Shown piece by piece: positions 1 through 64,000 of a stretch of 64,000 nucleotides of DNA. A program made the translations under genes and the position numbers. The stretch's first letter is position 1; every line of letters begins with the position of its first letter. The DNA lies in assembly GCF_003258295.1 (NCBI RefSeq), contig NZ_QKYN01000038.1, positions 1-64,000 of the forward strand, read 5' to 3'. The notes under the pieces are model-generated. The model was given only the letters and a program-made list of their open reading frames with translations. It was not told where the DNA came from and searched no databases. The DNA is from Streptacidiphilus pinicola (GTDB lineage: Bacteria; Actinomycetota; Actinomycetes; Streptomycetales; Streptomycetaceae).

Positions 1-1
1 G

Positions 2-112
2 CCGCCGTGCCCGCCCGCGACGAGCCGGCGCGCCAAGGCGCGCGGCCCGCAGGAGGCGCTGCCGCGCACGGCCCCGCGCCGCGGCCCGCCGGCCCTGGCC
101 TGGGCCCACTGA
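2..112 (+). CDS. C-terminal fragment of an unidentified protein (partial)
   Basis: The window opens inside what is probably a gene. The frame ending in TGA at 110-112 has G or C at every third position for 36 codons, while a competing frame ending at 130-132 has several A/T third positions, so the first frame is the better coding candidate. The tail is rich in Pro, Arg and Ala with no motif I recognise, and the family cannot be named. The next 166 bases, up to the disulfide-oxidoreductase gene, show no other gene. Confidence 0.35.
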   Translation, partial: PPCPPATSRRAKARGPQEALPRTAPRRGPPALAWAH

Positions 113-278
113 GCCGCAGCACCTTCACCTGAGCCTCGTTCGTTCCCCGTTCCTGTCGCGTCCGAGCCTCGTCAACCGCGCGCCGCCGTCGGCGGCCCCG
201 CTGTGCTGCCTGCCCCTTAGGGCCCGTTCCCTCACCTCTCCCACCTCTTCCTGCAGTACCACCCGTGTGAGGACGGCC

Positions 279-1121
279 ATGACCAGCAACAAGAACCAGC
301 GCCCCCAGCAGCCCGGCGACGCCCGCGAGCGGCTGCGCAACGCCCGTGTCGCCGAACAGGACCGCAAGCAGCGGCTGCGCCGCGTCGGGATCGCCGCGTC
401 CGTCGCCGCGGCGATCGCCGTCGTCGCGGTCGGCGCCGTCGTCGTGAGCAACCTCGGCGGCTCCGGCTCGTCCGGTTCCGGCGGCGGGACCGTCTCCGCC
501 GACAAGGCGGCCAAGCAGCAGCTCGTCGTGCCCGCGCACGTGTCGAGCAGCGACAACACCGTGATCGTCTACGGCGATCCGAACGCCAAGCACACCCTCG
601 ACGTCTACGAGGACTTCCGCTGCCCGATCTGCGACAAGCTGGAGAAGACCGACGGCCCGACCATCCAGCAGCTCGCCGACAACGGCACCTACAAGATCCA
701 GTACCACCTGGCCACCTTCCTGGACGACAACCTCGGCGGCACCGGCTCCATGGACGCGCTCGAGGTCGCCGCGGCCGCGCTGAACGAGGGCGGCCCGGCC
801 ATGTTCAAGGCCTTCCACGACGTGCTCTACGCCAACCAGCCCGCGGAGACCACCGACGGCTTCGGCAACCTGAACCACCTGCTGGACCTGGCCAAGAAGG
901 TGCCCGGCCTGGTCACCCCGCAGTTCACCAAGGAGGTGCAGGACCGGGTCTTCGCTCCGTGGGCGCAGAAGGTCACCGACGCCTTCAACGCCAGCGGCGT
1001 CCAGGGCACGCCGACGCTGAAGCTGGACGGCAAGGCGGTCAACGTCTTCGACAACCAGGGCAACCCGATCACTCCCGCCCAGTACACCGCGCTCATCCAG
1101 CAGACCGCCGGGGCGAAGTGA
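279..1121 (+). CDS. membrane-anchored DsbA-like thiol:disulfide oxidoreductase
   Basis: Thioredoxin-fold protein of 280 residues. A charged cytoplasmic N-terminus is followed by one membrane segment (about residues 36-57), a Gly/Ser linker and a DsbA-like domain carrying the active site C-P-I-C (about 115-118) and a cis-proline-type segment G-T-P-T-L near the C-terminus. It should oxidise or isomerise cysteines in exported proteins outside the membrane. ATG 279 is preferred over GTG 267 because a GAGGA ribosome binding site lies just before it. Its TGA overlaps the GTG of the VKOR gene, so the two are translationally coupled; VKOR enzymes re-oxidise DsbA partners, which fits. The family call is secure; substrates are unknown. 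Confidence 0.9.
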   Translation: MTSNKNQRPQQPGDARERLRNARVAEQDRKQRLRRVGIAASVAAAIAVVAVGAVVVSNLGGSGSSGSGGGTVSADKAAKQQLVVPAHVSSSDNTVIVYGDPNAKHTLDVYEDFRCPICDKLEKTDGPTIQQLADNGTYKIQYHLATFLDDNLGGTGSMDALEVAAAALNEGGPAMFKAFHDVLYANQPAETTDGFGNLNHLLDLAKKVPGLVTPQFTKEVQDRVFAPWAQKVTDAFNASGVQGTPTLKLDGKAVNVFDNQGNPITPAQYTALIQQTAGAK

Positions 1122-1717
1122 ACACCCGCGTCGCCGCCTCGCGCGGCTACGCGCTGCTCCTGGTCATAGCCGGCGGCCTGGCACTCGCCGCGGCGTCGGT
1201 GCTGACGCTGGAGAAGATCCGACTGCTGGAGAACCCGCACTACAACCCCAGCTGCAACATCAACCCGGTCATCGCCTGCGGCTCGGTCATGCGCACCGCC
1301 CAGGCCTCCGCCTTCGGCTTCCCCAACTCCCTCCTCGGGGTCGGCGCGTTCGCCGTGGTGGTGACCATCGGGGTCGTCGCGCTCACCGGCGTCCGCCTCC
1401 CACGATGGTTCTGGCTCGGACTCCAGGCGGGCATGCTCTTCGGCGTCTGCTTCGTCGGCTGGCTCATCGACCAGACGCTCTACTCCATCGGCGCGGTCTG
1501 CCCGTACTGCATGGTCGTCTGGGTCACGATGATCCCGCTCTTCTGGTACACCACCGTCCACAACCTCCGCACCGGCGCCATCCCCCTCCCCACCGGAGCC
1601 CGGGACCGCGTCCCCGCTGCGTCGGGCTGGTACTGGCTCCTGCCGTTCGTGGGCTACCTCACCGTCACCCTGCTGGTGCTGGACCGCTTCTGGTACTACT
1701 GGAAGACGTTGATCTGA
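1118..1717 (+). CDS. vitamin K epoxide reductase (VKOR) family membrane protein
   Basis: Integral membrane protein of 199 residues with four or five hydrophobic helices. It has the VKOR cysteine signature: a loop pair in C-N-I-N-P-V-I-A-C-G (about residues 46-54) and a membrane-embedded C-P-Y-C motif (about 129-132). Actinobacterial VKORs pass electrons from a DsbA partner to quinone, replacing DsbB. The GTG start overlaps the stop of the preceding DsbA-like gene by four bases, supporting a functional pair. Residue positions are approximate counts. Confidence 0.92.
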   Translation: MNTRVAASRGYALLLVIAGGLALAAASVLTLEKIRLLENPHYNPSCNINPVIACGSVMRTAQASAFGFPNSLLGVGAFAVVVTIGVVALTGVRLPRWFWLGLQAGMLFGVCFVGWLIDQTLYSIGAVCPYCMVVWVTMIPLFWYTTVHNLRTGAIPLPTGARDRVPAASGWYWLLPFVGYLTVTLLVLDRFWYYWKTLI

Positions 1718-1758
1718 CGCGTCCCGCCCACTCGAAGGTGAGTCGCCTGGTGTGGCGC

Positions 1759-1770
1759 TAGTCTCCGGCC
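1759..1770 (+). promoter_or_regulatory. leaderless-type promoter of the DUF402 gene
   Basis: A -10-like TAGTCT at 1759-1764 is followed by six bases and then the ATG at 1771. This spacing puts the transcript start at or next to the start codon, and no ribosome binding site is visible. Confidence 0.5.
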
Positions 1771-2283
1771 ATGGAGCAACGAGAGGTTCGGGTCGTCGTC
1801 CGCAAGTTCGACGGCAGCCGGCACTGGCACCACACCATGCTGCGGCTGGGCGAGGACGAGTACGGGGTCTGGCTCGGTGCGCCGGTCGGGACGGTCTACG
1901 GCAAGGGCGAGGACCCGGCGGTCTACGTCAGTCGGGAGCGACGGGTCATGCTCTTCCCCCGTGACACCTGGTGGACGGCCATGTTCCAGGAGGCCCCCGC
2001 GCGGCTGGACGTGTACTGCGACGTCACCACGCCGCCCGAGTGGGTCCACCCGGGCGAGGTGACCACCGTCGACCTGGATCTGGACGTCTGCCGGACGCGT
2101 GCGGACGCGTCCGTGCAGGTTGTCGACGAGGACGAGTTCGCCGAGCACCAGGTGCGGTACGGCTATCCGCCGCAGGTGATCGGCCAGGCGGAGGGCGCGG
2201 CGGAGTGGCTGTCGGCCGCGCTTCGCGACGGGGTCGAACCCTTCGGCAGCCGCTACCGCACGTGGCTCGCCCAGGTCGGCTGA
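1771..2283 (+). CDS. DUF402 domain protein
   Basis: Protein of 170 residues spanning a DUF402 domain (FomD/RatA-like barrel). It shows the family's typical run: an R-K-F-D-G start, a P-R-D-T-W-W-T-A segment, then a Y-C-D-V-T-T-P element leading to acidic strand motifs with D-L-D-L-D-V. Characterised DUF402 relatives are nucleotide diphosphate or phosphonate-nucleotide hydrolases that use acidic metal ligands; a similar hydrolase role is inference here. A TAGTCT element six bases before the ATG suggests a leaderless transcript independent of the upstream pair. Confidence 0.8.
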   Translation: MEQREVRVVVRKFDGSRHWHHTMLRLGEDEYGVWLGAPVGTVYGKGEDPAVYVSRERRVMLFPRDTWWTAMFQEAPARLDVYCDVTTPPEWVHPGEVTTVDLDLDVCRTRADASVQVVDEDEFAEHQVRYGYPPQVIGQAEGAAEWLSAALRDGVEPFGSRYRTWLAQVG

Positions 2284-2292
2284 GTCGAGGAG

Positions 2293-2562
2293 TCAGAGCA
2301 GATCCCCGACGGCCACGTTCATGACGGGCCGCTCGTAGCGGAGTTCGCGGCACGGGACCGGGACGGGCTCCGGGACGCCCTGGCCGGCCGCGAGGATCTG
2401 CAGGGCGGAGACGCGGGACTCCGCCGCGGCCAGGCGCTGCCGGAGGGTGCCGTTCTCCGCCCTCAGGGCCGCGCCGCGCCGCCGCTCCTCGGCGAGATCG
2501 CGCTCCGCGTCCTGCAGGCGCTGCAGGGTGCGCTGCAGCCAGGCGGCAATCTGGTCGGACAT
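2293..2562 (-). CDS. small coiled-coil protein of unknown function
   Basis: Protein of 89 residues. Residues about 8-55 are rich in Leu, Arg, Glu and Ala with heptad-like spacing, predicting a coiled coil; the C-terminal third is Pro/Val rich and ends in a short hydrophobic stretch. No family is recognised. It lies nine bases downstream of a minimal LuxR-type gene on the same strand, so the two are probably cotranscribed, and a DNA-binding adaptor or dimerisation partner is conceivable but unsupported. Confidence 0.55.
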   Translation of the reverse strand: MSDQIAAWLQRTLQRLQDAERDLAEERRRGAALRAENGTLRQRLAAAESRVSALQILAAGQGVPEPVPVPCRELRYERPVMNVAVGDLL

Positions 2563-2571
2563 GGTCTGCTC

Positions 2572-2799
2572 CTATCTGACAGCGTGGTCGTCCAAGAGGC
2601 CCACCCGGTAGCCGGCGGCGACCGCGGCCGGGGCGGTGTGCACGTCGAGGGTGCGGTAGATGCCCTGCTGGTGGGTGCGGACCGTGTCCCGGCCCAGCAC
2701 CAACTCCCCGGCGATCTCGGGCGTGGTGAGGCCACGGGCCATGAGCGTGAGGATCTCGTGCTGACGCGGGGTCAGTACCGGGATGTCGTGGCGGCTCAT
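2572..2799 (-). CDS. minimal LuxR-type helix-turn-helix protein
   Basis: Protein of only 75 residues, essentially a stand-alone LuxR/GerE DNA-binding domain. It starts at L-T-P-R-Q-H-E-I-L, continues with G-L-T-T-P-E-I-A and the recognition helix region G-R-D-T-V-R-T-H, and has no receiver or sensor domain. The ATG at 2799 has a GGAG ribosome binding site; an in-frame ATG at 2898 would add residues that do not look like protein. It precedes the coiled-coil gene on the same strand. Binding as a dimer like other GerE domains is expected; targets are unknown. Confidence 0.75.
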   Translation of the reverse strand: MSRHDIPVLTPRQHEILTLMARGLTTPEIAGELVLGRDTVRTHQQGIYRTLDVHTAPAAVAAGYRVGLLDDHAVR

Positions 2800-2978
2800 C
2801 GCGGGGACTCCGTCCGTCCGGTCGGGGTTGGTTTCGGTTGGTCGGGCAGGTGTCTGGGTCGCCTGTCCGGCTCGCCGCCACTGTGGCAGGTGCCGCATGA
2901 GCGCGGCTGGGACTGCTCGGCGCGGCAGAATCGTGCTGTGAAGCCGAACGGTGAGCCGAGGCGGAGGACGTGGACCCG

Positions 2979-3350
2979 ATGACCGAGCATCCGGCGGTCG
3001 CCTTCCTGCGGGCGGCGCAGGGAGTGGCCGAGGAGCGGGCGCGGGCGGCGGAGGAGCCGGCGCCGCTGCTGTGGCCGACGCATCCGGTGGAGTTCCTGCT
3101 GGCCGGTCAGGAGGTGACCACGCCCGAGACGCGGGCGGCGGAGGCGCACATCCGGCTGCACCTGCCCGACGCGGTGCTGCGGCGGATCGAGGCGGAGCGC
3201 GGGATCCTCGCGGACCACGCCAGGGTCGACCGCCGCTGTGCCGTCTGCGCGGACGCGGGCGGGCCGCTCGAGTGGCCGTGCCCGACCGTGCTCGGGCTCG
3301 CCCGTGCGTGGGGCTGGGATGCCGCCGACGAGGCCGGTCAGGCGGGGTAG
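2979..3350 (+). CDS. DUF6221 family protein
   Basis: Protein of 123 residues with the layout of DUF6221, a family common in Streptomyces and often near mobile or prophage-like genes: an acidic helical start with V-A-F-L-R-A, a central D-A-V-L-R-R-I-E-A-E-R motif, and a C-terminal cysteine pair region (C-A-V-C ... W-P-C). The cysteines could bind a metal. ATG 2979 has a GGAGG about ten bases upstream; GTG 2970 is too close to it. Function is unknown. Its last 13 bases overlap the end of the convergent hydrolase gene. Confidence 0.7.
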   Translation: MTEHPAVAFLRAAQGVAEERARAAEEPAPLLWPTHPVEFLLAGQEVTTPETRAAEAHIRLHLPDAVLRRIEAERGILADHARVDRRCAVCADAGGPLEWPCPTVLGLARAWGWDAADEAGQAG

Positions 3351-4138
3351 ACGGGGCAGGCGTCCAGGAAGTCGAGCACGAGCGGGCTCGCGACCTCGCG
3401 GAACTCCTCGAAGTAGGCGTGGCGGGCGCCCGGGATCAGGTGCATCCGGGCGTCGGGGATGCGCTGTGCGAGCAGCGGGGCATTCGCGGACGGGTTGAAC
3501 CGGTCAGCCGTGCCGTGGACGACCAGGGTCGGTGCGGTGATGTCCGGCAGGACCTCCCAGGCGTCATGGCGGCGGCTCGCGACGAGGTGGCGGCCACGGG
3601 CGTACGCGGGCATGCGCGGGTCACCGGTCGTCCCGTAGGGCCCGGGGTGGGTGGCCAGCCACGCGGGCGTGTACATCAGGTCGAGCAGGGTCGCGCGGGC
3701 CGCCTGCGCGTCGCGGGAGGCGAGGGCGGTGCTGACCTCCCGGTCCCGTTCGAGGCCGTGCAGGCCGCCGGGCGTGGTGCAGCCCAGGACCAGCCGGCGG
3801 ACGCGGTCGGGGTGCCGGGCGGCGACCAACTGTGCCACCCGGCCGCCCATGGAGGTGCCGTAGACGTCGGCGCGGTCGATACCGAGCGCGTCCAGGACGG
3901 AGACGACGTCCTCGGCGAAGCCCGGCGTGCTGTAGGGCACGTCGGGCTTGTCGCTGTCGCCGGTGCCGCGGTAGTCGAGCGTGACCGTCGTCCGCGAGGC
4001 GTCGAAGTCCGCGCGGACGCTGTCCCACCAGTGGTGGCTGTTCGACTGGCCGGAGAGCAGGACGAGCGGGGTCCCGGTGCCCGTGCCCCGGACCTGGTGG
4101 GCGATCCGGGTCCCGTCGGGCGCGGTGGCGTGCGGCAT
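3338..4138 (-). CDS. alpha/beta-fold hydrolase
   Basis: Protein of 266 residues with the alpha/beta hydrolase layout: oxyanion strand L-V-L-L-S-G-Q, a D-Y-R-G-T-G-D-S-D motif, nucleophile elbow G-T-S-M-G-G (Ser about 96), a late H-G-T-A-D-R-F-N acid region and a terminal G-A-R-H-A-Y histidine. The closest recognised relatives are 3-oxoadipate-enol-lactonase-like esterases. The substrate cannot be inferred. It is followed by a short monooxygenase-fold gene in the same direction upstream (36-base gap), so the two may form a small operon. Confidence 0.82.
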   Translation of the reverse strand: MPHATAPDGTRIAHQVRGTGTGTPLVLLSGQSNSHHWWDSVRADFDASRTTVTLDYRGTGDSDKPDVPYSTPGFAEDVVSVLDALGIDRADVYGTSMGGRVAQLVAARHPDRVRRLVLGCTTPGGLHGLERDREVSTALASRDAQAARATLLDLMYTPAWLATHPGPYGTTGDPRMPAYARGRHLVASRRHDAWEVLPDITAPTLVVHGTADRFNPSANAPLLAQRIPDARMHLIPGARHAYFEEFREVASPLVLDFLDACPVYPA

Positions 4139-4173
4139 CTCGGGGGTGCTCTCCGGGGTGAAGACGGGGCTGG

Positions 4174-4521
4174 TCAGGCCGACTTCGGGCCGGTCTGCTG
4201 GACGACCTCGAAGGACCAGAGCGAGGAACCGGTCGCGGCGGGACGCGGCGCGGCGTCGCCCTCACCCTGCGGCCGACCGCTCTGACCGCCGCCGCCGTGC
4301 GCGGCCTGCATCGGGCCGGACATCCAGTTCTGGTAGTCCTCCTCGCTGCGCCACCGCGTGTACACCAGGTACTGGTCGGTGCCCTCGACCGGACGCAGCA
4401 GTTCGAACCACTCGAAGCCGTCGGAGCCCTCCACCACGCCCGCCCGGGACGCGAAGCGCTGCTCCAGCGTGGCGCGCATCTCCGCCGGAACGGTGAGTGC
4501 GTTGATCTTGACGATGCTCAT
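4174..4521 (-). CDS. antibiotic biosynthesis monooxygenase (ABM) fold protein
   Basis: Protein of 115 residues with a dimeric ferredoxin-like ABM domain in the first 75: I-V-K-I-N-A at the start, G-F-E-W-F-E-L-L-R-P in the centre, and Y-L-V-Y-T-R-W-R-S-E-E-D-Y at the end. Relatives include MhuD/IsdG-type haem-degrading enzymes; the region resembles them closely, but haem ligands cannot be assigned with certainty. ATG 4521 matches the family start. It sits upstream of the alpha/beta hydrolase in the same orientation. Confidence 0.72.
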   Translation of the reverse strand: MSIVKINALTVPAEMRATLEQRFASRAGVVEGSDGFEWFELLRPVEGTDQYLVYTRWRSEEDYQNWMSGPMQAAHGGGGQSGRPQGEGDAAPRPAATGSSLWSFEVVQQTGPKSA

Positions 4522-4708
4522 GGCCCCATCTTGCCAGGCCGGGCCCGTCGGCCCGGGGAGCGGGGCGCCTGGTGGGGCGTCACCCCCGGCCCTTACGGGC
4601 TGGGGGGACGTCCCGCCTCTTCGACGCACGAGGCGGCGCATCGGTTCCCGGTTTCGTGACGCACATCACGCCGTTCCGGATCCGGCCGCCGCCGGGACGC
4701 CTCGGCCC

Positions 4709-4721
4709 TAGAGTGCCGCGT
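4709..4721 (+). promoter_or_regulatory. leaderless-type promoter
   Basis: TAGAGT at 4709-4714 followed by seven bases before GTG 4722, with no ribosome binding site. This arrangement also supports the choice of GTG 4722 over the several in-frame upstream codons. Confidence 0.45.
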
Positions 4722-5462
4722 GTGGCAGAGGACCGACCCGAGAACCCCCCTGAGCTGCTCGTTCGCCTCGAGCATGCCGCCGCGCGATTCGCCGCCGCGG
4801 CGGACGCGCTGACGGATCGCCAGGCGCGCGAGACATCCGGACTGCCGGGTTGGACCCGGGGCCACGTGATCACCCACGTCGCGCGCAGCGCCGACGTCTA
4901 CCGGTGGCTGCTGCGACTGGCGACCACCGGGGTCGAACCCGGTCCGCGCGCCGACGGGACCGCCCTCGCGCGGGCACTGCGCGAGGGCGCGGGCAGGGAC
5001 GCCACCGAGCTGGCGGCGGACCTGCGCCGCAGCCTGGACGGCATGCTGGAGGCGGCGGCCGCCGTCCCGGCGGACCGCTGGGCGACGCTGGTCAGCGCGC
5101 TCGCCGGCTGGCGGCATCCGGCGTGGTTCACCCTCCAGCGGGCCCGCCGTGAGCTGGAGACCCACCACGTCGACCTCGCGGTCGGCTACGGCTCCGCCGA
5201 CTGGCCCGAGGCGTACGTCGCCTGGGCGCTCGACGCCACCCTGCCCGCTCTCGCGGCCCGCGGTTTCCCCCTCGCCCGCGTCAGCGCCGTCGACCTCGGC
5301 CGCACCTGGCGGCTCGCGTCGGACGGCCCGTCCGCGTCCGGCTCCGGCCACGCCCTGCTCGCCTGGCTTGCGGGCCGCGCCGACGGCACGGGCCTGGTCG
5401 AGGAGCACCTGCTGCCGTCCCCGCCGCCGTGGCCCCAACCGCCGGTCCCCGGCTGGGACTGA
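4722..5462 (+). CDS. maleylpyruvate isomerase family (mycothiol-dependent) protein
   Basis: Protein of 246 residues with the MDMPI N-terminal domain. The motif G-W-T-R-G-H-V-I-T-H-V-A-R-S and the later E-T-H-H-V-D-L supply the His/Glu/His set that binds zinc in mycothiol-dependent maleylpyruvate isomerase. Family members add or isomerise using mycothiol as thiol cofactor in actinobacteria. The C-terminal part (R-T-W-R-L onward) resembles the SCP2-like accessory domain. The ring substrate is unknown, and many paralogues are probably not maleylpyruvate isomerases. Confidence 0.8.
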   Translation: MAEDRPENPPELLVRLEHAAARFAAAADALTDRQARETSGLPGWTRGHVITHVARSADVYRWLLRLATTGVEPGPRADGTALARALREGAGRDATELAADLRRSLDGMLEAAAAVPADRWATLVSALAGWRHPAWFTLQRARRELETHHVDLAVGYGSADWPEAYVAWALDATLPALAARGFPLARVSAVDLGRTWRLASDGPSASGSGHALLAWLAGRADGTGLVEEHLLPSPPPWPQPPVPGWD

Positions 5463-5496
5463 GCACCGCGCGGGCGCACCGCGGACTGGCGCGGGG

Positions 5497-7134
5497 TCAG
5501 CTCAGCGAAGCCGCGCGGTGGGTGGGCCGGCCGGCCAGGACGGTCAGGAGGACCGGGAGGGCGGCGAGGTCGCTGTCCGGCACGGCGAGCGGGTTGTCCG
5601 CGAAGACCGTGAGGTCGGCGCGGTGGCCGAGGGCGATCCGGCCGGCGCGGGCCTCGTCGCCGGCGACCCAGGCCGGGTTGACGGTGTAGCCCTGGAGCGC
5701 CTGGAGCGGGGTCAGTGCCTGCTCGGGGCCGTGCGGCGGCAGGGAGAGGTCGCCGGGACGGCGGTGCCGGGCGCCGGCCATGACCCCGAGCGGCGGGAAC
5801 GGCGCGATCGGCCAGTCCGAGCCGAGGACCACCCGCACGCCCGCGTCCCACAGGTCGCGGCAGCGGAACGCGCGCGCGGCGCGCTCCTCGCCCAGGCGGC
5901 GGGACCAGTTGTCGGTGTGGTCGGCGCGCGTGTACTCGCAGCAGTGGGTGGGCTGCATCGACGCGGTGACGCCGAGTCCGGCGAAGCGGCGGACGGTGTC
6001 GTCCGGGACGGTCTCGATGTGCTCGACGCGGTGCCGGACGTCGTCGCTCTTTTCGGCGTACGCCGAAAAGGCGCGGGCCTTCTCCACGGAGTCGAGGACG
6101 TGGCGGACCGCGGCGTCGCCGATGGCGTGGGTCGCGGTCGGCACCCCGGCCGCGTGCAACTGCGCCACGACGCGCGTGTAGGCCTCGGGCTCGGGCCAGA
6201 AGGCGTGGGTGGACTGGCCGTGGCAGTCGGGCTGCTCCAGCCACGCGGTGCCGTTGTCGATCGTGCCGTCCATGAACATCTTCACGCCCGCGACCTGCCA
6301 GAGCGCGCCGCCACGGCCCTGGAGGGCGATCAGCGCGGCCACGGCCTGCTCGTCGGCGCCGGGCTGGGACCAGGGCGCGACCCGCAGCCGCAGCCCGAGC
6401 TCGCCGCTCTCCTCCAGCTCCCGGTAGATGTCGAGGCTGTCGCCGACCGCGTCCATCGCGTGCCCGCCGGTCAGGCCGGTCGCGGCCATCCGTCGCAACA
6501 CCTCGGCGGTCGCCGCGCGGATCTCGTCCTTGGTGGCCTTGGGCGCGACCGACTCGACGACCTCGCAGGCGGCGTCCTCCAGCAGCAGGCCGGTGGGACG
6601 GCCGTCCGCGTCGCAGACGATCTCCGCGGACTGCTCGAAGGAGCGCGGCCCGTCCACCCCGGCCAGCTCCAGCGCGCGGGCGCCGGCCAGCTGGGAGTGG
6701 CCGTCGAACAGGTCCAGCAGGGCCGGGACGCCGTCGAGCACCGCGCCGATCGAGGCCGCGGCGACGGGCTGGTCGCCGAAGGTGTTCGGGTCCAGGCCCC
6801 AGCCGCGCAGCCACGCGCCCGGCGCGAGCTCGCCCGCCGCTCCGGCCAGCGCCGCGCGGACACCGGCGAGGTCGGTGCAGCCGGACAGGTCCACGCCGCG
6901 GGTCCGCTCGGCGCCCGAGACGGGGTGCAGGTGGCTGTCGACCAGGCCCGGCGTGACGACCGCGCCGCGCAGGTCCACGACGGTGGCCGCGGGACCGGCC
7001 AGCGCGCGGATCTCGCGGTCGTCGCCGAGGGCGACGATCTCCCCGTGGGCGGCGGCCAGCGCCGTTTGCGGCAGGAACGTGCCGGTCGCCGGGTCGAGCA
7101 GGCGGGCGGAGAGCAGGACGAGATCGGGGTGCAC
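5497..7134 (-). CDS. amidohydrolase family 3 (YtcJ-like) metal hydrolase
   Basis: Protein of 545 residues typical of the YtcJ/Nfd amidohydrolases. It has D-S-H-L-H-P near residue 70 (metal HxH), the central T-H-A-I-G-D and H-R-V-E-H-I-E histidine motifs, and G-S-D-W-P-I-A-P, which carries the catalytic aspartate. It likely hydrolyses an amide or C-N bond of a small cyclic or formamide substrate in the cytoplasm. GTG 7134 has AAGGAG about eight bases upstream. A TetR gene lies 65 bases upstream in the same orientation, so that regulator probably controls it. Confidence 0.85.
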   Translation of the reverse strand: MHPDLVLLSARLLDPATGTFLPQTALAAAHGEIVALGDDREIRALAGPAATVVDLRGAVVTPGLVDSHLHPVSGAERTRGVDLSGCTDLAGVRAALAGAAGELAPGAWLRGWGLDPNTFGDQPVAAASIGAVLDGVPALLDLFDGHSQLAGARALELAGVDGPRSFEQSAEIVCDADGRPTGLLLEDAACEVVESVAPKATKDEIRAATAEVLRRMAATGLTGGHAMDAVGDSLDIYRELEESGELGLRLRVAPWSQPGADEQAVAALIALQGRGGALWQVAGVKMFMDGTIDNGTAWLEQPDCHGQSTHAFWPEPEAYTRVVAQLHAAGVPTATHAIGDAAVRHVLDSVEKARAFSAYAEKSDDVRHRVEHIETVPDDTVRRFAGLGVTASMQPTHCCEYTRADHTDNWSRRLGEERAARAFRCRDLWDAGVRVVLGSDWPIAPFPPLGVMAGARHRRPGDLSLPPHGPEQALTPLQALQGYTVNPAWVAGDEARAGRIALGHRADLTVFADNPLAVPDSDLAALPVLLTVLAGRPTHRAASLS

Positions 7135-7199
7135 GGACTGGACTCCTTCGAAGGGGTGGGGATGCGGGCGGCGCGGCGGCCGGACACGGCCCCGGCCCC

Positions 7200-7922
7200 T
7201 CAGGCGGTGGGGGCCGGGGGGACGGCTCCGTTCGCGAGTGGTTCGCTCGCGGCCGCGCCGTTCGCCGTGCCGCTCGCCACGGCGTCGTGCACCAGCGCAA
7301 GCAGGCTGCCCTCGGGCAGACCGAGTTCGCGCTCCGCGGTGACGACGGCCATGTTCGTGACGGCCGGCGGCCGGTTGCTGCGGTCGGTGTTCGCGTGGAC
7401 GCCGAGGCCGTCGAGGACGACCAGGATCTGGATCGCCGCCACCGCCGGGTCGGCCGGACGGAACGCGCCCTCTGCGGTCCCCTCGCGCAGCAGCCGGGTG
7501 ATCCGGTCGCGCCAGGCGGCCTCCTGGACGGCGACCCGCTCCGCGAGCACCGGCCGGAACCGGCTCAGGTGCCGGGCGTTGAGCCAGAGCCGGCTCATGT
7601 CGTCGTAGCGCGCTCCGGTGGCGCGGGCGAAGAACCGGGCCAGCTGGTCCAGCGCGGAGCCGGCCGGCCGCTCGGCCGGGATCAGCTCCTCCAGCTCCTC
7701 GCTCGCCGCCGTCCCGAAGGCCTCGGCCACCAGCTCCTCCGCCACGGGGAAGTAGTGGCTGATCAGGCCGGGCCGGACGGCGAGGTCCTCGGCGACCCGG
7801 CGCATGGTGATGCACTCCAGCCCCTCGGTCAGCGCGAGCGTGGCGGCCCGGCCCACGATCTCGGCCCGGCGCGCCTTGGGGCTCTTACGGACCCGCTGCT
7901 TGGCTGGGGCGCTCGACGACAT
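7200..7922 (-). CDS. TetR family transcriptional regulator
   Basis: Protein of 240 residues. The N-terminal helix-turn-helix (about residues 15-65) contains R-R-A-E-I-V-G-R-A, then T-M-R-R-V-A-E-D-L-A-V-R-P-G-L-I-S-H-Y-F, a clear TetR signature; the C-terminal domain is the ligand and dimer part, ending in an Ala-rich tail. It is transcribed ahead of the amidohydrolase gene. A perfect dyad lies 10 bases upstream of its ATG, and a TAGCGT element seven bases before the start predicts a leaderless transcript whose -10 overlaps that dyad, which fits autorepression. Confidence 0.85.
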   Translation of the reverse strand: MSSSAPAKQRVRKSPKARRAEIVGRAATLALTEGLECITMRRVAEDLAVRPGLISHYFPVAEELVAEAFGTAASEELEELIPAERPAGSALDQLARFFARATGARYDDMSRLWLNARHLSRFRPVLAERVAVQEAAWRDRITRLLREGTAEGAFRPADPAVAAIQILVVLDGLGVHANTDRSNRPPAVTNMAVVTAERELGLPEGSLLALVHDAVASGTANGAAASEPLANGAVPPAPTA

Positions 7923-7932
7923 GCCCCGAACG

Positions 7933-7954
7933 CTATTGGATGCTCGACCAATAG
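7933..7954. promoter_or_regulatory. candidate TetR operator (dyad) and -10 region
   Basis: Perfect inverted repeat: CTATTGG at 7933-7939 and CCAATAG at 7948-7954, with an eight-base spacer. It overlaps the predicted -10 (minus-strand TAGCGT) of the TetR gene, the usual place for an autoregulatory TetR operator. Confidence 0.6.
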
Positions 7955-8044
7955 ACAAGCCCGCCTCGTCGGCGGGCTGGGGTGCGGGTTCGTCGGCGGA
8001 CCGTGAAGGCGTCATGGGTCCACCCTTCCACGGCCCCCGGTCCG

Positions 8045-8929
8045 TCAGACGATCGGCGGCCGGCCGGCACGGGTGAGCCGCCAGACCGTGCCCCACCGCA
8101 TCGGGCGGCGCTCGCCGTGTCCGCCGCGCAGGCCCTCGGCCAGGCCGTGGAGCCAGACCCTCAGCCTGCCGGAGCGGTGGAAGCGCCAGACGCTGAGGGC
8201 CGTCCACAGCCCCAGGTAGACCGGGATCAGCGGCGCGGGCAGCCTGCGCCGGGCGACCCAGACGCGGTTGCGGGCGACCAGCCGGTAGTACGGACCGTGC
8301 CGGGCCGGATCCGTCGCCGGGTGGTGGACGTGCACGTCGCCCGCGTACCAGCCGGTGCGGCCGAGGTCCCAGAGTCGCCAGCACAGGTCGATGCCCTCAT
8401 GGAAGAGGAAGAAGTGGCCCGGCCACCCGCCGACGGCCTCGAAGTCGGCGCGCCGGACCAGCACGATGCCCTCGGCCATCACCGTGACCACCCCGGGCTC
8501 GCCCGGTCCCTTGCCGCGCGGCCGCGGCACCCAGCGCGGCAGGGTGACCCCGCTGACGGGATCCACGATCCGCGGCTGCACCCAGGCGGCGTCCGGGTGT
8601 CGCCCGAACTCCGCGACCAGCCGCGCGACGGCGTCGGGGTCGGGCAGCACGGCGTCGTTGTCGAAGAACAGCAGGTACTCTCCGGAATCCGCCCTGCCCA
8701 GCACCTCCGCGCCGACGTTCCGGCCGCCCGGGATGCCCAAGTTCTCCGGCGTGGAGTGGAGTTGGACACCTTCCAGGGCGAGGTCCGGCTCGCAGCCGTT
8801 GCCGACCAGCACCACCCGCAGCTCCACCCCGCGCTGCGCCCGCAGGGAGGCCAGTGCCTCGCCGAGTTCACGCGGGCGGTCGTTCATCGTCAGCACGACT
8901 GCGTCGACGGTGGGTCGGTCGGTCACCAC
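8045..8929 (-). CDS. family 2 glycosyltransferase
   Basis: Protein of 294 residues with a GT-A fold. Seen are V-V-L-T-M-N-D-R (start), a G-I-P-G-G-R-N-V-G substrate loop, the metal-binding D-N-D-A (DXD-like) near residue 95, and a G-W-P-G-H-F-F-L-F-H-E-G-I-D-L-C-W-R catalytic segment, as in rhamnosyl- or galactofuranosyl-transferases of the WbbL type. A C-terminal amphipathic or hydrophobic stretch follows. It probably transfers a sugar to a cell-surface glycan. Two adjacent GTG codons could start it; the first is used. It stands alone between the TetR gene and the secreted-protein gene. Confidence 0.82.
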   Translation of the reverse strand: MVTDRPTVDAVVLTMNDRPRELGEALASLRAQRGVELRVVLVGNGCEPDLALEGVQLHSTPENLGIPGGRNVGAEVLGRADSGEYLLFFDNDAVLPDPDAVARLVAEFGRHPDAAWVQPRIVDPVSGVTLPRWVPRPRGKGPGEPGVVTVMAEGIVLVRRADFEAVGGWPGHFFLFHEGIDLCWRLWDLGRTGWYAGDVHVHHPATDPARHGPYYRLVARNRVWVARRRLPAPLIPVYLGLWTALSVWRFHRSGRLRVWLHGLAEGLRGGHGERRPMRWGTVWRLTRAGRPPIV

Positions 8930-9133
8930 GGCTCCCGGTGCTCGCTGGAAGGGCTCACCGTACTCCGACGGCTCCGACCTGCTCCGACCAGGTGTCTACG
9001 CGCGCAGTCTCCGCGCGTTGACTGGACCGCTACTGACTCGACATCAGGAGTTCCTCCGCACGCTCTTCTCGTCCCCACTCGCCGGTGGTGTCATGTACGC
9101 ATCTCAGAGCAACCCCAGAGAATCGGAGACGCC

Positions 9134-9673
9134 ATGCCCGCCGCCGTTCGTCGTCTGCTCATATCCTCGGCCGCTCTCGCCCTCACCGCCGGTGGGCTGG
9201 TGCTCGGGGGTGGTTCCGCCCACGCCGCCGGGGCCACCTGCTCCCAGGACTACCTGCCGCTGCCGGACCCCAACTGCACGCCGGGCGCGCTCAACCCGGA
9301 CGTCACCCAGGACACCATCGACTCCACGATCTGCGTCTCCGGCTGGACCGCCACGATCCGTCCGCCGTCCTCCTACACCACCGCGCTGAAGAAGCAGCAG
9401 ATCGTCGAGTACGGCTACAGCGACACCAACCTGTCCGACTACGAGGAGGACCACTTCATCCCCCTCGAGCTCGGCGGGGCCCCGCGTGACCCCAACAACC
9501 TGTGGCCGGAGCCGCACTACGTCACCAACGGCAGCGGCACCTCCTACACCAAGGACGGCGTCGAGACCAAGCTCAAGAACGCGGTCTGCAACGGCACGGT
9601 CCAGCTCGCCGACGCCCAGAACGCCATCGCCACGGACTGGACCACGGCGCTGCAGACCCTCGGCCTCGGCTGA
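9134..9673 (+). CDS. secreted protein with HNH-nuclease-like D-H-F-I-P-L-E-L-G-G motif
   Basis: Protein of 179 residues with a clean Sec signal peptide (positively charged start, Leu/Ala core, A-H-A cleavage near residue 30). The mature part holds four cysteines likely to form disulfides and the motif E-E-D-H-F-I-P-L-E-L-G-G ... N-N-L-W-P-E-P. This resembles the D-H-x2-P-L-x-L-G-G ... N-L core of HNH endonucleases, but the second metal histidine is not obvious. The homologues I recall are streptomycete secreted proteins of unknown role. Nuclease activity is an inference, not established. Confidence 0.72.
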   Translation: MPAAVRRLLISSAALALTAGGLVLGGGSAHAAGATCSQDYLPLPDPNCTPGALNPDVTQDTIDSTICVSGWTATIRPPSSYTTALKKQQIVEYGYSDTNLSDYEEDHFIPLELGGAPRDPNNLWPEPHYVTNGSGTSYTKDGVETKLKNAVCNGTVQLADAQNAIATDWTTALQTLGLG

Positions 9674-9712
9674 GGCCCAGGGTCTCTCCTACGGATCAGG
9701 CCGGACGCGGCG

Positions 9713-10861
9713 TCAACCGAGGTCGAGGTCGCGTCCGATGATCTCCTTCATGATCTCGGTGGTGCCCGCGTAGATGCGGGTGACCCGGCTGTCCTGCCAG
9801 GCGCGGGCGATCGGGTATTCGAGCATGTAGCCGTAGCCGCCATGGAGTTGGACGCAGGCATCGACCACGCGGCCCTGCAGCTCGGTGCACCACCACTTGG
9901 CCTTGGCGGCGTCCACGACGCTGAGCTCGCCGTCGTTGAGGGCGAGGATGCACCGGTCGAGGTAGTGCTGGGCGATCTCGATCTCGGTGGCGAGCTCGGC
10001 GAGCCGGTGCCTGATGACCTGCTGGGCACCGATGGGCTTGCCGAAGGCCTTGCGCTCGCGGACGTAGGCGACGGTCCAGTCGAACGCGGCGGCCGCCTGG
10101 GCCAGGCCGGAGACGGCGACGGAGATCCGCTCCTGGGGCAGGTTGCGGGTGAGGCCGAAGAAGCCCTCGCCCTCGGTGCCGAGCAGGTTGGCGACCGGCA
10201 CCCGGGCGCCGGTGAAGACGAGTTCGGCGGTGTCCTGGGCGTGCAGGCCGACCTTCTCCAGCTTGCGGCCGCGCTCGAAGCCGGGCGTGTCGCGTTCCAC
10301 GACGAGCAGGCTGAGGCCGCGGTGCGGGTGCTCGCCGGTGCGGACCGCGACGACGACCAGGTCGGCGTTGATGCCGTTGGTGATGAAGGTCTTCGCGCCG
10401 TCGACCACGTAGTGGTCGCCGTCGCGGACCGCCTTGGTGCGGATGCCGGACAGGTCCGAACCGGTGCCGGGCTCGGTCATCGCCACCGCGGTGATCAGCT
10501 CGCCCGACGCGATGCCGGGCAGCCAACGGGCCTTCTGCTCCTCGGTGGTGAGGTCGAGGAAGTAGGGCAGGCAGACGTCCGCGTGCAGCGCCGGGCCGAG
10601 GATCGCGGGGGAGACCGCGGCGCGCGCGGCCTCCTCCTGAAGGATCACGTTGTAGCGGAAGTCGGGGACGCCCGCGCCGCCGAACTCCTCCGGGATCGCG
10701 ATGCCGAACGCGCCCAGCGTGCCCAGGCCGGTGAACAGGTCCCGCGGCACGATGCCGGCCTGGTCGAAGGCGGCGTAGCGCGGCACGACCTCCTTCTCCA
10801 GGAAGGCGCGCACGCTCTCCCGGTAGGCCTGGTGCTCGTCGTCGAACAGGATGCGCTTCAT
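9713..10861 (-). CDS. acyl-CoA dehydrogenase
   Basis: Flavoenzyme of 382 residues. It has the FAD-binding M-T-E-P-G-T-G-S-D-L signature, F-I-T-N-G strand, and the C-terminal Y-G-Y-M-L-E-Y-P-I-A-R-A-W-Q-D and Y-A-G-T-T-E-I-M motifs. It should introduce a double bond into an acyl-CoA thioester, passing electrons to ETF. The Y-E-G-T glutamate used as base by medium-chain enzymes is Ala here (Y-A-G-T), so the base must be elsewhere, as in isovaleryl- or long-chain-type enzymes. ATG 10861 matches the usual family start. Chain specificity cannot be read from sequence. Confidence 0.9.
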   Translation of the reverse strand: MKRILFDDEHQAYRESVRAFLEKEVVPRYAAFDQAGIVPRDLFTGLGTLGAFGIAIPEEFGGAGVPDFRYNVILQEEAARAAVSPAILGPALHADVCLPYFLDLTTEEQKARWLPGIASGELITAVAMTEPGTGSDLSGIRTKAVRDGDHYVVDGAKTFITNGINADLVVVAVRTGEHPHRGLSLLVVERDTPGFERGRKLEKVGLHAQDTAELVFTGARVPVANLLGTEGEGFFGLTRNLPQERISVAVSGLAQAAAAFDWTVAYVRERKAFGKPIGAQQVIRHRLAELATEIEIAQHYLDRCILALNDGELSVVDAAKAKWWCTELQGRVVDACVQLHGGYGYMLEYPIARAWQDSRVTRIYAGTTEIMKEIIGRDLDLG

Positions 10862-10952
10862 CGTCTCCCCGGAGCGTTCGTCGGTCCGTGGACACCGTAG
10901 CGCGGCCGGGCTCGCGCCGGTCTGGAGCTGAGGCCCCGGGGTGCGCACGCGT

Positions 10953-11639
10953 TCAGGAGCCGGAGGCCGCCCCGGCGACCAGATGGGCCAGCTCGGCCGG
11001 CCTGGTGAACATCGGCCAGTGGCCGGAGTCGATGTCGACGTACTCCACGTGCTTGGCCTGGGCGAGCTCCGCCACCTCGCCGCCCGCGATCCAGCCGCGG
11101 GCCTGGTCCGGGGTGAACTCCGGGCAGACCACCACCACGGGCACCTCGAAGCGGCGGTCGTCCGTCAGCCGGACCACGCCCCTGGCCACCCGCTCCGGAA
11201 CCGGGATCGCGGCGGCCGCGAGGCGCTGCCGCAGCTCCTCGTCGAGGTCCGCGCTGTCCGGCCCCTCGAACGGGCCCCACCCGGGAAACGGCATGGCCCC
11301 GTCGCGGACCTCGAAGAAGTCGGCGTAGGAACCGCCGTTCGCGGCCGGGAAGCCGCCGATCAGCAGCAGCTTGGCCACCCCCTCCGGGCGCGCGTCGGCG
11401 GCCAGCCAGCCGAGGGAGCCGGCGGCGGAGTGGACCACGAGCAGCGGCTTCTCCTGGGCCGCGTCCACCGCGGCGACGACGGCCGCCACCTGGTCGCCGA
11501 GCGTGGCGGCCGCGTTCCCGTCGCCCTGGCCCGGCAGCGTCAGCGCCCGCGGGCGGTGCCCGAGCGCCTCCAGCTCCGGGAGCACCGCGTCCCAGGCGGT
11601 GCCGTCCAGCCAGAGGCCGCCGATCAGCAGGATGTCCAC
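10953..11639 (-). CDS. alpha/beta-fold hydrolase
   Basis: Protein of 228 residues starting V-D-I-L-L-I-G-G-L-W-L-D-G, the usual beginning for this subfamily; GTG 11651 and ATG 11696 are alternative longer starts. It has L-P-G-Q-G-D-G, an H-S-A-A-G-S nucleophile elbow (Ser between H-S-A-A), a V-V-C-P-E-F strand with acid candidate, and a terminal D-S-G-H-W-P-M-F histidine. It is divergent from a WYL regulator, with a dyad between them, so it is the likely regulated target. Substrate unknown. Confidence 0.78.
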   Translation of the reverse strand: MDILLIGGLWLDGTAWDAVLPELEALGHRPRALTLPGQGDGNAAATLGDQVAAVVAAVDAAQEKPLLVVHSAAGSLGWLAADARPEGVAKLLLIGGFPAANGGSYADFFEVRDGAMPFPGWGPFEGPDSADLDEELRQRLAAAAIPVPERVARGVVRLTDDRRFEVPVVVVCPEFTPDQARGWIAGGEVAELAQAKHVEYVDIDSGHWPMFTRPAELAHLVAGAASGS

Positions 11640-11706
11640 GGTGAGACCCACTCTCTTGTCGAGGTCGTTGGAGCGGTTGTTGCAGCCGGCGGCCATGCTA
11701 GGAGCG

Positions 11707-11731
11707 ATTCAGGACGATCCCCTTCCTGAAT
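11707..11731. promoter_or_regulatory. candidate operator between hydrolase and WYL regulator
   Basis: Perfect eight-base inverted repeat, ATTCAGGA at 11707-11714 and TCCTGAAT at 11724-11731, with a nine-base spacer. It sits in the divergent intergenic region, upstream of the regulator's -10 element. Confidence 0.55.
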
Positions 11732-11746
11732 GTCGAACGGCCCGCA

Positions 11747-11759
11747 TAGCCTTGCTGCC
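11747..11759 (+). promoter_or_regulatory. leaderless-type promoter of the WYL regulator
   Basis: TAGCCT at 11747-11752 followed by seven bases and GTG 11760. There is no ribosome binding site at this spacing. Confidence 0.45.
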
Positions 11760-12716
11760 GTGTCGACCGGAACCAGTCCCACCGCCCGTGCGCTGCGCAC
11801 CCTGGAGATCCTGCAGACGCGGCCCGGCACGACCGCCGAACAGCTCGCCGAGAAGCTCGGCGTGACCGACCGCGCCGCGCGCCGCTACGTCGCGATCCTG
11901 CGTGAGGCCGGGATCCCGGTGGACTCGGTGCGCGGCCCGCACGGCGGCTACCAGCTGCGGCGCGGCACCCGGCTGCCGCCGGTCAGCTTCACCCAGAGCG
12001 AGGCACTCGGCCTGGTCATGGCCGTGCTCGACGGGCGGCCCGCCGCGACCGACGCCGAGGACCTGGTCGGCTCCGCGCTCGGCAAGGTCATCCAGGCGCT
12101 GCCCCCGGGCATCGGTGTCCAGGCGGCGGCCCTGCGCGAGCACGCCGCCGCCGCGCCCGATCCGGGCCGCGCCCACGCCGATCCCGCGATCACCAGCGCC
12201 CTGGTCGGCGCGATCGCGTCGCGGCGACGGGTCGTGATCACCTACCGCAGCGAGGCGGGCCGGGAGTGGCGTGAGGAGGTCGACCCCTGGGCGGTCGTCG
12301 TGCGTCATGCCCGCTGGTACCTGCTCTGCCACTCCCACCGGGCGGACGGCGTCCGCACCTACCGCGTCGACCGCGTGCAAGCGGCGGAGGAGCGGGCGGC
12401 GGGCTTCCGGATGCCCGAGGACCTGGACCCCGTCGCGCTGCTGGAGCGGCACCTCGGCACCGGCTGGGCCTATCCCACCCGGGTGCGGTTCGAGGCGCCG
12501 GTGGAGCGCGTCGCGCCCTGGGTCACCCCGCCGATGGGCCGGCTCGAACCGGCGGGGGAGGGGCGCTGCGTGCTGGTCGGCAGCACCAACAACCCCGCGA
12601 TGTACGCGCAGGAGTGGCTGGCGGTGGTGCCGTTCGCCTTCCGGGTGGAGGAGGGGCCGGAGCTGCGGGAGGCGGTCGCCGCCGTCGTGGCCCGATTCGC
12701 CGCCGCTCTTGCCTGA
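11760..12716 (+). CDS. WYL-domain (YafY-type) transcriptional regulator
   Basis: Protein of 318 residues. The N-terminal HTH (about residues 5-60) has L-R-T-L-E-I-L-Q and the D-R-A-A-R-R-Y-V recognition helix; the WYL domain (about 140-215) shows R-R-V-V-I-T-Y-R-S, then P-W-A-V-V-V-R-H-A-R-W-Y-L-L-C-H-S; a WCX-type domain completes the C-terminus. These proteins repress or activate single neighbouring genes or DNA-damage genes. The divergent hydrolase and the dyad in the shared upstream region make that hydrolase the likely target. Confidence 0.85.
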   Translation: MSTGTSPTARALRTLEILQTRPGTTAEQLAEKLGVTDRAARRYVAILREAGIPVDSVRGPHGGYQLRRGTRLPPVSFTQSEALGLVMAVLDGRPAATDAEDLVGSALGKVIQALPPGIGVQAAALREHAAAAPDPGRAHADPAITSALVGAIASRRRVVITYRSEAGREWREEVDPWAVVVRHARWYLLCHSHRADGVRTYRVDRVQAAEERAAGFRMPEDLDPVALLERHLGTGWAYPTRVRFEAPVERVAPWVTPPMGRLEPAGEGRCVLVGSTNNPAMYAQEWLAVVPFAFRVEEGPELREAVAAVVARFAAALA

Positions 12717-12731
12717 GTTACCCGACCGGCG

Positions 12732-12754
12732 TATTTTTTACTCATGCCAGTAAA
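12732..12754. promoter_or_regulatory. candidate TetR operator overlapping a leaderless start
   Basis: TTTACT at 12737-12742 and AGTAAA at 12749-12754 form a perfect six-base inverted repeat around the ATG at 12744. A TATTTT -10 element at 12732-12737 ends six bases before the ATG, so a bound regulator would cover the transcript start. Confidence 0.5.
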
Positions 12755-13391
12755 CGATGGTGCCACCCGCTCCGTCACCGCGACGGCGCGGCGCGCGCAG
12801 ATCATCGCGGCGACCATCGAGACCATCGCCGAGCTCGGCTACGGCCAGGCCTCGTTCGCCCGGATCGCGGAGCGGGCCGGGCTCAGCAGCACGCGGCTCA
12901 TCTCGTACCACTTCGCCGGCAAGGACGAGCTGATCCAGGCGGTCATCGCCGAGGTCTACGGCGAGATGGCCGGCTTCATGGGCGAGCGGATGCGCGAGGC
13001 CGCGGATCCTCCGGCCGCGCTCGCCGCCTACATCCGCGGCGTGATCGCGTTCATCGCCGCGCACCGGGCCCAGATGGACGCGTTGATGTCCGTCTTCCTC
13101 GGCCACAGCGCCGAGGAGGGCGGCAAGACCACCGGGAGCGGCGAGGACGACGAGTTGGGCGGGCGGCGGGCCTTCGCGCCGCTCCAGCAGATCCTCGAGT
13201 CGGGCCGACGCAGCGGCGACTTCCGGCCGTTCGACACCTTCGTCATGGCCGCCACGGTCCAGCGCTCGCTGGACGGCCTGCCGTTCCTGCTGCGCACCGA
13301 GCCCGGCCTGGACCTCGACGCGTACGCAGAGGAGCTGGTGGTCATCTTCGACCGCGCGACCACGGCCGGGCATCCAGGGGGCGTGTCATGA
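12744..13391 (+). CDS. TetR family transcriptional regulator
   Basis: Protein of 215 residues with the TetR helix-turn-helix: R-R-A-Q-I-I-A-A-T, then S-F-A-R-I-A-E-R-A-G-L-S-S-T-R-L-I-S-Y-H-F near residues 35-55. The C-terminal domain is a typical helical ligand pocket. The gene overlaps the following membrane-protein gene by four bases (ATGA), so the two are translationally coupled, and a dyad covers its own start codon. It most likely represses this two-gene operon. Confidence 0.87.
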   Translation: MPVNDGATRSVTATARRAQIIAATIETIAELGYGQASFARIAERAGLSSTRLISYHFAGKDELIQAVIAEVYGEMAGFMGERMREAADPPAALAAYIRGVIAFIAAHRAQMDALMSVFLGHSAEEGGKTTGSGEDDELGGRRAFAPLQQILESGRRSGDFRPFDTFVMAATVQRSLDGLPFLLRTEPGLDLDAYAEELVVIFDRATTAGHPGGVS

Positions 13392-14065
13392 GGAAACGTC
13401 AGTTCCTGCGCTTCGTCGTCGACTTCGCCGCCCCGACGGCCCTCTTCTACGTGCTGCGCGCCCTCGGGGTCGGGCTCTACCTGACGCTGGTGGTGTCCGC
13501 GGTGCTGCCGGCCGGCTTCGCGATCCTGCGCTGGCTGCGGTCCCGTGAGCGGGACGGGCTGGCGATCTACATGCTCTCGATGCTGGTGCTCAGCGCGCTG
13601 GTCTCGCTGATCAGCGGCAGTCCGCGGTTCCTGCTGGCCCGCGAGGGCTGGCTCACCGGCGTGACGGGCCTCTGGTTCATCGCCTCGGTCCGGGCGTCGC
13701 GCCCGCTGGCCTTCCACTACACCCGGCCGATGCTCGAGGGCCGCGGCCGTCTCGCCGACATCCCGGGCGACTGGGACGAGTTGTGGCAGCGCATCCCGCG
13801 CTTCCGGCGGATCTGGAAGGTGGGCAGCGTCCTGTGGGGCGTCGCCCTGCTCGGCGACTCCGTGGTCCGGGTGGTCATGGCCTACACGCTGCCGGTCGAC
13901 TCCGTCCCGGCGCTGGGCACCGCGCTCTATGTGGCGACGTCGGTGGTGCTGATCGTGATCACCAACAGCTACTACATCGTCAGCGGCCTCTACGACAGTC
14001 GCTCCCCCCTCTACGATCCGCTGCGCGCCGAGGGCCTGCTCCCGGCCACCACCGCCCGGGCCTGA
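13388..14065 (+). CDS. polytopic membrane protein (VC0807 family)
   Basis: Protein of 225 residues with about five or six hydrophobic helices and a conserved middle R-P-L-A-F-H-Y segment, matching the VC0807 family of membrane proteins commonly paired with TetR regulators in streptomycetes. Biochemical role unknown. ATG 13388 overlaps the TetR stop codon, so expression is tied to that regulator. Confidence 0.75.
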   Translation: MRKRQFLRFVVDFAAPTALFYVLRALGVGLYLTLVVSAVLPAGFAILRWLRSRERDGLAIYMLSMLVLSALVSLISGSPRFLLAREGWLTGVTGLWFIASVRASRPLAFHYTRPMLEGRGRLADIPGDWDELWQRIPRFRRIWKVGSVLWGVALLGDSVVRVVMAYTLPVDSVPALGTALYVATSVVLIVITNSYYIVSGLYDSRSPLYDPLRAEGLLPATTARA

Positions 14066-14075
14066 CGCGGCCGTC

Positions 14076-14243
14076 TCAGCGCTGGTCGGCCGCCGGCAGG
14101 TCGACGGTCACACGGAGCCCGCCGGCCGCGCGCGGCACCGCTCCTGGGTTCTCCCGGCCGACGGCAGCGACCACCTCCCGGTGGCGGCGGACCTCAGCTG
14201 GTGAGTCCTGAAGAAGAAGCCACGGTCCTTCGGGCCCGCGCCG
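14076..14243 (-). pseudogene. possible remnant of a histidine-kinase C-terminus
   Basis: A 55-codon open stretch without a credible start ends in G-G-L-R-V-T-V-D-L-P, the way actinobacterial histidine-kinase ATPase domains often end. A stop at 14244-14246 closes it upstream and no other kinase motif is visible. It may be a decayed gene tail or coincidence. Nothing else is seen in the 276-base gap between the membrane-protein gene and the 2Fe-2S gene. Confidence 0.2.
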
Positions 14244-14341
14244 TCAGGCGACGGCTGCTGCGCCGGCCAGGCGGCGGAGCCGGCCGCCACCGGGTGTGCC
14301 TGCGGGAGTTGACGCCGTCCGCAGCTCCGGAGCCGCGCGGG

Positions 14342-14758
14342 TCAGTCCTCGACGGCCTGGCGGACGCGGCGGGAGGGCTGGAAGGCGTAGAGGTCGAGGA
14401 TGTCGGGCGGGTCGGCCAGGCCCGGACCGCCGTTCCGGGCCCAGGTGGCGATGTCGGACGTGGCGTCCCGGTCGTTGACCAGGCCGAGCCAGACCGGGCG
14501 TCCGCCCGCACGGCGGCCGTCGGCGGAGGGCTGGACGACGATGACGTTGGCCTGCTCGCAGGCGTCCAGGCAGTCCACCACCCGGATGCTCGCGCTGTCC
14601 GCCAACGCGGCGCGAAGGTCCCGCAGTTGGGCGGCGTGGTCGAGGCGGGGGATCTTCGGGGTACCGCAGCAGCAGCCGCGGCAGACGGTCACCGTGGGGA
14701 GCGCCGCCCCCGTCCGGGCAGTGGGGGCGGCCTTGGTCGCGCGGGTGCGGCGGCTCAC
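14342..14758 (-). CDS. thioredoxin-like 2Fe-2S ferredoxin domain protein
   Basis: Protein of 138 residues. After a basic N-terminus come V-C-R-G-C-C-C-G and D-C-L-D-A-C, cysteines spaced as in thioredoxin-like 2Fe-2S ferredoxins, followed by strands with V-I-V-V-Q-P and a G-R-P-V-W-L-G segment. Its GTG start overlaps the stop codon of the P-type ATPase by four bases, so it is made with that pump. A role in metal sensing, redox of the pump's cysteines or metallochaperoning is inference. Confidence 0.8.
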   Translation of the reverse strand: MSRRTRATKAAPTARTGAALPTVTVCRGCCCGTPKIPRLDHAAQLRDLRAALADSASIRVVDCLDACEQANVIVVQPSADGRRAGGRPVWLGLVNDRDATSDIATWARNGGPGLADPPDILDLYAFQPSRRVRQAVED

Positions 14759-16767
14759 TGGGCGCCCGCCGTGCCCGCCGCCGTGTCCGCCCCCGCGTCG
14801 GCGCCGGCGCGGCGCCAGGCGGCGTCGCGCAGCAGGCGCAGGCCGTTGAGGCCGACGATGACGGTGGAGCCCTCGTGGCCCAACACGCCGAGCGGCAGCG
14901 GCAGATGGCCGACCAGGTCCCACACCACCAGGCCGGTGATGAACACCGAGGCGATGACCAGGTTCTGCACCACGAGCCTGCGGGCGCGGCGGGACAGGGC
15001 CACGACCGTCGGGACGGCGGCGAGTTCGTCGCGGACGACGACCGCGTCGGCGGTCTCCAGGGCGAGGTCGGAGCCCGCGCGGCCCATCGCGACGCCGGTG
15101 TGCGCGGCGGCCAGCGCGGGGGCGTCGTTGACGCCGTCGCCGACGACCAGCGTGCGGCGGCCCGCCTGCTCCTGCTCGGTCACGGCAGCGACCTTGTCCT
15201 GCGGCAGCAGCCCGGCGCGGACGTCGGTGATGCCGACCTCGGCCGCGAGGCGGGCGGCCGCGCGCGGGTTGTCGCCGGTGACCAGGATCGGGGTCTGCCC
15301 GGTCAGCGCGCCGAGGCGCGCCACCGTGGCGGCGGCGTCGACGCGCAGCCGGTCCGCGATGCCGAGCACGCCGACCGGAACGCCCGCGCGCCGGACCAGG
15401 ACGGCGGTGCTGCCGTCGTCCTCCAGGGTCGCGGTCAGCTCACGCGCGTCCGCGGAGGCGGCGTCGGTCGCGCCGTCCAGCAGCCGGGCCGGCGCCCCGA
15501 CCGCGACCACTGCGCCGTGGACCGTCGCGGTCACGCCGACGCCGGGCGCGGAGGTGAAGTCCTCCGCGACGGCGAGCCGCAGGCCGCGGGCGCGGGCGGC
15601 GTCGACGATCGCGCGGGCGAGCGGGTGCTCGCTGGGGTGCTCGGCGGCGGCGGCCAGCGCCAGCAGGGCGTCCTCGGTCAGGCCGGAGCCGGGCAGCGGG
15701 CGGGTTTCGGTGACGCGCGGGGTGCCCTCGGTGAGTGTGCCGGTCTTGTCCAGCGCGACCGCCTGGACCTGGCCCAACTGCTCCATCACGACGGCCGACT
15801 TCACGAGCACGCCGTGGCGTCCGGCGTTGGCGATCGCGGACAGCAGCGGCGGCATCGTCGCCAGCACCACCGCGCACGGCGAGGCGACGATCATGAACGT
15901 CATCGCACGCAGCAGCGAGCCGGACAGGGCCGCGCCGAAGGCGAGCGGGACCGCGAAGACCAGCAGCGTCGCGGTGACCATGCCGATCGAGTAGCGCTGC
16001 TCGACCTTCTCGATGAACAGCTGGGTCGGGGCCTTGGTCTCCGACGCCTCCTCGACCATGGCCACGATGCGGGCGATGACGGAGTCGGAGGCGTCCCGCT
16101 CGACCTTGACCCGCAGGGCGCCGGTGCCGTTCAGCGTGCCGGCGAACACCTCGTCGCCCGCCAGCTTGGCCACGGGCAGCGGCTCGCCGGTGATGGTGGC
16201 CTGGTCCACCTCGCTCGCCCCGTCGAGGACCCGGCCGTCGGCGCCGACCCGCTCGCCGGGGCGGACCAGCACGGTGTCGCCGACGGAGAGTGCCTCGGTG
16301 GCCACGGTCTCCTCGGTGCCGTCGTCGAGCAGCCGGGTCGCGGTCGCCGGGGCGAGGTCGAGCAGGCCGCGCACGGAGTCGGCGGTGCGGGCGGTGGCCA
16401 GCGCCTCCAGGGCGCCCGAGGTGGCGAAGATGACGATCAGCAGCGCGCCGTCCAGCACCTGCCCGATCGCGGCCGCGCCCAGCGCGGCGACGATCATCAG
16501 CAGGTCGACGTCGAGGGTCTTCTCCTTCAGCGCGGTCAGCCCGGCCCAGCCCGGCTCCCAGCCGCCGGCCGCGTAGCAGAACGCGTACAGGGGCCCCCAG
16601 ACCCACGCCGTCACGCCCGCCAGCTGGAGCGGCAGGGCGATCGCGAAGAGCAGCAGGGCCGCCAGCGCCCAGCGCGCCTCGGCCAGCGCCAGCACACGCG
16701 TCCTGCGCCGCGGTGCGACGGTGGCCGCTGCGGGCGCGGCGGGGCGTTCGAGGAGGGTGGTCGACAT
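14755..16767 (-). CDS. ctpD: P1B-type metal-transporting ATPase (CtpD/CoaT-like)
   Basis: Membrane pump of 670 residues. It lacks an N-terminal metal-binding domain, has about six to eight membrane helices, the actuator T-G-E-P, the transmembrane S-P-C motif (296-298), phosphorylation site D-K-T-G-T (Asp 340), an H-P nucleotide-binding motif (E-H-P-S-E-H-P), G-D-G-V-N-D-A-P hinge, and a last-helix H-E-G-S motif (His 631). S-P-C with H-E-G-S/T marks the P1B-4 class (Co, Zn, Fe, Ni efflux). Divergent ArsR control with a dyad operator indicates metal-induced export. Which metal is undecided. Confidence 0.88.
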   Translation of the reverse strand: MSTTLLERPAAPAAATVAPRRRTRVLALAEARWALAALLLFAIALPLQLAGVTAWVWGPLYAFCYAAGGWEPGWAGLTALKEKTLDVDLLMIVAALGAAAIGQVLDGALLIVIFATSGALEALATARTADSVRGLLDLAPATATRLLDDGTEETVATEALSVGDTVLVRPGERVGADGRVLDGASEVDQATITGEPLPVAKLAGDEVFAGTLNGTGALRVKVERDASDSVIARIVAMVEEASETKAPTQLFIEKVEQRYSIGMVTATLLVFAVPLAFGAALSGSLLRAMTFMIVASPCAVVLATMPPLLSAIANAGRHGVLVKSAVVMEQLGQVQAVALDKTGTLTEGTPRVTETRPLPGSGLTEDALLALAAAAEHPSEHPLARAIVDAARARGLRLAVAEDFTSAPGVGVTATVHGAVVAVGAPARLLDGATDAASADARELTATLEDDGSTAVLVRRAGVPVGVLGIADRLRVDAAATVARLGALTGQTPILVTGDNPRAAARLAAEVGITDVRAGLLPQDKVAAVTEQEQAGRRTLVVGDGVNDAPALAAAHTGVAMGRAGSDLALETADAVVVRDELAAVPTVVALSRRARRLVVQNLVIASVFITGLVVWDLVGHLPLPLGVLGHEGSTVIVGLNGLRLLRDAAWRRAGADAGADTAAGTAGAQ

Positions 16768-16830
16768 GGGCGGCGGCACTTCCTGGGAGGGCGCGGTCAA
16801 GCGGAGGGACAGGCTTCGACTCCACCCACT

Positions 16831-16871
16831 ATACGGGAACGCTTGAATGCCTCTTCACGCGTTCTCGGTAT
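16831..16871. promoter_or_regulatory. nested ArsR/SmtB-type operator
   Basis: A dyad centred between 16850 and 16851. The inner half-sites TGAA (16844-16847) and TTCA (16854-16857) have a six-base spacer, the classic SmtB/CzrA pattern. The outer arms, 16834-16842 and 16859-16867, pair at eight of nine positions about the same centre, and ATA/TAT continues at the ends. It lies between the divergent pump and regulator genes and overlaps the regulator's -10 TATCAT. Confidence 0.65.
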
Positions 16872-16880
16872 CATGGCCCC

Positions 16881-17267
16881 ATGGGCCATGGGATGAACCG
16901 CAGCACGACCGCACGCGAACGCCTCGACGCCGTCGGCGCCGCCACCGTCGCCACCACGCTGCAGGCGCTCGCCACCCCGTCACGGCTGCTGATCCTGGCC
17001 CAGCTCCAGGAGGGCCCCCACGCCGCCACCGACCTCGCCGACGCCGTCGGCATGGAACGCTCCGCCTGCTCGCACCAGCTCCGGCTGCTGCGCAACCTCG
17101 GCCTGGTCAGCGCCGAGCGCCACGGCCGCTCGATCGTCTACTCGCTCTACGACGACCATGTCGCCGACCTGCTCGACCAGGCCGTCGGTCACGTCGAACA
17201 CCTCCGCAGTCCGGCCGCCCGCACGGCCGACGCCCTGGAAGAGCCCGACCTGGACGCCGTCCACTGA
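16881..17267 (+). CDS. ArsR/SmtB family metal-responsive repressor
   Basis: Protein of 128 residues with the winged-helix ArsR fold: L-Q-A-L-A-T-P-S-R-L-L-I-L, then D-L-A-D-A-V-G-M-E-R-S-A-C-S-H-Q-L-R-L-L-R-N-L-G-L-V, and a wing S-I-V-Y-S-L-Y-D-D-H-V. The D-D-H-V-A-D-L ... H-V-E-H end supplies His/Asp residues typical of alpha-5 metal sites in Zn/Ni/Co sensors. It is divergent from the P1B-4 pump. TATCAT ends six bases before ATG 16881, consistent with a leaderless transcript; ATG 16893 is an alternative start. Confidence 0.88.
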   Translation: MGHGMNRSTTARERLDAVGAATVATTLQALATPSRLLILAQLQEGPHAATDLADAVGMERSACSHQLRLLRNLGLVSAERHGRSIVYSLYDDHVADLLDQAVGHVEHLRSPAARTADALEEPDLDAVH

Positions 17268-17302
17268 CGCCGCGCCCGGCGCGGATCCTCACCAGTGGAT
17301 CC

Positions 17303-17483
17303 TCATGGGGTGCCGGGGCGGGGCCGCCACCTCCAGGCGAGCAGCAGCCCGGCCAGCGCCGTGACCGCGGCGACGCCCTCGGCGACGACCGAGGCCGTCT
17401 TCTCCGGGAACCAGAACGGCTCGTACATGTTCGGCAGTGGGCCACCCGCGGGGGAGTGCGTGTGCGGCGGTTCCAGCGCTCAT
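17303..17483 (-). pseudogene. small single-helix membrane protein with probable frameshift
   Basis: A GAGAGAGAGG ribosome binding site precedes ATG 17483, but that frame soon turns into Arg-rich nonsense-like sequence. The neighbouring frame, entered if one C of the run at about 17448-17452 is removed, reads M-Y-E-P-F-W-F-P-E-K-T-A-S-V-V then a hydrophobic helix V-A-A-V-T-A-L-A-G-L-L-L-A-W and stops at 17303-17305. This looks like a short membrane protein broken by a one-base insertion, or a sequencing error. An internal ATG at 17428 would give only 41 residues. Function unknown. Confidence 0.35.
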
Positions 17484-17534
17484 CGCTCAGGCCTCTCTCT
17501 CCGTGTCCCCGGTGCCGGACCTCGGCGCGGGACG

Positions 17535-18083
17535 TCAGTAGCCGTAACCGCCGCCGCCCGAACCGGTGCCCGAGGGGCTCGGCGACGGCGCCGTGGCGGC
17601 GCTCGTGATCGCGTTGCCGTTGACGCCGACCACGTACCAGGTGCCGCCGAAGTTCGTGATGCCCTCCCCGTTCACGTCACCTGCCGCCGTGTCCTTGGTG
17701 AAGGTGTAGAGCGGGTGGCCGTTGTAGGTGACCTGCATGGTGTGGTCGGTCCGTGTCGTGGTGCCCACCATCGAGGCGGTGACGCCGCTGTTGCTCGGCA
17801 TGCCGCTGGTGTGGTCCGGGGGCCAGAAGGACGCGCAGGTGCCGTAGCAGGTGGACTTCTGGCCGGCGTCCGCGGTGAGCAGGTACAGGGTGTGGCCGGA
17901 GCTGTCGACCAGGATCTGCCCGTACTTGGAGTTCGCGCTGTGCAGCGCCGCGGTGGACGCCGAGGCCGAGCCTCCGCCGGAGCTCGGCGGGGAGGAGACG
18001 GCGTTCTTGGTGCTGGAGCTGCAGCCGACGGCCACGGTCGCGACGGCCAGGGCAACGGCCGGGAGGGCGTACAGACGTTTCAT
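17535..18083 (-). CDS. secreted lipoprotein with COG4315 repeats
   Basis: Protein of 182 residues. A lipobox ends in V-A-V-G-C (Cys about 20), followed by a Ser/Gly linker and two related repeats of the 'predicted lipoprotein with conserved Yx(FWY)xxD motif' family: Y-G-Q-I-L-V-D-S-S-G-H-T-L-Y with C-Y-G-T-C, then M-Q-V-T-Y-N-G-H-P-L-Y-T-F. The paired cysteines may form a disulfide. The protein should be anchored to the outer face of the membrane. Family function is unknown. The C-terminus is a Pro/Ser/Gly-rich tail. Confidence 0.85.
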   Translation of the reverse strand: MKRLYALPAVALAVATVAVGCSSSTKNAVSSPPSSGGGSASASTAALHSANSKYGQILVDSSGHTLYLLTADAGQKSTCYGTCASFWPPDHTSGMPSNSGVTASMVGTTTRTDHTMQVTYNGHPLYTFTKDTAAGDVNGEGITNFGGTWYVVGVNGNAITSAATAPSPSPSGTGSGGGGYGY

Positions 18084-18207
18084 GACGGCTTCTTCCGCTG
18101 GGACCACCGCGACGCCCGCTGCGAAGCGGTCGGTCCGCCCGGAGGCGGGGTCCTAGCAGGGATACGCAGGCCGGCGACGACGGGTTCACGCGGTTCCGTC
18201 GGATCGG

Positions 18208-18242
18208 TGTGTGCGGGCCACCCCCTCGATGGCCCGCACACA
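18208..18242. terminator. strong hairpin, probable terminator
   Basis: Perfect 13-bp stem, 18208-18220 pairing with 18230-18242, nine-base loop. It lies in the 384-base gap (18084-18467) between the two secreted-protein genes, downstream of the minus-strand gene ending at 18468. No gene was recognised in this gap. Confidence 0.6.
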
Positions 18243-18248
18243 TGGAAG

Positions 18249-18277
18249 TGCCCCGGCCGAGCACGACGGCCGGGGCA
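18249..18277. terminator. second hairpin, probable terminator
   Basis: Perfect 10-bp stem, TGCCCCGGCC at 18249-18258 with its complement at 18268-18277, seven bases after the first hairpin. The tandem pair would insulate the lipoprotein gene from transcription of the upstream secreted-protein gene. Confidence 0.5.
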
Positions 18278-18467
18278 GATCCGCCGCCATGCTCCCGGAG
18301 ACGGACGGTTGATCGGTACCGCTGATCGGCGGGGTCCGAGCCCCCCAGCCAGGGGAGCCGTCAGTGCCGACCCGGGACGACCAGGTGGGTCTCGTAGGCG
18401 ACGATGACCAGCCATCCCGGTCCCGCCGCACGCGGTCCGGCAGCCGGAGGGCGGTTCGAAGGCCCCG

Positions 18468-19115
18468 TCAGATCTGGCTGACGGCCGGGGTCACGGTCTC
18501 GGGGACCATGGTGTTCCAGTCGGCGGGGGTCACGGTCTCCGGGACCATCGTGTTCCAGTCCGCCGGGCGGGCCTTGGCCGCCATGTCGGTGGTGCCGCTG
18601 CCCACCCGGAAGGGCTTCGGGTTCTTCACCGGCCGGGTGCCGACCACCGTCACCTGCGGGTTGCCGTAGGTGTCCGTGACGTGCACCCACTTGCCGTGCA
18701 CGCGCTCCAGCAGCTCGACGCCGATGCCGTAGTAGCCGGTGCGGTTGAAGCCGATGCGGAGCTGGCCCTTGGTCTTGTAGACGTCGGGCTTGGTGCAGCC
18801 CAGGGTGTGCCAGACCGGCCCGTAGCTCTGCTGGTACTGGACGCAGGCCATGATCGGGGCCTTGTCCTGGCTGAAGCCGGTCACATCGAACGGCAGCGGG
18901 TGTCCCACCTGCAGGTAGCTGTAGAAGCCCCAGGAGAGACCGCCGGAGCGCGGCGGCGCGGGCTTGGCCGCGATCGTGACCTTGGCGACGCCCTGGGGCG
19001 TCGTCGGGTGCTGGGTCGCGCTCGCCGGGACGGCGACGAACAGGCCTGCGGCCGTCACGAGCGCGCAGGCGGCGGTGGCCAGGGCGGGCGCGGGCAGCGC
19101 GGAGCGGAGCCTCAT
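18468..19115 (-). CDS. secreted protein of unknown function with C-terminal tandem repeat
   Basis: Protein of 215 residues with a Sec signal peptide (V-P-A-S-A cleavage near residue 32). The mature part has two cysteines (M-A-C-V-Q-Y and L-G-C-T-K) that could pair, and a beta-rich W-G-F-Y-S-Y-L-Q-V-G-H core. The last 30 residues contain two exact copies of P-A-D-W-N-T-M-V-P-E-T-V-T. ATG 19115 has a GGGGGA ribosome binding site; ATG 19127 lacks one. No family was recognised; the repeat may mediate surface or partner binding. Confidence 0.65.
   Translation of the reverse strand: MRLRSALPAPALATAACALVTAAGLFVAVPASATQHPTTPQGVAKVTIAAKPAPPRSGGLSWGFYSYLQVGHPLPFDVTGFSQDKAPIMACVQYQQSYGPVWHTLGCTKPDVYKTKGQLRIGFNRTGYYGIGVELLERVHGKWVHVTDTYGNPQVTVVGTRPVKNPKPFRVGSGTTDMAAKARPADWNTMVPETVTPADWNTMVPETVTPAVSQI
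18489..18566 (-). repeat. 39-bp tandem repeat, two copies
   Basis: Units 18489-18527 and 18528-18566 encode the same 13 residues within the secreted protein and differ only at a few third-position sites, so the duplication has been kept at protein level. Confidence 0.8.
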
Positions 19116-19204
19116 CAGTTCCCCCATACGTGAGTTGGGCTCATTCAGCGCGGAGTGTATGCCGTCCGCCCGTTCGTGCACCATCCCCCGAGGAGGGGAG
19201 GGTG

Positions 19205-19570
19205 TCAGACCTTTCCGTCCGCGTAGAACTTGCTGTAGTAGCCGCCGAGTCGGTGCAGGTCACCGGTCTCGGGATGGCGGAGCAGCTGCCCCGGCTCGGG
19301 CGCGTCCTTGATCTCCTGGCGGGTGCGGTCGACGACGATCGTCCGGCGGGTCGCGTCGATGCGCGACACGGCCCGCGCGGGCAGGACGGCGTGCTTGCCG
19401 AAGATCCACGGCCCCGTGTCGACGACGAGGTAGCAGCCGGTCGACCCGCCGCTGCTGGCATGGATGACGTGGCCGATCCGGCCGTCGAGGGCTTCCACGT
19501 GGAAGCCGATCAGGTCGAGGTCGTCCGTGTAGCCGACCTCGTCGCGGTATCCCCAGAGTCTGGTGGTCAT
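19205..19570 (-). CDS. PRC-barrel domain protein
   Basis: Protein of 121 residues with a PRC-barrel: L-I-G-F-H-V-E-A-L-D-G-R-I-G-H-V (about 20-35), Y-L-V-V-D-T-G, and P-A-R-A-V-S-R-I-D. The C-terminal part reads R-H-P-E-T-G-D-L-H-R-L-G-G-Y-Y-S-K. PRC-barrels bind RNA or protein partners; stand-alone copies are often stress-related in streptomycetes. ATG 19570 is followed directly by the conserved M-T-T-R-L-W-G-Y. Function unknown. Confidence 0.78.
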   Translation of the reverse strand: MTTRLWGYRDEVGYTDDLDLIGFHVEALDGRIGHVIHASSGGSTGCYLVVDTGPWIFGKHAVLPARAVSRIDATRRTIVVDRTRQEIKDAPEPGQLLRHPETGDLHRLGGYYSKFYADGKV

Positions 19571-19630
19571 GGCGGGTGTCCTCGTTCGGAACGGCCCCTC
19601 CAAGCGGTTACCCGCCCTGGCCGGGCCCAA

Positions 19631-20299
19631 TCACCGAGTTCGAGCGACTGAAGTCGCAGCGGCGGTGCCCGCTGTGCTCGGGTATCCGCCGGGTCTGAGC
19701 CCGGGCAGCGGCCCGGAGTGACGACCGGTCAGGGCGAGCAGCCGGGTCTGCGAGTCGGCTCCGTCCGGGACGGCCAGGGGCGGGTCGAAGAGGCCGGAGA
19801 CGGCCAGCCGATCGGTGTAGGCGGAGAGTTCGCGGAGCGCGAAGGCGACCAGCGGGGTGGGCAGGCGCTCGTCCGCGCCGATGGCGTGCGCCAGATCCCA
19901 GGCGTGCACGACGAGGTCCATCACGAGCTGGCTGACCAGGTGCCGGGCGGGCGCGGGTCCGGTCCACAGCTCGACGGCGCCGGAGCAGGTGCCGGCCGCG
20001 GAGACCGCCTCCTCCGCCTCTGTCGCGGCCCGCTTGAACGCCAGCACCGGATCGTCCCCGAGCTGGTCCCCGTCGAGGCGGTCGCCGACGGCGGCGACGG
20101 AGACGCCCGACAGCAGCAGCGCCAGCCATCTCTGCTGGACCGTCACGTGGTTGACGAGGTCACGCACGCTCCAGCGCCGGCACGGCGTCGGCAGCCCCCA
20201 CTGCTCCGGCTCGACGGCACGGACCAGTTGGGCGAACCGGTCCAGCGCCAGGCTGTGGACACGCGGCGGGGCACTGAAGGTCTGCCTCTGAGTGACCAT
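19631..20299 (-). CDS. TIGR03086-like metal-binding (DinB/MDMPI superfamily) protein
   Basis: Protein of 222 residues with the actinobacterial TIGR03086 pattern: P-C-R-R-W-S-V-R-D-L-V-N-H-V (first metal His), then M-D-L-V-V-H-A-W-D-L-A-H-A-I-G near residue 145 (second His). These belong to the four-helix DinB/mycothiol-dependent enzyme superfamily, and a thiol-S-transferase role is inference. It is transcribed away from the radical SAM operon, and the 165-base gap between them has no further gene. Confidence 0.78.
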   Translation of the reverse strand: MVTQRQTFSAPPRVHSLALDRFAQLVRAVEPEQWGLPTPCRRWSVRDLVNHVTVQQRWLALLLSGVSVAAVGDRLDGDQLGDDPVLAFKRAATEAEEAVSAAGTCSGAVELWTGPAPARHLVSQLVMDLVVHAWDLAHAIGADERLPTPLVAFALRELSAYTDRLAVSGLFDPPLAVPDGADSQTRLLALTGRHSGPLPGLRPGGYPSTAGTAAATSVARTR

Positions 20300-20479
20300 G
20301 GTGCTACTCCTCGACACGAGCGCTCCCGGAAGAAAGCCCGGGTAGAGCGGATGCCCTTTTCGGCGCCCCTTGACACCCATGAGCGACGCGAGGTCTTTCG
20401 TGCGCGACCGGCGCTCCAGGCCGGCTCCACCTGCGCTCGACGACAGCGTCAGCGGTGTCGGTTCATGCATGATGACGGG

Positions 20480-21820
20480 ATGAACCGAGGGGACCAGCGC
20501 TTCCATGTCATCGTGCTGTCGAATTTCGCGAAGGGCTTCGACAAGTACGCGTTCGACTACGGCAAGGCAGGGATCCCGGAGAGCACCTATCCCGACCGGT
20601 TCCATCTGCTCACCCGTGCGGAGCTGGGCATCGGTGTCGGCAAGGCACAGCGCCTTCTGGAGCGTCTGGCCATTCCGGGCGACCGGCTGCTGGTGCTGGA
20701 GACCACGGTGGACCCCGACACGCTGGTGCCCAACGCGAGGACCGGCCTCGGCATGGAACTGCACGAGCCTCGCATCCGGCTGTCGGCCGTCCACGAGCTG
20801 GAGCGAGCAGGAGCGGAGTTCGCGCTGCGCCCGACCACCGTCGAGGACGCGATGGCGGCCTCGCTGCACCTGCACGGATCCGCCCTGCGCGGCTACGCCG
20901 ACATGCGGCCGCGCTCGGTCTCCCTGCTGCCGGTCGCCTCCGCCTGCCAGGCCAGGTGTTCGTTCTGCTTCTCCGCGGCTTCGATCTCCAGCGACCAGCC
21001 GCCGGCGCGGGTTCCGTGGGACGCGGTTGCCTCCTGGTTGGAGCGCGCCCGCGCGGCGGGTGCCGAGCGGGCGGTGATCACCGGCGGTGGGGAGCCCACA
21101 CTCATACCCTTCGACCAGCAGCTGCGACTGGTGTCAGCCTGCTCGGCGGCCTTCCCGAAGGTCGTCCTGATCACCAACGGGCACACCCTGGCGAAGGGCG
21201 AGCACGCGGAGCGGGCCGGCCGACTGGCGGCCCTCAACGCCGCGGGCCTGAGTGTGCTGGCGGTCTCCCGGCACCATCAGGACGACGCCGTCAGCGAGCG
21301 GCTGATGATGCTGCGCACGCCGGTGAGCTCGGTGATCGACACCTGGCGCGCGGAACGTGACCGCTGGCCGGGGCTGCGGACGAGGTTGATCTGCGTGCTC
21401 CAGCACGGCGGCGTGGCCGACGCGGCCGGGGTCGCCGACTACCTCTCGTGGGCTGCGGCACTCGGCGTCGAGGAGGTCTGCTTCAAGGAGCTCTACGTCT
21501 CGACCAGCACCGAGTCGCTCTACTTCGACCGCACCGCGAACCTCTGGAGCCGGGAGCACCAGGTCTCGTTGTCCGTCGTGACCCGGTTCGCCGAGCAACA
21601 CGGCTTCGAACCGGCGAGCCGCCTGCCCTGGGGCGCGCCGGTCTACGAGGGCAGCTGGGACGGTCGTCCGATGCGGATCGCCGCCTACACCGAGCCCAGC
21701 CTGCTCTGGGAACGCACCCACGGGATCGCCCGCAGCTGGAACGTGCTGGCCGACGGACGCTGCTACGCCTCCCTGGAGGACCGGGCCAGCGAGATCGTGC
21801 CGGAAGGAGCCATGGCATGA
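20480..21820 (+). CDS. radical SAM protein
   Basis: Protein of 446 residues. The radical SAM cluster motif C-Q-A-R-C-S-F-C (CX3CX2C) lies at about 162-169, followed by G-G-G-E-P-T for SAM binding. An N-terminal region of about 150 residues with H-V-I-V-L-S-N-F-A-K-G-F-D-K precedes it and resembles no domain I know. It should use a 4Fe-4S cluster and SAM to start a radical reaction. ATG 20480 is chosen, but ATG 20465 and 20350 are in frame. Its TGA overlaps the aminotransferase ATG by four bases, so both act together. Substrate unknown. Confidence 0.8.
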   Translation: MNRGDQRFHVIVLSNFAKGFDKYAFDYGKAGIPESTYPDRFHLLTRAELGIGVGKAQRLLERLAIPGDRLLVLETTVDPDTLVPNARTGLGMELHEPRIRLSAVHELERAGAEFALRPTTVEDAMAASLHLHGSALRGYADMRPRSVSLLPVASACQARCSFCFSAASISSDQPPARVPWDAVASWLERARAAGAERAVITGGGEPTLIPFDQQLRLVSACSAAFPKVVLITNGHTLAKGEHAERAGRLAALNAAGLSVLAVSRHHQDDAVSERLMMLRTPVSSVIDTWRAERDRWPGLRTRLICVLQHGGVADAAGVADYLSWAAALGVEEVCFKELYVSTSTESLYFDRTANLWSREHQVSLSVVTRFAEQHGFEPASRLPWGAPVYEGSWDGRPMRIAAYTEPSLLWERTHGIARSWNVLADGRCYASLEDRASEIVPEGAMA

Positions 21821-22833
21821 GGTTCGACGAGTTCCAGGAATTCCGGCAGCGGCAGCTCAGTGCTTCCTCCGCACTGCTGGACGCCGCCGAGACCAATGTG
21901 TACCGGGCGCTTGCTCCGCTGCGACCGGAGTCGCCGGCCGACACGACAACGATGCACCGGTGCGATCTCGCCCGTGCCTGGCTGCGGCGCTTCGAGCTGC
22001 CGGAGGAGTGGTCCCGCCGCGCCATGGTCTCCCGAGGCGTCCGTCACGGGCTCGGTGTGGTCTTCCACTGGCTGCGCGCCGTGCAGGCGCGCCTGTGGCT
22101 GCCCAGCGACGTGTACCCGGTCTACTTCGAGCTGGCACGCGCGGCGGGGCTGGAGCCCGCGTCCTACCCGACGCTGCCGGCGCCGATCCTGCCGAGCTCG
22201 CCGGCGGCCGGCGGGCCCGAGTACCTGCTGCTCGCCAACCCCTGCAAGCCGCTCGGCCGGTACCTGACCGATGCCGAGTGCGACCTGGTCGTCTCGTGGT
22301 TGCGGGAGTCACCGCACCGCCGCCTGCTGATCGACAGCGTCTACGACCTGGGCGCTCCCTTCGCCGCCGGTACCCGGCGGCTGGTGGACACCGGCCGTGC
22401 GGTCCTGCTGCATTCGGTCACCAAGGGCTGGCTGTGGCCACGCTCCTTCGGCGTGGTCCTGCTGGATCCGGCCCAGACCGAGCTGGCCGAGGCGTTCCGG
22501 GCGGATCCGCCGACGCAGGACCAACTGAGGCTCGCCGACCGCCTGCTGGCCGGGCACAGGGACGTGCCACGGCAGGTCGGTGACGAACTGGCCGCACGGG
22601 CTGAGCGGTTGTTCGACAGACTGCCGGACGAGGTGGTCGGGGCGATTCCCCCGGCGAGCCGGATCTGTTTCGGGAACTACTTCTTCCCGGTGGACATCCC
22701 GGCGGAGACGCTCCGGCGCGAGCACGGCGTGCTCGCCATGCCGGCCGAGGTGTTCGGGCAGAGCGACTGGTCCGGCTCCGTCCTCACCAGCCTGGCCGAC
22801 TCCTTCGCCCCGGCCTCGGCGGTGGCGCGATGA
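21817..22833 (+). CDS. PLP-dependent class I/II aminotransferase-like enzyme
   Basis: Protein of 338 residues. Fold-type I features: L-A-N-P-C-K-P-L-G (the N-P-x2-P-x-G motif), L-L-I-D-S-V-Y-D-L (PLP-ring Asp and Tyr) and S-V-T-K-G-W (the Schiff-base lysine region), then R-S-F-G-V-V. It is somewhat shorter than standard aminotransferases (about 380-400), with a reduced N-terminal part. It is the middle gene of a three-gene overlapping operon with a radical SAM protein and a methyltransferase, so it probably acts on the same amino-group intermediate. Confidence 0.78.
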   Translation: MRFDEFQEFRQRQLSASSALLDAAETNVYRALAPLRPESPADTTTMHRCDLARAWLRRFELPEEWSRRAMVSRGVRHGLGVVFHWLRAVQARLWLPSDVYPVYFELARAAGLEPASYPTLPAPILPSSPAAGGPEYLLLANPCKPLGRYLTDAECDLVVSWLRESPHRRLLIDSVYDLGAPFAAGTRRLVDTGRAVLLHSVTKGWLWPRSFGVVLLDPAQTELAEAFRADPPTQDQLRLADRLLAGHRDVPRQVGDELAARAERLFDRLPDEVVGAIPPASRICFGNYFFPVDIPAETLRREHGVLAMPAEVFGQSDWSGSVLTSLADSFAPASAVAR

Positions 22834-23618
22834 AACCGCTGCAGGACCTGGCCGTGTACGACGACGCGGACTTCTACGACCAGGAGTTCGCCGCGCGCAC
22901 CCACGACATCCCGTTCTTCCTCGGACAGGCCGTCCACGCAGGCGGTCCGGTCCTGGAGGTGGCCTGCGGAACCGGGCGCATCACCCTGCCGATCGCCCGG
23001 GCGGGCGTCGACGTCACCGGGCTCGACGTCATGCCCTCCATGCTCGCGCGCGCCCGCCGGCGGGCCGAGGACGAGCAACTGCCGGTCGAGTGGCTGGAAC
23101 AGGACTGCCGGGACATCCGCACCGACCGGCGTTTCGCCCTGGTGTTCTCCGCCACCAACGCGATGCAGCACCTGCACGACATGGATTCCGTCGTCGCCTT
23201 CCTCACTTCGGCGCGCAACGCGCTGCGACCGGGCGGAACCCTGGTCCTGGACGTGTTCAACCCCGACCCGGCCAAGCTCTCCCGTCTCCCCGACGCGCCC
23301 TACCACCACAAGTCGGTCGCGGACCGGGACGGGGTGAAGCTCGACGTCCGAGCGACGACGAGCTACGACGCCGCCACCCAGGTGCTGCGCTTCACGCTCG
23401 ACTACCTGCGCGACGGCGCGTCCGTCCGCACCAAGAAGGTCAGCATGCGCTGCTACTTTCCGGAGGAACTCCTGGCGCTCTGCCGACTGGCCGGCCTCGA
23501 CGTCGCGCAACGCTACGGGGACTACGACCACTCGCCGTTCACGAGCGGCTCGCCCAAGCAGATCCTGTTCTGCCACGCCGGCGCCCGGACTCACCCTGAG
23601 GTGAACCAGGACGGCTGA
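22830..23618 (+). CDS. class I SAM-dependent methyltransferase
   Basis: Protein of 262 residues with the Rossmann-fold SAM site V-L-E-V-A-C-G-T-G-R-I-T near residue 45, D-V acidic loop (G-L-D-V-M-P-S-M-L), and the family's D-C-R-D-I and H-L-H-D-M region. The C-terminal half contains a beta-rich cap. ATG 22830 overlaps the stop of the aminotransferase gene, completing a radical SAM/aminotransferase/methyltransferase operon. It would methylate an O, N or C atom of a small molecule; which one is unknown. Confidence 0.8.
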   Translation: MKPLQDLAVYDDADFYDQEFAARTHDIPFFLGQAVHAGGPVLEVACGTGRITLPIARAGVDVTGLDVMPSMLARARRRAEDEQLPVEWLEQDCRDIRTDRRFALVFSATNAMQHLHDMDSVVAFLTSARNALRPGGTLVLDVFNPDPAKLSRLPDAPYHHKSVADRDGVKLDVRATTSYDAATQVLRFTLDYLRDGASVRTKKVSMRCYFPEELLALCRLAGLDVAQRYGDYDHSPFTSGSPKQILFCHAGARTHPEVNQDG

Positions 23619-23711
23619 CGGACGCTCATGCTCCGCGCGACGGCGGTCAGCGCGGCCGCGCTCACCGGCGGCGGGGTGGCCTGCCGTTCCCGTCATCACC
23701 AGGAGGAACCC

Positions 23712-24104
23712 GTGTCATACCCGCAACCGCTCAGCCCCGAGGAGAAGCTCGCCGAGGCGAAGAAGCTGTTGAGCCTCCCGCGTATCGTCGTGATCTGCGG
23801 CTCCACGCGCTTCATGGCCGAGATGGCCGAGGCCGATCTGCGGGAGACCAGAGCCGGAAGGATTGTCGTCAAACCCGGCTTCGACATGAAGTCGCCGCAC
23901 GAACTCTGGTCCGATCCTGCCGGGGCCGAGGCGCTGAAGGCTCGACTCGACGATCTGCACCGGGCGAAGATCCGGCTCGCTGATGAGGTGCTCGTGGTCG
24001 GCGACTACATCGGGGACAGCACCCGAGCCGAAATCGCCTACGCCCGGTCGCTCGGCAAGCCCGTGCGTTTCACACACCCCGAAGTCGACATCCCTTCGAA
24101 GTGA
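23712..24104 (+). CDS. nucleoside 2-deoxyribosyltransferase-like protein
   Basis: Protein of 130 residues. It has V-V-I-C-G-S-T-R-F (start of a Rossmann-like P-loop fold) and A-D-E-V-L-V-V-G-D-Y-I-G-D-S-T-R-A-E-I-A-Y-A, matching the core of nucleoside 2-deoxyribosyltransferase-like proteins, where an Asp/Glu pair acts on the sugar. GTG 23712 follows a perfect AGGAGG. It sits 93 bases after the methyltransferase gene and may share its transcript. Its stop codon directly abuts that of the convergent exonuclease gene (TGATCA). Confidence 0.68.
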   Translation: MSYPQPLSPEEKLAEAKKLLSLPRIVVICGSTRFMAEMAEADLRETRAGRIVVKPGFDMKSPHELWSDPAGAEALKARLDDLHRAKIRLADEVLVVGDYIGDSTRAEIAYARSLGKPVRFTHPEVDIPSK

Positions 24105-25064
24105 TCAGGTCCCTGCCGGGGTGAGGGCGTCGAGGACACGTTGGAGGGAGGAGCCGAGGCCCCAGCGGGCGGCGAGTTCCTCCAGGGCCATGGGGTCGAG
24201 GGGTTCGGTGGGGAGGGTGGGGTCGACGTCGGGGAGGGCGATGTCGGTGGCCACGCGGACGACCTTGGGGGCGACGGCGAGGTAGGGGCCGGCGTCGATG
24301 ATGCGCTTGCGCTGGGTCGGGGTGAGCTTGGCGGTCGGGTCGACCGCGGCGGCCTGGATGCCGGGGAGGTCGCCGAACTGGGCGATGAGCTTGGCGGCGG
24401 TCTTCTCGCCGACACCGGGCACGCCCGGCAGGCCGTCGCTCGGGTCGCCGCGCAGCGCCGCCATGTCTGCGTACTGGGCGCCGGTGACCGCGTACTTCTC
24501 CACCAGCAGGGCGTCGTCGGTGAGTTGGAGGGTGCCCACGCCCTTGATCGGGTAGAGGACGCGCACCCTGCGGGCGTCGTCGACCAGTTGGAACAAATCC
24601 CGGTCGCCGGTGACGACGTCGACGGGGCCGGTGGCGCGGGCGGTGAAGGAGCCGATGACGTCGTCCGCCTCGTAGCCCGGGACGCCGACGCGGGCGATGC
24701 CGAGGGCGTCCAGGACGGCGGTGATGACGGGGATCTGCGGGGAGAGGGTGTCCGGTGTCTCCTCCTCGCCCGCCTCGGCCGCGGCCGGGTCCTCGGCGAC
24801 GCGGTGGGTCTTGTAGCTGGGGATGAGGTCGACCCGCCACTGGGGACGCCAGTCGGCGTCCATGCAGGCCACGAGCTGGTCCGGCGCGTGGTCGGCGACC
24901 AGGCGGGCGATGAAGTCGAGCAGCCCGCGCACCGCGTTGACCGGCTCGCCCTGGGGCGAGCGGATCGAATCCGGCACGCCGAAGTACGCGCGGTAGTAGA
25001 GGCTCGCGGAGTCCAGCAGCATCAGCGTGGGGGCACCGGTGGCGCCGGAGGCGGTTCGGCTCAT
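24105..25064 (-). CDS. 5'-3' exonuclease (flap/Taq-polymerase N-terminal-type)
   Basis: Protein of 319 residues with the 5'-3' exonuclease domain: L-M-L-L-D-S-A-S-L-Y-Y-R-A-Y-F (metal Asp), C-M-D-A-D, E-A-D-D-V-I-G acidic cluster, V-T-G-D-R-D-L-F-Q-L, then G-D-P-S-D-G-L-P-G-V-P-G-V-G-E-K-T-A helix-hairpin-helix. It acts on RNA or DNA flaps and is separate from DNA polymerase I. ATG 25064 gives a full-length domain. Confidence 0.92.
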   Translation of the reverse strand: MSRTASGATGAPTLMLLDSASLYYRAYFGVPDSIRSPQGEPVNAVRGLLDFIARLVADHAPDQLVACMDADWRPQWRVDLIPSYKTHRVAEDPAAAEAGEEETPDTLSPQIPVITAVLDALGIARVGVPGYEADDVIGSFTARATGPVDVVTGDRDLFQLVDDARRVRVLYPIKGVGTLQLTDDALLVEKYAVTGAQYADMAALRGDPSDGLPGVPGVGEKTAAKLIAQFGDLPGIQAAAVDPTAKLTPTQRKRIIDAGPYLAVAPKVVRVATDIALPDVDPTLPTEPLDPMALEELAARWGLGSSLQRVLDALTPAGT

Positions 25065-25141
25065 GGGCTCATCTTGCCGCACGGCACCGACAGCGCGGAC
25101 GCTTGACACCGCGCGGGAGCGGGAGCAGGATCGGGCGCAGC

Positions 25142-25157
25142 ACAGTGTGAACACTGT
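25142..25157. promoter_or_regulatory. candidate operator dyad upstream of an SDR gene
   Basis: ACAGTGT (25142-25148) and ACACTGT (25151-25157) form a perfect seven-base inverted repeat with a two-base spacer, followed by an AT-rich TTTACTTT. No regulator gene lies beside it, so the binding protein would be encoded elsewhere. Confidence 0.5.
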
Positions 25158-25190
25158 TTACTTTCGAGCCTCGAATCCGGAGGGCCCGCG

Positions 25191-26105
25191 ATGGCCTGGA
25201 GTGCAGCCGACGTCCCCGACCAGACCGGGCGGGTGGCCGTCGTCACCGGCGCCAACAGCGGCCTCGGCCTGGAGACGGCCAAGGTCCTGGCCGCGCGCGG
25301 CGCGACGGTCGTGCTCGCCTGCCGGGACCCGAAGCGTGCCGCGGACGCGGCCGAGGTGGTCGGGCGACAGGGCGGCGGCAAGGCGGAACTGCTCGCGCTC
25401 GACCTGGCCTCGCTCGCGTCCGTCCGCGACGCGGCCGCCGAGCTGCGGGAGCGCTTCGACCGGATCGACCTGCTGGTCGACAACGCCGGGGTGATGTTCC
25501 CGCGCTACGGCAAGACCGCCGACGGCTTCGAGCTCCAGCTCGGCACCAACCACCTCGGCCACTTCGCCTTCACCGGCCTGGTGCTGGACCGGCTGCTGCC
25601 GGTGCCCGGCTCGCGCGTCGTGGTGGTGGCCAGCCTGGCCCACCAGTTCGCGCGCGGCGGGGTGAACTTCGATGACCTGCAGTCCGAGCGGCGCTACAGC
25701 CGGATCGGCGCCTACGGTCAGTCGAAGCTGTCCAACCTGCTCTTCGCCTACGAGCTGCAGCGCCGTCTCGAGGCTGCACAGAGCGAGACGATCGCCGTGG
25801 CGGCGCACCCCGGCTACTCCAGCACCGAGCTGACGCGGCATCTGCCCGCGTGGATGCAGCCGGCCAACCGGGCGCTGGTCGAGCCGTTCTTCGCCCAGCC
25901 GGCCGAGCAGGGCGCCCTGCCGAGCCTGCGTGCGGCGACCGACCCCGAGGTGCGGGGCGGGCAGTACTACGGCCCGGACGGCTTCCAGCAGATGCGCGGT
26001 GCGCCGAAGCTGGTCCGCTCCACCCCGGCCTCCTACGACACCGCCGCACAGCAGCGGCTGTGGACGGTGTCGCAGGAGCTCACCGGCGTCGCGTACCCGG
26101 TCTGA
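25191..26105 (+). CDS. short-chain dehydrogenase/reductase, retinol/protochlorophyllide reductase-like
   Basis: Protein of 304 residues. SDR features are T-G-A-N-S-G-L-G near the start (NADPH site), L-V-D-N-A-G-V, and Y-G-Q-S-K (catalytic Tyr and Lys). The T-N-H-L-G-H-F and C-terminal P-G-Y-S-S-T-E-L are typical of the protochlorophyllide-reductase-like SDRs. It likely reduces a carbonyl with NADPH. A GGAGGG ribosome binding site precedes ATG 25191. A perfect dyad upstream indicates repressor control. Confidence 0.85.
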   Translation: MAWSAADVPDQTGRVAVVTGANSGLGLETAKVLAARGATVVLACRDPKRAADAAEVVGRQGGGKAELLALDLASLASVRDAAAELRERFDRIDLLVDNAGVMFPRYGKTADGFELQLGTNHLGHFAFTGLVLDRLLPVPGSRVVVVASLAHQFARGGVNFDDLQSERRYSRIGAYGQSKLSNLLFAYELQRRLEAAQSETIAVAAHPGYSSTELTRHLPAWMQPANRALVEPFFAQPAEQGALPSLRAATDPEVRGGQYYGPDGFQQMRGAPKLVRSTPASYDTAAQQRLWTVSQELTGVAYPV

Positions 26106-26144
26106 TACCCGGTCTGATACCGCGCCTGATCAGGGCAGTCCGGG

Positions 26145-28244
26145 TCAGAGCAGTTCGGGGCGCTGCCACTCCTCGCCCAGCACGTGGTGGGCGAGGAAGG
26201 CCAGCACCGTGCCGTACCAGATCTTGGCGTTGTTGGGCGCCAGCACCCAGTGGCCCTCGTCCGGGTAGTAGAGGAACTTGGCCGGCACCTCGAAGCGGTT
26301 CAGGTCGGTCCACAGGGCCAGGGCCTCGCCGATCGGGACCCGGTAGTCCTTGTCGCCGTGCACGACCAGCATCGGGGTGCGGATCTTGGCGACCTGCAGG
26401 TGCGGCGAGGACGACTGGTAGCGCTCGCGCCGGGTCAGCGGGTCGCCGAAGTGGCGTCGCCAGTAGAACGGCGCGTCGGTGGTGCCGCTGAAGGAGTCCA
26501 GGTTCCACAGGCTCGCGTGGGTGACGATGGCCTTGAAGCGGTCCGTCTGCGTGGCGATCCAGTTGGCCATGTAGCCGCCGAAGGAGCCGCCCATCATCGC
26601 CGTCCTGGTCGCGTCCACGTCCGCGCGCGTGAGCGCGGCGTCGGTGAGCGCGATGACGTCGCGGTACGGCGCGCCGCCCCAGTCGCCCCAGCCGCGGGCG
26701 TGCATGTGCTGGCCGTAGCCGCTGGACAGGGCCGGGTCCGGCAGCAGCACCGCGTAGCCGGCCGCGGCGGCGACCCACGGGTTCCAGCGCCAGGTCCAGG
26801 CGTTCCAGCTCATCTGCGGGCCGCCGTGGACCCAGAGCAGGAACGGCGCCGGCTCCTCGGCCGTGGCTCCCTCGGGCAGCACCAGCCAGGCACGCAGCGG
26901 CTGTCCGTCCTCGGCCGTGGTCTCCACCTCGACCACGCGGCCCGGCAGCGCGTCGACCCCGCCGGGTGCGGGCAGCGGCGTCGGGGTCTGGTCCGCCGTC
27001 ACCGCGTCCAGGCGGACCGGCGTCGGCGGGGAGTCCACCGCGCTGCGCAGCGCGTAGAGCGTCGAGCCGTCGGGGGAGACCTGGACGTTCGTGTAGGCGC
27101 CCGCGGCGGTCAGCCGGGTGAGGGCGCCGTCGGTGGTGTCGAGCCGGAAGACCGGCGCGTGACCGAGCTCGTCGGCGACGAAGAAGACGACGCCGTCGCC
27201 CGCGACCGGTGAGGCGGCGATGGTGTTCGGCCAGTTGTCGAAGCCGGGAGTGGCCTCGCGGCCGCGATCCTGCGGGTCGGTGACGTCTTCGACCAGCCAG
27301 AGCGTGGTGTCGCCGCTGTTGTCCCAGTCGCCCAGGCCGGAGCGCAGGCAGAACAAGGAGCGGGAGTCGGCGGAGAAGACCGGGTGGCTGAACTCCCCCT
27401 CCTCGTCCGCGATCCGGCGCAGCTCCTCGCCGGTCACGGCGTCGGCGACCACGATGACGTCGCCGCTCTCACCGCCCTTGCCGGGCGTGAGCAGGGTGAA
27501 GGCGATCAGGCGTCCGTCGGGGGAGAGGACCACGGACGCGTCGAGGGCGCTGATCGCGCCGCAGTCGACGACCGGCACGGGGGCGTCGTCGGTGCCGAGG
27601 ACGCGGTCGAGGTCGGCGGCGGCGAGGGCGAAGGCGTGCGGGGTGTCCGGGCCGAGGTCGTGGTCCCAGTAGCGCACCAGCGAGCTCTCGTGCAGGACCG
27701 CCGAGACCTTCGCCTCCTTGCGGGCCTTGCGCAGCTTCGCGTCGTCCTCGGCGTGGCTCGCGCCGGGCAACAGGCCGGAGGTGACGGCGAGTCGGTCGCC
27801 CGCGCGCGCGGCGGTGAAGGCGCCGATGCCGCCGGGGCGGGCCAGCAGCCGGCGGGCCTCACCGCCGTCCGTGGGGAGCGTCCACAGCGCCGTCTCCTCC
27901 TCCTTGTCGTCCTTGCCCGGGTCGGCGACCGGCCGGGCGGAGAGGAAGAGCAGCGTCCCGTCGGCCCCGAAACGCGGCGCCGACTCGCCCTTCGTCGAGC
28001 GGGTCAGCCGCCGCGCGGGCCGCTCGCCCTGCGGGTCGAGCTCCCAGAGCGCGGAGATGTAGCGGGTCCGGTCGGCGGAGAGCTCGGCGACGGCGGTGAC
28101 GAGGCGACTGCCGTCGGGCGACAGGGCGAGTCCGCTGACCCGGGGGACGGCGAGGAACGCGTCGAGCGAGTGGAACGGGGTCTGCGGCTCGGGGCGTCCG
28201 TCGGGACGCTCGTCAGGACGGGGGGAGCTGTTGGTCGTCGACAT
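26145..28244 (-). CDS. S9 family serine peptidase (prolyl oligopeptidase/acylaminoacyl-peptidase-like)
   Basis: Protein of 699 residues. An N-terminal beta-propeller built of TolB-like S-P-D-G repeats is followed by the peptidase domain (from about residue 450) with the catalytic serine in G-G-S-F-G-G-Y, an H-G-D-K-D-Y-R-V-P aspartate region and a late D-E-G-H-W-V histidine. It cleaves short peptides in the cytoplasm (no signal peptide). ATG 28244 is preferred over an upstream codon because the upstream part lacks family similarity. Confidence 0.88.
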   Translation of the reverse strand: MSTTNSSPRPDERPDGRPEPQTPFHSLDAFLAVPRVSGLALSPDGSRLVTAVAELSADRTRYISALWELDPQGERPARRLTRSTKGESAPRFGADGTLLFLSARPVADPGKDDKEEETALWTLPTDGGEARRLLARPGGIGAFTAARAGDRLAVTSGLLPGASHAEDDAKLRKARKEAKVSAVLHESSLVRYWDHDLGPDTPHAFALAAADLDRVLGTDDAPVPVVDCGAISALDASVVLSPDGRLIAFTLLTPGKGGESGDVIVVADAVTGEELRRIADEEGEFSHPVFSADSRSLFCLRSGLGDWDNSGDTTLWLVEDVTDPQDRGREATPGFDNWPNTIAASPVAGDGVVFFVADELGHAPVFRLDTTDGALTRLTAAGAYTNVQVSPDGSTLYALRSAVDSPPTPVRLDAVTADQTPTPLPAPGGVDALPGRVVEVETTAEDGQPLRAWLVLPEGATAEEPAPFLLWVHGGPQMSWNAWTWRWNPWVAAAAGYAVLLPDPALSSGYGQHMHARGWGDWGGAPYRDVIALTDAALTRADVDATRTAMMGGSFGGYMANWIATQTDRFKAIVTHASLWNLDSFSGTTDAPFYWRRHFGDPLTRRERYQSSSPHLQVAKIRTPMLVVHGDKDYRVPIGEALALWTDLNRFEVPAKFLYYPDEGHWVLAPNNAKIWYGTVLAFLAHHVLGEEWQRPELL

Positions 28245-28300
28245 GCCGCCAGTCTGGTCCGCCCGCCACGACGCGCCAGCGGTTTTCCCGCCTTTCGTGA

Positions 28301-29038
28301 TCAGTTCTCGCGGTCGGCGGCGGAAACGGCGGCGACCAACGCCCGGGTCAGGCGCGGGTCGTCCCCCTGTTCCGGGTGCCACTGCACGCCGAGGACGAAG
28401 CGGGTGTCGTCGGTCGTCTCGACGGCCTCGACCGTGCCGTCGAGGGCGTGGGCCGAGACGCGCAGCCCCTCGCCGACGCGGTTGAGGCTCTGGTGGTGGT
28501 AGGTCGGCACGTCGAGCTTCTCGATGCCGAGGATCTCCGCCGTGCGGGTGCCCGGGACGGCGGTCACGACGTGCCGGCCGTAGACGCCGGGCACGGGCGA
28601 ATGCTCCTTGCTGCCGCCCAGCAGGTCCGGCAGATGCTGCGTCAGCGTGCCGCCGAGGGCGACGTTGAGCAGTTGCATGCCGCGACAGATGCCGAGCAGC
28701 GGGACTCGCTGCGCGAGGGCGGCGTGGATCAGCGCCAGCTCCCAGGCGTCCCGGGCCAGCGAGTCCGCGTCGGGCGTCTGCGTGTGCGGACCCCCGACCG
28801 CGTGGTAGCGCGCGGGCGCGACGTCCGGTCCGCCGGCGACGACGAGGCCGTCCAGCCGCGCGACGACCTCGTCGGCGGCGTTCACCCGCTCGTCCGGCGG
28901 CAGCAGTGCGGCGAGCCCGCCGCCGGCCCTCACGAGCTCGGAGTACTGCCGCGGCAGCAGTTCTGCCGGCGCGTCATGCCAGACACTCCACGTCGCGGGG
29001 GCGACGTAGGTGGAGACACCGATCAGGGGGCGTGGCAC
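28301..29038 (-). CDS. gamma-glutamyl-gamma-aminobutyrate hydrolase (PuuD-like)
   Basis: Class I glutamine-amidotransferase-like hydrolase of 245 residues. It has G-I-C-R-G-M-Q-L-L-N (nucleophile Cys), G-G-P-D-V-A-P and a late G-V-Q-W-H-P-E with catalytic His/Glu. The enzyme would remove the gamma-glutamyl group from gamma-glutamyl-amine intermediates. GTG 29038 has a GGAGG six bases upstream. It is transcribed together with the GntR gene and away from the glutamine-synthetase-like gene that makes such intermediates. Confidence 0.85.
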   Translation of the reverse strand: MPRPLIGVSTYVAPATWSVWHDAPAELLPRQYSELVRAGGGLAALLPPDERVNAADEVVARLDGLVVAGGPDVAPARYHAVGGPHTQTPDADSLARDAWELALIHAALAQRVPLLGICRGMQLLNVALGGTLTQHLPDLLGGSKEHSPVPGVYGRHVVTAVPGTRTAEILGIEKLDVPTYHHQSLNRVGEGLRVSAHALDGTVEAVETTDDTRFVLGVQWHPEQGDDPRLTRALVAAVSAADREN

Positions 29039-29102
29039 GGGAGACCTCCAGGAAAAGGTGCGGGAGAAGGGGGAGTTGCCCTCCCACAGCGGAGACGCGC
29101 CG

Positions 29103-29879
29103 TCATGAGAGGAACCCTCGGAGAAGCGCGGCCGTGCCCGCGAGGTGTTCGTGCATGGCGGCGCGGGCGCGGGCGGAGTCGCCGGAGAGGATCGCGGTGA
29201 CGAGCTCCTCGTGCTGGTGCTGCGAGTGCTGCAGGTTGGGCGGGAGCAGGGGTATGCAGTCCAGCAGTTCGTTGACGGTCGCGCGCACCGCCGCATACTG
29301 CGCTGCGACCGACGCGCTGCCGCTGAGCTCGGCGATGGCGAGGTGGAGGCGGGTGTCGAGGCGGCGGTACTCCTCCAGGGAGGCCGCGCCCGTCTCCGCG
29401 AGCAGCGCGCGCAGGCGCTCCGCCTCCGCGCCCCGGGGCCGGCGCTCCGCACACAGCTCGGCCGCGCCCAGTTCCAGGACCTGACGGAAGAGCAGGGTGT
29501 CCTCGAGGCGGTCGCCCAGCTCCTCGGCGCGGCGGCGCAGCTCCGCGCCGCCGCTCGCCGCGGCGGGGGCCGGCGCGGGGGCGAGAACGAAGGCGCCGCC
29601 GTAGCGGCCGCGGCGGACCTCCAGGACGCCCGCGTCCTGCAGCACCTTGAGGGCCTCACGGAGCGTCACGCGACTGATCTGGAGCCGGTCGGCGAGCTCG
29701 CGTTCGGGCGGCAGCCGGTCGCCGACCGGCACCAGGCCGAGGCGGATCAGCTGGAGCACCTTCTCGACGGTCTCCTCGAAGGTGTTGCCGGACCGCACGG
29801 GACGCAGCACGGCGGCGTACGGATCGGCCGTGTCGCCCGGGTCGCCGGTGGCTCCGCTCGACGCGCCATTTTCGATCAT
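29103..29879 (-). CDS. FadR/GntR family transcriptional regulator
   Basis: Protein of 258 residues. The winged helix has P-P-E-R-E-L-A-D-R-L-Q-I-S-R-V-T-L-R-E-A-L (about residues 58-80), then G-V-L-E-V-R-R-G-R-Y-G-G. The C-terminal FCD domain has the conserved D-T-R-L-H-L-A-I ... H-E-x-L metal/ligand histidines. It is divergent from the glutamine-synthetase-like gene and upstream of the PuuD-like hydrolase gene, so it probably controls both arms of the cluster, likely responding to an amine or gamma-glutamyl intermediate. Confidence 0.87.
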   Translation of the reverse strand: MIENGASSGATGDPGDTADPYAAVLRPVRSGNTFEETVEKVLQLIRLGLVPVGDRLPPERELADRLQISRVTLREALKVLQDAGVLEVRRGRYGGAFVLAPAPAPAAASGGAELRRRAEELGDRLEDTLLFRQVLELGAAELCAERRPRGAEAERLRALLAETGAASLEEYRRLDTRLHLAIAELSGSASVAAQYAAVRATVNELLDCIPLLPPNLQHSQHQHEELVTAILSGDSARARAAMHEHLAGTAALLRGFLS

Positions 29880-29961
29880 GGCACCCCCTTCCCTTCCAAT
29901 GGTACAAGGCCATACCTTTAAAGCGCCCGACCTGGTCCAGATGCACCCGGAGGCACTACCC

Positions 29962-31338
29962 ATGACTTCTCAAGCGCCGCCCGCCCGCCGGGGGCTGCTG
30001 AGCCTCGACGCGCTGCGCGACCTGGTCGCGTCAGGAGAGATCCACACCGTAGCCGTGGCCTTCACCGACATGCAGGGCAGGCTGCAGGGCAAGCGGTTCG
30101 CCGCCGGTCACTTCCTCGACGAGGTCGTCGCCCACGGCACCGAGGGCTGCGCCTATCTGCTCGCCGTCGACGTCGAGCTGAACACCGTCGAGGGCTACGC
30201 GATGGCCTCCTGGGAGAGCGGCTACGGCGACTTCGTCCTCCAGCCCGACTTCCGCACGTTGCGCCTCACCCCCTGGCAGCCCGGCACCGCGCTGGTCACC
30301 GCCGATCTGGCCTGGGAGGACGGCACGCCCGTCGCCGCCTCGCCGCGCCAGATCCTGCGGCAGCAGCTGGACCGGCTCGCCGAGCTCGGGCTGACCGCCT
30401 GGGCCGGGACGGAGCTCGAGTTCATCGTCTTCCGCGACACCTACGAGCAGGCCTGGGAGCGCGGCTACCGCGGGCTGACACCGGCCAACCAGTACAACGC
30501 CGACTACTCCCTCCTCGCCACCGCCCGGATCGAGCCGCTGCTGGCACGGATCCGCAACGAGATGGGCCGCGCCGGGATGGTCGTCGAGTCGGCGAAGGGG
30601 GAGTGCAACCTCGGCCAGCACGAGATCGCCTTCCGCTACGACGACGCGCTCACCACCTGCGACCAGCACAGCGTCTACAAGACGGGCGCGAAGGAGATCG
30701 CCTCCCAGGAGGGGATGGCGCTCACCTTCATGGCCAAGTACAACGAGCGCGAGGGCAACAGCTGCCACGTCCACCTCTCGCTCCGCGACGCCGAGGGCAA
30801 GCCGGCCTTCGCCGACGAGCACGGCCATATGTCGCAGACCATGCGTCACTTCCTCGCCGGCCAGCTCGCGGCCATGCGCGAGCTGACGCTCCTCTACGCG
30901 CCCAACATCAACTCCTACAAGCGCTACCGCCCCGGCTCCTTCGCCCCCACCGCTGTGGCCTGGGGCAAGGACAACCGCACCTGTTCGCTCCGCGTCGTCG
31001 GTCACGGGCCCTCGCTGCGCTTCGAGAACCGCGCGCCGGGCGGCGACGTCAACCCCTACCTTGCCGTGGCCGCCATGATCGCCGCCGGGCTGCACGGGGT
31101 CGAGCAGCGCCTCGAACTGCCCGAGCCCTGCGCCGGCAACGCCTACGAGGCCGACTACGCCCACCTGCCGACCACGCTGCGCGAGGCGGCCGAGCTGTGG
31201 ACCGCGAGCGAGCTGGCCAAGGCCGCGTTCGGTCCCGAGGTCGTCGCCCACTACGCCACCATGGCGCAGGTCGAGCAGGACGCCTACGACACCGCCGTCA
31301 CCGACTGGGAGCGCTACCGCTCCTTCGAGCGCATGTGA
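29962..31338 (+). CDS. glutamine-synthetase-like gamma-glutamyl-amine ligase (GlnA3/GlnA4 type)
   Basis: Protein of 458 residues. It shows glutamine synthetase core motifs: A-V-A-F-T-D-M-Q-G-R, E-L-E-F, K-G-E-C-N-L-G-Q-H-E-I (metal/glutamate site), N-S-C-H-V-H-L-S and the late R-F-E-N-R-A-P-G. It differs from classic GlnA in length and lacks the adenylylation loop. In streptomycetes, such proteins ligate glutamate to polyamines or ethanolamine. Its neighbours (PuuD-like hydrolase, aldehyde dehydrogenase, SDR, GntR) fit an amine-catabolic route. GGAGG nine bases before ATG 29962 sets the start. The exact amine is undecided; the layout recalls the glnA4 region of S. coelicolor. Confidence 0.85.
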   Translation: MTSQAPPARRGLLSLDALRDLVASGEIHTVAVAFTDMQGRLQGKRFAAGHFLDEVVAHGTEGCAYLLAVDVELNTVEGYAMASWESGYGDFVLQPDFRTLRLTPWQPGTALVTADLAWEDGTPVAASPRQILRQQLDRLAELGLTAWAGTELEFIVFRDTYEQAWERGYRGLTPANQYNADYSLLATARIEPLLARIRNEMGRAGMVVESAKGECNLGQHEIAFRYDDALTTCDQHSVYKTGAKEIASQEGMALTFMAKYNEREGNSCHVHLSLRDAEGKPAFADEHGHMSQTMRHFLAGQLAAMRELTLLYAPNINSYKRYRPGSFAPTAVAWGKDNRTCSLRVVGHGPSLRFENRAPGGDVNPYLAVAAMIAAGLHGVEQRLELPEPCAGNAYEADYAHLPTTLREAAELWTASELAKAAFGPEVVAHYATMAQVEQDAYDTAVTDWERYRSFERM

Positions 31339-31346
31339 GCCCCGAG

Positions 31347-32717
31347 ATGAATGAAGATGTTCTGCGGGTATTGAATCCCGCCACCGAGGACCTTGTCGCG
31401 GAAATCCCCACCACGTCACCCGAACAGGTGGACGCAGCCGTCGAACGCGCCGTGAAGGCGCAGGAGAGCTGGGTCTCCTTCGCGCCCGGTGACCGCGCCC
31501 GTCTGCTGCGGCGCTTCGCCGACGGCGTCGACGCGGCCGTCGAGGAGCTCGCCGAGCTGGAGGTCACCGAGGCCGGGCACACCCTCGGCAACGCCCGCTG
31601 GGAGGCCGGCAACGCCCGTGACCTGCTCGAGTACGCGGCCGGCGGGATCGAGCGGCTGATGGGCCGCCAGATTCCGGTGGCGGGCGGCCTCGACGTCACC
31701 TTCCACGAGCCGATCGGCGTCGTCGGCGTCATCGCGCCGTGGAACTTCCCGATGCCGATCGCCGCCTGGGGCGTCGCCCCGGCGCTCGCGGCCGGCAACG
31801 CCGTGCTGCTCAAGCCCGCCGAGACCACTCCGCTCACCGCGCTGAAACTGGAGCGGATCGCGCTGGACGCGGGGCTGCCCGAGGGCCTGTTCCAGGTGCT
31901 GCCCGGCCACGGCCGGACCACCGGGCAGGCCATCGTGGACCACCCCGGCGTGCGCAAGATCGTCTTCACCGGATCGACCGCCGTCGGCAAGCAGATCATG
32001 GCCCGCTGCTCCGCGAACCTGAAGCGGGTCACCCTCGAACTCGGCGGCAAGAGCCCCAACATCGTCTTCGCCGACGCCGACCTGGCCCGCGCCGCCGCCT
32101 CCGCGCCCATGGCGTTCCTGGACAACAGCGGCCAGGACTGCTGCGCCCGCACCCGGATCCTGGTCCAACGCGAGGTCTACGACGACTTCCTGGCCCTGGT
32201 CGCGCCCGCGATCGAGGCGGTCCGCGTCGGCGACCCGCGCGACGCCGCCACCGAGATGGGCCCCCTCATCTCGGCCGTCCAGCGCGAGCGCGTCCGTTCC
32301 TACCTGACCGAGGACGTGCCCGTCCTCGCCCAGGGCGAGGCACCCGAGGGTCCCGGCTTCTGGCAGGCGCCGACGCTGCTCGCGCCGACGAACCCGGGCA
32401 GCCGCGCCGCCACCGAGGAGATCTTCGGCCCGGTCGCCGTCGTGCTGCCCTTCACCGACGAGGCCGACGCGCTGCGCCTGGCCAACGCCACCCGCTACGG
32501 CCTCTCCGGATCCCTCTGGACCCGCGACATCGGCCGCGCGCTGCGGATGGCGCGGGGCGTCAACGCGGGCAACCTGTCCGTCAACTCGCACAGCTCCGTG
32601 CGCTACTGGACGCCCTTCGGCGGCTTCGGCGAGTCGGGGCTCGGCCGCGAGCTGGGCCCGGACGCGCTCGCGCACTTCACCGAGACCAAGAACGTCTTCA
32701 TCAGCACCGAGGAGTAG
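31347..32717 (+). CDS. aldehyde dehydrogenase
   Basis: NAD-dependent enzyme of 456 residues. It has P-W-N-F-P, F-T-G-S-T-A-V-G, the L-E-L-G-G-K-S-P base motif and the catalytic cysteine in N-S-G-Q-D-C-C-A-R-T. It oxidises an aldehyde, here probably the gamma-glutamyl-aminoaldehyde or derived aldehyde of the neighbouring pathway. ATG 31347 is favoured; GTG 31335, overlapping the ligase stop by four bases, is an alternative start and would mean coupled translation. Confidence 0.88.
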   Translation: MNEDVLRVLNPATEDLVAEIPTTSPEQVDAAVERAVKAQESWVSFAPGDRARLLRRFADGVDAAVEELAELEVTEAGHTLGNARWEAGNARDLLEYAAGGIERLMGRQIPVAGGLDVTFHEPIGVVGVIAPWNFPMPIAAWGVAPALAAGNAVLLKPAETTPLTALKLERIALDAGLPEGLFQVLPGHGRTTGQAIVDHPGVRKIVFTGSTAVGKQIMARCSANLKRVTLELGGKSPNIVFADADLARAAASAPMAFLDNSGQDCCARTRILVQREVYDDFLALVAPAIEAVRVGDPRDAATEMGPLISAVQRERVRSYLTEDVPVLAQGEAPEGPGFWQAPTLLAPTNPGSRAATEEIFGPVAVVLPFTDEADALRLANATRYGLSGSLWTRDIGRALRMARGVNAGNLSVNSHSSVRYWTPFGGFGESGLGRELGPDALAHFTETKNVFISTEE

Positions 32718-32724
32718 GAGAGCA

Positions 32725-33519
32725 GTGACCACGCACACCACCGAAGAGGCCGTCTGTCGCCGGCTGGTCGGCCGCACCGCCGTCGTGACCGGCGCCGGTT
32801 CCGGCATCGGCCTGGCCACCGCCCGCCGACTGGCGTCCGAGGGCGCCAACGTCGTCTGCGCCGACGTCGACGAGACGGCCGGGAAGGCCGCGGCCGACGA
32901 GGTCGGCGGGCTCTTCGTCAAGGTCGACGTCACCGACGCCGAGCAGGTCGAGGCGCTGTTCAAGGCGGCCTTCGACACCTACGGCAGCGTCGACATCGCG
33001 TTCAACAACGCCGGTATCTCCCCGCCCGACGACGACTCCATCCTCACCACCGGCCTGGATGCCTGGCGCCGGGTCCAGGAGGTCAACCTGACCTCGGTGT
33101 ACCTGTGCTGCAAGGCCGCGCTGCCGTACATGCAGCGGCAGGGCAAGGGCTCGATCATCAACACCGCGAGCTTCGTGGCGAAGATGGGCGCGGCCACCTC
33201 GCAGATCTCCTACACCGCCTCCAAGGGCGGCGTGCTGGCCATGTCCCGCGAGCTCGGCGTGCAGTTCGCCCGTGAGGGCATCCGCGTCAACGCGCTCTGC
33301 CCGGGGCCGGTCAACACCCCCCTGCTGCAGGAGCTGTTCGCCAAGGACCCGGAGCGCGCCGCGCGCCGCCTGGTGCACATCCCCGTCGGGCGCTTCGCCC
33401 ACGCCGAGGAGATCGCGGCCGCGGTCGCCTTCCTCGCCAGCGACGACTCCGCCTTCATCACCGCGGCCGAGTTCCTCGTCGACGGCGGCATCTCCGGCGC
33501 GTACGTGACGCCGCTGTAG
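32725..33519 (+). CDS. short-chain dehydrogenase (3-oxoacyl-ACP-reductase-like)
   Basis: SDR of 264 residues: T-G-A-G-S-G-I-G-L NAD site, N-N-A-G-I-S, S-Y-T-A-S-K catalytic Tyr/Lys and a C-terminal D-G-G-I-S-G. Acidic D-V-D after the second strand suggests NAD(H) preference. GTG 32725 has a GGAG ribosome binding site only seven bases after the aldehyde dehydrogenase, so all three plus-strand genes form one operon. The alcohol or ketone substrate is probably an intermediate of the amine pathway. Confidence 0.85.
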   Translation: MTTHTTEEAVCRRLVGRTAVVTGAGSGIGLATARRLASEGANVVCADVDETAGKAAADEVGGLFVKVDVTDAEQVEALFKAAFDTYGSVDIAFNNAGISPPDDDSILTTGLDAWRRVQEVNLTSVYLCCKAALPYMQRQGKGSIINTASFVAKMGAATSQISYTASKGGVLAMSRELGVQFAREGIRVNALCPGPVNTPLLQELFAKDPERAARRLVHIPVGRFAHAEEIAAAVAFLASDDSAFITAAEFLVDGGISGAYVTPL

Positions 33520-33539
33520 GCCCGGGCCGGGTCCACTCG

Positions 33540-33580
33540 GTCCCCGGGACGGCGGGCGGCATCGCCGCCGTCCCGGGGAC
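33540..33580 (+). terminator. operon-end hairpin
   Basis: Perfect 16-bp stem: 33540-33555 with 33565-33580, nine-base loop. It closes the amine-catabolism operon. No U tract follows, as is common in high-GC actinobacteria. Confidence 0.7.
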
Positions 33581-33634
33581 GCACCGTTCACGGGCCGACA
33601 GCGCAGGCTGATCGGATGCTTATCGCTTTCCGGG

Positions 33635-33647
33635 TACGGTGCCGGAT
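33635..33647 (+). promoter_or_regulatory. leaderless-type promoter of the DUF2510 gene
   Basis: TACGGT at 33635-33640, seven bases, then GTG 33648. This places the start at GTG 33648 rather than the upstream in-frame GTG 33639. Confidence 0.45.
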
Positions 33648-34640
33648 GTGAGTGAGACTGCGCCCCCGCCTGCGGGCTGGTACCCGGACCCCAAGCCCGC
33701 GAACTCGGACAATCCGGGCGAACGCTGGTGGAACGGATCCGAGTGGACCGTGAGCACCCGTGCCGAAGACACCCCGGTGTTCATCTCCGGCGAGCCCCCG
33801 GCCGCCGCCCGTGGCGCGCGCCGCCCCGGCCCGCTGCTGGTGGGCGCGGTCGCGGCGGTCGTCGGCCTCGGCGTCGGGTCGCTGGTCACCTACTTCGCCA
33901 TGGACGGCAACAGCCAGAGCACCTCGGCGGCGAGCAGCAGCCCGTTCGCGGGCGGCGGTCAGAACGGCGGCGGTCAGAACGGCGGCGAGGGTCTGAACCC
34001 CTTCGGCGGCAACGGCGGTCAGAGCGGCGGTAGCAACGGCGGCAGCAACGGCGGCCAGAGTGGCGGCGGCAACGGCGGCTCGGGCTCCAACCTCGCGGTG
34101 GACGTCGTCGACGGCGTCAGCGTCCCGCTGCCCAGCGGCTGGACCGGCGGCACCACGACCGACGGCCACGCCTCCGGCTCCTTCGGCAGCTACAAGTGCG
34201 CGGGCAGCGGTGGCAGTTCCTCCAACACCTGCTCCTACGCCGGGGCCGACACGTCCACCCTGAAGACCCCCGTCAGCACCGGCGTCCAGGCGGCCGCGGA
34301 GCAGGACATCGCCGCGGCGGTCAAGGAGTCCTACGGCGACGTGACGGGCCACCAGGTCCTGCAGGAGAAGGCCGTCACCGTCGCGGGCCGCTCCGGCTAC
34401 CTGGTGCGCTGGCAGGTGGACGCCAAGGTCGGCAACAACGGCACGGTCGAGACGGTCGTCTTCCCGAACAAGGCCGGCGACAAGCTGGTCGCCCTCCACC
34501 TCGGCTTCGACGTCACCGGCAAGGCGCCGAGCGTCTCGGTGATGGACCAGATCGTCTCCGGCGTCACCGACTTCTCCGGCGGCTCGCTGAGTGGCGGCAG
34601 CAGCGGCGGCAGCGGCGGTCAGGCCCCGGGCACGAGCTGA
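33648..34640 (+). CDS. DUF2510 domain membrane-anchored protein
   Basis: Protein of 330 residues. The DUF2510 motif P-A-G-W-Y-P-D-P ... R-W-W-N-G-S-E-W-T lies in the first 35 residues (cytoplasmic), followed by a single transmembrane helix (about 60-85), a long Gly/Asn/Ser/Gln-rich linker (about 95-145) and a C-terminal extracellular domain with two cysteines (C-A-G ... C-S-Y) and strands such as Y-L-V-R-W-Q-V-D. The tail is Ser/Gly-rich. Function unknown; DUF2510 is a small actinobacterial module thought to sense or dock at the membrane. Confidence 0.75.
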   Translation: MSETAPPPAGWYPDPKPANSDNPGERWWNGSEWTVSTRAEDTPVFISGEPPAAARGARRPGPLLVGAVAAVVGLGVGSLVTYFAMDGNSQSTSAASSSPFAGGGQNGGGQNGGEGLNPFGGNGGQSGGSNGGSNGGQSGGGNGGSGSNLAVDVVDGVSVPLPSGWTGGTTTDGHASGSFGSYKCAGSGGSSSNTCSYAGADTSTLKTPVSTGVQAAAEQDIAAAVKESYGDVTGHQVLQEKAVTVAGRSGYLVRWQVDAKVGNNGTVETVVFPNKAGDKLVALHLGFDVTGKAPSVSVMDQIVSGVTDFSGGSLSGGSSGGSGGQAPGTS

Positions 34641-34789
34641 CGCTGCGGCCCCGGGCCAGGATGCGCCCGTCCCAACGGTGCTTCGGGTCGTCGTGACGGT
34701 CGCCCCGCGGAACGGACGACGCCGGTGGTCACCACCCGGACAGCCCCGGCGGACTGGCAGACCACCAGGGGCGGCCGGAAGCTGACGTC

Positions 34790-35215
34790 ATGGCAACGAC
34801 ATCGAGCAACGAGGGGTCCGCTCCGTCGCGTCGAGGAGGCGGTTGGGCCGCCGGCGCCGCGGTCTTCGCGGGGGTGCTGCTGTTGATCAACGGCACCCTG
34901 GGCATCCTGCAGGGCGCGAGTGCCGTGTCGAAGGACAAGATCTACATCGCCACCGCCCGCTATGTGTACCAGTTCGATCTGACGGGCTGGGGATGGGTTC
35001 AGATCGCTCTCGGCGCCGTCGCCATCGTGGTCGGCGTGGGTCTGCTGGCCGATCAGACGTGGGCCCGCTGGGCCGGCATCGTCGTCGCCGCCCTGAGTCT
35101 CGTCGGGCAGTTCCTGTGGCTTCCCTACTACCCGTTCTGGGCCATCGTCGTGATGGCGATCGACCTCTTCGTCATCTGGGGCCTGACCCGGCCCAGCATG
35201 GTGCGGGACCACTGA
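34790..35215 (+). CDS. four-helix membrane protein (DUF7144-like)
   Basis: Protein of 141 residues with four hydrophobic helices. Motifs I-Y-I-A-T-A-R-Y-V-Y-Q-F-D-L-T-G-W-G-W and L-P-Y-Y-P-F-W are typical of a widespread actinobacterial membrane family, probably DUF7144 (name from memory). No enzyme motif. The 149 bases before it contain nothing recognisable. Confidence 0.75.
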   Translation: MATTSSNEGSAPSRRGGGWAAGAAVFAGVLLLINGTLGILQGASAVSKDKIYIATARYVYQFDLTGWGWVQIALGAVAIVVGVGLLADQTWARWAGIVVAALSLVGQFLWLPYYPFWAIVVMAIDLFVIWGLTRPSMVRDH

Positions 35216-35245
35216 CGCGGCGCCCCGTGGTCAGGGCACGTCGCG

Positions 35246-35257
35246 TAGGCTCGCGGG
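35246..35257 (+). promoter_or_regulatory. leaderless-type promoter of the SseB gene
   Basis: TAGGCT at 35246-35251 followed by six bases and GTG 35258; no ribosome binding site. Confidence 0.45.
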
Positions 35258-35998
35258 GTGGAGCGGAAGAACATCCCTGACCCGGGGTTCGCGGGTGACG
35301 ACGGTTCGGCGGACCCTCAGTTGGCGGCGGCGCTCGCCGCGTACGCGGCGGAGCCCGTGCCGGAGAACGAGGAGCGGGTGCTCGCGCTGCTCGCCACCGC
35401 GCGGCTGATGGTCCCGATCGTCGCGGTCCTCGGCGAGGTCGAGACGGACGCGCACGGCCTGCGGCACGAGAAGACCAGCGACATGGCCGTCCCGACCATC
35501 CAGGCTCCCGACGGCCGCAAGGGGCTACCCGCCTTCACCTCGCTGGCGTCCCTCGCGGCGTGGCGGGCCGATGCCCGCCCCGCCCCCGTGCCCGCGTCCC
35601 AGGCCGTCCAGGCGGCCTGGTCCGAGCACGCGGACGCGCTCCTGATCGACCTGGCTGGTCCGGTCTTCTACGAGCTCAGCGGCGCGGCGCTGCGCGCGGT
35701 CGCCGAGTCGCGGGCCCACGTCGGCGCGCTGCGCGACCCGGGGGTCGCGGACGAGCTCCGCGCCGTCCTGGGCAAACACGAGGTCGTGCTCCGGGCGCAC
35801 CTGCTCGCCAGCGAGCAGGCCGACGCCCAGCTGGTCCTCATCGTCGCGCCCGACACGGCGCCGGAGTCCCTCCGGGCTGTGGCGGCCTCCCTCAGCGAGA
35901 GTGAACTGCTGCGCATCCGCCTGGACCGCGGCCTCGACCTCGCCGTGGTCACCCCCGGCGGAAACGAGCCGGCGGACCCCTTCTACGCACGCGCCTAG
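35258..35998 (+). CDS. SseB family protein
   Basis: Protein of 246 residues with the SseB N-terminal domain: L-A-A-Y-A ... E-E-R-V-L-A-L-L-A-T-A-R-L-M-V-P-I-V, K-T-S-D-M-A-V-P-T-I and G-L-P-A-F-T-S-L-A-S-L-A-A-W, and a C-terminal half with L-I-D-L-A-G-P. SseB domains are ancillary in translation-linked and secretion contexts; the location a few genes before infC is typical in streptomycetes. Role unknown. Confidence 0.82.
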   Translation: MERKNIPDPGFAGDDGSADPQLAAALAAYAAEPVPENEERVLALLATARLMVPIVAVLGEVETDAHGLRHEKTSDMAVPTIQAPDGRKGLPAFTSLASLAAWRADARPAPVPASQAVQAAWSEHADALLIDLAGPVFYELSGAALRAVAESRAHVGALRDPGVADELRAVLGKHEVVLRAHLLASEQADAQLVLIVAPDTAPESLRAVAASLSESELLRIRLDRGLDLAVVTPGGNEPADPFYARA

Positions 35999-36011
35999 GG
36001 CCGGACAGGCC

Positions 36012-36902
36012 CTAGGGCTGCTCGCCGCACAGGCAGGCGACGCCGGTGTCGATCCACTCCCGGCCGGTCCAGGTCGGATGCCGTTCGACCAGGACCGCCC
36101 GCACCTCCTCGACGAGCGTCTCGCGGCTGCTCGCCGAGTCGCGGCGGGCCCAGGTCTCGTCGCGCAGTTCGCGCAGGTAGGCGAGGACGTCGGTGAGCAC
36201 CTGCGTCCCGCCGGTGTCGCCGTGGCCCGGGACGACCGTCGCCGGCCCGGAAGCGACGAGGCGCTCCATCACCTCGATCCAGCGGAGGCCGCTCACGTCG
36301 GTGTCGTGCGGCGGGAACCAGGGGAAGATCGCGAACTGCCCGGTCTCGGCCAGATCCCCGGTGAACAGCACGTCGTCGTCGGGCACGGTGACCACCTGGT
36401 CGCCCTTGCTGTGCGCGCGGCCGACGGCCTGCAGCCGCACCACGCGGCCGCCGAGGTCGAGTGTGTGGGACTGCTCGTAGACGACGTCCGGCGTGGGGAC
36501 CCGCGCGCCCTCCAGGCGGCGGGCGACGTTCTCGCCGAGGCCCCGGAACATGGCGAGGTAGCCGTCGCCCTTGGCGGCCAGATCCTCCGCCTGCGCCCGG
36601 TTGACCAGGTACGTCGCCTCGCCGGCGAAGACGTGGGTGCCCAGGGCGTGCTCGGGGTGGAAGTGCGTGGTGGTGACGTACAGCCGCCTGCCGCGCGCGT
36701 GGTCGCGGGCGGCAGCCAGCACGTTCTCCGCGTTCTCCGGGCCCAGGCCGGTGTCGACGACCAGCACCGCCTGCGTGCCGCCGATGATCCCGATGTTCGG
36801 GACCAGTGGGGTGTTCCGATTGGGCACGACCAGCAGGTCGCGGGCGAGCTCCTGGGCGCCGTCGGTCCGGACGGCGGGGTCGGGCAGCTGAAGGTCGGTC
36901 AT
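36012..36902 (-). CDS. metallo-beta-lactamase fold hydrolase
   Basis: Protein of 296 residues. The metal-site motif is T-H-F-H-P-E-H (HxHxxH variant: H-F-H-P-E-H, about residues 79-84), with H-S-K-G-D-Q-V, D-D-D-V-L-F-T-G-D (metal Asp) and P-G-H-G-D (final His). It cleaves a thioester, lactone or similar bond; substrate unknown. ATG 36902 has GGAG upstream. It is divergent from a LysR gene, which likely controls it. Confidence 0.82.
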   Translation of the reverse strand: MTDLQLPDPAVRTDGAQELARDLLVVPNRNTPLVPNIGIIGGTQAVLVVDTGLGPENAENVLAAARDHARGRRLYVTTTHFHPEHALGTHVFAGEATYLVNRAQAEDLAAKGDGYLAMFRGLGENVARRLEGARVPTPDVVYEQSHTLDLGGRVVRLQAVGRAHSKGDQVVTVPDDDVLFTGDLAETGQFAIFPWFPPHDTDVSGLRWIEVMERLVASGPATVVPGHGDTGGTQVLTDVLAYLRELRDETWARRDSASSRETLVEEVRAVLVERHPTWTGREWIDTGVACLCGEQP

Positions 36903-36988
36903 GGCGCGGGCTCCAGGGTTGGTGCGTGTCTGCCTCTCCACTGCACCGCCGCGCCGAGCCGGGCGTCCAATACCTCTTGAACGGGCCT

Positions 36989-37005
36989 GATACCGATCGG
37001 GTATC
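36989..37005. promoter_or_regulatory. LysR box (T-N11-A dyad)
   Basis: GATACC at 36989-36994 and GGTATC at 37000-37005 form a perfect inverted repeat with a five-base spacer; T36991 and A37003 are separated by exactly 11 bases, the LysR box rule. It lies between the divergent LysR and hydrolase genes. TATCGT at 37002-37007 may be the regulator's -10. Confidence 0.62.
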
Positions 37006-37015
37006 GTCACAGGCG

Positions 37016-37900
37016 ATGGAGCTTCGCCTGCTGCGCTATTTCGTGGCCGTCGCCGAGGAGCGGCACTTCGGCCGGGCCGCGGCGCGGCTGCACATGACCC
37101 AGCCGCCGCTGACCAGGGCCGTCCAGCGGCTCGAGGCGGAGCTCGGCGTCACCCTGCTGGAGCGGTCCGCCGCCGGCGTCACGCCGACCGCGGCCGGAGC
37201 CGCCCTCCACGAGGAGGCGCGTGCCCTGCTGGCGCAGGCCGACCGGGCTCGTGCCCGGGTCGTCGCGGCGGCCGGCGCCGGGAGCCTCACCGTCGGCACC
37301 CTGGGCGACAGCGTGGAACGCGCCGGTGCGGGCGTCTCGCTGGCGGCCGCCTTCCGCCGGCACCACCCCGAGGTCGACGTCCGGGTGGTCGAGGCCGACC
37401 TCGCCGACCCCACCGCCGGCCTGGGCACCGGCCTGGTGGACGTGGCGGTGACCCGGGCGCCCTTCGACGAGACCGGGATCAGCACCCGGGTGATCCGCTC
37501 CGAGCCGGTCGGTGTGGTGCTGCGCGCCGACGATCCGCTGGCCGGGCGCGCGTCGCTCTCCCTGTCCGACCTCGACGACCGCACCTGGTTCCGCTTCCCG
37601 GAGGGCACCGACCCGCTCTGGCGCGCCTACTGGAACGGCAGGAATCCCGGGGAGCCGCTGCGGGAGGGGCCGGTGGTCCGCACCGTCCACGAGTGCGTCC
37701 GGGAAGTGCTGTGGAACGGGACCGTGGGTCTGGCCCCGATCGCTCACCCGCCCGGGTCGCCGGGCCAGGACCTCCCCGAGGGCGTCACCGTCGTCCCGCT
37801 GGCCGACATGGCGCCGAGCCGTCTGGTGGTCGCGTGGCGCACCGGTGAGGCGAACCCCCTGATCCGCTCCTTCGTCGGGCTGGCCGGCCGTGCTCGCTAG
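37016..37900 (+). CDS. LysR family transcriptional regulator
   Basis: Protein of 294 residues. The N-terminal HTH reads L-L-R-Y-F-V-A-V-A-E-E-R-H-F-G-R-A-A-A-R-L-H-M-T-Q-P-P-L (given as single residues), followed by L-E-A-E-L-G-V-T-L-L-E-R. The C-terminal co-inducer domain is typical. It is divergent from the metallo-beta-lactamase-fold gene, with a perfect LysR box between, so it should activate that gene on binding an inducer. Its stop overlaps that of the convergent DUF1844 gene. Confidence 0.88.
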   Translation: MELRLLRYFVAVAEERHFGRAAARLHMTQPPLTRAVQRLEAELGVTLLERSAAGVTPTAAGAALHEEARALLAQADRARARVVAAAGAGSLTVGTLGDSVERAGAGVSLAAAFRRHHPEVDVRVVEADLADPTAGLGTGLVDVAVTRAPFDETGISTRVIRSEPVGVVLRADDPLAGRASLSLSDLDDRTWFRFPEGTDPLWRAYWNGRNPGEPLREGPVVRTVHECVREVLWNGTVGLAPIAHPPGSPGQDLPEGVTVVPLADMAPSRLVVAWRTGEANPLIRSFVGLAGRAR

Positions 37901-38259
37901 CCGTAGACGGGGCCGGTGAACTTCTCGCCCGGGCCGGTGCCCGGGGCGTCCGGGACGAGGGACGCCTCGCGGAAGGCCAGCTGGAGGGACTTGAGGCCGT
38001 CCCGCAGCGGCGCCGCGTGGAAGTTGCTGATCTCCGGGGCACCCGCCGTCACCAGGCCCGCCAGGGCCGTGATCAGCTTGCGGGCCTCGTCGAGATCCTT
38101 GTGCTGCTCCCCGCCCTCCGCGAGACCGAGGTTCACCGCGGCGGCGCTCATCAGGTGCACGGCCACGGTGGTGATGACCTCCACCGCCGGCACGTCGGCG
38201 ATGTCGCGGGTGAAATCGTCGAAGTCGGGGGACTCGGAGGAGGGGGTCGCGTCGCTCAT
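37897..38259 (-). CDS. DUF1844 domain protein
   Basis: Protein of 120 residues. DUF1844 signature: D-V-P-A-V-E-V-I-T-T-V-A-V-H-L-M-S-A-A-A-V-N-L-G-L, then D-L-D-E-A-R-K-L-I-T-A-L-A. The family is conserved across bacteria near infC with unknown function; the position beside infC here fits that pattern. ATG 38259 is preferred over ATG 38268 for ribosome-binding-site spacing. Confidence 0.85.
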   Translation of the reverse strand: MSDATPSSESPDFDDFTRDIADVPAVEVITTVAVHLMSAAAVNLGLAEGGEQHKDLDEARKLITALAGLVTAGAPEISNFHAAPLRDGLKSLQLAFREASLVPDAPGTGPGEKFTGPVYG

Positions 38260-38348
38260 GGGTCTCATTCCAGAAGAACTGATGTCTCCCCGCAGTCTGC
38301 CGGAACCACCCCCGCGAGCGGGAATTCTGCGGTATCGCCGGACGCTGC

Positions 38349-38694
38349 TATGCTTGCAGACTGAGACCGGCCAGGTACCGCTCTGCCGTCATGGCTGACG
38401 CAGTCCCGGCCCGCAAGTGGAGGCTCCGACTTCCCACCCGCAGCGACCTCACGGTCGTCGGGTCAAATGGTCCAGACGAGGCGCTCCCGCCTGTAACTGT
38501 CCGAGGACAGGGTACGGAGGGACGTGTCGTCGGTTGTGCCATGGAGCTCCGCCTGCGCGTCATGCGGGGCTTTTTTCGTGCCCGCGGTGCACTCTCACCA
38601 GGTACCGCGGCACGAATGAAGCTCTGTGTGGCGGTACCCAGCCAGCGAACGCGGCTGCCGCCCGGCGGCCGCGGGGTGCAACCGAGGAGGATCC
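38349..38694 (+). promoter_or_regulatory. long untranslated leader of infC with promoter
   Basis: A TATGCT -10-like element at 38349-38354 begins a 340-base leader without a convincing reading frame. It ends in a terminator hairpin, a GAGGAGG ribosome binding site and an ATC start. Open frames across it have poor third-position bias and no family. This layout matches autoregulatory leaders of IF3-L35-L20 operons, in which excess L20 or IF3 feeds back; the exact class here is inferred. Confidence 0.6.
38546..38576 (+). terminator. intrinsic terminator in the infC leader (attenuator)
   Basis: GCTCCGC at 38546-38552 pairs with GCGGGGC at 38564-38570 (one G-U), followed at once by TTTTTT at 38571-38576. 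A U-tract terminator 118 bases before infC in this high-GC genome implies regulated read-through. Confidence 0.7.
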
Positions 38695-39441
38695 ATCAGC
38701 ACCGAGCCCCGCATCAACGACCGGATTCGCGTCCCCGAGGTGCGACTCGTCGGTCCTAGCGGCGAGCAGGTCGGCATCGTGCCGCTTGCCAAGGCGCTTG
38801 AGCTCGCGCAGGAGTACGACCTCGACCTGGTCGAGGTCGCCGCCACGGCACGCCCGCCGGTGTGCAAGCTCATGGACTACGGCAAGTTCAAGTACGAGTC
38901 GGCCATGAAGGCCCGTGAGGCGCGCAAGAACCAGGCGCACACGGTGATCAAGGAGATGAAGCTCCGGCCGAAGATCGACCCGCACGACTACGAGACCAAG
39001 AAGGGTCACGTCGTTCGGTTCCTCAAGCAGGGCGACAAGGTCAAGATCACGATCATGTTCCGTGGCCGTGAGCAGTCCCGCCCCGAGCTGGGCTTCCGGC
39101 TGCTGCAGCGCCTCGCGGAGGACGTGCAGGACCTCGGCTTCGTCGAGTCCTCGCCGAAGCAGGACGGCCGCAACATGATCATGGTCCTCGGGCCCCACAA
39201 GAAGAAGACCGAGGCCATGGCCGAGGCCCGCGAGGCCCAGGCCGCGCGCAAGGCCGCCGCCCAGGCCGGTGTCACCCCGCGTCGTCAGGGTGGCGCGGAC
39301 GACGTGGACGAGGTCGACGAGATCGACGCCGTCGAGGAGACCACGGAGGCCGTCGAGGCCGCCGAGCAGCAGCCCGAGGCTGTTGCCGAGGTCGAGGTCG
39401 AGGCGCCGGTCGAGGCCGGCACGGAGGCCGCGGCCGGCTGA
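38695..39441 (+). CDS. infC: translation initiation factor IF-3, non-canonical ATC start
   Basis: IF-3 of 248 residues: N-domain [14 protein letters not shown], linker, and C-domain [11 protein letters not shown], then an acidic Glu/Ala-rich actinobacterial tail. IF-3 binds the 30S subunit and rejects wrong start codons. The family start reads S-T-E-P-R-I-N-D directly after an ATC at 38695, four bases after GAGGAGG (38684-38690). ATG 38626 would add non-conserved, poorly coding residues. A non-AUG start is the known way E. coli infC (AUU) autoregulates, so ATC is chosen on that precedent. Confidence 0.8.
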
Positions 39442-39573
39442 TCGCCGGACGCGCCTAGCACCACCCCGGCTCCCGGGTGACCACCCGGGAGTCCTGTCAG
39501 AAACGAAGCGCTCCCGCTCGGCCCGCCGTAAGGCGGACGGGCGGGAGCGGACCGACGAGGAGAGTACGGCGAC

Positions 39574-39768
39574 ATGCCGAAGAACAAGACGCACTCCGGT
39601 GCCAGCAAGCGCTTCAAGCTCACCGGCTCCGGCAAGGTGCTGCGCCAGCGCGCCGGTCGCCGTCACCTGCTCGAGCACAAGTCGTCGACGCTGACCCGCC
39701 GTCTGGCCGGCACCGTCGAGGCTGCCCCCGCCGACGCGAAGAAGATCAAGAAGCTTCTCGGCAAGTGA
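39574..39768 (+). CDS. rpmI: 50S ribosomal protein L35
   Basis: Complete L35 of 64 residues: [31 protein letters not shown], and L-L-G-K end. Basic throughout. It follows infC after 132 bases and precedes rplT, the standard IF3-L35-L20 order, so the three share expression. Confidence 0.97.
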
Positions 39769-39860
39769 TCGCTGCCCTTCGGGGCTCGCCGATCCTTTCG
39801 ACCACATCAGTAAACCGGACCGTGTGACAACGCCCGCGGTCCCTTTGAAGGAGTAATAAC

Positions 39861-40253
39861 GTGGCACGCGTCAAGCGGGCAGTGAACGCCCACAAGAAGC
39901 GCCGGGTCATCCTGGAGATGGCGAGCGGCTACCGTGGCCAGCGCTCGCGCCTGTACCGCAAGGCGAAGGAGCAGGTCACCCACTCGTTCGTCTACAACTA
40001 CAACGACCGCAAGAAGCGCAAGGGCGACTTCCGTCAGCTCTGGATCCAGCGCATCAACGCGGCCGCCCGCGCGAACGGCATGACCTACAACCGCCTGATC
40101 CAGGGCCTGAAGGCTGCCAACATCGAGATCGACCGCAAGATGCTGGCCGAGCTCGCCGTCAACGACTCCGCCGCGTTCGAGGCGCTGGTCGAGGCCGCCC
40201 GCAAGGCGCTGCCGGCCGACGTCAACGCGCCGAAGGCCGACGCCGCCGCCTGA
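39861..40253 (+). CDS. rplT: 50S ribosomal protein L20
   Basis: L20 of 130 residues: [29 protein letters not shown] and R-I-N-A-A-A-R. It binds 23S rRNA early in 50S assembly and, in other bacteria, represses its own operon by binding the leader. GTG 39861 has AAGGAG upstream. It closes the infC operon before a strong terminator. Confidence 0.97.
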
Positions 40254-40303
40254 GCTGCCACCGCGTAGCGCAGTAGCACCTCCCACCCGCAGGGTGGAAG
40301 CAA

Positions 40304-40338
40304 CCGGGCCCGCAGGGGGTGACCCCCTGCGGGCCCGG
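40304..40338 (+). terminator. terminator of the infC-rpmI-rplT operon
   Basis: Perfect 16-bp hairpin, 40304-40319 paired with 40323-40338, three-base loop TGA, 51 bases after rplT. Confidence 0.8.
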
Positions 40339-40373
40339 CTCGTTCTATGGCCGACCTCCCACGCCCTGGAGTG

Positions 40374-41252
40374 ATGATCACCGCGATGTCCCTGCCGCAC
40401 CCGTCGTCCCAGCCCGAGCTCACCTCGCTGCGCTCGCCCCGGGTCAACGCCGCCCGGCGGCTGTCCCGACGGGCCCAGCGCGGCAAGGAGCGGCGCTTCA
40501 TCGCCGAGGGCCCGCAGGCCGTGCGCGAGGCCGTGAACTTCGGCACGCTCCCGGACGGCAGCCACTCGGTGGTGGAGATCTACGCGACCTTCGAGGCGGC
40601 CGAACGGCACGCCGACCTGATCGCCCGCGCCCGCGCCGAGCAGGTCACCGTGCTGACCGCCACGGACGAGGTCATCGCCGCCGTCTGCGACACCGTGACA
40701 CCGCAGGGCATCGTCGCCGTCTGCCGCTTCGTCGACACCTCCTTCGAGGCCGTGCTCGCGGCCAGGCCCAAGCTGGTCGCGCTGCTCGCCAACGTCCGCG
40801 ACCCCGGCAACGCCGGCACCGTGCTGCGCACCGCGGACGCGGCGGGCGCGGACGCGGTCGTGCTGACCGACGCCTCCGTCGACCTCTACAACCCCAAGGC
40901 CGTGCGCGCCTCCGTCGGCAGCCTCTACCACCTGCCGGTGGCCGTCGGCGTCCCCGTCGAGCAGGCCGTCGCCGGGCTGCGCGAGGCCGGCATCCGGGTC
41001 CTCGCCGCCGACGGCGCGGGGGAGCGCGACCTCGACGCCGAACTGGACGAGGGCACCCTGGGCGCCCCGACCGCGTGGCTCTTCGGCAACGAGGCCTGGG
41101 GCCTGCCCGAGGCCACTCGGGCACTGGCGGACGAGGTGGTGCGCGTCCCGATCCACGGTCACGCCGAGAGCCTCAACCTCGCCACGGCCGCCGCCGTCTG
41201 CCTGTACGCCTCCGCGCGCGCCCAGCGTGCGCCCGGAGGGTGTCGCGGCTGA
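40374..41252 (+). CDS. TrmH/SpoU family RNA 2'-O-methyltransferase
   Basis: Protein of 292 residues. An N-terminal RNA-binding domain has the E-G-P-Q-A-V-R-E-A motif; the SPOUT domain carries N-V-R-D-P-G-N-A-G-T-V-L-R-T (motif 1), L-F-G-N-E-A-W-G-L-P (motif 2) and S-L-N-L-A-T-A-A-A-V (motif 3) forming the knotted SAM site. It methylates a ribose in 23S rRNA (an enzyme of this position is the streptomycete SpoU-type rRNA methylase). ATG 40386 is an alternative start. Confidence 0.88.
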   Translation: MITAMSLPHPSSQPELTSLRSPRVNAARRLSRRAQRGKERRFIAEGPQAVREAVNFGTLPDGSHSVVEIYATFEAAERHADLIARARAEQVTVLTATDEVIAAVCDTVTPQGIVAVCRFVDTSFEAVLAARPKLVALLANVRDPGNAGTVLRTADAAGADAVVLTDASVDLYNPKAVRASVGSLYHLPVAVGVPVEQAVAGLREAGIRVLAADGAGERDLDAELDEGTLGAPTAWLFGNEAWGLPEATRALADEVVRVPIHGHAESLNLATAAAVCLYASARAQRAPGGCRG

Positions 41253-41317
41253 CTGCCGCGGGTAGGGCCGTCTTCGCTAGGGTGGCCACTCCGGGGGTCG
41301 GGGGAGGAGGCGAGACG

Positions 41318-42442
41318 ATGGCCGGTCAGTTTCCGCGACAGCGCGTCGCGTCCGTCGCGTCCGCCACGCCCGCTCACGGCTCGCTGGATCCGGAGGAGCT
41401 CCCCGACGGTCTGCTGATCGCCGACGAGACCGGCCAGGTGATCGTCTTCAACCGCGCCGCGGCCCGCGTCACCGGCCTCGCCCCCACCGCCGTGCTCGGC
41501 CGCCCGCTGGACGAGGCGCTGCCGCTGGAGGACTTGGAGGGCCGCCGCTGGTGGCAGCTCACCGACCCCTACGGCGGCCTCGACATCCGCACCCGCCAGC
41601 CCGAGCGCAACCTGCTGCTGCCCGGCCCCGGCGGCCGCGAGGTCCTCGTCTCCGCCCGCTACGTGCGCGAGGGGCGCGGCCCCGTACAACGCGTCGTCGT
41701 CGCGCTCCGCGGCACGGAGGCGCGGCGGCGCACCGAACGCAGCCACGCCGAGCTGATCGCCACCGTCGCGCACGAGCTGCGCTCACCGCTGACCAGCGTC
41801 AAGGGCTTCACCGCGACCCTGCTGCAGAAGTGGGAGCGGTTCACCGAGGACCAGAAGAAGCTGATGCTGGAGACGGTCGACGCCGACGCGAACCGGGTCA
41901 CCCGGCTGATCGCCGAGCTGCTCGACATCTCCCGGATCGACTCCGGCCGCCTTGAGGTGCGCCGCCAGCCGATCCGGCTGGACGCCGCGGTGCGGCGCCA
42001 CGTCGAGGGTCTGGTCGCCGCGGGCGTTCCGGAGGAACGTTTCGAGGTGCGCGTCTGCGAGCCGCTGCCGCAGTTGTGGGCGGACGCCGACAAGATCGAC
42101 CAGGTGCTGGGCAATCTCCTCGAAAATGCGGTGCGGCACGGTGAGGGCACTGTCACCATCGACGTGGAACCGGCGAAGTCGGAGGAGGCTTCCGGCCGGG
42201 TGCGCGAAGGGACGGCGGTGACGGTGAGCGACCAGGGGCCCGGTATCCCCGAGGAGTCGATCCCGCGCGTCTTCACCCGCTTCTGGCGCGGCAGCAAGCG
42301 CGGCGGCACGGGTCTGGGCCTCTACATCGTCAAGGGCATCGTCGAAGCGCACAGCGGCACGATCCGCGTCGACCGCGGCCCCGAGGGCGGCGCGAGTTTC
42401 CGATTTACCCTGCCGCCCGGGATTCCCGAGGTTCTTGCCTAA
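41318..42442 (+). CDS. PAS-domain sensor histidine kinase (orphan)
   Basis: Protein of 374 residues. A cytoplasmic PAS domain (about residues 25-130, P-D-G-L-L-I-A-D-E-T-G-Q-V-I-V-F-N) is followed by the HisKA phosphoacceptor V-A-H-E-L-R-S-P-L-T-S-V-K-G-F (His about 155), then N box L-L-E-N-A-V-R-H, G1 D-Q-G-P-G-I-P, F and G2 G-T-G-L-G-L-Y-I-V. No membrane segment is seen, so the signal is cytoplasmic. There is no response-regulator gene nearby. The strong GGAGGAGG before ATG 41318 sets the start. Confidence 0.9.
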   Translation: MAGQFPRQRVASVASATPAHGSLDPEELPDGLLIADETGQVIVFNRAAARVTGLAPTAVLGRPLDEALPLEDLEGRRWWQLTDPYGGLDIRTRQPERNLLLPGPGGREVLVSARYVREGRGPVQRVVVALRGTEARRRTERSHAELIATVAHELRSPLTSVKGFTATLLQKWERFTEDQKKLMLETVDADANRVTRLIAELLDISRIDSGRLEVRRQPIRLDAAVRRHVEGLVAAGVPEERFEVRVCEPLPQLWADADKIDQVLGNLLENAVRHGEGTVTIDVEPAKSEEASGRVREGTAVTVSDQGPGIPEESIPRVFTRFWRGSKRGGTGLGLYIVKGIVEAHSGTIRVDRGPEGGASFRFTLPPGIPEVLA

Positions 42443-42469
42443 TTCCCTCGCTTCAGTGGCAGCACGCCA

Positions 42470-42569
42470 GGGGCGCGGGGAACTGCGCGAGAACCACTGA
42501 TGAGCGGATGGCCCTGCTCGTTCGGTGCTCCGCCCCCCGGGTGGCCTGTCGCGCAGTTCCCCGCGCCCC
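42470..42569. repeat. Streptomyces-type dispersed palindromic repeat, copy 1
   Basis: Two perfect 21-bp arms in inverted orientation, 42470-42490 and 42549-42569, flank 58 bases. The arms start GGGGCGCGGGG. Related sequence recurs at 60005-60080, so this is an intergenic repeat family. It fills most of the gap between the histidine-kinase gene and pheS. Confidence 0.75.
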
Positions 42570-42665
42570 AGCATGTGCATGGTGCCCGGACTGCGAAAAG
42601 GAACCGTCCCCGAACCCATTAGACTCGGCCATTGGCCGCGCGTTGCCGCAAACGGGAAGAGAGAG

Positions 42666-43775
42666 ATGTCCGCACCCAACAAGTCGTACGACCCGGTGGA
42701 GGTCGAGGCTCTGAAGCCGGAGGAGATCGAGCGCCTTCGCGACGAGGCGATCGCCGCCTTCGCCGCCGCGACCGATCTCGACGCCCTGCACGAGGCGAAG
42801 GTCGCGCACACCGGTGACCGCTCGCCGCTGGCGCTCGCGAACCGTGAGATCGGTGCGTTGCCGCCCGCCGCGAAGGCGGACGCGGGCAAGCGGGTGGGTG
42901 CGGCTCGTGGCGCCGTCAACAAGGCCCTCGCCGAGCGCCGCGTCGCGCTCGAGGCCGAGCGCGACGCGCGCGTGCTGGTCGAGGAGGCCGTGGACGTCAC
43001 GCTGCCCTACGACCGCGCCCCGCGCGGCGGCCGGCACCCGCTGACGACCTTCGCCGAGCGGCTGATGGACGTCTTCACGGCCATGGGGTACTCCGTCGCC
43101 GAGGGCCCCGAGGTCGAGGCCGAGTGGCTCAACTTCGACGCCCTCAACATGGGCCCGGACCACCCGGCGCGATCCACCCAGGACACCTTCTTCCTCAAGG
43201 ACGCCGACTCCGTCGTCCTGCGGACGCACACCTCCGGTGTGCAGATCCGCTCCCTCCTCGCCGCCGCCGAGCCGCCGGTCTACGTGATCTGCCCGGGCCG
43301 CGTCTTCCGCAGCGACGAGCTGGACGCGACGCACACCCCGGTCTTCAACCAGGTCGAGCTGCTCGCCGTCGACGAGGGCCTGACCATGGCGGACCTCAAG
43401 GGCACGCTCGACCACATGGTCGCGTCGCTCTTCGGTGAGGGCATCTCCACCCGCCTGCGCCCGAACTACTTCCCCTTCACCGAGCCGTCCGCCGAGATGG
43501 ACATGGTCTGCTTCGTCTGCCGCGGCGAGTCCGTCGGCAACCCGGACCGTCCCTGCCGGACCTGCTCCTCCGAGGGCTGGATCGAGCTCGGCGGCTGCGG
43601 CATGGTCAACCCGCGCGTGCTGGTCGCCTGCGGCATCGACCCCAACAAGTACAGCGGCTTCGCGTTCGGCTTCGGCATCGAGCGCATGCTCATGTTCCGG
43701 CACAACGTCGAGGACATGCGAGACATCGTCGAGGGTGACGTGCGTTTCACCCTTCCGTTCGGGATGGAGATCTGA
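42666..43775 (+). CDS. pheS: phenylalanyl-tRNA synthetase alpha subunit
   Basis: Class II synthetase subunit of 369 residues. An N-terminal coiled coil is followed by motif 1 ([10 protein letters not shown]), motif 2 ([14 protein letters not shown]), Cys motifs C-F-V-C ... C-R-T-C and motif 3 ([10 protein letters not shown]). It attaches Phe to tRNA with PheT. A TAGACT -10-like element lies about 38 bases upstream and GGAAGAGAGAG before ATG 42666. Its TGA shares one base with the pheT ATG. Confidence 0.97.
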
Positions 43776-46294
43776 TGCGCGTCCCGCTTTCCTGGCTGCG
43801 GGAGTACGTCGACCTCCCCACCGGCGAGACCGGCCGAGACATCCAGGCCAAGCTGATCCGCGCCGGCCTCGAGGTGGAGGGCGTCGAGCAGCTCGGCGCC
43901 GACCTCAAGGGCCCGCTCGTCGTCGGTCAGGTCCTCGCGATCGAGGAGCTGACCGAGTTCAAGAAGCCGATCCGCTACTGCCAGGTGGACGTCGGCGACG
44001 CCAACGGAACCGGTGAGCCGCAGAACATCGTCTGCGGCGCGCGGAACTTCGCCGTCGGCGACAAGGTCGTCGTGGTGCTCCCCGGCGCGGTCCTCCCCGG
44101 CCCGTTCCCGATCGCGGCGCGCGCCACCTACGGCAAGACCTCCGAGGGCATGATCTGCTCCGCCCGCGAGCTGGGCATGGGCGACGAGCACGACGGCATC
44201 ATCGTGCTGCCGCCGGAGTACGAGCCCGGCACCGACGCGATCGAGCTGCTGGAGCTGGTCGACGAGGTGCTGGACATCGCCGTCACCGCCGACCGCGGCT
44301 ACTGCCTGTCGCTGCGCGGTGTCGCCCGCGAGATGGCCATCGCCTACGGCCTGCCGCTGCGCGACCCGGCCCTGATCGACGTGCCGCCGGCCAACTCCTA
44401 CGGCCCGCTGGTCAAGGTCGAGGACCCGGCGGCGTGCGACCGCTTCGTCGCGCGCAGCGTCGTGGGTGTGGACCCGGCCGCCAAGTCGCCGATCTGGATG
44501 CAGCGCCGGATCCAGAAGGCCGGCATGCGTCCGATCTCGCTGGCCGTCGACATCACCAACTACGTGATGCTGGAGATGGGCCAGCCGCTGCACGCCTACG
44601 ACCGGCACCGCATCGACGGCGCGATCACGGTCCGCCGTGCCACCGCGGGCGAGAAGCTGCGCACGCTGGACGGCGTGGAGCGCACCCTCGACAACGAAGA
44701 CCTGCTGATCTGCGACAACTCCGGTCCGATCGGCATCGCCGGGGTCATGGGCGGCGCGGGCACCGAGATCGCGGACGCCGTCGTCGACCCGGAGACCGGC
44801 GAGGTCAACGGCACCACCGAGATCGTCATCGAGGCCGCGCACTTCGCGCCGGTCTCCATCGCGCGCAGCGCGCGGCGCCACAAGCTGCCCTCCGAGGCGG
44901 CCAAGCGCTTCGAGCGCGGCGTCGACCCGGAGGCCACCAAGGCAGCCGCCCAGCGCGCCGTGGACCTGCTGGTCCTGGTCGCCGGTGGCACCGCCGAGGC
45001 CGGGGTGACGGACGTGGTCGCGCCGCGCCCGGTGCACTCCATCTCCATCGCCGCCGACCTCCCGGACCGCGTCGCGGGCCAGGAGTACGGCCGCGAGACC
45101 GTCGTCCGCCGCCTCCAGGAGGTCGGCTGCACGGTGGTCGGCACGGACGTGCTCGTGGTCACCCCGCCGACCTGGCGGCCCGACCTGACCGACCCGAACG
45201 ACCTCTGTGAGGAGGTCATCCGGCTGGAGGGCTACGAGAACCTGCCCTCCACGCTGCCGAACGTCCCGGCGGGCCGCGGCCTGACGGACGCTCAGCGGCT
45301 GCGCCGCCGGATCGGCGTCGCGCTGGCCTCGGCCGGCCAGGTCGAGGTGCAGAACTACCCGTTCATCGGCGAGGCGGTGCTGGACGGCCTCGGCATCGAG
45401 GCGGGCGACCCGCGCCGCGTCACGGTGCAGCTCGCCAACCCGATCTCGCACGAGGAGCCCTCGCTCCGCACCACGCTGCTGCCGGGCCTGCTGGGCGCGC
45501 TGCACCGCAACGTCGGCCGCGGCTCCACGGACGTGGCGCTGTTCGAGCTCGGCCGGGTCTTCCGCGTCGACGGCACGGCGGAGACGCTGTACCGCGCGCC
45601 GCGCTTGCCGGTGGACCGCCGTCCCACCGAGGACGAGATCGCGCAGCTCGACGCGGCGCTGCCGCGGCAGCCGTACCGGGTCGGCGCCGTGTTCGCGGGC
45701 AGCCGCGACCCGCAGGGCTGGTGGGGCAAGGCGCAGGCGTGGACCTGGGCCGACGCCGTCGAGGCCGCGCGCACCGTCGCCGACGCCGCGGGCGTCGAAC
45801 TGACGGTCCGCCAGGACCAGCACACCCCGTGGCACCCGGGCCGCTGCGCCGGCCTCTACGTGGGCGAGCAGCTGGTCGGCCACGCCGGTGAGCTGCACCC
45901 GCGCGCCATCAAGGCCCTGAACCTGCCGGAGCGCACCTGCGCGATGGAGCTGGATCTGGACCTGCTGACGGCGGGCGGCGCGGCCAAGGCCGAGGGCCCG
46001 AAGATCTCCACCTTCCCGGTGGCGACCCAGGACGTGGCGCTGATCGTCGACGATGCGGTCAAGGCCGCCGACGTCGAGTCCGCACTGCGTACCGGTGCGG
46101 GCGAGCTGCTGGAGTCGCTGCGGCTGTTCGACGTCTACCGGGGCGAGAGCGTCGGCGAGGGCAAGAAGTCCCTGGCCTACGCGCTGCGCTTCCGGGCCGC
46201 CGACCGCACGCTGACGGCGGACGAGGCCTCCGCCGCCCGCGAGTCGGCCGTCGCCGAGGCCGCCACTCGCGTGGGCGCGACCCTGCGCGGCTGA
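43775..46294 (+). CDS. pheT: phenylalanyl-tRNA synthetase beta subunit
   Basis: Subunit of 839 residues. It has an N-terminal tRNA-binding (OB) domain with G-L-E-V-E-G-V-E, the editing B3/B4 domain with [10 protein letters not shown]5 domain and a C-terminal anticodon-binding FDX-ACB domain with Y-R-G-E-S. It forms the alpha2-beta2 enzyme with PheS and clears mischarged Tyr-tRNA. Overlap TGATG couples it to pheS. Length is standard. Confidence 0.97.
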
Positions 46295-46310
46295 CACCCG
46301 CCGTACGCGA

Positions 46311-46350
46311 GGGAGGCACCCCGGGCGCTCGCCCGGGGTGTCTCCCTTTT
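46311..46350 (+). terminator. terminator of pheST
   Basis: A 16-bp stem (one G-U pair), 46311-46326 with 46331-46346, four-base loop, followed by TTTT. It ends the pheST transcript. Confidence 0.8.
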
Positions 46351-46409
46351 CGCTGCCGCGACGTGGGGCTGCCGCCGTCGGGTTGTCGCGCCGTCGGGCT
46401 GTCGTGTCG

Positions 46410-47639
46410 TCAGCAGTGCGGCAGGCGGGGCAGGGCGGCGAGTTCCAGTACGTGCGGTTGCCGGCCGTCCGCGCCGAAGACCGGCCCGTCCAGGAGCGCG
46501 GGCAGCGGCAGTGGTGCCTCGTCGTGGGTGCGCAGGTCGATCAGGAGTGACTGCTCGTCACTCGCGCCGTGCGGCGCCTGCGGGTCCGCACGGACGGAGC
46601 GGACCGCCAGGAAGTCGTCCCCGAGCAGGTTCGCGGCCACCTCGCCCCTCCCGGCCTGGGGTTGGATCCGCAGCACGGAGCCGGCCGCGGGCAGCCAGAC
46701 GTTCCAGTCGCGCCAGCCGCCGAGCGGGACCGTGGTCCCGACGGGCGGGGCGTGCCACGGGTCGGTGCTCCAGAGCAGCACGCCGGGGGCGGTGTCGGAG
46801 GTCATCTCGGACCAGGCCGGGAGGAGCGTCCGTCGTAGCGCCTGGGCTACGGGCTCGCTCGTGGCCCCCCTTGTCCCCTCCGCGACCGGGCCGGTCGACG
46901 GGTCGTCGCTGACGGCGAGTCCGCCGGAGAGGAAGAGGACGGTGTACGCGGTGGTGCCGCGTCGCCCGGTCGCGAGGTCCTCGATCAGGTGGCTCTCCGG
47001 CGGCGGGAGCGGACCGAGCGGGGCGGGGCTCGCCTCCCAGGCGACCAGGCCGTCGCCGGAGGTCCAGGAGAGGACCCGCGTGGACGGCGTCGGCCGGACG
47101 GCCTGCAGCACCCGGAGCGCCCCGGTCCGGTGGTCCCAGGCGTACAGGCCGAGGTAGCCCGGGTCGGGTGCGTACCCGGTGGGGGCGAGGCCGAAGACGA
47201 ACCAGTCGCCCGCGACGGCGCCGGTGACGGTCCACCCGCCGATGCCGCGCGGCGTGGCGGACGTCGCGGGCAGCGTGAGCACGAGGCGCCGCGACGAAGA
47301 GGGGCCGCTCAGCTCGACCAGCTCGTCGCCGGTGCGGGCGTAGCGCACCGACCCGTCGGGGGTGACGGCGAGCAGCGTGCCGTGGCCCCGCGGCCACGCG
47401 TCGGCCGGGTCGGTGAGCGCCCGCTTCCACGCCGACGGCAGGGCCGTCGTGCACAGCGTCGGGAACAGCTCCGGGGTCGGAGCCGGGGCGGGCGTGGGTG
47501 CGGCGGACAGGCTGACCACGTCGAGCAGCGCGAGCAGGCCGGCGAGCGCCACCGCGACCAGCGCCAGCGTCGTGGTGACGGTGCGTCGGCGGTGCCGCCC
47601 GCGCCGGTTCGTGCCGTGCCGGTCGTCGTTCACTCTCAT
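46410..47639 (-). CDS. membrane-anchored or secreted propeller-like protein of unknown function
   Basis: Protein of 409 residues. A basic start is followed by one hydrophobic helix (about residues 20-45), a Pro/Ala-rich linker, then about 330 residues with repeated Trp and Asp/Gly turns such as D-G-S-V-R-Y-A, Y-A-W-D-H-R-T-G and G-W-R-D-W-N-V-W-L-P, suggesting a beta-propeller outside the membrane. The ATG at 47639 follows GGGGGG. No named family recognised. It is convergent with pheST and divergent from MarR. Confidence 0.6.
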   Translation of the reverse strand: MRVNDDRHGTNRRGRHRRRTVTTTLALVAVALAGLLALLDVVSLSAAPTPAPAPTPELFPTLCTTALPSAWKRALTDPADAWPRGHGTLLAVTPDGSVRYARTGDELVELSGPSSSRRLVLTLPATSATPRGIGGWTVTGAVAGDWFVFGLAPTGYAPDPGYLGLYAWDHRTGALRVLQAVRPTPSTRVLSWTSGDGLVAWEASPAPLGPLPPPESHLIEDLATGRRGTTAYTVLFLSGGLAVSDDPSTGPVAEGTRGATSEPVAQALRRTLLPAWSEMTSDTAPGVLLWSTDPWHAPPVGTTVPLGGWRDWNVWLPAAGSVLRIQPQAGRGEVAANLLGDDFLAVRSVRADPQAPHGASDEQSLLIDLRTHDEAPLPLPALLDGPVFGADGRQPHVLELAALPRLPHC

Positions 47640-47723
47640 GCCACCCCCCGAGAGTCCCCCTCCCTCCACCATGCCGACGAGCGGCGGAGTCGTAAACAGC
47701 AATAGAGCGGTGCACAACAACTC

Positions 47724-47750
47724 CTTGAGTCCTCAAGTTTCTGCTACCCT
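47724..47750. promoter_or_regulatory. candidate MarR operator with leaderless promoter
   Basis: CTTGAG (47724-47729) and CTCAAG (47732-47737) form a perfect inverted repeat with a two-base spacer. TACCCT at 47745-47750 ends six bases before ATG 47757, so the dyad sits in the -35 zone of a leaderless transcript, placed for autoregulation. Confidence 0.55.
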
Positions 47751-47756
47751 GACGAC

Positions 47757-48230
47757 ATGAGCACCGACCGCACCCAGGACGCCCTCGACACCGCGCTGCG
47801 ACTGGCCCGCGCCCATGCCGCGCTGACCAAGCGGCTCGACTCCGTGCTGGCCCACCGGCACGGCGTCAGCTATGCCGACTTCCAGGTGCTGCTGCACCTC
47901 GGCGCCGCGCCCGGCACCCGGATGCGGCGGGTGGACCTGGCCGAGGCCGTGGGCCTGACCGCGTCCGGGGTCACCCGCGGGCTCGGGCCGCTGGAGCGGA
48001 TCGGGCTGGTCGAGCGGGAGAAGGATCCCCGTGACGCGCGCATCGCCTACGCCGCGCTGACCGCCACGGGCCGCGAGCGGCTCGCGGAGATGACGCTCAG
48101 CGCCGAGGAGGTCGCGACCGACTGGTTCACCGCCGGCTGCACCGAGTCCGAGGTGGCGACCCTGAGCCGGCTGCTGACCGCCGTCGGCGGCCGGGGCAGG
48201 CCGCGCGCCACCAGGGGCCCGGATGCTTGA
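47757..48230 (+). CDS. MarR family transcriptional regulator
   Basis: Protein of 157 residues with the MarR winged helix: G-V-S-Y-A-D-F-Q-V-L-L-H-L, D-L-A-E-A-V-G-L-T-A-S-G-V-T-R, and the wing E-R-E-K-D-P-R-D-A-R-I-A-Y-A. The C-terminus is Arg-rich. A leaderless promoter with an overlapping dyad precedes it. The HipA-like kinase gene starts within the next 60 bases, so the two probably form a unit. Confidence 0.87.
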   Translation: MSTDRTQDALDTALRLARAHAALTKRLDSVLAHRHGVSYADFQVLLHLGAAPGTRMRRVDLAEAVGLTASGVTRGLGPLERIGLVEREKDPRDARIAYAALTATGRERLAEMTLSAEEVATDWFTAGCTESEVATLSRLLTAVGGRGRPRATRGPDA

Positions 48231-48285
48231 CTGGGTGGACCTGCTGGTGGGGAGCTGGATCTGCGGACGGAGCGTGACGGAGACG

Positions 48286-49152
48286 ATGACCACGCACGGC
48301 GAGCTCGCCGAGGTGACCGCGCTCGACTACGTCGAGCCGCTGCGCACGGGCGGCTCGCTGCCCGCCGTCGTGGAGACGGACGACTGCGGCACCTACGTGG
48401 TGAAGTTCCACGCCGCTGCGCAGGGCCGCAAGGCGCTGGTCGCCGAGGTGATCGTGGGGGAGCTGGCGCGTCGCCTCGGGCTGCGCGTGCCGGAACTGGT
48501 GCTGATCAGGTTCGACCCGGCCGTCTCCGCCCACGAGCCGGACCAGGAGGTGCAGGACCTGCACCGGGCCAGCGCCGGACTGAACCTGGGCATGGACTAC
48601 CTGCCCGGGGCCACCGACTTCGTCCCCGGTCAGGACGGGGTCGACCTCTCCGCGGAGGAGGCGGGCCGGATCGTCTGGTTCGACGCGCTCGTCGGCAACG
48701 TCGACCGGACCGTGCGCAACCCGAATCTGATGGTCTGGCACCGGCGGCTCTGGCTGATCGACCACGGCGCCGCGCTGATCTTCCATCACCGCTGGGAGGC
48801 CGCCGACGAGGCCGTGGCCAAGGCCTACGACCTCTCCGCGCACGCGCTCGGCGGCTACGCGCCCGACGTGGCCGGGGCCGACGCGGTCCTCGCCCCGCTG
48901 GTCACCGCGGCGCTGCTGCGCGAGGTCGCGGCCGAGGTCCCGGACGAGTGGCTCGCCCCCGAGCCAGGCCACCCGACCCCGGACGCGCTGCGCGACGCCT
49001 ACGTCCGACACCTCGCAGCCCGCGTCGCCCGCTCCGACGAGTGGATCCCGCGCTGCTTCGCGACGCCCGAGGAACTCGCCGCCGCGGACGCGGCCAAGCG
49101 CGCCCGCACCCTGGCCGGCCGCCCGGCCTGGCTGCAGCACGTCCGGGGGTGA
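48286..49152 (+). CDS. HipA-like kinase family protein
   Basis: Protein of 288 residues. It has the HipA-like fold start Y-V-V-K-F-H (Lys for ATP), G-E-L-A-R-R-L-G-L-R-V-P, then F-D-A-L-V-G-N-V-D-R-T (catalytic Asp/Asn), N-L-M-V-W and L-I-D-H-G (DFG-like metal motif). It is the short HipA_2-type, without the N-terminal HipA domain, and no HipB antitoxin gene is adjacent; a MarR gene precedes it. ATG 48286 matches the family start; ATG 48223, overlapping the MarR stop, would add an odd N-terminus. Kinase substrate unknown. Confidence 0.75.
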   Translation: MTTHGELAEVTALDYVEPLRTGGSLPAVVETDDCGTYVVKFHAAAQGRKALVAEVIVGELARRLGLRVPELVLIRFDPAVSAHEPDQEVQDLHRASAGLNLGMDYLPGATDFVPGQDGVDLSAEEAGRIVWFDALVGNVDRTVRNPNLMVWHRRLWLIDHGAALIFHHRWEAADEAVAKAYDLSAHALGGYAPDVAGADAVLAPLVTAALLREVAAEVPDEWLAPEPGHPTPDALRDAYVRHLAARVARSDEWIPRCFATPEELAAADAAKRARTLAGRPAWLQHVRG

Positions 49153-49223
49153 GGCTCCGGCGTTGTTCCGGTCTGCGCTCTTCGGATCGGGGCACTCTCT
49201 GCCGGTACGCACGCCGCGCGAGG

Positions 49224-49235
49224 TAGGTTCAGGCC
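49224..49235 (+). promoter_or_regulatory. leaderless-type promoter of the ketopantoate-reductase-like gene
   Basis: TAGGTT at 49224-49229 followed by six bases and ATG 49236; no ribosome binding site. Confidence 0.5.
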
Positions 49236-50222
49236 ATGCGGATCACAGTCATGGGCGCGGGGGCGATCGGCGGTTTCGTCGGGACGCGGTTGGCCGCGGC
49301 GGGGGTGCCGGTCGGGGCCGTGGCGCGGGGCGCGACGCACGCCGCGCTCGCGGCGCACGGATGGCGGGTGCGGGAGGCGGACGGCACCCTGCTGACCGCG
49401 CCGGTCGCGGCGCTCGCCGACTCCGCGGACGCGGCGTCCGTGGCCGCGCTCGGCACGCAGGACCTGGTGGTCCTGGCCGTCAAGGCGCAGTCGCTGCCCG
49501 CCGTGCTCCCGGCGGTCACCCCGCTGCTCGGGCCGGACACGGTCGTGCTCCCGGCACTGAACGGCGTGCCGTGGTGGTTCTTCGAGGGCTTCGGCGGTCC
49601 CTGCGAGGGCCGCACGCTCGACTCCGTCGACCCGGGCGGCCGCGCCGCCGCCGCGATCCCGGTGCGGCACGTCGTCGGCAGCGTCGTGCACATGAGCTGC
49701 GCCACGCCCGAGCCCGGCCTGATCCGTCATGTCGCCGGGACCGGACTGATCCTGGGCGAGCCCGCGCGGGCCGAGACGCCGCGCTTGGCCGAGCTCGTCG
49801 CGCTGATGCGCGGAGCCGGGCTCGACGCGACGGCGTCGATCTCGATCCACGAGGACATCTGGTACAAGCTCTGGGGCAACATGACCACCAACCCGGTCTC
49901 CGCCCTCACCCGCGCCACCGCCGACCGGATCCTCGACGACGAGCTCGTGCTCGCCTTCTGCCACGCGGCGATGCGCGAGGCCGCCGAGATCGGCGCCCGG
50001 ATCGGCTGCCCGATCGACGAGACCCCGGCCGACCGCACCGTCGTCACCCGCAAGCTGGGCGCCTTCCGTACCTCGATGCTCCAGGACATGGAGGCGGGCC
50101 GGGAGTTGGAGCTGAACGCGCTGGTCGGCGCGGTGCGCGAGATCGGCCGGCTGGTCCAGGTGCCCACCCCGACGGTGGACGCCATCCTCGGCCTCACCCG
50201 CCTGGCGGCGGCCTGCCGCTGA
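49236..50222 (+). CDS. ketopantoate reductase family (ApbA/PanE-like) oxidoreductase
   Basis: Protein of 328 residues. N-terminal NADP site G-A-G-A-I-G-G-F-V-G, a V-V-L-A-V-K-A-Q strand, and the C-terminal catalytic domain with W-Y-K-L-W-G-N-M-T-T-N-P (Lys) and M-L-Q-D-M-E-A-G-R-E-L-E-L-N (family signature). It may make pantoate for CoA or act on another 2-ketoacid; several PanE paralogues in streptomycetes are not the biosynthetic one. It has its own leaderless promoter. Confidence 0.85.
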   Translation: MRITVMGAGAIGGFVGTRLAAAGVPVGAVARGATHAALAAHGWRVREADGTLLTAPVAALADSADAASVAALGTQDLVVLAVKAQSLPAVLPAVTPLLGPDTVVLPALNGVPWWFFEGFGGPCEGRTLDSVDPGGRAAAAIPVRHVVGSVVHMSCATPEPGLIRHVAGTGLILGEPARAETPRLAELVALMRGAGLDATASISIHEDIWYKLWGNMTTNPVSALTRATADRILDDELVLAFCHAAMREAAEIGARIGCPIDETPADRTVVTRKLGAFRTSMLQDMEAGRELELNALVGAVREIGRLVQVPTPTVDAILGLTRLAAACR

Positions 50223-50350
50223 CGCCGACCGGGCGGACTTTTCGCCCTGACGGGTCGGGGTTGCGTCAAGATGACCCACGGTTCGGCTGCCGGATTGCTA
50301 ACGTTCTACGGTTGGACCTCCGGTGCCGTGGGTTTCGGGTTGGGGACGCG

Positions 50351-51160
50351 ATGAGCGATTACCTGTTGGCTGGTCAGGCTGGGCAGAGCACGGAAATGGA
50401 ACTGGATCGCCTGCTGCTCCAGTCCGAGGTCTGGGAACCCGCGGGCCGTCGGCTGCTGGAGCAGATCGGTCCCGACGGCCACGGTCGCCGTGCGCTCGAC
50501 GTCGGCTGCGGCGCGCTCGGCTGGCTGCGGCTGCTGAGCGCGTGGGCGGGCGACACCGGCTCGGTGCTCGGCTCGGACGTCGACAAGGTGCTGCTGGAGC
50601 GGGCCGCGGGCGTCGCCGAGCGTGACCGGCTGCTCAACGTGCGGCTGCTGGTGGACGACCTGTTCACCACCAAGCTGGAACGTCGCGGCTTCGACCTGGT
50701 CCACGCGCGGCTGATGCTCGCGCCCCTGGGCCGCGCGGAGGAGCAGCTGACCAGCCACCTCTCGCTGCTGGCACCTGGCGGCGTACTGGTGCTGGAGGAG
50801 CCCGACTGCCACAGCTGGCGCTTCGAGGCCCCGGCCCCCGCCGCCCAGCGCGTCCTCGAACTCCTCGCCGAGGCGTTTCGCGCCTCCGGCGGCGACATGG
50901 ACGCGGGCCGCGGCCTCCCCGAACTCCTGCACGCCCGCGGCCTCACCCCCCGCGTCCGCACCGAGGTCCTCGAACTCCCCCCGAACCACCCCTACCTCCG
51001 CATGCCCCTCGCCCTGGCGGCGGGCCTGCGCGACCGCCTCGTCGCCCTCACCGACCCCGGCGAACTCGACGCCCTCCTAGCCGAGGCGGAATCGGAACTC
51101 ACCACCCCCCAGCGCCGCGGCACGACCTTCACCCTGGTCCAGTGCTGGGCCCGGGTCTGA
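50351..51160 (+). CDS. class I SAM-dependent methyltransferase
   Basis: Protein of 269 residues. SAM site R-A-L-D-V-G-C-G-A-L-G-W-L-R near residue 48, D-V-D-K-V-L acidic loop, then V-H-A-R-L-M-L-A-P and L-A-P-G-G-V-L-V-L-E-E. It resembles ubiE/small-molecule O- or C-methyltransferases. The substrate is unknown. It stands alone, closed by a hairpin, next to the tRNA-like locus on the other strand. Confidence 0.8.
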   Translation: MSDYLLAGQAGQSTEMELDRLLLQSEVWEPAGRRLLEQIGPDGHGRRALDVGCGALGWLRLLSAWAGDTGSVLGSDVDKVLLERAAGVAERDRLLNVRLLVDDLFTTKLERRGFDLVHARLMLAPLGRAEEQLTSHLSLLAPGGVLVLEEPDCHSWRFEAPAPAAQRVLELLAEAFRASGGDMDAGRGLPELLHARGLTPRVRTEVLELPPNHPYLRMPLALAAGLRDRLVALTDPGELDALLAEAESELTTPQRRGTTFTLVQCWARV

Positions 51161-51174
51161 GCGAGCACACGGGT

Positions 51175-51207
51175 GAGGCCCGGGAGCATATCCGGCTCCC
51201 GGGCCTC
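51175..51207. terminator. hairpin between convergent transcripts
   Basis: Perfect 13-bp stem, 51175-51187 with 51195-51207, seven-base loop. It ends the methyltransferase gene on the plus strand and could also stop the minus-strand tRNA-like transcript. Confidence 0.65.
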
Positions 51208-51242
51208 GTGCTGCCACCGCGGGGTGGCGCCGACTCCGTGGA

Positions 51243-51349
51243 GAGTGCGGGTCATTCTCAATCCGCCGTGTTCTGCCTTTGAACTACCTCCGCACGCTGG
51301 AGCGGAGAGCAGGAGTTGAACCTGCATCCGGCGAGTGCTGCCCGCACTC
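51243..51349 (-). ncRNA. circularly permuted tRNA-like RNA (tRNA-Gly-like body)
   Basis: On the minus strand, 5'-3': helix strand (51349-51341); CGCCG (51333-51329); GAT; T-arm GCAGG-TTCAACT-CCTGC (51325-51309); acceptor 3' strand TCTCCGC (51308-51302), T discriminator and CCA (51300-51298); linker GCGT; acceptor 5' strand GCGGAGG (51293-51287); TA; D-arm GTTC-AAAGGCA-GAAC (51284-51270); CGGCG (51268-51264), then the helix partner (51251-51243). Acceptor strands pair in seven positions (one G-U), CGCCG pairs CGGCG, and the outer nine-bp helix is perfect. The 5' half matches tRNA-Gly as I recall it. Order of halves is the reverse of a normal tRNA, and no anticodon loop is present. The fold is read by eye; expression is not shown. 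Confidence 0.7.
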
Positions 51350-51406
51350 GGTCGAGCCGACGCCGCGTGGCGAATGCTGAGTCTGGAGCAAGAGTCTGAG
51401 ATTGAC

Positions 51407-51427
51407 CGCGGCCCTTCGCGGGCCGCG
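51407..51427. other. hairpin between the unknown-function gene and the permuted tRNA-like RNA
   Basis: Perfect eight-bp stem CGCGGCCC / GGGCCGCG with a five-base loop (TTCGC on the plus strand, GCGAA on the minus strand), located in the minus-strand leader of the tRNA-like element. It could separate or process the RNA. Confidence 0.5.
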
Positions 51428-51472
51428 TTTCGTCACGACAAGCCTCAGTTTCAGCTTGCGCTCCTTGGCGCA

Positions 51473-51493
51473 CCCCGCTCACTGGGAGCGGGG
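51473..51493 (-). terminator. hairpin downstream of the DUF7873-like gene
   Basis: CCCCGCTC (51473-51480) pairs perfectly with GAGCGGGG (51486-51493), five-base loop, 26 bases after the stop codon on the minus strand. It may be a terminator or a processing site before the permuted tRNA-like RNA. Confidence 0.45.
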
Positions 51494-51519
51494 AGTCTGT
51501 GTGTCACTCGAACAGGCTG

Positions 51520-52254
51520 CTATTCGAAAAGGAAGGCGAAGACGGCGTCGCCGATCCGCTGGTCCGAGACCTCCGTGCCGTTGGCCTCCTCACGGGCGAA
51601 CTTGACCGCCTGCTGCAGCTTCTCCACGCGCTCCAGCAACTGGTTGACGCGCCGCGCCGGCAGTGCGCCGGAGAACTTCACCGTGGTCCAGTGACCGATC
51701 GTCACGTCCTCGGTGTAGACCTCGACCTGGGCCGGGTGCTTCTCGGTGGCCTCGGCCTTCACGTGGTTGCGGTAGACCTTCTTGGTGCGGTTGGTCTTGA
51801 CCGGCTCGGTACGCCAGCTGTCCGTCGACTCGTCCCGGTTCCACGACTCGGCGGCGTCCAGTACCGGCAGCTTCTTGACGAAGCCGTGCACGTCCACCAA
51901 CTGCTTCTCCAGGAACAGCAGGTAGCTCACGGGCACCTCCGCCAGCAGCACCCGGCCGTCGACCTTCACGTCGGCGCGCGCGTCGCAGTTCGCCCAGTCC
52001 TTCGTCGCGGTGACGTCGAAGAGGCGGGTCAGCGAGGACGCCGTCGTGCGCAGCACGTCCTCGGCGTGGACCTGCACCCGCGTCGACTCCGGCGGGAACA
52101 TCTCGCCGTCCTCGTCGCGCGGCTGGTAGGTCCGGGCGATGCCGGTCAGCAGCGCGGTCTTCTGCACGTCGTGCTGCGCCTGGGTCAGGTCCGCCGAGGC
52201 CTTGGCCTTGACGCCCTTCTCGACGGCGATGATCTGGTTCAGCTTGGTGGCCAT
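51520..52254 (-). CDS. conserved protein of unknown function (DUF7873-like) between tRNA-like elements
   Basis: Protein of 244 residues, no signal peptide or membrane helix. Features: basic-acidic helical N-terminus with K-L-N-Q-I-I-A-V-E-K-G-V-K, a conserved A-R-T-Y-Q-P-R-D-E-D-G segment, D-W-A-N-C-D-A-R-A-D-V-K-V-D, L-P-V-S-like strands, the basic K-T-N-R-T-K-K-V-Y-R-N-H and a C-terminal coiled-coil-like R-V-N-Q-L-L-E-R-V-E-K-L-Q-Q. I believe this is DUF7873, a name given from memory. No enzyme motif is seen; the basic patches would suit nucleic-acid binding. A GGGGGAA ribosome binding site precedes ATG 52254. A tRNA-like element ends 34 bases upstream and a second lies downstream, all on the minus strand. 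Confidence 0.7.
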   Translation of the reverse strand: MATKLNQIIAVEKGVKAKASADLTQAQHDVQKTALLTGIARTYQPRDEDGEMFPPESTRVQVHAEDVLRTTASSLTRLFDVTATKDWANCDARADVKVDGRVLLAEVPVSYLLFLEKQLVDVHGFVKKLPVLDAAESWNRDESTDSWRTEPVKTNRTKKVYRNHVKAEATEKHPAQVEVYTEDVTIGHWTTVKFSGALPARRVNQLLERVEKLQQAVKFAREEANGTEVSDQRIGDAVFAFLFE

Positions 52255-52287
52255 GACTGTTCCCCCGTGAATGGAATTCTCGCTGGG

Positions 52288-52365
52288 TGCGTCGCCAGGG
52301 AATCGAACCCCGCAAGCCATCCGGCCAGGGCTTTACAGGCCCCGTTGTGTCCCAGCACTCGACGC
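52288..52365 (-). tRNA. tRNA-Tyr(GUA)-like element with reduced D-region
   Basis: On the minus strand: acceptor GCGTCGA (52365-52359) with GCGACGC (52295-52289), six of seven pairs; 15-base D-region (52358-52344) with a three-bp GTG/CAC stem and loop CTGGGA; anticodon stem GGGGC/GCCCT and loop CTGTAAA with anticodon GTA at 52336-52334; 14-base variable arm GGCCGGATGGCTTG; T-arm CGGGG-TTCGATT-CCCTG (52312-52296). Next come A and CCC rather than CCA. Canonical T8 is missing. It may be a functional odd tRNA, a tRNA mimic or a decaying gene. Confidence 0.55.
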
Positions 52366-52572
52366 TCGGTGCGGGCGGTCTCCGTCCCGCTGGCACGAGG
52401 TTAGGTGGGGTCCCGCCGACGCGGCCATCGAATTTCCGTGCCCTGCAATCGGCAATCGGCACCCGCCGCGGCCACGCCAGCTCGGCGGCCGGGGCCGGAA
52501 CAGCGGGCCGGCCGGCTGGAGCCGCACGGAGCGGCGGCCGATACTGGTGGGAACAGCCGAAGGGAGGCAGTC

Positions 52573-52764
52573 ATGCGCAAGGTAGCCGACTGCCGGGATT
52601 ACCCGAGCGAGGTGAACTGCACGCTCACCATCGCCGGGGACGAGGAGGAAGTCGTCCGCGCGGCCGCCGAGCACGCCGTCTCGGTGCACAGCGAGACGGA
52701 CAGCCCTGAGCTCCGTGCCCAGATCCGCCAAGCCCTCAAGGACGAGGCGCTCACCGGCGCCTGA
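52573..52764 (+). CDS. DUF1059 small protein
   Basis: Protein of 63 residues. The family signature C-R-D-Y-P-S ... N-C-T-L-T-I-A-G-D-E-E-E-V-V-R-A-A-A-E-H-A-V is intact. DUF1059 proteins are small, acidic and of unknown function, with two conserved cysteines that may bind metal. ATG 52573 has a GGGAGG ribosome binding site. Confidence 0.85.
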   Translation: MRKVADCRDYPSEVNCTLTIAGDEEEVVRAAAEHAVSVHSETDSPELRAQIRQALKDEALTGA

Positions 52765-52786
52765 TCCCCGCCCCCTCCCACGGCGA

Positions 52787-52812
52787 CGGCGCCCCGCAAC
52801 CGCGGGGCGCCG
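52787..52812 (+). terminator. terminator of the DUF1059 gene
   Basis: Perfect 11-bp stem, 52787-52797 with 52802-52812, loop AACC, 22 bases after the stop codon. Confidence 0.7.
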
Positions 52813-53113
52813 CCGGCGAAGTCGTACTCGCTGTCGGCGCGGGCGCTCCGGAGCGGCCACCGCTCCTCACGGCCCAGAGACCGGACCTGTCTGATCAGGG
52901 CGCTCACCCCCAGCAGGAGCAGCCCGGGCGTGCTGGCGGGCGTCGGTCGGCGATTATGGCATCTCATGCCGTCGAGCGTGCGACCCAGAAGCACCCTCGC
53001 GCTCCTGGTCGTGAGGCTGGAACTCCCCGGGCCCCTGAAAGCCATCGGCGCTCGACTCTTCCACGGGAAGAGCCGGGCGCCGTTGTTGTGTCAGGAGGAG
53101 CCGCGCGAGGGCA
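52813..53113. other. intergenic region without an assigned gene
   Basis: About 300 bases. On the minus strand an open stretch reads S-A-L-I-R-Q-V-R-S-L-G-R-E-E-R, preceded by a Leu-rich segment, which could be a short membrane-anchored peptide, but it runs on antisense through DUF1059 without its own stop. No reliable gene, tRNA or repeat is seen. Confidence 0.4.
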
Positions 53114-53971
53114 TCAGTACTGGTAGAAGCCGCGACCGGACTTGCGGCCCAGCAGGCCGGCGTCGACCATGCGCTGCAGCAGCGGCGGGGCCGCGTACAG
53201 GGGCTCCTTGAACTCGTCGTACATCGACTCGGCGATGGAGACGATGGTGTCCAGGCCGATCAGGTCGCACAGGCGCAGCGGGCCCATGGGGTGGGCGCAG
53301 CCGGCCTCCATGCCCTTGTCGATGTCCTCGGCCGTGGCGATGCCGGACTCGAACATCCGGACCGCGGACAGCAGGTAGGGCACCAGCAGCGCGTTGACCA
53401 CGAAGCCGGCCCGGTCGCGGGCGCGGATCGGGTCCTTGGCGAGCGCCTCGCGGGTGAAGGCCTCGGCGCGGGCGACGGTCTCGGCGGAGGTGGTCAGCGT
53501 CGGGATGATCTCGACCAGCTTCTGCACCGGGGCCGGGTTGAAGAAGTGGATGCCGAGGACCTGCTCCGGCCGGCCGGTCGCGGAGGCGAGCTTGACGATC
53601 GGGATGGAGGAGGTGTTCGAGGCGAGGATCGCGTCGCGGCGCTCGACGACCCGGTCGAGCGTCTCGAAGATCGCGATCTTGATGTCCTCCCGCTCCGCGA
53701 CGGCCTCGACCACCAGGTCGCGGTCGGCGAAGTCGGCCAGCTCGGTGGTGAAGGAGATCCGTGCCAGCGCGGCGTCGCGGTCCTCCTCGGAGAGCTTGCC
53801 GCGGCGGACGGCGGTGTCCAGGGAGGTGGTGATCCGGGTGCGGCCCAGCTCCAGGGCCTCACCGCTCGCCTCGGAGACCTTGACGTCCAGACCCGAGCGC
53901 GCGAAGACCTCCGCGATGCCCGACCCCATGAGGCCGCAGCCGACCACTCCTACCCGCGCGATGTCGCTCAC
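53114..53971 (-). CDS. 3-hydroxybutyryl-CoA dehydrogenase
   Basis: Protein of 285 residues. The NAD site is G-V-V-G-C-G-L-M-G-S-G-I-A (about 8-20). The family motif H-F-F-N-P-A-P with catalytic His and the E-x-I-P segment (E-I-I-P) follow, with a C-terminal helical dimer domain ending in G-R-K-S-G-R-G-F-Y. It oxidises or reduces 3-hydroxyacyl-CoA in butyrate/ethylmalonyl-CoA or beta-oxidation routes. GTG 53971 has GGGGAAG upstream. Confidence 0.92.
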   Translation of the reverse strand: MSDIARVGVVGCGLMGSGIAEVFARSGLDVKVSEASGEALELGRTRITTSLDTAVRRGKLSEEDRDAALARISFTTELADFADRDLVVEAVAEREDIKIAIFETLDRVVERRDAILASNTSSIPIVKLASATGRPEQVLGIHFFNPAPVQKLVEIIPTLTTSAETVARAEAFTREALAKDPIRARDRAGFVVNALLVPYLLSAVRMFESGIATAEDIDKGMEAGCAHPMGPLRLCDLIGLDTIVSIAESMYDEFKEPLYAAPPLLQRMVDAGLLGRKSGRGFYQY

Positions 53972-54136
53972 GTGTGGCTTCCCCAGTTCCGTTCGTCGAA
54001 GACTTCCATTCAGTGCAACGCCCGACGTTACCTGCTCGCTCCCCGCGTGTCCGCCGCCGGACCTGCCAACAGCGGGCCAGGATGAACTGGACGAACACAC
54101 CAACCAGACGATCACATGACCGGGAGGGAGAGCGTC

Positions 54137-54964
54137 GTGGGCCTGCGAAGCCTGGAGGGGCAGTCCGCCCTGGTGACCGGCGCGGGGCGCGGGATCGGGC
54201 GGGAGATCGCGCTCGGCCTGGCCGAGGAGGGCATGAACCTGGGCCTGCTCGGCCGGCATCGGGACACCCTCACCGAGACCCTGCGCGCCTGTGCGCGGCA
54301 CGGTGTGAAGTGCGTCGCCTTCGCCGCCGACGTCGCGCACCCGGGACAGGTGAAGGCGGCGGTCAACAGCGTCCAGCGTGACCTGGGCCGGATCGACCTG
54401 CTGGTCAACAATGCGGGACAGGTGGACCGCGCCGAGGTGCCGCTGTGGGAGGCGGACCAGGCGCAGTGGTGGCAGGTGGTGGAGACGAACCTGCGCGGAC
54501 CGTTCAACCTGCTGCGCTCGGTGCTGCCGGGAATGGTCGAACGCGGCGCGGGCCGCGTGGTCAACCTCAACAGCGGTTTCGCGCTGCGCCCCGACAGCCG
54601 CTACACCGCGTACGCGACCTCCAAGGCGGCCCTGCTGCGGCTGAGCGACAACCTCGCCGAGTCGCTGCGCCCGCACGGCGTCACCGTCCTGGACATCAGC
54701 CCCGGCGCGGTGGCGACGGACATGACCGCGCACATGCCGATGTTCGCGGGCATGGTGCACTGGGGCAGCATCCCCTATGTGGTCTCGACCGTCGTCGGCG
54801 CCGCCCGAGGCCGCTTCGACCCGCTGCACGGCCGCTTCCTCCACCTCGGCCAGGACGACCTCGAGGCCCTGCTCCGCGACGCCGAGCTCATTCGCGACCG
54901 CGACGCCCGCACCCTGCGCCTGCGCCCCTACGGCGACGAGGACCCGTTGGCGGCCTACGCCTGA
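54137..54964 (+). CDS. short-chain dehydrogenase/reductase
   Basis: SDR of 275 residues: T-G-A-G-R-G-I-G-R-E NAD(P) site, L-V-N-N-A-G-Q, and Y-A-T-S-K catalytic pair with upstream Ser in N-L-N-S-G. GTG 54137 is chosen because GGGAGGGAG lies six bases before it; ATG 54116 is possible. It precedes the arginine operon promoter and is separate from it. Substrate unknown. Confidence 0.85.
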   Translation: MGLRSLEGQSALVTGAGRGIGREIALGLAEEGMNLGLLGRHRDTLTETLRACARHGVKCVAFAADVAHPGQVKAAVNSVQRDLGRIDLLVNNAGQVDRAEVPLWEADQAQWWQVVETNLRGPFNLLRSVLPGMVERGAGRVVNLNSGFALRPDSRYTAYATSKAALLRLSDNLAESLRPHGVTVLDISPGAVATDMTAHMPMFAGMVHWGSIPYVVSTVVGAARGRFDPLHGRFLHLGQDDLEALLRDAELIRDRDARTLRLRPYGDEDPLAAYA

Positions 54965-54990
54965 GCCGGTCTCCCGACCGGGTCGCCCGG

Positions 54991-57276
<2,286 letters not shown>

Positions 57277-57299
57277 CGACCCGAGGACTGAGAACTGTC

Positions 57300-58247
57300 G
57301 TGCAGATCGCACCCAAGGGCGAACAGGCCCGCAACAACACCGCGCTCCCCAAGGCGATGACCCTGGTCGAGGCCCTGCCGTGGCTGGAGCGCTTCCACGG
57401 CAAGACCGTCGTCATCAAGTTCGGCGGCAACGCCATGGTCGACGACCAGCTCAAGGCCGCGTTCGCGCAGGACGTGGTGTTCCTGCGCTACGCGGGCCTG
57501 CGCCCGGTCGTCGTCCACGGCGGCGGCCCGCAGATCAACGCGCAGCTGGCCAGGCTGGGCCTGGAGTCCACCTTCACCAACGGCCTGCGCGTGACCACGC
57601 CGGAGACCATGGACGTGGTCCGCATGGTGCTGGCCGGACAGGTCCAGCGCGACCTGGTCGGCCTGCTCAACGAGCACGGCCCCTTCGCCGTCGGCATGAC
57701 CGGCGAGGACGCGCACACCATGACCGCCGTCAAGCGCTACGCCGAGGTCGACGGCGAGCAGGTCGACATCGGCCTGGTCGGTGACATCGCCAACGTCGAC
57801 GCCGGGGCGGTCAAGGCGCTGCTGGAGGACGGGCGCATCCCCGTCATCTCCTCCGTGGCCCGCGGCTCCGACGGCCACGTCTACAACGTCAACGCCGACA
57901 CCGCCGCGAGCGCGATGGCGGTGGCGCTGCGGGCCGAGATGCTCGTCGTGCTCACCGACGTCGAGGGCCTCTACGTCGACTGGCCGCACTCGGACGACGT
58001 GATCAGCCAGCTGACCGCAGGTGAGCTGGAGAAGCTGCTGCCGACGCTGGCCAGCGGCATGGTGCCCAAGATGGAGGGCTGCCTGCGTGCCGTCCGCGAG
58101 GGCGTCGGCACCGCGCGCGTCCTGGACGGCCGCGTCCAGCACAGCCTGCTGCTGGAGATCTTCACCGACGAGGGCATCGGCACGATGGTCGTGGCCGACC
58201 CCGAGACCGACACCGAACTGACCGTGATGGCCGGGGGGCTGGCATGA
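57300..58247 (+). CDS. argB: acetylglutamate kinase
   Basis: Protein of 315 residues: [29 protein letters not shown] and [10 protein letters not shown]. It phosphorylates N-acetylglutamate and is the arginine-sensitive step. The N-terminal extension before T-L-V-E-A-L-P-W is typical of arginine-inhibited forms. GTG 57300; TGA overlaps the argD ATG. Confidence 0.96.
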
Positions 58248-59428
58248 GCGCGAAGAACGAAGAACTGACCACCCGTTGGCAGCACGCGCTGATGGACAAC
58301 TTCGGCACTCCGCGGCTGCCGCTGGTCCGCGGCGAGGGCGTGCACGTCTGGGACGCCGAGGGCAAGCGCTACACCGACTACCTCGGCGGCATCGCGGTCA
58401 ACTCCCTCGGCCACGCCCACCCGGCGATCGTCGCGGCGGTCACCCAGCAGGTCGGCACCCTCGGCCACGTCTCGAACCTCTTCATGGCCGAGCAGCCGAT
58501 CCGGCTGGCCGAACGGCTGATCGCCTGCTCCGGCCGCGAGGACGCGCGGGTCTACTTCTCCAACTCCGGCGCCGAGGCCAACGAGGCCGCCTTCAAGCTG
58601 GCCCGGCTCACCGGCCGTACCGGCATGGTCTCCGCGCTGGGCGCGTTCCACGGCCGCACCATGGGCGCGCTCGCGCTGACGGCCCAGCCGAAGAAGCAGG
58701 ACGGCTTCCACCCGCTGCCCGGCGACGTCAGCAACGTCCCCTACGGCGACGTGGACGCGCTGCGGGCCGCGGTGACCGAGGAGACCGCCGCGGTCATCCT
58801 GGAGCCGATCCAGGGCGAGAACGGCGTCGTCGTCCCGCCGGCCGAGTACCTGGTCGCGGCCCGGGAGATCACCCGTGCCAAGGGCGCGCTGCTGATCCTG
58901 GACGAGATCCAGACCGGCATCGGCCGCTGCGGCCACTGGTTCCAGTACCAGGCCTTCGACGGCGTCGACCCGGACGTGGTGACCCTCGCCAAGGGCCTCG
59001 GCGGCGGCCTGCCGATCGGCGCGACCCTCGCCTTCGGCGAGGCGGCGCAGCTGTTCAAGCCCGGCCACCACGGCTCGACCTTCTCCGGCAACCCGGTCGT
59101 CTGCGCGGCGGCCAACGCGGTGCTCGACACCATCGAGCAGCAGGGTCTGCTGGACCAGGTCACCAAGGTCGGCGAGCGCCTGCGCGCCGGGATCGCCGCG
59201 ATCGGCGACCCGCTGGTGGACCACGTCCGCGGTGCGGGCCTGCTGATCGGCGTCGCGCTCACCCGTCCGGTCGCGGGCGAGCTCCAGGCCGCGCTGCAGC
59301 GGGCGGGCTTCCTGGTGAACGCCGCGACCCCGGACGTCATCCGGTTGGCCCCGCCGCTGATCCTGACCGAGCGGGACGTGGACGCGTTCCTCGCAGTCCT
59401 CCCGGGTGTGCTCCGTTCGATCAAGTAA
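58244..59428 (+). CDS. argD: acetylornithine aminotransferase
   Basis: PLP enzyme of 394 residues: [26 protein letters not shown] (PLP Asp), and T-L-A-K-G-L-G-G-G (Schiff-base Lys about 246). It converts acetylglutamate semialdehyde to acetylornithine. ATGA overlap with argB. It is followed 14 bases later by argR. Confidence 0.96.
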
Positions 59429-59442
59429 GGGACACTTGCTCC

Positions 59443-59985
59443 ATGACCGAACCCCATCGCGACGCGCCGACCACGTCCGCGGCAGGCCAGCAGCTGCCGC
59501 AGACGCGTACGGCGCGCCACCGGCGGATCGTGGAGCTGCTGACCCGTCAGCCCGTCCGCTCGCAGAGCCAGCTGGCGAAGCTCCTCGCCGACGACGGGCT
59601 GACGGTCACTCAGGCCACCCTCTCGCGCGACCTCGACGAGCTCGGCGCCGTCAAGATCCGCAACTCCGACGGCGCGCTCATCTACGCCGTTCCGGCGGAG
59701 GGCGGCGACCGGACGCCGTTGGCGCCGATGGGGGAGTCCGCGAGCGAAAGCCGGATGGCGCGGCTGGCGGCTGAGCTCCTCGTCTCGGCGGTGGCCTCGG
59801 GCAACCTCGTGGTGCTTCGGACGCCGCCGGGCGCGGCGCAGTTCTTCGCCTCCTCGATCGACCAGTCCGGGGTGGAGGAGATCATCGGCACGATCGCGGG
59901 CGACGACACGGTCCTGGTCATCAGCAGGGACCCCAACGGGGGCCAGGATCTGGCCCAGTACCTGCTGCGACTTGCGCAATCCTGA
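59443..59985 (+). CDS. argR: arginine repressor
   Basis: Protein of 180 residues. N-terminal winged helix has [11 protein letters not shown] and [12 protein letters not shown]-terminal oligomerisation/arginine domain has [11 protein letters not shown]. It binds ARG boxes, including the one before argC, as an arginine-loaded hexamer. It is longer at the N-terminus than E. coli ArgR, as in streptomycetes. Confidence 0.96.
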
Positions 59986-60004
59986 GTCAGTTGCCACTAC
60001 CTCA

Positions 60005-60080
60005 AGGGGCGCGGGGATGGCCCTGCGCGTTCGGGGCTCTATCGCCTTGGGTGGCTTGTCGCGCAGTTCCTCGCGCCCCC
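60005..60080. repeat. Streptomyces-type dispersed palindromic repeat, copy 2
   Basis: Resembles the repeat at 42470-42569: the right arm (60059-60079) differs by one base, and the central A-T-G-G-C-C-C-T-G-C ... T-T-C-G-G run is shared, but about 25 bases of the left arm region are missing. It sits between argR and the convergent P450 gene and abuts the P450 stop. Confidence 0.7.
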
Positions 60081-61453
60081 TAGGTAGTGCAGCGAACCGT
60101 TGCGTCGATAGGCCGGGATGGCTGCAGGGTCAACCCCGTGAAGGGCTTCACCTCGGCCGGGTCGGTGTCCACGCGCCACCGCTGGGCGAGCACGGCGAGC
60201 AGGAGCGCCGCCTCCACCAGCGCGAACCTGGCTCCCAAGCAGGTGCGTTGGCCGCCGCCGAAGGGGAACCAGGCGTGGTCGGGGACGGGGGTGGGGGCGT
60301 CGGGGTCCCACCGCTCCGGGTGGAAGGCGTCCGGCTCGGGGAAGAGGCGCGGGTCGCGGTGGACGGACCACTGGCTGGCCCAGACCGTGGTGCCGACGGG
60401 CACCTCGCGGTCGCCGAGGCGCGCGCCCGCGCGCGCGACGCCGCTGATGAGCCAGATCGGCGGGTAGAGCCGTAGCGACTCCTTGACCAGCGCCTGGGTG
60501 AACGGCAGGCGGGCGTAGTCGTCGAACGCCGGCAGGCGCCCGTTCAGGACCTCGGCGAGCTCGGCGTCGAGGCAGGCGCGGGCCTCGGGGGAGCCGGAGA
60601 GCAGGTGCCAGGTCCAGGTGAGGGTCGTGGACGTGGTCTCGTGGCCGCCGATGTAGAGGGTGACGGCCTCGTCCCGCAGCTCCTTGTCCGACAGCGGCGC
60701 GCCCTTCTCGTCGCGCGCGGCGAGCAGCCGGCTCAGCAGGTCGTCGCGTTCCTCGCCCGCCGCCCGCGCGGCGTGGTGCTCGTCGATGATGCGGTGGATC
60801 TCCGCGTCCAACTCGGCCACGGCCGCCTGGAGTCGGCGGCGGCCGGGGGTCGGCACCCAGCCGGGGAAGAAGGCGGTGACGCCGCGCAGCTCCGCGCCGA
60901 TCTCCTGCTGGGCGACGGCCATCGCCCGCGCGATGACCTCCTCGCGGCCGGCGGTCTCCACGCCGAACAGGGTGCGGACCGCGATCCGCTGCGTCAGCCG
61001 CGTCATCTCCCGCTGGACGTCGATCCGTTGGCCGTCCTGCCAGGTGCCGGCCACCGCGTCGGCGCACTCGACCATCGTGGACGCGTAGGAGCGGACCTGC
61101 CGTGGGCGGACGGACGGCTGCACCAGCGCGCGCTTGCGGCGCCAGTCCTCGCCGGTGCTGGTGACCACGCCCTCGCCCAGGACGGCGTGCAGGGCGTAGC
61201 CCAGGTCGGCCTGGGCGAAGGTGGTTTCGGCGCCGGCCAGGAGGTCGTTGACGTCCTCGGGGCGGGAGACCAGCAGGCAGCGCTTGGGGCCGAGCCGCCA
61301 GCGCGCCCAGTCGCCGTGTTCGTCGCGCAGGTGGCAGAAGAAGGCCAACGGGTCGCGGGCGAAGGCGGGCAGGTTGCCCAGCAGCGGCAGCCCACGCGGA
61401 CCGGGGGAGTGGGACGCGGTGTTTCCCTTGGCAGAGGCCAGAGTTGAGGTCAC
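60080..61453 (-). CDS. cytochrome P450
   Basis: Haem monooxygenase of 457 residues. It has the I-helix G-G-H-E-T-T-S-T, E-S-L-R (ExxR) and the haem loop F-G-G-G-Q-R-T-C-L-G. The P-G-P-R-G-L-P-L-L-G-N start and length suggest a CYP102/CYP4-like or fatty-acid-hydroxylating class rather than the shorter antibiotic P450s. No ferredoxin partner is adjacent. The start is GTG 61453. Confidence 0.9.
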   Translation of the reverse strand: MTSTLASAKGNTASHSPGPRGLPLLGNLPAFARDPLAFFCHLRDEHGDWARWRLGPKRCLLVSRPEDVNDLLAGAETTFAQADLGYALHAVLGEGVVTSTGEDWRRKRALVQPSVRPRQVRSYASTMVECADAVAGTWQDGQRIDVQREMTRLTQRIAVRTLFGVETAGREEVIARAMAVAQQEIGAELRGVTAFFPGWVPTPGRRRLQAAVAELDAEIHRIIDEHHAARAAGEERDDLLSRLLAARDEKGAPLSDKELRDEAVTLYIGGHETTSTTLTWTWHLLSGSPEARACLDAELAEVLNGRLPAFDDYARLPFTQALVKESLRLYPPIWLISGVARAGARLGDREVPVGTTVWASQWSVHRDPRLFPEPDAFHPERWDPDAPTPVPDHAWFPFGGGQRTCLGARFALVEAALLLAVLAQRWRVDTDPAEVKPFTGLTLQPSRPIDATVRCTT

Positions 61454-61484
61454 GCGGTCAGGATGGCCCGGGTGGCGCCAGGTC

Positions 61485-61964
61485 TCAAGAGACGGCCTCG
61501 CCCCGCATGTGGCCGAAGATCAGGCTGGTCTCGGTGTGGGCGACGGCCGGATGCGCGGTCAGGTGGTCCAGCACGAAGTCGCGCAGCGCGTCCGTGTCCG
61601 CGACGGCGATGTGCAGCAGGTAGTCGTCCGCGCCGGCGAGGTGGTACGCGGCCACGACGCCGGGCAGGCGCGGGATCTCGGCCGTGAAGCTGGAGATCCG
61701 CTCCTTGGTGTGCGCGTGCAGCCGGACCGAGATCATCGCCTGGATGCCCAGCCCGAGCGCGCCCGGGTCCACGTCCGCGTGGAAGCCGCGGATCACGCCG
61801 CGCTCGCGCAGCGCGCGCATGCGCGACAGGCAGGTGGACGGCGCGATACCGACGGCCTCGGCGATGGCGTTGTTCGGCATCCGCGCGTCCTGCGCGAGCA
61901 GGCGCAGGATGGCGCGGTCGACGGGCGCGAGCGCGGGCTGCGGATTCTTCGGCACAAGGCCCAT
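61485..61964 (-). CDS. Lrp/AsnC family regulator
   Basis: Protein of 159 residues. HTH: I-L-R-L-L-A-Q-D-A-R, N-A-I-A-E-A-V-G-I-A-P-S-T-C-L-S-R-M-R-A-L-R. RAM ligand domain: V-A-A-Y-H-L-A-G-A-D-D-Y-L-L-H-I. It is divergent from the trans-sulfuration gene and probably controls it in response to an amino acid. Confidence 0.9.
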   Translation of the reverse strand: MGLVPKNPQPALAPVDRAILRLLAQDARMPNNAIAEAVGIAPSTCLSRMRALRERGVIRGFHADVDPGALGLGIQAMISVRLHAHTKERISSFTAEIPRLPGVVAAYHLAGADDYLLHIAVADTDALRDFVLDHLTAHPAVAHTETSLIFGHMRGEAVS

Positions 61965-61980
61965 CGTGCCCGCCGCAGCC

Positions 61981-62053
61981 GAAGATGTACACAACGAAGC
62001 GAGGCAGGCTCGAATCTTCTGCGGAACTGTGGCGTCGGATGCGTCGGATCTTC
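61981..62053. promoter_or_regulatory. candidate Lrp sites in the divergent promoter region
   Basis: GAAGAT (61981-61986), ATCTTC (62014-62019) and ATCTTC (62048-62053) form an inverted and then direct set, spaced 34 bases apart, between the Lrp-type regulator and trans-sulfuration genes. Confidence 0.35.
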
Positions 62054-62106
62054 ATTCTGGGGCCACCCCCGCAGCACCACACAGCCCTCGACGAGGAGGA
62101 CTCCCC

Positions 62107-63276
62107 ATGCTGGCTGCCGCCACCCGCGCCGACACCCGTGCCGTCCACGCCGGCCGCACCGACCTGCGCGGTCTGGGCGTGCACGTCCCCCCGATCGACC
62201 TGTCGACGACCAATCCGCTGCCGGGCGTCGAGACCGGCGGCGACAGCTACGAGTCCCTGGCCACCGGCGGCCTGATCCCCGAGGGTGGCAGCGCCGTCTA
62301 CCAGCGCCTGTGGAACCCGACCACGGCCCGGTTCGAGCAGGCGCTCGCCGAGCTGGAGGGCGCGGAGGCGGGCGTCGCCTTCTCCTCCGGCATGGCCGCG
62401 ATCAGCGCCTGCCTGCTCGCCGCCAGAGCCGACGGCAAGGGTCACGTCGTCGCGGTCCGCCCGCTCTACGGCGGCACCGACCACCTGCTCGCCACCGGCC
62501 TGCTCGGTACCGAGGTCACCTGGGCCACGGCCGACGAGGTCGAGGCGGCGATCCGTCCCGACACCGGCCTGGTCGTCGTCGAGACGCCGGCCAACCCGAC
62601 CCTGGAGCTGGTGGACCTCGCCGCGCTGGCCGCGCGCTGCGGCGAGGTGCCGCTGCTGGTCGACAACACCTTCGCCACGCCCGTGCTGCAGCAGCCGATC
62701 CGGCACGGCGCCACGATCGTCGTCCACAGCGCGACCAAGTACCTCGGCGGCCACGGCGACGTGCTCGCGGGCGTCGTCGCCACCAGCGACGCCTGGGCGC
62801 AGAAGATCCGCCCGGTGCGCGCCGTCACCGGCGGCATCCTGCACCCGCTCTCCGCGTACCTGCTCCACCGCGGCCTGCAGACGCTGCCGCTGCGGATGCG
62901 CCACCAGTCCGACAGCGCGGGCAAGCTGGCCCTCTGGCTCGGCGAGCAGCCCGGCGTCGAGCGGGTCTACTACCCGGGCCTGCCCGACTGCGACCCGCTG
63001 GGCCTGATCGGCACGCAGCAGTCCGCACCCGGCTCGGTGCTCGCCTTCTCGCTGCGCGACGGCTTCGACGCCGCGGCCCGCGCGGCCGAGCGCTGCGAGC
63101 TGATCACCCACGCGGTCTCGCTGGGCGGCGTGGACACCCTGATCCAGCACCCGGCCTCGCTGACCCACCGTCCGGTCGCCCCGGAGGCCCGGCCGCACCC
63201 GTCGCTGCTGCGCGTCTCGGTCGGCCTGGAGGACGTCGAGGACCTCTTCGAGGACCTGGCGCGGGCGCTGGGCTGA
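62107..63276 (+). CDS. PLP-dependent trans-sulfuration enzyme (cystathionine/methionine gamma-lyase family)
   Basis: Protein of 389 residues. Seen are Y-Q-R-L-W-N-P-T (substrate loop), G-A-E-A-G-V-A-F-S-S-G-M-A-A, E-T-P-A-N-P-T-L, D-N-T-F-A-T-P and S-A-T-K-Y-L-G-G-H (Schiff-base Lys), ending R-V-S-V-G-L-E. Members cleave or form C-S bonds of cystathionine, homocysteine or methionine. The divergent Lrp regulator suggests a catabolic, amino-acid-induced role. GAGGAGG precedes ATG 62107 by about six bases. Confidence 0.9.
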   Translation: MLAAATRADTRAVHAGRTDLRGLGVHVPPIDLSTTNPLPGVETGGDSYESLATGGLIPEGGSAVYQRLWNPTTARFEQALAELEGAEAGVAFSSGMAAISACLLAARADGKGHVVAVRPLYGGTDHLLATGLLGTEVTWATADEVEAAIRPDTGLVVVETPANPTLELVDLAALAARCGEVPLLVDNTFATPVLQQPIRHGATIVVHSATKYLGGHGDVLAGVVATSDAWAQKIRPVRAVTGGILHPLSAYLLHRGLQTLPLRMRHQSDSAGKLALWLGEQPGVERVYYPGLPDCDPLGLIGTQQSAPGSVLAFSLRDGFDAAARAAERCELITHAVSLGGVDTLIQHPASLTHRPVAPEARPHPSLLRVSVGLEDVEDLFEDLARALG

Positions 63277-63289
63277 GCCTGAGGGCGCG

Positions 63290-63847
63290 TCAGCGCTCGT
63301 AGATCCCGTCGAGCCGTCCGCGCGCCAGGATCGGAGCCGCGACGGAGTCGAGGAGGGCCCGGGGCCGGGCCTGTCGGGCGGCTTCGTCCAGCGGCTCGGC
63401 GAGCGCGAAGAGCTGGAAGACGTACCGGTGCGGGCCGTGGCCCTTGATCGGCTCGGGGCCGAAGTAGCCGCTGCTCATCGTGGAGCGCAGCAGTCGCACG
63501 CCGGGCGCGGGGCTGTTCTTGTCGAGCCCGCCGGTGGGCAGCGCGGTGAGCTTGGGGTCGATCAGTGCCACCGTGTGCACGGCCGGGGCGGGCATCGGCA
63601 CGTCGGGGTCCTCGAACACCAGCAGCAGCTGGGCGGTCCCCTCCGGTGCGGGGGACCAGGCGAGGCTCGGGGAGGTGTTGTCGCCGCCCGCGCGCCGGCC
63701 CGCGTGCGCGAGCGGCATCGGTGCCTCGTGGGCGAAGGCCTCGCTGGTCAGCTCCAGGGTGTCGGGCCCGCCCAGATTGGGGCGGTGCCAGGCGATCCGC
63801 TCCTCTCCCGCGCGCTTGTTCTTGAGCAGTCGTCCCATGATCGCCAC
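63290..63847 (-). CDS. YbhB/YbcL (PEBP/Raf kinase inhibitor-like) protein
   Basis: Protein of 185 residues: N-T-S-P-S-L-A-W-S, F-E-D-P-D-V-P (PEBP anion-site DPD), V-H-T-V-A-L-I-D and G-P-H-R-Y-V-F-Q-L-F-A-L. PEBP proteins bind phosphorylated ligands or inhibit kinases or proteases; the bacterial role is unclear. GTG 63847 has a GGAGAGGA at good spacing and is preferred over ATG 63838. It is divergent from a TetR gene. Confidence 0.88.
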   Translation of the reverse strand: MAIMGRLLKNKRAGEERIAWHRPNLGGPDTLELTSEAFAHEAPMPLAHAGRRAGGDNTSPSLAWSPAPEGTAQLLLVFEDPDVPMPAPAVHTVALIDPKLTALPTGGLDKNSPAPGVRLLRSTMSSGYFGPEPIKGHGPHRYVFQLFALAEPLDEAARQARPRALLDSVAAPILARGRLDGIYER

Positions 63848-63867
63848 TGTGCGGTTTCCTCTCCTGG

Positions 63868-63927
63868 TTCTGCGATCGCCGTTCGCAGTAGTCTGCGACT
63901 AAGGTACTGCATACGGCGTTCGCAGAA
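63868..63927. promoter_or_regulatory. two opposed operators for the divergent TetR/PEBP pair
   Basis: A 23-bp element at 63868-63890 (starting TTCTGCGATCGCCG) recurs in the opposite orientation at 63905-63927, matching at 20 of 23 positions, with 14 bases between. Each copy is itself a partial palindrome (CTGC ... GCAG). They flank the divergent promoters, fitting a TetR protein controlling both genes. Confidence 0.65.
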
Positions 63928-63941
63928 AAGGAGAGCCTTCG

Positions 63942-64000
63942 TTGCCCGAGCAGCCCCCGCAGTCCCAGCAGCCCGAGACGAGCATCTGGCTCCGTCCGGA
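63942..64000 (+). CDS. TetR family regulator, N-terminal fragment (partial)
   Basis: Only 19 codons lie in the window, starting at TTG 63942 after AAAAGGAGAG. The sequence P-E-T-S-I-W-L-R-P is the usual lead-in to actinobacterial TetR proteins, and two TetR-like operators lie upstream. The gene continues past the window end; the domain itself is not visible, so the call rests on the start and context. Confidence 0.55.
   Translation, partial: MPEQPPQSQQPETSIWLRP

Follow-up and report, generated by a model that had tools for sequence, protein, structure and literature searches.

Results

A permuted tRNA-like module beside a DUF7873 gene

The DNA analysed is a 64,000-nt stretch of Streptacidiphilus pinicola contig NZ_QKYN01000038.1 (positions 1 to 64,000, referred to below as the window). 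On its minus strand, a gene for a DUF7873 protein is adjoined by a structured RNA. A sequence-only reading of the window had proposed a circularly permuted tRNA-like RNA at 51243-51349, and this was confirmed: a complete circularly permuted fold lies on the minus strand at this position, with the acceptor 3' half, linker and 5' half in permuted order, and every arm and helix listed in that reading is present. We refer to this domain as M2. The gene and the elements of M2 are as follows; the elements below the M2 line are read from the sequence.

51520-52254, minus strand: DUF7873 gene, encoding the linked protein (Pfam PF25283, E 3.6e-117; start codon of MATKLN taken as 52254)
51243-51349, minus strand: module M2, a permuted tRNA-like domain with a 9-bp closing helix (MFE fold, Rfam, covariation)
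51349-51341 paired with 51251-51243, minus strand: closing helix, 9 bp
51333-51329, minus strand: anticodon-position stem, 5' strand CGCCG
51325-51309, minus strand: T-arm GCAGG(TTCAACT)CCTGC, preceded by the variable loop GAT
51308-51302, minus strand: acceptor 3' half TCTCCGC
51301-51294, minus strand: acceptor linker TCCAGCGT, given in the sequence-only reading as CCA plus GCGT
51293-51287, minus strand: acceptor 5' half GCGGAGG
51284-51270, minus strand: D-arm GTTC(AAAGGCA)GAAC
51268-51264, minus strand: anticodon-position stem, 3' strand CGGCG

All seven acceptor pairs are formed, one of them as G-U. The MFE fold of M2 is the permuted tRNA-like structure (z -3.4; 0 of 200 shuffles equally good), and it leaves no loop at the anticodon end. 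The likeness of the 5' half to tRNA-Gly, proposed in the sequence-only reading, was borne out by 20 of 25 bases identical to tRNA-Gly(CCC) of the same genome, the top match among 47 distinct tRNAs from 46 fetched stretches, which make up part of the genome's tRNAs. Nothing in the window scored above Rfam gathering thresholds. Under relaxed limits the top match was YrlA (51242-51347, 29.6 bits, E 1.5e-4; gathering score 69), and the tmRNA model gave no match in the window in either the gathering or the relaxed scan. ARAGORN reported only a tRNA-Tyr in the window and did not recognise M2 as a tRNA gene.

The RNA is linked to DUF7873 in phages and actinobacteria

We assembled 208 DUF7873 loci. 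The genus contributed 12, one of them belonging to the window; 80 lie on genome contigs (339 relatives, best 80 taken); 25 come from a class-wide draw; 81 lie on viral contigs (one from the first scan, plus the best 80 among 277); and the rest are 9 phage records and 1 record filed as a plasmid. The set overlaps in part, since L093 is the same contig as L200 and some of the 80 genome contigs repeat genomes sampled in other groups. L117 and L118 derive from a single broken gene. Among the 208 downstream sequences, 197 are distinct. Modules were sought with a script (the detector) that requires, in permuted order, a T-arm, acceptor pairing, a D-arm and pairing of the anticodon-position stem. The results showed 316 modules beside the 208 loci (two in 124, one in 68 and none in 16). 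At least one module lay within 650 nt of 192 of the 208 genes, with 116/118 for bacterial and 76/90 for viral loci, and the two bacterial loci without a module are the two pieces of the broken gene. As controls, the detector gave 17 unvetted matches in 2.0 Mb of other sequence taken at these loci, which includes tRNA arrays, and none in 0.67 Mb of shuffles. In 122 of the 124 two-module loci, the gap between the first module (M1) and M2 is 70-85 nt. The structured RNA is about 350-400 nt long and normally contains two permuted modules, of which M2 is the second. The fold at 51243-51349 is real, but the segment is one domain, not the RNA unit it had been taken for, and the whole is linked to DUF7873 and occurs commonly in phages.

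A covariance model of the M2 domain, R1, matched at full length in all 92 bacterial loci L001-L092 (76 outside its training set, 16 inside) and in 76 of the 90 viral loci (50 of the 64 outside the training set; 26 viral loci are inside). Matches were partial or cut in 6 viral loci, and at E <= 1e-6 there was none in 8 (L124, L127, L139, L140, L143, L171, L179 and L185), although the detector found modules in L127, L143 and L185. The five weakest full-length viral matches (48.6-60.2 bits; L191, L182, L183, L126 and L123) are less sure, because tandem tRNA-Asn genes reach a partial 60.9 bits. Over 296 class genomes, searched with strict filters and with only the best candidates per genome considered, the 24 full-length matches of at least 76 bits fell in the 24 genomes with intact DUF7873 (11 of them in the training set) and in 0 of the other 272. 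The 25th DUF7873 genome, G210, carries gene fragments only. Matches near 60 bits in Streptomyces genomes lacking DUF7873 were set aside; the two examples inspected are tandem tRNA-Asn genes.

The RNA usually lies downstream of the DUF7873 gene. In L199 it is on the opposite strand, near a tRNA-like sequence, and in L205 it is upstream of the gene, so it is more than a 3' untranslated region and can be a unit of its own. Five or more tRNAs are present in 26 of the 90 viral stretches and none in 38. Within the fetched flanks, a tRNA-Tyr upstream of the DUF7873 gene was found in three genus loci only. These findings show that the RNA is tightly linked to DUF7873 and present in many phages and actinobacterial genomes.

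Covariation of the M2 domain

Fifty-three M2 domains were aligned with MAFFT with no structure imposed, and the consensus was predicted with RNAalifold. The T-, D- and acceptor stems and two outer helices were recovered, with two-sided changes in 29 of 31 pairs. The anticodon-position stem was absent from this prediction and was added, giving a 36-pair model; the stem itself is paired in 79.2% of cells. The compensatory changes across homologues on which the sequence-only reading had staked its claim were found, since 34 of the 36 pairs change on both sides. In this model 92.2% of cells pair, compared with 40-44% when the pairing is slid, and the covariation score is 0.695, compared with 0.11-0.15 when slid and reached by 0 of 500 shuffles. 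The aligned sequences had been chosen by the detector, which requires T, D and acceptor pairing, so the acceptor value (99.5% of cells paired) arises partly by construction; at least two pair types are seen for each acceptor pair. The selection made no demand on the closing and outer helices, in which 85.3% and 94.3% of cells, respectively, are paired and all 15 pairs show two-sided changes. Covariation of this strength indicates that the M2 fold is more than chance. Fold and covariation also agree with the YrlA-like topology that had been proposed, for which the sub-threshold YrlA hit is the best Rfam match.

Architecture of the larger RNA

The remaining features of the RNA in the window, like the DUF7873 gene absent from the sequence-only reading, are as follows.

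about 51175-51493, minus strand: extent of the RNA, which includes M2 and adjoins the DUF7873 gene
51473-51493, minus strand: 5' hairpin P1 (MFE fold of 51172-51515)
51457-51472, minus strand: small hairpin P2 (MFE fold)
51431-51454, minus strand: first hexamer array, CTGAAA CTGAGG CTTGTC GTGACG (6-nt period in relatives; pattern YTSARR)
51407-51426, minus strand: short cap hairpin at the M1 site (comparison with L013 and others; folds)
51376-51400, minus strand: second hexamer array, CTCAGA CTCTTG CTCCAGA CTCAGC (6-nt period; T[CT]GCTC core; MFE pairing with the first array)
51364-51357 paired with 51233-51226, minus strand: outer helix beyond the closing helix (6 modelled pairs, all with two-sided changes)
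51217-51382, minus strand: match of covariance model R1 (133.7 bits; window sequence in the training set)
51175-51207, minus strand: 3' hairpin with GGATAT in its loop and no T-run after it (GG[AC]TA[CT] hairpin in relatives)

The window copy is a one-module case, in which M1, carried at this position by L013 and other relatives, is replaced by a capped short stem. It also has no TTAAACG element (near 51242-51236). Having lost both, the copy may be in early decay, or it may be a one-module variant.

Across 43 non-redundant loci, a 6-nt period was found on both sides of M1 (lag-6 z 20.1 for the first array and 12.3 for the second), and the lag-3 signal was below chance. A coding origin of the arrays, which resemble alternating Lys/Leu codons, was rejected on the lag-3 result and on stop codons seen by eye in the second array. 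The first array follows the pattern YTSARR, although its base counts lean towards that pattern because the arrays were located by a script scoring it. T[CT]GCTC follows M1 in 110 of the 124 two-module loci, and TTAAA or TCAAG follows M2 in 108. In the two actinobacterial RNAs folded whole (MFE), the arrays pair together into an interrupted stalk bearing M1 or the cap. Over 40 loci the array-array helix scored -11.5 with its own strands, compared with -10.2 for permuted strands (sd 0.43, p 0.0014). In 4 of 8 printed examples, all four from phages, it was weaker than -7 kcal/mol, and with such weak pairing in several phage RNAs the helix accounts for the arrays in part.

The GG[AC]TA[CT] 3' hairpin, a motif picked after examples had been viewed, is present in 75/89 bacterial and 23/35 viral two-module loci, compared with 0-1 in controls. 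A T-rich tail followed this hairpin in 1 of the 37 loci checked, and the other 36 have no T-run. The P1 loop motif was unsupported in bacteria (19/89 vs 16/89 in the control) and occurred in 17/35 viral loci vs 6/35 in the control. A search of 51100-51560 revealed no simple sigma-70 promoter. In many of the bacterial loci L001-L116, ARAGORN called a normal-order tRNA-Phe/Leu-like fold over the P1 hairpin and the M1 T-arm, 20-40 nt after the DUF7873 stop. These calls across M1 were judged by eye to be probably spurious; the P1 strand that would serve as acceptor does not pair in every relative.

Acceptor linkers

The acceptor linkers of the 124 two-module loci are 4 to 76 nt long (detector limit 89). 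N+CCA stands at the linker start in 43/124 M1 and 32/124 M2 modules, or 36/70 viral and 39/178 bacterial linkers. Only 13 of the 47 distinct tRNAs of the S. pinicola genome encode CCA, so the scarcity of linker CCA is weak evidence against cutting. The sequence-only reading had offered a tRNA mimic or a two-piece RNA: the mimic is supported, and a two-piece RNA cut at the linker by RNase P/tRNase Z is not favoured, given the variable linker length and uncommon CCA. In Klebsiella phage FBKp24 (L125, 3763-4220), each of the two modules has an encoded CCA and looks much like a real tRNA; a doubtful suppressor tRNA is annotated nearby in that record, at 4012-4091.

The DUF7873 protein

Among the relatives collected, the closest named one is from Streptacidiphilus jiangxiensis (92% protein identity). 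The AlphaFold2 model of the window's DUF7873 protein (mean pLDDT 93.2, pTM 0.77) had no PDB or viral-structure match at E <= 1e-3 and corresponded to no known RNA-binding fold, and the protein's sequence had no relative in the PDB at E <= 10. No family was found for it in PADLOC, PHROGs or NCBIfam, and no toxin, defence or nuclease family matched. Among the viral-model matches listed, the only one with a Foldseek probability of 1.00 was BFVD A0A7M1RW91 of uncultured phage cr118_1 (TM 0.58 by target, E 9.3e-3, rmsd 12.7), which, judged from these models, is possibly a remote DUF7873 relative. Among 14 control genomes, Deinobacterium chartae alone had a DUF7873 match, and it alone had a TROVE match.

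In a midpoint-rooted tree of 106 DUF7873 proteins, bacterial sequences fell in several clades among viral ones, with at least four label changes on well-supported branches, the direction of which the tree does not give. The tree fits a phage origin with repeated capture. The upstream flanks of the 80 genome contigs fell mainly into two shared neighbourhoods (29/80 and 26/80), and these suggest that the locus is largely inherited within Streptomyces.

Permuted modules beside TROVE genes

No TROVE/Ro match was found in the S. pinicola genome (98.65% complete). TROVE was found in 36 of the 296 class genomes and 16 of the 25 with DUF7873; among 26 DUF7873 phage records, some of them fragments, it was absent from 21 and present in 5. 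Eight TROVE stretches (L235-L242; for example L236, 2834-3140), selected because R1 gave partial matches there, contain 15 permuted modules beside TROVE genes, which we took as local Y RNAs, with two modules in 7 of the 8. The YrlA model scored 31.5-56.2 bits in these stretches and 26.9-29.8 bits for the full-length matches of the relatives of M2; as both sets fall below the gathering score of 69, failing this score decides little by itself. Perhaps the actinobacterial Ro-linked modules are a clade-specific type of Y RNA.

GTGCGNAG together with an upstream YACTTC was present in 13 of the 15 Ro-linked modules, from which it was learnt, and in 0 of the 316 DUF7873-linked modules. This signature may be a Ro-binding site. 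Conversely, the signatures of the DUF7873 RNA occurred in 0 of the 15. GNCGAA is a Ro-binding motif, and it was found in 1/15 Ro-linked and 29/316 DUF7873-linked modules; being rare even in the Ro-linked set, it did not discriminate. Six of the eight TROVE-stretch genomes also carry DUF7873, indicating that a single genome can house two separate systems that share this mimic.

Discussion

The structure of the RNA, its two-module design, its linkage to DUF7873 and its presence in phages and actinobacteria are direct observations. An RNA that travels with one protein in big phages and soil actinobacteria points to a new tRNA-imitating RNA-protein particle. We consider it rather likely that the locus specifies an RNP with two components, DUF7873 and the RNA of about 350-400 nt with its two tRNA-elbow mimics, and that this RNP acts on a tRNA-handling enzyme. 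DUF7873 would bind the RNA, perhaps through the hexamer arrays or the conserved hairpins, and the mimics would dock the enzyme, as is thought for the tRNA-like end of Y RNA. A mechanism of this kind has support in published work: Y RNA tethers Rsr to PNPase in D. radiodurans, and the authors propose the YrlA tRNA-like domain as a possible competitive inhibitor of an anticodon nuclease (PMC7790460). In phages, the particle would most likely divert or tether a tRNA-cutting or -processing enzyme, so that tRNAs are protected or matured during infection; the Streptomycetaceae would carry a domesticated version. The tRNA-rich viral stretches and the nesting of bacterial among viral DUF7873 sequences speak for this reading. 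The viral stretches devoid of tRNAs, the viral loci with no R1 match or a weak one, the missing fold match of DUF7873, the reduced window copy and the negative promoter search speak against it. More tentatively, the locus could represent a new Ro-independent class of phage RNP, in which a ~400-nt RNA with twin mimics at nearly fixed spacing and a periodic stalk joins DUF7873, acts on the host tRNA pool (by luring away defence nucleases that cut tRNA, or as a twin mimic on the ribosome) and was captured by actinobacteria more than once.

Other readings account for parts of these data. An ordinary Y RNA of the YrlA type, serving a Ro/Rsr protein encoded elsewhere, would explain the top Rfam match, the TROVE genes in 16 of the 25 DUF7873 class genomes, and the paired modules and frequent DUF7873 genes of the TROVE-stretch genomes. 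We consider this quite improbable, as TROVE is missing from the S. pinicola genome and most DUF7873 phage records, the Ro-linked and DUF7873-linked signatures do not cross over, and high-scoring full-length R1 matches track DUF7873, not TROVE. The modules could instead be permuted precursors resembling tRNA or tmRNA that are cleaved at the linker to yield two-piece RNAs, which might be chargeable. The N+CCA linker starts, commoner in viral loci, and the near-perfect acceptor stems agree with this; linkers of 4 to 76 nt, the missing anticodon loop and acceptor pairs that each occur in at least two types, and so include no fixed identity pair, make such a precursor equally hard to credit.

Two further explanations concern the protein. 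The RNA might be the antitoxin or inhibitor of DUF7873 acting as a tRNA- or ribosome-targeting toxin. Type III pairs combine strict protein-RNA pairing with short repeats placed upstream of the gene, and the first two traits are shared by this locus, but the RNA lies mostly downstream, in L199 on the other strand, and DUF7873 matches no toxin, defence or nuclease family; a type III-like pair is unlikely. Cas7 binds 6 nt per subunit, and DUF7873 might be a Cas7-like filament protein coating the 6-nt repeats. The first Foldseek run was suggestive, with Cascade chains, taken as Cas7 by their length, making up 16 of the 20 top-ranked PDB matches of the first model (best E 2.6e-3). TM-scores by query length of 0.11-0.15 mean that the folds do not superpose, profile comparison with Cas7 (hhalign) gave a probability of 0.2%, and the second model, of a divergent member, had its best Cascade match at E 1.1 among the 50 matches listed. 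On these results a Cas7-like fold was rejected, and as the arrays also pair with each other in the two actinobacterial RNAs folded, a coating filament is extremely improbable.

In the literature searched, outside which most subscription journals and preprints lay, we found no description of such an RNA or system and no mention of DUF7873, and the DUF7873-linked RNA was apparently undescribed before. If the RNP reading is true, permuted tRNA mimics of the Y-RNA design can exist apart from the Ro autoantigen family, and a widespread uncharacterised protein gains a defined RNA partner. The benefit of a tRNA-mimic RNP to large phages and streptomycetes is then a testable question. Rfam 15 does not recognise the RNA above its thresholds, and R1 can be used by annotators.

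Comparison with known systems

GOLLD is one of several large RNAs of phage or tRNA-array loci. The DUF7873-linked RNA resembles it as a structured non-coding RNA able to sit in tRNA arrays, and differs in its permuted tRNA modules and linked protein. No GOLLD-type family from Rfam was found in the six loci scanned (E <= 0.1). GOLLD occurs in mycobacterial tRNA arrays (PMC9569102). scr3559 of S. coelicolor, considered as a tRNA-like RNA, was discarded; it is a 6S/Ms1-like RNA.

In two-piece (permuted) tmRNA, the 3' half precedes the 5' half with a linker between them, and the present RNA shares the permuted halves and the linker. Unlike two-piece tmRNA, it gives no tmRNA match in the window, its linker and CCA are not conserved, and it carries two modules per RNA.

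The closest likeness in design is to YrlA (Rfam RF02553), with a permuted module, a closed acceptor end, retained T- and D-arms and an anticodon end opening into a stem; the presence of two modules is shared with actinobacterial Ro loci (7 of the 8 TROVE stretches inspected). Unlike YrlA, the RNA is linked to DUF7873 instead of Ro/TROVE and lacks the Ro-linked signature, and to the shared module it adds an outer helix, hexamer arrays, the GG[AC]TA[CT] hairpin and the TTAAACG element.
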